DNA from: Candidatus Poribacteria bacterium
Lineage (GTDB): Bacteria; Abyssobacteria; SURF-5
DNA length: 18,425 bases
Assembly: GCA_016215705.1 (NCBI GenBank)
Contig: JACRIR010000201.1
Coordinates: 1-18,425 of the forward strand
Reading direction: 5' to 3'
Below are positions 1-18,425 of this stretch, one piece after another (the stretch's first letter is position 1; the number at the start of each line of letters is the position of its first letter). Below the pieces are notes generated by a model. The model was not told the origin of the DNA. It worked only from the letters and a program-made list of their open reading frames with translations, and ran no database searches. A program made the translations under genes and the position numbers.

Positions 1-1
1 A

Positions 2-178
2 ACGTGGTTTCATCAAGAGGTGTTGGATGAGATTCTCGAAGAACGAATACCGCCGCGCAAGTACCGGCATATTCCCAGGGCTGTCAAACGTCGCGTGTCA
101 CCATTCCCCGCTCGGCCCAAGAATTATCAGAGCGGCAGAGCGAGCGGCAGGAAACCAAACGTAGCAATGCTTAAGTGA
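2..178 (+). CDS. Transposase, C-terminal fragment (IS4-like DDE family)
   Basis: This is an open frame entering from the left window edge and ending at TGA 176-178. It encodes about 58 residues. The stretch RKYRHIPRAVKRRVSPFP followed by RPKNY resembles the basic C-terminal tail of IS4-type DDE transposases, where an 'R.PR.VKRK.S.FP' motif follows the last catalytic segment. The catalytic DDE residues would lie outside the window, so activity cannot be judged. The frame ends just where the truncated start of a minus-strand gene (178-204) begins, which suggests the insertion sequence landed inside that gene. No terminal inverted repeat could be confirmed. The family call rests on this short tail only. 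Confidence 0.6.
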   Translation, partial: TWFHQEVLDEILEERIPPRKYRHIPRAVKRRVSPFPARPKNYQSGRASGRKPNVAMLK

Positions 179-204
179 ACAGTATTGAGTCTGGCGTTCA
201 TCAT
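178..204 (-). pseudogene. 5' remnant of the ATPase's downstream partner gene (possibly DUF4276/TOPRIM-like)
   Basis: On the minus strand the ATPase stop codon overlaps an ATG in an ATGA arrangement (stop 201-203, ATG 202-204), as expected for translational coupling. The reading begins MMNARLNTV and then runs into what looks like transposon-end sequence. Many ATPases of this type are followed by an overlapping gene for a DUF4276 (TOPRIM-like) protein that starts in a similar way (M-x-R-L-x-I-x-V-E-G). Only about nine residues remain, so the family is an inference. The junction with the transposase fragment lies near 178-180. Confidence 0.3.
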
Positions 205-812
205 GGTCGGCCCCCAATTACGTTCTTCTCCCAGAGCTCGGAAAGCGAGTATTCCTGCAACCAGTCCTCCAGCGTCTTTTCGTCCAGCCGTTGAAACGAA
301 GACTCGCGATCTTTTCGGTTGACCACAACAATGTCATTCGGTTCGAAGCAATCAATGAGCGGCATTGACTGCGTGGCAACGACCACTTGCGTCTTGGTTG
401 AGACACTTCGTATTAGTCCACCGACCACATTAATGGCGTAAGGGTGCAGGCCCAGTTCGGGCTCATCCAGGAGCAGCACGTCCGGGAGGTTCCTTTCGGG
501 CTGCAGGAGGAGAGTTACCAGCGCAATCGCCCGCAGCATACCGTCAGCAGCCTGCGAAGCGTCAAAGATTCGGTCGCAATTTCGTTCTCGCCATTTCAGC
601 AATATGCTATTGTCGTCGACATCCAACTCGAAATCGGCGAAGAATGGCAAAATGAGACGAATTGTTTCCACGATCCGAAAGTAGCGCTTGCTCTCGTTTT
701 CTTTCAATCGCAGCAAGAAAGGTGCAATGTTGGCCGCATCCTCCTTGAGATAGCGGTTGTCTTCTTTGCTCCATTTCCCGCGTATTCTGGCGGTACTTGA
801 GGTGTTGTGAAA
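201..812 (-). pseudogene. AAA/ABC-type ATPase, 5'-truncated (C-terminal half only)
   Basis: This is the C-terminal half of a predicted SMC/ABC-like ATPase of the AAA_15/AAA_21 type, found in phage-defence and nuclease-partner modules. Visible parts are the ABC signature region (ASQAADGMLRAIALV), Walker B (DVLLLDEPELGLHP) and the H-switch strand (VVVATQSMPLID). The natural C-terminus LWEKNVIGGRP is intact. The N-terminal half with Walker A is missing. The frame stays open to an ATG at 956, but residues upstream of about FHNTSSTARI read like translated spacer DNA (a GATTGCGGATTGCGGG-type stretch), so I place the break near 812. The loss of the nucleotide-binding P-loop makes it non-functional. 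Its 3' neighbour is also broken, so the whole module looks dead. Confidence 0.7.
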
Positions 813-1522
813 CTGGTGAGAGAAAGGGAACGAGGGCCAATCGATTGCGGATTGCGGGTTTGGGATTGAACAAGAAAGAAGGAATCGAAGAGGAAGGCGC
901 ACAAGAATCGATGGATCACGAAATTTGCAAATTACATGAATAAAGAAGTTCACCAACTTGGACTGATTTACACAGATTTCAGGGAAAACAAGAGGAAATC
1001 ACGACAGAGCTTTATGGTTTCGAACGCGAGTAGCACAGCGCGGCGGTGGCGCAACTTTGCTGTAATGAATCGACTCGAGGCTGGCTGATAGAGGGCGTTC
1101 CGTCGAAACATTGATCAAAGGGTAGGCACGGAGGCCTGGCTCTACAACAGTAGTTGTCCGAAGGAGGTAATTTGGCCAAGGGAACGACCACTCACAGAGG
1201 CATTCTCGATGAGGAAACTTCTGGCCATCAAATTGCCAAAACTTGTGCCCAAGAATCCGGGTGCGTTACACCTTTGCAAAAGTGGGAACGTCGCCGAATC
1301 AATGCTATGCTATTTAGGAAACGTCAGGAATTAGGACAGAGATGTCTCAGCATGTGAGCGACGCCAGGGGCAGCAAGGGGCAGGAGGAGTGTGATCGGAT
1401 GTGATCATCAACAATCTGGAATTCAACGTGCGAGTGGTGGGCAGCGGGGTTCCCTAGTACTCGCGTTTGAAATCGTGAATTCTTGTTGTGATTTCGCACG
1501 ACACCCTATATGGAAATCACAA

Positions 1523-1542
1523 GGGCGCAATGAATTGCGCCC
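1523..1542. repeat. Palindromic repeat, type B (single copy)
   Basis: The arms GGGCGCAA/TTGCGCCC flank the loop TGAA. With its flanks (about 1514-1549) it is the reverse complement of the right half of the composite element at 14496-14593; both share the context TTGTGATT on one side and CTAC on the other. Confidence 0.8.
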
Positions 1543-1560
1543 CTACAGACAAGAATGAAG

Positions 1561-1599
1561 AAAATCGGGGACACGATGTCGCATCGTGTCCCCGATTTT
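1561..1599. repeat. Perfect 18-bp-arm hairpin
   Basis: The arms 1561-1578 and 1582-1599 are perfectly complementary around a 3-nt TCG loop; each arm carries the core CGGGGACACGATG. Read on the minus strand the hairpin is followed by TTTTCTTC, so it could end transcription from the MBL operon about 125 bp upstream. It could equally be a dispersed palindromic element. Confidence 0.8.
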
Positions 1600-1604
1600 C
1601 TGAG

Positions 1605-1620
1605 GCGCGATTCATCGCGC
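1605..1620. repeat. Palindromic repeat, type A core
   Basis: GCGCGAT-TC-ATCGCGC is the reverse complement of the core of the type A palindrome found at 12019-12038 and 14516-14535. It is six bases from the preceding hairpin. Confidence 0.65.
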
Positions 1621-1699
1621 ACGATATGTTCTGTTTGGCTGCGGCCGTGCCACACTGCGGAACCCCTCCGATGGCACAGAATCGGATTCCCGATGTTGG

Positions 1700-1721
1700 T
1701 AGTCCGCGAAATACGCGGCTA
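1700..1721 (-). terminator. Possible weak terminator hairpin after the MBL gene
   Basis: TAG-t-CCGCG / CGCGG-CTA pairs around AAATA directly behind the MBL stop codon (1724-1726). There is no U-tract after it on the minus strand, so strong intrinsic termination is doubtful. Confidence 0.3.
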
Positions 1722-1723
1722 TT

Positions 1724-2440
1724 CTATTCGAAAGGGATCAATTCCTCGGCATTGAAGGGCTTGCCGTGGGAGGGATAGATCAGCTTTGCGCCTTCTCTTT
1801 TCAGCTTTAGCCAGCTTTGAGACGTTTGTTTCCTGTCATTGACATATATCGGTTTGTGTCCGATTAGGCAGAATTTCATGAAGTTCATGGCGGCATCGCC
1901 GACAAGGGCGCTCCCATCGTCGAGGATGACGGAAATGGAATCAGATGTGTGCCCCGGCGTGTGGATTATTTTGCCATTGATGCCCAGACTCCTCAAGAGT
2001 TCGTTATCGTCTCCTTTGATAACGATATCTTTTCCCCTCAGGTGAACCGGAGGGAATGCGAAGCCGGTCCGATGGATGACTGCCGTGTATGCCGCCATGA
2101 CGGTCTTTGTGCCGAGGTTTATTGCTTTACCATCGGGATCGGACTGTCCGGCAGCCAGATGCGGCAGCGCCTTTTCATGCACAATTAATGCGGCGTCGGT
2201 GTGTTTCAGCAACTCGCTTGCGGCGCCTGCATGATCGTCGTGATGATGCGTCAACAGCAGATACTTTATGTCGGAGACATCCACGCTCTCTTCTTTCAAC
2301 GCTTTTGCAAGGGCCTCGTATTTTCCCGGATAAGGGGTATCCACCAACAGGTATCCTCCCTTACACGTCAGCAGAAAGCAATTCGTGACGGACACTTTCA
2401 GCGGTATGACTCTATTTGATAACACGATGTTTCTCTTCAT
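1724..2440 (-). CDS. MBL-fold metallo-hydrolase
   Basis: A 238-residue protein of the metallo-beta-lactamase superfamily, a cytoplasmic di-metal hydrolase with unknown substrate. The full ligand set is visible: THHHDDHAG (His65, His67, Asp69, His70), His164 in TPGHTSDS, Asp182 in GDAAM and His225 in YPSHGKPF. The fold starts with the usual N-terminal strands (NCFLLTCKGGYLLVDTPYPG). The frame is open to an ATG at 2474-2476 that abuts the upstream gene's stop, but the ATG at 2438-2440 has a GGAG eight bases upstream and gives the usual family N-terminus, so I chose it. The gene follows the membrane protein at 2477 with a 36-bp gap, so the two are likely co-transcribed. No signal peptide is seen. 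Confidence 0.88.
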   Translation of the reverse strand: MKRNIVLSNRVIPLKVSVTNCFLLTCKGGYLLVDTPYPGKYEALAKALKEESVDVSDIKYLLLTHHHDDHAGAASELLKHTDAALIVHEKALPHLAAGQSDPDGKAINLGTKTVMAAYTAVIHRTGFAFPPVHLRGKDIVIKGDDNELLRSLGINGKIIHTPGHTSDSISVILDDGSALVGDAAMNFMKFCLIGHKPIYVNDRKQTSQSWLKLKREGAKLIYPSHGKPFNAEELIPFE

Positions 2441-2476
2441 GACGGCGTCTCCGAGTTGTCTGGTGAGACAAATCAT

Positions 2477-3205
2477 TTACGCTTTGCGTATTGTTGCACA
2501 CTCCGGTTTAGTATTTCGCGCCCATATGAGATTGACACCTAGAGCGACTGCCCATAAAGCAACAAAATCCGAGCCCTGACGATTAGCTAAGAAAGCTCCA
2601 GGAGCGCCAAACAATTCCAAATTGCCATAGAAGATTACTATGCTAAGAACTACGCCTAAAACGGCTATCCATTTATTAATTATTCTTGTCTTTAATATTG
2701 CTATGCTAAAAAACAGCAACCAAAAAAACATAAAAGTAAACTGTACATGTTCTGCAATTGACTCACCGACATACGTGTTAAAAGCTTCGAAAACCAAATC
2801 GATTGTTTTAGGATCATAGATACCCTCAGCCCGCAACCTGGCCAAGAAAGGGAATAGAAATGTATAGCGGATAATCCCGGCATACAAACAAATGCCAACT
2901 ACCATTCCGCAATATTGTCCTAAATAGCCCCAAATATCATCACCAGCCAACTGAAAAATCTTTCTCAGCAATAGCGAAAGGAAAAATATGCATATGCCTG
3001 CTCCGCCTACACCAATATAATAGAGATATGGAACTAAATTACGCGTTTCATAGAGTTTCCCCAAAATCACTTGAGGGGTTTCACGAATGATTTCAGGATA
3101 ACCAAAGATTTTACCCAGAAATAGAAAGCATATTGTAGCGATGACCCCCGCAGAAATTGACAGGATGCCAGAAACAATAAATAGAACCTTATTATTTGTT
3201 TCCAT
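2477..3205 (-). CDS. Six-helix membrane protein, DUF4386-like
   Basis: A 242-residue integral inner-membrane protein. Hydrophobic segments lie near residues 8-30, 58-80, 93-115, 153-171, 178-196 and 213-229, giving about six helices. The pattern (ILSISAGVIATI at the start, a loop with tyrosines after helix 2, the ending VALWAVALGVNLIWA) is like the DUF4386 family, whose function is unknown to me. The ATG at 3203-3205 has GAGGGG about ten bases upstream. Codon use is visibly AT-richer than in the flanking genes, suggesting later acquisition. It is the first gene of a two-gene unit with the MBL hydrolase and sits behind the strong promoter at 3392-3420. The DUF assignment is from general pattern, not a search. 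Confidence 0.75.
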   Translation of the reverse strand: METNNKVLFIVSGILSISAGVIATICFLFLGKIFGYPEIIRETPQVILGKLYETRNLVPYLYYIGVGGAGICIFFLSLLLRKIFQLAGDDIWGYLGQYCGMVVGICLYAGIIRYTFLFPFLARLRAEGIYDPKTIDLVFEAFNTYVGESIAEHVQFTFMFFWLLFFSIAILKTRIINKWIAVLGVVLSIVIFYGNLELFGAPGAFLANRQGSDFVALWAVALGVNLIWARNTKPECATIRKA

Positions 3206-3391
3206 TTTTGTGCGTCCCCTCTTATGTATTGTAAATGAATTTCACCTAGTCAACTACACGCTTACGATCAGGCGATACATCGAGGTCATTCGGAAAGAGC
3301 CGGTTCCGAAGCTCGAAACCTCATTGACCGTCTGGGCGGCGCGTCGTAAAGACCTCGCGTCTCGTGTCTTCCCTGAGACGACCTCGCCAGT

Positions 3392-3420
3392 ATTATATGA
3401 TACACATCTCATATTGTCAA
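3392..3420 (-). promoter_or_regulatory. Consensus sigma70 promoter with operator-like dyad
   Basis: On the minus strand a perfect TTGACA (3415-3420) and a perfect TATAAT (3392-3397) are separated by exactly 17 bp. Transcription would start near 3385 and read the DUF4386-like gene after a leader of about 180 nt. The spacer region carries a dyad ATATGA-8-TCATAT (3395-3414), well placed for a repressor. The divergent TetR-family protein is the obvious candidate, by inference. A second dyad, TGAGA-GTGG-TCTCA (3430-3443), lies just upstream of the -35. Confidence 0.75.
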
Positions 3421-3451
3421 GTCCTAATGTGAGAGTGGTCTCATTTTTGTG

Positions 3452-3487
3452 TTGCAGCTTTTGCGTCGATTTGGTATCATCATATGA
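3452..3487 (+). promoter_or_regulatory. Possible promoter of the TetR-family gene
   Basis: TTGCAG (3452-3457) lies 17 bp from TATCAT (3475-3480), a weak -35 and good -10. It is followed directly by the palindrome TCATATGA (3480-3487), whose half-site resembles the TCATAT arm of the dyad in the opposing promoter. A further dyad, AATGAC-5-GTCATT, is at 3602-3618 in the leader. Confidence 0.4.
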
Positions 3488-3524
3488 GTGGAGCGCGGGG
3501 CGGAGATGGGAAAGAGGAATGTTT

Positions 3525-3610
3525 CTTAAGACGAGCGACGAAGAATCTCTCATTTTCTCGTGAAGTTGAGCCTGTAAACGGAGAATCTTGGCTTCGCTCA
3601 GAATGACATA
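3525..3610. repeat. Degenerate inverted repeat (GAATCT...TTCGCTCAGAATGACA)
   Basis: GAGCGACGAAGAATCTCTC near 3534-3552 is roughly the reverse complement of GAGAATCTTGGCTTCGCTCA at 3581-3600. The right half ends in CTTCGCTCAGAATGACA, a phrase I recall from dispersed elements in many environmental genomes. It forms the leader of the TetR gene. The recollection is unverified. Confidence 0.4.
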
Positions 3611-3680
3611 TGGTCATTACCTTCTCGGCAACACGCCGTCAAGGCCCTGACCCCCGCGGGAGAGACAGGAGAAAGGAAGT

Positions 3681-4388
3681 ATGAGCAAGAGGACCAAGAG
3701 GGCCGCAAAGTCTGCGGCAAGAGTGCCCGTTCAGGACAGGGGAATCAAGACGAGAATGGCGCTTATGGAGGCCGGCAAGAAGGCGTTTGCGAAGTATGGC
3801 TATCACGACGTTATCGCCGACCAGATCGCGAAGGAGGCTGGGGTGGCCGTGGGGAGCTTCTATGCCTATTTCAACAACAAGCGGGACCTTTTTCTCGAGG
3901 TGATTGATGAAATCACGACAAAGAGCGCAGACGTGATCAATGAGTCTCTGCGGCAGATTTTTCTCAGGAGAAGCCAGAACATAGAACATTGGATTCGGAA
4001 GATGATTGTCGTACTGGTGGACATACACAAGGAATCAGAGAGTCTCTTGAGGGAGTTGCTTCGCATGTCGCTTTATGATGAAGAAGCCAGGGCGCGGCTG
4101 GAACAAATAGACAGACTTGTTCGACAGCTTATCGAGGCGGCGCTCGAGGATATGGTCGGCGCGACCAGAAAAAGGGAGAGAGAAAGCATTGCATATGTGT
4201 TTTATTACGCGGCCGAGGGAGTTGTTCACCAAATGGTTCTCGAAAGAGGGGAGATTGACGAAAAGAGGGTGATTCGAGAGCTTTCGAAACTGCTTGCGGC
4301 CCGAATCAAAGACAGATTTGGAGTAAAAGAGCCGCGAGAAAAGAGGGGGCAGCGGCCCCGCGAGGGAAGGGGGGCCGACGGGAAATGA
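3681..4388 (+). CDS. TetR/AcrR-family transcriptional regulator
   Basis: A 235-residue DNA-binding repressor. The N-terminal TetR domain is clear: RMALMEAGKKAFAKYGYHDV, then the helix-turn-helix at about residues 44-66 (IADQIAKEAGVAVGSFYAYF) and NKRDLFLEVI. The rest is the helical ligand-binding and dimer domain. The ATG at 3681 follows GGAGAAAGGAAG. The last 20 or so residues (after DRFGVKEP) are basic and low-complexity and are encoded by purine-rich spacer-like DNA, so the original stop may have been lost. It faces the DUF4386/MBL unit across 475 bp holding dyads in both promoters, so it probably controls that unit and itself. It may also act on the hydrolase at 4786. The ligand is unknown. 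Confidence 0.9.
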   Translation: MSKRTKRAAKSAARVPVQDRGIKTRMALMEAGKKAFAKYGYHDVIADQIAKEAGVAVGSFYAYFNNKRDLFLEVIDEITTKSADVINESLRQIFLRRSQNIEHWIRKMIVVLVDIHKESESLLRELLRMSLYDEEARARLEQIDRLVRQLIEAALEDMVGATRKRERESIAYVFYYAAEGVVHQMVLERGEIDEKRVIRELSKLLAARIKDRFGVKEPREKRGQRPREGRGADGK

Positions 4389-4616
4389 TGAATGGAGAAG
4401 AGGGGAAGTGCCTAAAGTGAGCTAGAGTGCCTAATGTTAGAGAGAAAAAAGAGGCGAAGAGGGAACCGAAATGCAAGGCAGGCGAAAGGAGCAAGGCGAA
4501 AGGGAAATCTCACCACAAAGAGAGACATGGGGGAAAAGTATACTGCCGGCAAGGAATGATGAATGGGGAAAAGTGCGAAGTGTGTAAAGTTAGCTGAAGT
4601 GTCTAAAGTTGGAAAG
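4384..4616. repeat. Purine-rich spacer with a duplicated ~61-bp unit
   Basis: Two diverged copies (4384-4444 and 4555-4616) share AATGATGAATGG at the start, then GAAGTG..TAAAGT.AGCT..AGTG.CTAA.GTT. Between them is a GGCGAAAGG-type tract (4480-4507), also seen in other spacers of this window. The first copy begins two bases before the stop codon of the TetR gene. No gene is seen in 4389-4785. Confidence 0.65.
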
Positions 4617-4785
4617 AAGCTAGAAGCGGAGGGGGCCGAGTGGAACGCGCGGGGTTCGAGTCGCGAGTGGCGGGTCGGAACCCAAGAAAAACGGCGGGAA
4701 TGGGGCGGCCACCAATACGCCGAGAGAAAGGCGGAACAGGGGAAGAGGGCAGCAGTGATCTCATAAAGAAGGGGAAGAAGACCAC

Positions 4786-5712
4786 TTGAAGACAGACTAT
4801 TGGCGGGTTTACTACCACAAAGAGGTTGCCGAGCGCAGCGACAGAATTCGTGAGGAGCACACAATTCAATCGACAGGAGTGGATATTCATATTGACGTGT
4901 ATCCACACCGGAAGTCTGATGCGCCTGTAGTGATCTTCAATCATGGAGCGGCAGGCTATTGCCGGTTATTCGTGCAATTAGCGCTGTCATTCAACGAGCA
5001 CGGTTACACCGTGGTTTTGCCCGACCAGCGTGGTCAGGGGCTATCCGGCGGCAGGAGAGGCGACTACACCGTTTCAGAGTGTGTTCGAAACATTGTGGAT
5101 GCGGCTCATTGGGCCAAGAATCGTTTTCACACCCCGCTTTTTATCGCCGGCGGAAGCGTAGGGGGCGCCCTAACGTACTACGCGGCCACATCCGGCGCGC
5201 CTGCGGACGCGATCGCCTGTCTCAATCTCTTTGACTTTGGAAACGGAACGGACGGGATAAGGATTTCGCGTCTTGCCTGCCTGGCGCGCTATTCCAGCAT
5301 CATAAAACTGCTGAACACAGGAATGATTCTGCTGAGTCCGCTGGCCGGGATGCGCGTGCCCTTTCGCTGGATGGGCGCTTTTGAGAAACTGATGGATGAG
5401 CGCGACTCGGTATTTCAGGGTCAGTGGGACGCCGATCCTGTGCCGCCCCGTTTGGTAAGCATTCGTTCATTGGCAAGCAATCTTACGACTGCTCCGAGAA
5501 TAGTATTTGAGAATAACAGATTGCCCGTCCTCGTAATAAACCAGAGTCTGGATAGAATGGTTGATAGCGATGTCACCCGGCGCAACTATGAACGGCTCAA
5601 AGGGCCGAAGCGATACTTTGAAGTGTCTTTTGGTCATTGGTCGAGCCAGCCCGAATTCTGGGAGACTATAGTTCAGGTGTGCGATGAGTGGTTCAGAAAT
5701 TGCGGGCACTAG
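4786..5712 (+). CDS. Alpha/beta hydrolase (serine-aminopeptidase S33 / Hydrolase_4 type)
   Basis: A 308-residue alpha/beta-hydrolase, likely an esterase, lipase or lysophospholipase-like enzyme. The nucleophile elbow is GGSVGG (Ser124). The oxyanion strand is NHGAAGY (residues 52-58), followed by the typical DQRGQGLSGGRRGDYT. The acid is probably Asp256 or Asp260 (INQSLDRMVDSD) and the base His284 (SFGHW). There is no signal peptide. The start is a TTG at 4786-4788 behind a GGGGAAG purine run; no ATG lies between the upstream stop and conserved sequence, so the exact start is uncertain. The gene is co-directional with the TetR gene 397 bp upstream, but the spacer argues against a tight operon. 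The substrate cannot be told from sequence. Confidence 0.85.
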   Translation: MKTDYWRVYYHKEVAERSDRIREEHTIQSTGVDIHIDVYPHRKSDAPVVIFNHGAAGYCRLFVQLALSFNEHGYTVVLPDQRGQGLSGGRRGDYTVSECVRNIVDAAHWAKNRFHTPLFIAGGSVGGALTYYAATSGAPADAIACLNLFDFGNGTDGIRISRLACLARYSSIIKLLNTGMILLSPLAGMRVPFRWMGAFEKLMDERDSVFQGQWDADPVPPRLVSIRSLASNLTTAPRIVFENNRLPVLVINQSLDRMVDSDVTRRNYERLKGPKRYFEVSFGHWSSQPEFWETIVQVCDEWFRNCGH

Positions 5713-5807
5713 TCTTTGGACGGCGGCCTTTTTCCCTTCTTTTGCCTCACCAACAAAATGTTGTTTGCCAGCCGATGACAGAGCGCAGTTCAGGAACAGA
5801 GAATCCT

Positions 5808-5844
5808 TTGACTGTGAAGAAAGAGTGTGTTAATCTATAGATTA
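5808..5844 (+). promoter_or_regulatory. Promoter/operator candidate of the sensor kinase
   Basis: TTGACT (5808-5813) is followed after 17 bp by a perfect 14-bp palindrome TAATCTATAGATTA (5831-5844) that occupies the -10 position. The -10 itself (TAATCT) is poor, as in promoters that need an activator or overlap an operator. The kinase ATG is 53 bp further on. Confidence 0.45.
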
Positions 5845-5896
5845 GTTGGCGCAATGCACTGTCCTGCCTGAGACTTCTTAAGGGAGGGAAACAAGA

Positions 5897-8800
5897 ATGG
5901 ACACATCCCCACGCTGGTTAATAGTGGTTTTCTCGTTCTTGATGCTCGTTCTGCTGGCAGGGGGCGTGTGGTTCTATCAAGGCCAGGAGGAACGCCTGCG
6001 GCAAGAGGCCGAAGCGAATCTCGATGCAATCGCGCGGTTGAAAGTGGATGAGATTGTCGCATGGAGAGCGGAACGATTCGGTGACGGCGCCGTGTGCATG
6101 GATAGCCCGTTTTTCGTAGCGGCGGTCATGCAATGGATGGCGCGGCCAGAGGCCGATGTTTCCGAGCAGTTGCTCGCGCGATTCCGTTCCATGCAAAAGA
6201 ACTACGGCTACAGTGACGTTCTTCTCGTTGATGCCGGCGGCAAAGTGCGGCTCAGTCTCAGTGGCCGTTCCGGTCCGCTTCACGAGGACGCGGTGCAAGC
6301 CATGGTGGAGGCATTCCGTGAGCGGCGTCCTGTCTTCACGGATTTGCACGTCGGCCCGGGAGATTTGCCCTCGCACCTGGATGTGGTTGCTCCTTTGTTC
6401 ACTCAGAATAGCGTCGCGCCTAAGCCTGTAGGAGCGATTATCCTTCAAAGTGAAGCCCGGCGGTTTCTTTATCCATTGGTACAAACCTGGCCGACGCCCA
6501 GCCGCACTGCCGAAACCCTGCTCGTCCGGCGAGACGGCGAGACGGTCTTGTTCTTGAACGAGTTGCGGCACCGTCGGGACACAGCGCTCAAATTGCGTAT
6601 TCCCCTAAGCGAGAAGGATGTGCCCGCGGTCAGGGCGGTTCTGGGCAAGGAAGGCGTGATGCAGGGGAAGGACTACCGTGGGGTTGATGTCCTGTCGGTC
6701 CTCAAGGCCGTTCCGGACTCGCGGTGGTTTATAGTGGCGAAGATGGACACGGGGGAAGCGTTTTCGGTCCTGAGGCGGGAATCCGCCCTTATTGTATCGT
6801 TGCTTTTGGGGTTGGCGGCGGCCACGGCAGCGGCTGTGGGCATGGTGTGGCAACGCAACGCAAAGACTCATTACCAGACTCTCTTGCAGGCGGAGAAGGC
6901 GCAGCGGGAGAGCGAGGAGCGTCACCGCATCACGCTCATGAGCGTGGGTGACGGAGTGATCACCACCGACGCCGAAGGGAGAGTGGGTCTGCTTAACCCG
7001 GTGGCCGAGGCGCTGACCGGCTGGCGGCAGGAAGAAGCATGCGGAAAGCCGCTGGAGCAGCTGTTCTGCATATTCAACGAAGAGACACGCGAGCCGGTTG
7101 AGAACCCGGTGCGGCGGGTGATGCGTGAAGGTTTGGTGGTCGGACTGGCGAACCACACGGTGCTTATGCGCAAAGACGGTGTGGAGCGGCCCATAGCCGA
7201 CAGCGGCGCGCCCATTCGGGATGAGAATGGCGTGATTACCGGCGTGGTTCTGGTTTTCCGCGACCAGACGGAGGAACGACGCTACTCGAAGGAGCGCGAG
7301 GGCACTGTGGAACTGCTGAGGCTGCTCAGCGGTCAGAGCGGAAAGCATGAATTGATTCAGGCTGTCACCGGCTTTCTCAAGGAATGGTCCGGTTGCGAAG
7401 CCGTGGGCGTGCGGTTAAGGGAGGGCGATGATTTTCCGTACTTCGAGACGCGGGGTTTCCCGTCCGAGTTTGTGCGGTTGGAGAATAGCCTGTGTGCGCG
7501 CGACTCGAGTGGCCAGTTAGTCCGGGACGGCGAAGGCAATCCGTTCCTGGAATGCATGTGCGGAAACATCATCTGCGGTCGCTTCAACCCTGCGTTGCCA
7601 TTCTTCTCCGCGAAGGGCAGCTTCTGGGCCAACTCCACCACTAGACTGCTGGCGACAACAACCGAAGCTGATCGTCAGTCTCGCACGCGTAATCGCTGCA
7701 ACGGCGAGGGTTATGAATCTGTTGCGCTGATTCGCTTGCGCAGCGGCGACGAAACATTCGGCTTACTGCAACTGAACGACCACGCCGCAGGTCGGTTCAC
7801 GCCCGAATCCATCGCCTTCATGGAGAACGTCGCGGACCAGATTGCCATTTCTCTGGCACAACGCAAAGGACAGGATGCGTTGCGCGAAAGCGAAGAGAAA
7901 TATCGTCACCTGGTGGAATGCCTTGGAGGAGAATACTTCCTTTACCATCATGATGCGAATGGTGTTTTCACTTACCTCAGCCCTTCCATAACCAATGTCC
8001 TCGGCTATTCCGGCGAGGAGTTCCTGGCGCATTTCAGCACATATCTGACCGATCATCCGATCAATCTTGAGGTCAAGAAACACACTGCGCTGAGTATTCA
8101 AGGAATCCAACAGCCGACCTACGAAGTGGAAATCCGGCACAGGAACGGCAGTAGCCATTGGCTGGAGGTGACGGAAACACCTATATTCGGCAACGATGGA
8201 AAGGTGGAAGGCGTGGAAGGCATCGCTCACGATATTACCTTGCGCAAGCAGGCAGAGGACGTGCTGCGGGAATCGGAAGAGCGATTCAGAGGCACATTGG
8301 ACACCATGATGGAAGGGTGCCAGATCATTGGTTTCAACTGGCGCTATCTGTATCTGAATGAAGTTGCTGCCCGGCATGGTCGCCGGCCGCGAGAGGACAC
8401 GGTGGGACGCACGATGATGGATGTTTACCCGGGGATTGAGACGACCGAGATGTTTGCAACACTAAAGCGGTGCATGGAGAGCAGGGTTCCAGAGCAGATG
8501 GAGAATGAATTCATCTATCCCGATGGCGTCAAGGGCTGGTTTGAGATCAGTATTCAGCCGACGCGAGCGGGCATTTTCATTCTGTCGCTCGATATTAGCG
8601 AGCGCAAGCGCGCGGAGGCTGAGCAGGAGAAACTGCAAGCGCAGTTGGTTCAGGCCCAGAAGATGGAGTCGGTGGGACGGCTGGCCGGCGGTGTGGCCCA
8701 CGATTTCAATAACATGCTCACTGCGATTCTTGGATACGCCGACCTGGAACTGACCAGGGGGCTGCCGGACAGTCCCCTATACAACAGTCTTATGGAAATA

Positions 8801-9781
8801 CAGAAAGCCGCGCAACGCTCGGCCGATCTCACCCGCCAGTTGCTGGCCTTCGCCCGCAAGCAGACCGTCAGTCCCAAGGTGTTGGACCTGAACGACGCTG
8901 TGTCGGGTATGTTGAGAATGCTCCGTCGGCTCATTGGTGAGGACATCGACCTGGCCTGGATGCCGGGCCATGGCCTGTGGAAGGCAAAGATAGATCCCTC
9001 GCAGCTCGATCAGATTCTTGCCAATCTAACGGTCAATGCGCGTGACGCCATCGCCGGGGTTGGCAAGGTCACCATCGAGACCGGCAATGAGGTGTTCGAT
9101 GAAACGTATTGCTTCGACCACATTGGATTTGTTCCCGGCGAGTATGTCCGGTTGGCGGTAAGCGACGACGGGATGGGGATGAACAAGGATGTTCTTGAAC
9201 ACCTCTTCGAGCCCTTCTTTACCACCAAAGGCACGGGCAAGGGAACCGGCCTTGGACTCGCGACCGTTTATGGGATCGTCAAGCAGAACGATGGTTTCAT
9301 CAATGTGTATAGCGAGCCGGGGCATGGAACGACGTTTAAGGTCTACCTCCCCCGGTTTGCCGCCGAACCTGTCGAGGTTGCGGAGGAGAGGCCGGAGGCA
9401 GCGCCACAAGGGGGAACCGAAACAGTGCTGTTGGTCGAGGACGAGGAAGCCATTCTGAAACTTGGCGAGGTAATACTCGAGGGACTGGGATATACTGTGT
9501 TGACAGCGGGCAGTCCGGCCCTGGCGATCCGACTCGCGGGCGAGTTTCCGGGGGATATTCATCTGTTGATCACCGACGTGGTGATGCCGGAGATGAACGG
9601 CCGGGAGTTGGCCGAACAGCTCTCTTACATCAAGCCGGGCCTGAAATGCCTATATATGTCGGGCTATACCGCCAACGTTATTGCTCACCGTGGCGTTCTG
9701 GAAGAAGGCGTACACTTTGTCCACAAGCCGTTCTCGGTGGAAACTCTGGCTGCCAAAGCGCGCAAGGCGCTGGAAGGGTAG
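5897..9781 (+). CDS. Hybrid multi-sensor histidine kinase with C-terminal receiver
   Basis: A 1294-residue inner-membrane signalling kinase. Order: TM1 (about 7-28), extracytoplasmic sensor (about 30-295), TM2 (about 296-318), PAS (about 343-460), GAF with a Cys-rich insert (about 470-657), PAS (665-785), PAS (797-905), HisKA with phospho-acceptor His935 in GGVAHDFNN, HATPase_c (N-box NLTVNARDA, DDGMGM, EPFFTTKGTGKGTGLGL), and REC (about 1175-1294) with acidic pocket Glu1181/Asp1182, phospho-acceptor Asp1227 (TDVVMP), Ser1255 and Lys1277. All catalytic residues are present. The AHDFNN-type H-box and the fused REC suggest a phosphorelay; no separate response regulator or Hpt protein is nearby. 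The ATG at 5897 has GGAGGG upstream. The GAF insert has Cys533, Cys553, Cys555, Cys560 and Cys601. The gene runs into typA tail to tail with a 29-bp gap. Confidence 0.93.
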   Translation: MDTSPRWLIVVFSFLMLVLLAGGVWFYQGQEERLRQEAEANLDAIARLKVDEIVAWRAERFGDGAVCMDSPFFVAAVMQWMARPEADVSEQLLARFRSMQKNYGYSDVLLVDAGGKVRLSLSGRSGPLHEDAVQAMVEAFRERRPVFTDLHVGPGDLPSHLDVVAPLFTQNSVAPKPVGAIILQSEARRFLYPLVQTWPTPSRTAETLLVRRDGETVLFLNELRHRRDTALKLRIPLSEKDVPAVRAVLGKEGVMQGKDYRGVDVLSVLKAVPDSRWFIVAKMDTGEAFSVLRRESALIVSLLLGLAAATAAAVGMVWQRNAKTHYQTLLQAEKAQRESEERHRITLMSVGDGVITTDAEGRVGLLNPVAEALTGWRQEEACGKPLEQLFCIFNEETREPVENPVRRVMREGLVVGLANHTVLMRKDGVERPIADSGAPIRDENGVITGVVLVFRDQTEERRYSKEREGTVELLRLLSGQSGKHELIQAVTGFLKEWSGCEAVGVRLREGDDFPYFETRGFPSEFVRLENSLCARDSSGQLVRDGEGNPFLECMCGNIICGRFNPALPFFSAKGSFWANSTTRLLATTTEADRQSRTRNRCNGEGYESVALIRLRSGDETFGLLQLNDHAAGRFTPESIAFMENVADQIAISLAQRKGQDALRESEEKYRHLVECLGGEYFLYHHDANGVFTYLSPSITNVLGYSGEEFLAHFSTYLTDHPINLEVKKHTALSIQGIQQPTYEVEIRHRNGSSHWLEVTETPIFGNDGKVEGVEGIAHDITLRKQAEDVLRESEERFRGTLDTMMEGCQIIGFNWRYLYLNEVAARHGRRPREDTVGRTMMDVYPGIETTEMFATLKRCMESRVPEQMENEFIYPDGVKGWFEISIQPTRAGIFILSLDISERKRAEAEQEKLQAQLVQAQKMESVGRLAGGVAHDFNNMLTAILGYADLELTRGLPDSPLYNSLMEIQKAAQRSADLTRQLLAFARKQTVSPKVLDLNDAVSGMLRMLRRLIGEDIDLAWMPGHGLWKAKIDPSQLDQILANLTVNARDAIAGVGKVTIETGNEVFDETYCFDHIGFVPGEYVRLAVSDDGMGMNKDVLEHLFEPFFTTKGTGKGTGLGLATVYGIVKQNDGFINVYSEPGHGTTFKVYLPRFAAEPVEVAEERPEAAPQGGTETVLLVEDEEAILKLGEVILEGLGYTVLTAGSPALAIRLAGEFPGDIHLLITDVVMPEMNGRELAEQLSYIKPGLKCLYMSGYTANVIAHRGVLEEGVHFVHKPFSVETLAAKARKALEG

Positions 9782-9810
9782 GCGGGGGGGACGGAGGGGC
9801 GTGTTTGGCG

Positions 9811-11619
9811 TTAGAAATCTCTTGACCGGGGTCTTTTATTGGCTTGAAGGATTTTCTTTCTCAGTCGTATGGATTGGGGGGTTACTTCGACCAGTTCATC
9901 TTCTTTGATGAATTCCAATGACTCCTCTAAACTCAGTATCTTGGCCGGCACAAGTTGCAGGGCTTCATCGGAACCGGCGGCGCGCATATTAGTCAGTTTC
10001 TTTTCCTTGGTGACATTGACTTGCATGTCATCGTCTCTTGAATTCTCGCCGACAATCATGCCTTCATACACAGGCGTATTCTCTCTTATGAAAAGAATCC
10101 CTCTGGGTTGCAGGTGGAATAGGGCGTATGTCGTTGCTTTGCCTTGTCTGTCGGCTACCAGAGCGCCGGCCTGCCTCTTGGACATGGGGCCGTGCCAGGG
10201 CTCATAGCCGTCAAACAGATGATTCAATAGGCCGGTCCCCCTGGTGTCGGTCAAGAACTGGGACCTGAAGCCAATCAGTCCTCTGGAGGGTATCCTGAAT
10301 TCCAGCCGTACACGCCCATGCTCATTGTTCCGCATCTTCTGCATGCGGCCTCTTCTCATGCCAAGTTGTTGAGTTACGACGCCGACAAAATCTTCAGGGA
10401 TATCGACGATCAGCAATTCCATCGGTTCGTGCAAAGCGCCATTGATTTCTTTTGTGATGGTTTCCGGCATCGAGACGGAAAGTTCATATCCTTCGCGGCG
10501 CATCATTTCCACCAGAATGGCCAGTTGCAGTTCACCCCGGCCGCTCAATTTGTAAGCGTCGGAGTTAGAAAAGTCCACAGTGATGGAAACATTGTATAGT
10601 AGTTCCTTTTCCAATCTCTCCCTAATGTTTCGTGAAGTTACGAACCTGCCTTCTTTTCCGCCGAACGGCGAGTTATTGACCGAGAACATCATGGATATCG
10701 TTGGTTCATCCACCTTTATCCTGCGTAATGCCCTGGGTTTTTCCCTGTCGGTAATGGTATCACCAATACTTATTCCTTCCAGTCCTGCCAGCGCCACTAT
10801 TTCACCCGCCGAGGCGGTATTTGTTTCCACCATTTTGAGGGCGGAAAAAGCGTAGATGGAGGTTATTTTTGTCTTTATTGTATCGCCTGCGCTATTTATC
10901 ATTGCCACCTGATCGCCGACACTTACGGTTCCGGAGAATATGCGCCCGATGGCAAGTCTGCCGACATAATCGCTGTAGTCGATGTTTGCAACCAGCACTT
11001 GCAGGATGCCGTCCTTATCGCCGACAGGCGCGGGGATTGTCTTAATCAAGAGCTCGAAGAGACGTTTCAGGTCCGTTGGTTTTTTCTTGATATCCGTTGT
11101 GGCTGCGGCTGCCTTGGCGTTAGTATAGACAATAGGAAATTCAAGTTGTTCTTCTGTGGCGTCGAGCTCGATATAGAGGTCGTAGACTTCGTTTATCACT
11201 TCCTTGATTCTGGCATCGGGCCTGTCGATCTTGTTTATGACCAATATGGAGGGCAGATTGAGTTCCAAAGCCTTTTTGAGCACAAATCTGGTTTGCGGGA
11301 GGGGCCCTTCGGAGGCGTCCACAAGCAACAAGACCCCGTCCACCATGGTCATGGTTCTTTCAACTTCTCCTCCGAAGTCGGCATGGCCGGGAGTATCAAC
11401 GATGTTTATCTTTACGCCGTTGTATTCGACGGCGGTATTCTTGGCCATTATGGTAATGCCTTTTTCCTTCTCGAGATCGAGATTATCCATAACTCGTTCC
11501 GCTATCGTTTCATTATCCCGAAAGTTACCGGCTTGCCGCAGCATGCCGTCGACAAGGGTTGTTTTACCATGATCAACATGAGATATGATGGCAATATTTC
11601 TTATGTCTTTGCGTTTCAT
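9811..11619 (-). CDS. typA: Ribosome-associated translational GTPase TypA/BipA
   Basis: A 602-residue translation-factor GTPase that binds the ribosome and helps 50S assembly and stress or low-temperature growth (family knowledge). It carries G1 SHVDHGKTT (residues 13-21), G2 EKGITI, G3 DTPGHADF (75-82) and G4 NKID. The EF-G-like domains follow, and the C-terminal part contains the TypA hallmarks [15 protein letters not shown] and RNPRGLIGFR-like ([13 protein letters not shown]). The length is normal for the family, with a short basic tail (NKRPRSRDF). The ATG at 11617-11619 is preceded by GAGG at close spacing. It is a housekeeping gene with a leader of about 190 nt that holds a nested palindrome. 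Identification is secure. Confidence 0.97.
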
Positions 11620-11660
11620 GAATCCTCGCAGTTTAAGGAAATTGTTGTTCTATTGGTTTT

Positions 11661-11729
11661 GGGGACGGTCCCTATTCTACGGCCTAAGAAACTCGGCCCG
11701 TAAATAGGGACAGTCCCCTTCGCGAAGGG
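11661..11729. repeat. Nested palindromic element in the typA leader
   Basis: The arm 11661-11676 (GGGGACGGTCCCTATT) pairs with 11703-11718 with a single mismatch around a 26-nt loop. Each arm is itself a palindrome (GGGAC-n-GTCCC). The element is joined to a perfect 14-bp palindrome CCCTTCGCGAAGGG (11716-11729). It lies about 40-110 nt upstream of the typA start codon, inside the predicted leader. GGGGACxGTCCCTATT elements are, as I recall, dispersed repeats in several environmental lineages; this is not verified here. Confidence 0.75.
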
Positions 11730-11818
11730 TTCTACAGCTTTGGGGGGAAACATACAACAAGGGTATTTTCTGAGTCGTTGAAAGGTTGACCTTGCCCCCG
11801 GAACCGGGCTCGGGAATC

Positions 11819-11827
11819 ATTATACCA
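11819..11827 (-). promoter_or_regulatory. Extended -10 promoter candidate for typA
   Basis: On the minus strand TGGTATAAT is a perfect -10 with the extended TG motif. No good -35 is seen at 17 bp, which fits extended -10 promoters. The start would be near 11812, giving a typA leader of about 190 nt. Confidence 0.45.
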
Positions 11828-11861
11828 TGTTACGGGGTTGTTTGTATATGCCGCACAAGCG

Positions 11862-11900
11862 AGGGGCGAAAGGAGAAAGGAGAAAGGAGAAAGGGAAAAC
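11862..11900. repeat. Purine-rich GGCGAAAGG/AGAAAGG tract
   Basis: GGGGCGAAAGG is followed by three AGAAAGG units and AGAAAGGGAAAAC. It is one of at least five such tracts in the window (others near 4480-4507, 16699-16738, 17665-17701 and 18053-18081), always in spacers. Confidence 0.6.
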
Positions 11901-11998
11901 TGCAAAGACCAGTCAAACCGCAAAGGGTCTCAGACCCGAGGGGCAAAGGGCGCAGAGAAAATCTCGAGAATTTGCAGAACTCTCGATGCAGCATAGCG

Positions 11999-12063
11999 GC
12001 AACCAACGGGATACATCGGGCGCGATGAATCGCGCCCCTACAGAGCCTCTTGATTCATGTCGG
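11999..12063. repeat. Dispersed repeat, copy 1 (type A palindrome plus linker)
   Basis: This 65-bp copy is identical to 14496-14560 except for two bases. It holds the palindrome GGGCGCGAT-GA-ATCGCGCCC (12018-12037) and the linker CTACAGAGCCTCTTGATTCA. It lacks the type B palindrome that follows the linker in copy 2. The spacer 11620-12172 also holds the typA leader and promoter; no gene is seen in it. Confidence 0.85.
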
Positions 12064-12113
12064 AACTCATCCGGGTTCGCCGGCGTTCATTTGTGGTTCC
12101 AGCGCCGCACACA

Positions 12114-12146
12114 ACAAGAGCCGCCCACAGAGGGAGCGGCTCTTGT
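12114..12146 (-). terminator. Hairpin terminator candidate of the Kelch/LamG gene
   Basis: A perfect 11-bp stem, ACAAGAGCCGC (12114-12124) with GCGGCTCTTGT (12136-12146), surrounds an 11-nt loop and begins 27 bp past the stop codon. On the minus strand the stem runs into TTGTTGTGTG, which is only partly U-rich, so the role is likely but not certain. Confidence 0.6.
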
Positions 12147-12172
12147 CCGGAGTTTCTTCTGCGAGTGACGGA

Positions 12173-14122
12173 TTACTTCACCACCGCCCAGACGCTCTTG
12201 GTCCAAGTGAATCGCACGCGACCAGGATTGCGGAATTTAACTACTTTGGCTGCGGTTGTCTCGCCGGGCGGGAGTTCGTTATCCGCCCCCAGGGATCCAC
12301 TGAAATCAAAATAGGGCTTGCCTTCAGTGGTAGTTCCATCAGCGTTGGCCACGGTGGCAGAGGCATTGCTGATGGTATCAATCACCAGTCTCATCGGCGC
12401 AACCAGAGTATTTGAGCAGTTGTTCCTGATAGTGCAATTGCCCGACTCGACGTTGGTTACGCGGTCAAATGTTACTCCGGAATAATTGACACTGGTTTTG
12501 TCGGTGACATTAACCGGACCACACAGATCTGCAATCTCTTCAGCCGAAAGAGCCCGGTTGAATAGATACACCTCGTCAATGAGACCGTGGAAATAGTTTT
12601 CCCGTGGGCCGCTCACCTGACCAATTCGAAGGGGGGTCGAGGGATTATAATTCAGCCGTTCAAGCGGAGCGACGAAGGGGCTTGAAGCAACCTCACTGCC
12701 ATTCAGGTAAAGCCTCAGCGTCAGGCCGTCATAAGTGACAGCAGCATGGCGCCATTCGAGGGTGGACAAGGCAGATCGATAGGTCACCAGCCCTTCTTCA
12801 GACGCGAGCCAACTATGCGTTCCGCTCCATACTCCTGCCTGGAGTTGAGTTGTTCCTCCCTGGGTGTATCCCACTCCCAGGTAATAGCTGTCGGTTCGAT
12901 TGTCTGCGTCGCCTTGATTATCTTTGCTCACCAAATAGGCGAAATTCCGGCTGAATGAAGATGCGTTGAGCCAACAAGCTATGGTCAGGCCGGGCATGCC
13001 GCTTAGTGCGCCATCATCGTTCACCAGCACCTGGTCATTTATGCCATCAAAGCTCAATGCGTCGTGGGCGCAGCCTTCAGATGTCCAAGTGGCTCCGATG
13101 ACTGTCCCGTTGTGGCCATCGGAGTCATCGTTGCCCGGATTGCCGGGATTGTCGAACGACCAATAGGCAATAGGGTTTGCCGAGGGAAGGTAGGCAGCCT
13201 CAAGCATGGTAGACGGCGCCGTGCCGCCTACGGCAACGTCTCCGCCGGCAACATATATGATGCCGTTGATGATTTCGGCTCCGGGGCTGTCCTTTGCCTC
13301 ATGCAGCGGCGACAAGGAGGCGCACGTTCCCGCTTCTGTGTCATATACTTCAACCAGGTTCAGAAGTGGCGCAATGTTATTGTTACCACCCATGAGATAA
13401 ATTTTCGCTCCATATACAACTGAGGCCATAAGGCATCTTGCGGAGCAAACCGCCGGCAGGGATTCCCATTCGCCCGATGCGAGATTCAAAGCCTCGATCC
13501 TGCTTATAGAAGTATCTGTGTATCCGTTGATGGCGAATATTCGGGTCCCCACCTTTTCGCATGCCATCGCAGTTCGCGCGGTAGGCATAGAGGGACCGGG
13601 GCGCCAGGTGTTGCTGTCGACGTTGTAGATTTCCACAGTGGATAATCTCACTCCCGCCCGGCTGCCGCCGATCAGGTAGATATCGCGCCCATCGACGACC
13701 GCAGAGGCGCCACCGCGAGATGTCGGCATTGGGGCGAGAGATTTCGTGGCGCACGCGACCGGATCATACTCCCAAGCCCAATTCACTTCTCCTCCGCCTT
13801 GTGGAACTCCGCCAAACAAATAGATTTTATTATCGAGACTTGCTGATGCTCCGTCAGTAAGCGCAGCGGGGAGTGCGCACTCAGTTGTCCAATCATTGGT
13901 TGCAGCGTTGTAGCTTTCCACCGAGTTGAACATTGTGCCAGAGCCATTGTTGCCGCCTAGGGCATAGAATTTATCGTGTGCTACTCCGGTAACGTGTCCT
14001 TGCCTGCCTACATTCATGCTGTCCCTGATTTGCCATACGACGTCGGCGTATGACACGGAGCACAATACGAGGACAAGAACCATGGATACTACACAGGTTG
14101 TGCTTTTCCATAATCTTTCCAT
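12173..14122 (-). CDS. Secreted Kelch-repeat / LamG-like (concanavalin fold) protein
   Basis: A 649-residue exported protein. The signal peptide is residues 1-26 (hydrophobic core VVSMVLVLVLCSV, cleavage after SYA). Residues about 35-312 form a six-blade Kelch propeller with repeated IYLxGG and Y...NxW/E signatures (YALGG, YLFGG, YLIGG, FAING, YLMGG, YVAGG). Residues about 317-536 form a LamG/pentraxin-like jelly roll (AYWSFD, LSFDGINDQVLV, WRHAAVTYDG, LRLYLNGS, GLIDEVYLFNRALSAEEI). Residues 537-649 form a small beta-sandwich common at the end of exported proteins. The ATG at 14120-14122 has AAGGAG nine bases upstream and gives a good signal peptide, so I prefer it to the in-frame ATG at 14165-14167. 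The role is probably carbohydrate or surface binding. It lies 3' of the barrel gene but has its own promoter. Confidence 0.88.
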   Translation of the reverse strand: MERLWKSTTCVVSMVLVLVLCSVSYADVVWQIRDSMNVGRQGHVTGVAHDKFYALGGNNGSGTMFNSVESYNAATNDWTTECALPAALTDGASASLDNKIYLFGGVPQGGGEVNWAWEYDPVACATKSLAPMPTSRGGASAVVDGRDIYLIGGSRAGVRLSTVEIYNVDSNTWRPGPSMPTARTAMACEKVGTRIFAINGYTDTSISRIEALNLASGEWESLPAVCSARCLMASVVYGAKIYLMGGNNNIAPLLNLVEVYDTEAGTCASLSPLHEAKDSPGAEIINGIIYVAGGDVAVGGTAPSTMLEAAYLPSANPIAYWSFDNPGNPGNDDSDGHNGTVIGATWTSEGCAHDALSFDGINDQVLVNDDGALSGMPGLTIACWLNASSFSRNFAYLVSKDNQGDADNRTDSYYLGVGYTQGGTTQLQAGVWSGTHSWLASEEGLVTYRSALSTLEWRHAAVTYDGLTLRLYLNGSEVASSPFVAPLERLNYNPSTPLRIGQVSGPRENYFHGLIDEVYLFNRALSAEEIADLCGPVNVTDKTSVNYSGVTFDRVTNVESGNCTIRNNCSNTLVAPMRLVIDTISNASATVANADGTTTEGKPYFDFSGSLGADNELPPGETTAAKVVKFRNPGRVRFTWTKSVWAVVK

Positions 14123-14202
14123 TGCGTTAGTCTCCTTTTTGGTCAAGAAAGAGAGTGTAACCAGCATAACTCACCCGCGAAGCAAGCCGATTTGATGGAG
14201 AA

Positions 14203-14250
14203 GTTGCGCTTAAGAAACGTCTATTGCAAAGCTTGGGTGTTTTGCGCAAC
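14203..14250 (-). promoter_or_regulatory. Structured 5' leader of the Kelch/LamG gene
   Basis: The transcript from the promoter at 14258-14286 would begin at about 14250, exactly where the perfect 7-bp stem GTTGCGC (14244-14250) / GCGCAAC (14203-14209) starts. An alternative stem GCAAA/TTTGC (14226-14230 with 14241-14245) shares two bases with it, so the two compete. The leader is about 129 nt long. I compared it with the c-di-GMP-I consensus and did not find the conserved core, so no riboswitch class is assigned. Confidence 0.4.
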
Positions 14251-14257
14251 GGAGGTA

Positions 14258-14286
14258 ATTAAACCATTCGGCTTTGAATTTGTCAA
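14258..14286 (-). promoter_or_regulatory. Sigma70-type promoter of the Kelch/LamG gene
   Basis: On the minus strand TTGACA (14281-14286) and TTTAAT (14258-14263) are spaced by exactly 17 bp, with an AT-rich stretch upstream of the -35. The start would be near 14250. This makes the Kelch gene independently transcribed from the barrel/cytochrome unit. Confidence 0.7.
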
Positions 14287-14495
14287 GCGGAAAATTTAAC
14301 TAATAGATCATCTGAACCGTTATGGATAAATATCAACAAATCCAGACAAACTTGAACATTTCAGGGAGTAAGAAGTGAAAGGCGCAGCGGGTCGCGCAAG
14401 GCGGGAAGTTCCGGATTTCGGGCTTCGAGTCTCGGGTTAACAGTTAGTAGAAGGTGGAAATCGTGAAGATATAGATTTCGCAACGCGGCATGGTC

Positions 14496-14593
14496 GCAAC
14501 CAACGGGATACAGCGGGCGCGATGAATCGCGCCCCTACAGAGTCTCTTGATTCATGTCGGTAGGGGGGCGCAATTCATTGCGCCCTTGTGATT
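14496..14593. repeat. Composite two-palindrome repeat, copy 2 (A-linker-B)
   Basis: The type A palindrome GGGCGCGAT-GA-ATCGCGCCC (14515-14534) is followed by the linker CTACAGAGTCTCTTGATTCA and GTCGGTAGGGG, then the type B palindrome GGGCGCAA-TTCA-TTGCGCCC (about 14566-14585) and TTGTGATT. The left 65 bp match 11999-12063 with two differences; the right part matches 1514-1549 in reverse orientation. It sits between the barrel stop and the Kelch promoter and could stop read-through. Confidence 0.85.
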
Positions 14594-14626
14594 CTCGGGT
14601 AAGTCGCCGTAGTCTCTCGCGCCCTT

Positions 14627-14646
14627 GCAGATCGACGTGAATCTGC
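14627..14646 (-). terminator. Short hairpin just past the barrel stop
   Basis: GCAGAT/ATCTGC pairs around an 8-nt loop ten bases beyond the stop codon of the barrel gene. There is no U-tract on the minus strand, so this is a weak terminator or 3'-end stabiliser at best. Confidence 0.25.
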
Positions 14647-14655
14647 GGTTTCGCT

Positions 14656-16677
14656 CTAGAAGCGGTAGGCCAGGGCGAGATATATGCCGTGGCCGCGGTA
14701 GTCATCGAATCCATTATGGTGGGTGTCCTCGAAGTTGAAGTATTCGTAGCGCGCGCTAATGATCTTGTCTTCGGTGAGTTGATATTCGGCGCCGAGCCAA
14801 ACCTCGTCGAGATCGTTGTCCACGTCTTTCCCTGTGTTCTGCGTGTGTTGATATGACAGATTGGTCGCCCATTTTTCGTCTATCGCGTAGCGGCTACTGA
14901 GGAAAAGGATGTAGGATTCATAGCGAAAATCGAAAGGACCCTCGCCGTCAGCCCACGCATTGCCTCCGGTCCCGAAGTCGCCGACAGGGGCGTCCACCGG
15001 CGTGTCGAGTTTGAAATTTTCGTACGTCGCCATGCCGCTCAGCGACAATCTCGCCATCGGTGCGCCATATACTGAGGTGGAAACCCGGTGAATCTTCGAG
15101 TCCTGCCCGTCTGCGCTCTGGTTGTCGAATTGTCTTTCCTCATCCTCGAACTGGTATTCTATCGTAGTTGTCCAGGCCGGCAGGAAACGCCAGTCGCCTT
15201 TGAGCGTGAGTTTATGGACGTCATGCATCAGGTCTCCCTGATTTCCGGGATATGCGGTCGGGTCGATGTCGAAGTTTTCGTCGTAATCCTCTTCGTTGTC
15301 TCTGAAACGGTATCGGGCCATGAGTCTGAGGTCTGACCGGGGACGGTTGACGATGGTGAAGGTGTATTGCTGCCAGTCATAGTCAATGTCGGCATCGCGG
15401 GAGAAATTGTTTTCGACCACCTCTTCCTGGTCAATGAATCTTTGCTCCCATTCTCCCTGTACGGAAACCGTTGTGTTCTCGAGGCCTTTCCATATAACTT
15501 CGGCGAATTCACCCAGGCGGGTTTCCTGCTTATCGAGAGCGTCGGTTACGGGGGAACTCACCAAAAGGCCGTCACTGTCTCCATCAATGTCGAGGTCTTC
15601 GGCCCTGAAGTTAGCGCGAAAGGTTGTATCCTTGGCGACATTAAGAAGGACGAGGCCGAGAGCAAACGCGTTACTCGTCTGATCGTTGTTCACGTCGTTG
15701 TCGGAGAAGAGGGAAATCGGTGGTGTGAGCGCGTCGCGCTCGAATTCATTATTGAGGTCGCTGCGGTAGTAGTTCGCGCTCAGGTACACGTTCTCGGTTA
15801 TAAAGCTGTCGAAGCTGAAGAGGGTCCTCAACTCGTTCCATTCGGGTGAATCATCGAAGATAAGTGAACTCGTGGGGGCTCCGTTTACGAAAGTGGTTTC
15901 GACAGACTCCTGGTCTTCGTTGAAATCTTCATATTCCTCCCTGAGCTTGAAGTTATATTTGTCCTTCAGAGTCACCGGAATCTCGAGATAAACGGTGTCG
16001 CTCCTGCCGTCCACGTCGTTTACTATCGGAATAAACGAGCCGAATGGGACCCCCGGCGTAGTGGATATGGCGATGCCGCCTCTCGCAAGGACCTCATCGC
16101 CGAAGCGCTCCCAATGATGCCAGCCCAACACGACGTGCGGGATATCGGGAAGCAGGAGCGTTCCCTGAAGGTTCGCATCCACACGGTCAGCGAACAGGTC
16201 ATCGTCATCGTCCTCCGCGAAGTCCGTGGTGAGGCCGTAGAGGGCGGGATTCCACTTTTCACTCAGCCGGTCGTAGTATTTGCGATGCCTGGAGAAATCG
16301 AAATCCAGTCGAACCACGTCCGGCTTCTCGTAGTGGCCGCTGGCAGCATAGAAATCCTCCGCAATCGCGGTTATGGAGACGTTCCAGTTTTCACGCGAAT
16401 AGGAGAACTGCTCGAGGCCTCCGGTCAGTTGGTCGCTAATGAACCTGTCCTCGCGGAAACGACCATCGTCGCCGCTCACATTATAGTAGGTCGCGCCGCC
16501 CCGGAGATATCCGCCGGAATATTGGCCATAGTACCAGCCGTCAAGCTCTTGCTGTGTGTATGGATAGTACCAGTTGTTCAAGTCTTCCAAAGGGTCCGCG
16601 ACGGCTGGTGTGAAGGCGCCTACCAGCAGAAGAGCTATGGCAAGCACTAGCGAAAGGGTTCTCCTGGCAGCTTTCAT
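14656..16677 (-). CDS. Outer-membrane beta-barrel, MtrB/PioB/OmbB-like porin of a porin-cytochrome complex
   Basis: A 673-residue outer-membrane protein. The signal peptide is residues 1-27 (MKAARR, then LSLVLAIALLLVGAF, cleavage AVA|DP). The remainder alternates amphipathic strands (for example DVVRLDFDFSRHRKYY, TVYLEIPVTLKDKYNFKLREEYEDF, HKLTLKGDWRF, ISARYEYFNFE) with acidic loops (AEDDDDDLFAD, EDLDIDGDSDG). It ends in ALAYRF, the C-terminal Phe used for barrel assembly. The length matches MtrB-type barrels. Its position 171 bp downstream of an octaheme cytochrome on the same strand supports a role as the sheath that carries the cytochrome across the outer membrane. There is no cysteine, so the CxxC of Shewanella MtrB is absent. 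The ATG at 16675-16677 has AGGAGG eight bases upstream, preferred to the ATG at 16717. It could also be an unrelated porin. Confidence 0.8.
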   Translation of the reverse strand: MKAARRTLSLVLAIALLLVGAFTPAVADPLEDLNNWYYPYTQQELDGWYYGQYSGGYLRGGATYYNVSGDDGRFREDRFISDQLTGGLEQFSYSRENWNVSITAIAEDFYAASGHYEKPDVVRLDFDFSRHRKYYDRLSEKWNPALYGLTTDFAEDDDDDLFADRVDANLQGTLLLPDIPHVVLGWHHWERFGDEVLARGGIAISTTPGVPFGSFIPIVNDVDGRSDTVYLEIPVTLKDKYNFKLREEYEDFNEDQESVETTFVNGAPTSSLIFDDSPEWNELRTLFSFDSFITENVYLSANYYRSDLNNEFERDALTPPISLFSDNDVNNDQTSNAFALGLVLLNVAKDTTFRANFRAEDLDIDGDSDGLLVSSPVTDALDKQETRLGEFAEVIWKGLENTTVSVQGEWEQRFIDQEEVVENNFSRDADIDYDWQQYTFTIVNRPRSDLRLMARYRFRDNEEDYDENFDIDPTAYPGNQGDLMHDVHKLTLKGDWRFLPAWTTTIEYQFEDEERQFDNQSADGQDSKIHRVSTSVYGAPMARLSLSGMATYENFKLDTPVDAPVGDFGTGGNAWADGEGPFDFRYESYILFLSSRYAIDEKWATNLSYQHTQNTGKDVDNDLDEVWLGAEYQLTEDKIISARYEYFNFEDTHHNGFDDYRGHGIYLALAYRF

Positions 16678-16698
16678 CGAGATGTCCTCCTGAGAAAG

Positions 16699-16738
16699 AG
16701 GCGAAAGGCAAAAGGGCAAAGGCGAAAGGGAAAATAGG
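16699..16738. repeat. Purine-rich GGCGAAAGG tract in the barrel leader
   Basis: AGGCGAAAGGCAAAAGGGCAAAGGCGAAAGGGAAAATAGG-type sequence lies just upstream of the barrel's ribosome site. In the transcript it reads as a pyrimidine-rich CTTTCGCC run. The same kind of run precedes the cytochrome gene (17665-17701). Confidence 0.6.
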
Positions 16739-16823
16739 CCAAAGAAGAAAGACTGCTTTCATTCACAATTACCACAATGCCTGCGCTCCTTCCTTCGTAA
16801 ATAACCACTTGATGGGTATGGTC

Positions 16824-16844
16824 GGCCGCTCAGAGATGACGGCC
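16824..16844. promoter_or_regulatory. Intercistronic hairpin between cytochrome and barrel
   Basis: GGCCG/CGGCC pairs around an 11-nt loop, 4 bp past the cytochrome stop codon. It could set the ratio of the two products by attenuation or mRNA processing. The stem is only five base pairs. Confidence 0.25.
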
Positions 16845-16848
16845 TGTA

Positions 16849-17622
16849 TTATCGCAGGAATCGGCGGTTAATGTTTGACCCCATTGGCGCTCTATGGCAA
16901 TCGATGCACTCGGCGCCGCGTCCGATGGTAAAGCCGGCATGCGACATACGGCCCATTTCCGCGGCAGGAGTGTTCACGCTTTGCTCCCAATGACAGCGGA
17001 TGCACAGCACGATCGGCTCGGCAACCAGCAGTTTCTTGGAGACCGATCCGTGAGGATCGTGGCAGACCTGACAGCCGTCGCGCACCGGGTCGTGCTCAAA
17101 CACAAATGGTCCCTTGAATTCCTTGTGACACCTGAAGCATTTTTCGCCCGGACGCAGGATCGAGACGGCCGACCACGCCCTGACGTCCTCGGCATGGGGG
17201 GTGTGACAGTCGGTGCACTTTATCCATCTCTCGGGGACAGGGTGGTGATATTGAAGCTGGAATTTCGCTCTGATATCCAGATGACAAACGAAGCAACGGT
17301 CTGCGGAATACCTGACAATTTTTCCGGGGTCGCCGCCAGCGTCCACGTGCAGACTCCCGGCGCCGTGACATGATTCGCATGCCTCGCCCTTATGTTGCTC
17401 CCCCTCTTTGACGCTGGTTCCGAAATGAGACGTCAATCGAAACCGCTTTGCTTGCTCCGGATGACAGACTTCGCATGTTTCGATGCCCACATACTCTGCT
17501 CCGTTCATCATGGGACCGGCCAACGACATCTGATATCCCGGCGGCGTCGATTGGCAGGACATTATGAAAACGGCGCCAATCAGAATAGTCGTTATTCCGG
17601 ATATCCAATGAAACTTTGTCAT
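16849..17622 (-). CDS. Octaheme c-type cytochrome lipoprotein (MtrA/DmsE/OmaB-like)
   Basis: A 257-residue multiheme electron carrier. Eight CxxCH sites lie at residues 50-54, 82-86, 110-114, 136-140, 162-166, 184-188, 207-211 and 239-243. Candidate distal His ligands are His66, His92, His127, His143, His177, His191 and His228. The N-terminus is a lipoprotein signal (hydrophobic helix, then FIMSC with Cys23). Family signatures are CESCHGAGSLHVDAGGDP, KGPFVFEHDPVRDGCQVCH and DPHGSVSKKLL, all typical of the MtrA/MtoA/DmsE decaheme group; this protein has eight hemes. The ATG at 17620-17622 has GAGGAGG upstream. It is the first gene of a unit with the barrel at 14656. The pair is expected to move electrons between periplasm and cell surface. 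Direction (reducing metals or oxidising Fe(II)) cannot be told. Confidence 0.9.
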   Translation of the reverse strand: MTKFHWISGITTILIGAVFIMSCQSTPPGYQMSLAGPMMNGAEYVGIETCEVCHPEQAKRFRLTSHFGTSVKEGEQHKGEACESCHGAGSLHVDAGGDPGKIVRYSADRCFVCHLDIRAKFQLQYHHPVPERWIKCTDCHTPHAEDVRAWSAVSILRPGEKCFRCHKEFKGPFVFEHDPVRDGCQVCHDPHGSVSKKLLVAEPIVLCIRCHWEQSVNTPAAEMGRMSHAGFTIGRGAECIDCHRAPMGSNINRRFLR

Positions 17623-18188
17623 GGCGATACCTCCTCAAAGAAATAAGAGGGAAAAGGGAACAACAGGCGAAAGATGAAAGGAGTAAGGCGAAAGGGAGAA
17701 TCCGGAAAGAACGCAACACTTCTGTTTTGGGTTTTCAGGCTTCACTATTCTTCATCAACCGACCCGTTTGTGGCGGATCAGTCGCCCCTCAGAAATGGTT
17801 TCAGGTTTCTGGTTGAAGAATCGCGTTCTCAAATGACCAGGAACGGCGGGCAACGTCGTTCCAGACAAAGGCCGAAAATATAAAGTCTGAAATTTGAGGT
17901 CAGGAGTCGTTCCCTTAAGGGAATGGTTTTCCCAAAAGAGCGGGAAACGTCCGGACTCGAAGCAGTTCGCGCGTATAGGCCGGCCAGGATGAAGCTGATG
18001 ATGCTTTGGTCAGCGCAATGCTAACTATGCCAACACAATGGTCGTATGGCAAGCGCAAAGGGAGGAGAAAGGCGAAAGAGGACCGCCGAAGGCAATGGGT
18101 TTGGAGTTCAACGTTCAAGGCTTAGGGTTAAAGATAAGCAAAAGGAATTAGGAAACAGAACGATCGCGAAACCCGTTCCAGGTACTTC
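17623..18188. other. Gene-free spacer with palindromes and purine-rich tracts
   Basis: No gene is seen. It holds purine tracts at 17665-17701 and 18053-18081, a hairpin GGAACG/CGTTCC (17840-17862) and a perfect 14-bp palindrome TTCCCTTAAGGGAA (17910-17923). The promoter of the cytochrome unit must lie here on the minus strand; I found no convincing -35/-10 pair. Confidence 0.55.
17910..17923. promoter_or_regulatory. Perfect 14-bp palindrome upstream of the cytochrome operon
   Basis: TTCCCTTAAGGGAA is a perfect dyad about 290 bp upstream of the cytochrome start codon. It could be an operator site, but it could also be a repeat remnant, as palindromes are frequent in these spacers. Confidence 0.3.
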
Positions 18189-18425
18189 TTATCGCTCGAA
18201 GACAACTTTCCCCCCGACCATGGTCATCTCGACACGGAGGTCGCGGATTGATTGGGGAGAGATAGTGAGGGGGTCGCCGGAGATGGCCACGAGGTCGGCC
18301 AGCTTGCCGGGCTCGATCGTGCCCCTAGTGTTCTCCTCGAAGGCGGCGTATGCGGCATGAGTGGTGTACATTCGGATTGCGTCTTCGATGCCGATTGCCT
18401 CCTCGGGTGCGAGACCGAGGCGATT
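18189..18425 (-). CDS. Amidohydrolase, YtcJ-like, C-terminal part (partial)
   Basis: The frame is open to the right window edge and encodes the last 78 residues of a metal-dependent amidohydrolase (amidohydrolase family 3). The C-terminal signatures are typical: GLAPEEAIGIEDAIRMYTTHAAYAAFEEN, then GTIEPGKLADLVAISGDPLTI and VEMTMVGGKVVFE. The metal-binding residues lie beyond the window. The stop TAA is at 18189-18191. It is on the same strand as the cytochrome gene, but the 566-bp spacer between them argues against one operon. The substrate is unknown. Confidence 0.88.
   Translation of the reverse strand, partial: NRLGLAPEEAIGIEDAIRMYTTHAAYAAFEENTRGTIEPGKLADLVAISGDPLTISPQSIRDLRVEMTMVGGKVVFER

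Follow-up and report, generated by a model that had tools for sequence, protein, structure and literature searches.

The gene pair at positions 14656–17622 most probably encodes a two-component electron conduit across the outer membrane, with the architecture of the Mtr systems in a shortened form. The first gene encodes an octaheme lipoprotein cytochrome that is homologous to MtrA, and the second encodes a large β-barrel whose structural model matches MtrB. The window, meaning the whole stretch of DNA that was analyzed, is the entire contig C139 of 18,425 bp, from a 5.47 Mb genome in 270 contigs (92% complete) whose lineage is probably Ca. Abyssubacteria.

Layout of the gene pair and homology of the cytochrome

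Both genes lie on the minus strand, the cytochrome gene first and the barrel gene 171 bp downstream. In both, the sequence AGGAGG sits 7–8 nt before the start codon and makes a strong ribosome-binding site. The barrel open frame extends from 16719 to 14656 and its product ends in ...LALAYRF. Its start is likely the ATG at 16677, 8 nt after the AGGAGG, which would give a protein of about 673 aa. The original prediction had described a lipoprotein-type cytochrome with eight CxxCH sites, followed on the same strand by a barrel of MtrB-like length ending in Phe, and both descriptions were accurate: the cytochrome has 257 aa, a lipobox (IMS-C23) and exactly eight sites, starting at residues 50, 82, 110, 136, 162, 184, 207 and 239. 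The features are as follows, in the order of transcription:

17630–17635, minus strand: Shine-Dalgarno sequence AGGAGG of the cytochrome gene (from the sequence)
16849–17622, minus strand: octaheme MtrA-like lipoprotein cytochrome c, 257 aa (CxxCH count; homology to MtrA)
17554–17565, minus strand: lipobox I-M-S-C23 with Gln at +2 (from the sequence; LxSC is kept in most octaheme relatives)
17461–17475, minus strand: heme site 1, CEVCH, residues 50–54, equivalent to MtrA heme 1 (alignment)
17365–17379, minus strand: heme site 2, CESCH, residues 82–86, equivalent to MtrA heme 2 (alignment)
17296–17319, minus strand: residues 102–109, the point at which decaheme relatives contain the segment that bears hemes 3 and 4 (alignments; TIGR03508 positions 60–115 skipped)
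17281–17295, minus strand: heme site 3, CFVCH, residues 110–114, equivalent to MtrA heme 5 (alignment)
17203–17217, minus strand: heme site 4, CTDCH, residues 136–140, equivalent to MtrA heme 6 (alignment)
17125–17139, minus strand: heme site 5, CFRCH, residues 162–166, equivalent to MtrA heme 7 (alignment)
17059–17073, minus strand: heme site 6, CQVCH, residues 184–188, equivalent to MtrA heme 8 (alignment)
16990–17004, minus strand: heme site 7, CIRCH, residues 207–211, equivalent to MtrA heme 9 (alignment)
16894–16908, minus strand: heme site 8, CIDCH, residues 239–243, equivalent to MtrA heme 10 (alignment)
16882–16884, minus strand: Met247 (ATG), a candidate distal heme ligand position (His of an HGS motif in 20 other octaheme sequences)
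16686–16691, minus strand: Shine-Dalgarno sequence AGGAGG of the barrel gene (from the sequence)
14656–16677, minus strand: MtrB-like outer-membrane β-barrel, 673 aa, with a signal peptide and a C-terminal Phe (AlphaFold model; 6r2q_B top match; profile comparison; PF11854 score)

When the cytochrome was checked against MtrA and DmsE, as had been proposed, it proved to be homologous to MtrA. Its top match in the PDB was MtrA of Shewanella baltica (E = 3.1e-24; chain 6r2q_A, which is MtrA, though mislabelled in the PDB file), and a profile of 18 octaheme sequences matched the same chain with E = 4.3e-48, aligning to MtrA hemes 1–2 and 5–10. Pfam recognized doubled CXXCH domains. The best NCBIfam model was the GSU2203 decaheme family (NF041028), at 168.7 bits against a cut-off of 325, while the DmsE/MtrA decaheme model TIGR03508 gave 155.7 bits, under its curated cut-off of 192.2. 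The canonical MtrA/DmsE class has ten hemes, and the window cytochrome, with eight and with TIGR03508 positions 60–115 absent, falls outside it. Since the skipped positions carry hemes 3 and 4, the octaheme form corresponds to a decaheme MtrA minus one internal two-heme block. In the wide sense, the Mtr superfamily is defined by a cytochrome with MtrA homology and an adjacent barrel of the MtrB fold, and the pair has both. For the cytochrome as a single chain, AlphaFold gave an unusable model (pLDDT 36.8).

Upstream of the cytochrome gene, only about 800 bp remain before the end of the contig, and the view of the neighbors stops there. No surface multiheme cytochrome follows downstream, as the original prediction had noted, and within the contig this is right: a kelch/LamG protein and BipA are encoded there. 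The kelch plus LamG protein (12173–14167) looks secreted and lies on the barrel's strand, 488 bp downstream of the barrel. No RNA or tRNA features turned up when the window was scanned for them, and promoter and terminator scans scored no higher than shuffles. The window also holds a purine-rich repeat phased in 7 bases (AAAGGCG-AAAGGGN-AAA), found at 4492, 11869–11894, 16697–16729, 17684 and 18068. Nine near-copies were counted in the window, outside the main predicted genes, against 0.17 expected, and genome-wide the repeat occurs at 139 places against 3 for a reversed control.

The barrel and the fold of MtrB

An AlphaFold model of the barrel, based on 17 octaheme-linked barrels, had a pLDDT of 80.5, a pTM of 0.74 and 26–27 strands (27 by DSSP). 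In a Foldseek search of the PDB, MtrB (6r2q_B) ranked first, with E = 1.2e-12 and TM scores of 0.66 and 0.68. VIA-align superimposed the model on the same chain over 561 residues at 3.8 Å rmsd with a Z score of 21.3, compared to 17.1 for the runner-up chain and about 15 for TonB receptors. The early strands of the model are short, and a helix at residues 71–78 separates strand 1 from strand 2; both traits are also reported for MtrB, in which the helix caps a side channel (PMC7198977). A small-pore porin unrelated to MtrB, one of the two outcomes that the original prediction had named as together refuting it, is therefore not what we found, as MtrB is the best match of the model across the PDB.

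Comparison of profiles pointed in the same direction. The octaheme-linked barrel profile matched that of the decaheme-linked MtrB-type barrels with a probability of 99.4% (E = 5.8e-21, 616 columns), while among the controls, which were single sequences and thus of unequal depth, two other barrels reached 24.7% and 0.2% and one MtrB-type barrel 81.8%. The Pfam family MtrB_PioB (PF11854, gathering cut-off 23 bits) scored 32.7 bits for the window barrel in a genome search and was unlisted by hmmscan. The top NCBIfam model was the GSU2204 family (NF041027), at 30.8 bits against a cut-off of 350. Searched against PDB sequences, the barrel family profile had no real match to MtrB from sequence alone.

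Paralogues and the origin of the octaheme form

Two further pairs are found in tandem on contig C81, in the same cytochrome–barrel order as in the window. Identity to the window copy is 71–72% for the cytochromes and 57–62% for the barrels (62 and 57%), and the two barrels score 26.5 and 23.5 bits with PF11854, both above the cut-off. After the C81 pairs come two cytochrome c maturation genes, those of ResB and ResC, assigned by similarity to ResB-family neighbors. We also considered a cytochrome-maturation operon for the window pair and rejected it, as ResB and ResC are not in the window. The terminal heme site sets the three copies apart. This site, the eighth, reads CIDCH in the window copy and CX4CH in most relatives, while both C81 paralogues (L017:6317–7093 and 9943–10731) have CVDHH, in which the second cysteine is lost. 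Conversely, the near-invariant His of the HGS motif is kept in the C81 copies and replaced by Met in the window copy only. One idea, which we hold as rather doubtful, is that a change in how the surface-end heme is ligated or attached adapts each of the three wires to a potential or outer partner of its own.

Relatives were collected from GTDB species genomes (best 80 matches) and from further genomes. The matches listed fell into two types: the great majority combined a decaheme cytochrome with a barrel, and a smaller set of octaheme loci was present in Verrucomicrobiota, Omnitrophota, one Planctomycetota, genome G132 and the window genome. An HMM made from the genome's own three barrels matched 15 of the 17 octaheme-linked barrels, with E between 1e-27 and 3e-4, missing those of L046 and L055, and no decaheme-linked barrel of the listed loci fell below 1e-3. 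At G049 and G228, a decaheme cytochrome stands with a barrel of the octaheme-linked family, and this combination makes the two loci look like intermediates. In a phylogenetic tree, 20 of 21 octaheme sequences formed one group (support 100/97), together with the G049 decaheme sequence, which sits inside the group on a long branch; L055 may fall outside. Strict monophyly of the octaheme sequences was mildly rejected in a second, smaller tree (AU test, p = 0.033, on a reduced set). The simplest reading of these data is that a decaheme ancestor lost the two-heme block, and a single loss is likely.

Several loci had additional features. Of the 19 octaheme loci, 5 (L043, L044, L093, L147 and L017) have both ResB and ResC next to the pair, compared to 1 of 65 decaheme loci, in flanks of unequal length. 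Two verrucomicrobial octaheme-locus barrels (L053:6718–9135 and L054:6717–9143) carry an N-terminal PSCyt1 domain, and these are apparently fusions to a monoheme cytochrome. In Candidatus Didemnitutus (L049:1238–5725), two octaheme cytochromes occur in tandem, each followed by a barrel-sized frame, as on C81. In the host's own family, neither of two other genomes (G001 and G002) has the barrel, and a distant cytochrome match is present in one.

Two other explanations were considered. If the barrel were a transporter or general porin, the cytochrome would be a periplasmic carrier that is merely adjacent. The general fold is indeed common to many large barrels, and those of TonB receptors reach Z scores of about 15, but MtrB stood well above other barrels in both structural comparisons, the order of the pair is kept across phyla, and the family of the barrel follows the type of cytochrome. 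We regard this reading as the least probable of the explanations. The pairing of the two genes is not due to chance, as the genome has two paralogous pairs in equal order and the arrangement recurs in several other phyla. Decay of the window copy after duplication, with the tandem C81 copies as the functional ones, is also very unlikely. The change of the conserved distal His247 to Met in this copy alone would fit decay, but its eight CxxCH motifs are intact, both genes are open and have strong ribosome-binding sites, and it was the C81 copies, not the window copy, that lost a heme cysteine.

Proposed electron transfer and relation to known systems

If the pair is a conduit of the Mtr type, the cytochrome would be exported, loaded with eight c-type hemes and lipidated at its N-terminus. 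The lipobox has Gln after the Cys, which, by the E. coli sorting rule, suggests anchoring at the inner leaflet of the outer membrane. The C-terminal heme chain, equivalent to MtrA hemes 5–10, would be threaded through the MtrB-like barrel of about 26 strands, and electrons would hop along it between periplasm and cell surface. MtrA measures 80 Å from heme 1 to heme 10, with heme 1 about 20 Å into the periplasm and a membrane of about 40 Å, and its N-terminal half is loosely held (PMC7198977). Hemes 3 and 4, lost relative to MtrA, would belong to this mobile, periplasm-facing half, and the lipid anchor may replace part of the hold on the periplasmic side. By simple arithmetic from the MtrA spacing (80 Å for ten hemes), the chain without these two would be about 60 Å long and would still span the 40 Å membrane.

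The genome encodes many multiheme proteins, with up to 30 motifs in one protein, as well as NapC/NirT-family cytochromes. No surface partner of the OmcA/MtrC family was found above cut-off in the genome, where only weak fragments in other multiheme proteins matched, nor was a surface cytochrome found adjoining any of the three octaheme pairs. A QrcABCD-type menaquinone module is present (L128:6299–11374, contig C7), with three subunits over cut-off and QrcC just under, and no DsrA over cut-off was found in this genome. On contig C215, an 806-aa protein with no Pfam match and a C-terminal Phe (L124:7547–9967) lies among several multiheme cytochromes, and is perhaps part of another kind of conduit.

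Within the conduit interpretation, it is quite possible, if short of probable, that the pair imports electrons, like PioAB and MtoAB, from Fe(II), a mineral or a partner cell. An extracellular MtrC-type partner is absent, as in PioAB/MtoAB, and the genome has the QrcABCD-type module. The established role of Qrc is to pass electrons from periplasmic cytochromes into menaquinone. On the other hand, multiheme conduits of the Mtr sort are reversible, as seen in liposomes (PMC7198977), the other large cytochromes of the genome could be surface partners, and by their record titles the relatives belong to genomes from groundwater, soil and lakes. It is unlikely that the conduit instead feeds an extracellular oxidoreductase, with a surface reductase encoded elsewhere and no direct contact with minerals, humics or cells. 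DmsEF has an identical architecture and DmsE (TIGR03508) was among the best family models for the cytochrome, but the window contains no molybdopterin reductase, and the Mo-like Qrc subunit on C7 is part of the menaquinone reductase module.

The original suggestion of a two-component conduit as in PioAB/MtoAB is supported as regards the conduit, given the MtrA homology and the MtrB-like barrel, but not as regards membership in PioAB/MtoAB, because the cytochromes of those systems are decaheme and that of the window lacks hemes 3–4 and scores under the DmsE/MtrA cut-off. With Shewanella MtrAB (6r2q, PMC7198977), PioAB and MtoAB, the pair shares a homologous cytochrome and a 26–27-strand barrel of the same fold. 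It differs in having eight hemes, not ten (3 and 4 missing), a lipoprotein anchor, no MtrC and a cytochrome below the curated decaheme cut-offs. The GSU2203/GSU2204 families (NF041028 and NF041027) were the best-scoring models, yet the matches were far below the cut-offs, and the GSU2203 family is decaheme. Geobacter OmbB-OmaB-OmcB (Pcc), likened here by description, also has an eight-heme inner cytochrome and a porin, but includes a 12-heme outer cytochrome, and Pcc is reported to have no phylogenetic relation to Mtr (PMC4245776).

Among the systems described so far, the nearest is that of He et al. 2017 (mSphere, PMC5615132), who found octaheme cytochromes beside porins of at least 20 strands in bog Verrucomicrobia and considered this system novel and without homology to Mtr or Pcc. 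The window pair is very likely of this kind, with which it has an eight-heme periplasmic cytochrome and an adjacent large porin in common. Homologous verrucomicrobial octaheme pairs, including those of Opitutaceae, were found here, and the pairs at L042, L043, L045 and L047–L055 have the phylum and gene arrangement of the loci of He et al., to which they are likened by description. What our analysis has in addition to that report is the homology to MtrA, the MtrB fold and a pair in another lineage. The profile and structure comparisons indicate that the verrucomicrobial octaheme pairs and Mtr share an origin. Searches of the open-access literature yielded no paper that reports an octaheme pair in Omnitrophota or Abyssubacteria or that derives such a pair from MtrA, and the searched text of the Ca. 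Abyssubacteria description paper (PMC6121073) names no Mtr-type conduit. The kind of conduit has already been reported in Verrucomicrobia.

With these results, a lineage that is probably Ca. Abyssubacteria has three copies of an Mtr-type conduit, and we found no earlier report of one there. They also suggest that the verrucomicrobial octaheme conduits previously considered unrelated are a branch of Mtr that lost a two-heme block. Such conduits would offer a natural test of the minimum length of a transmembrane heme wire and of which hemes are dispensable.
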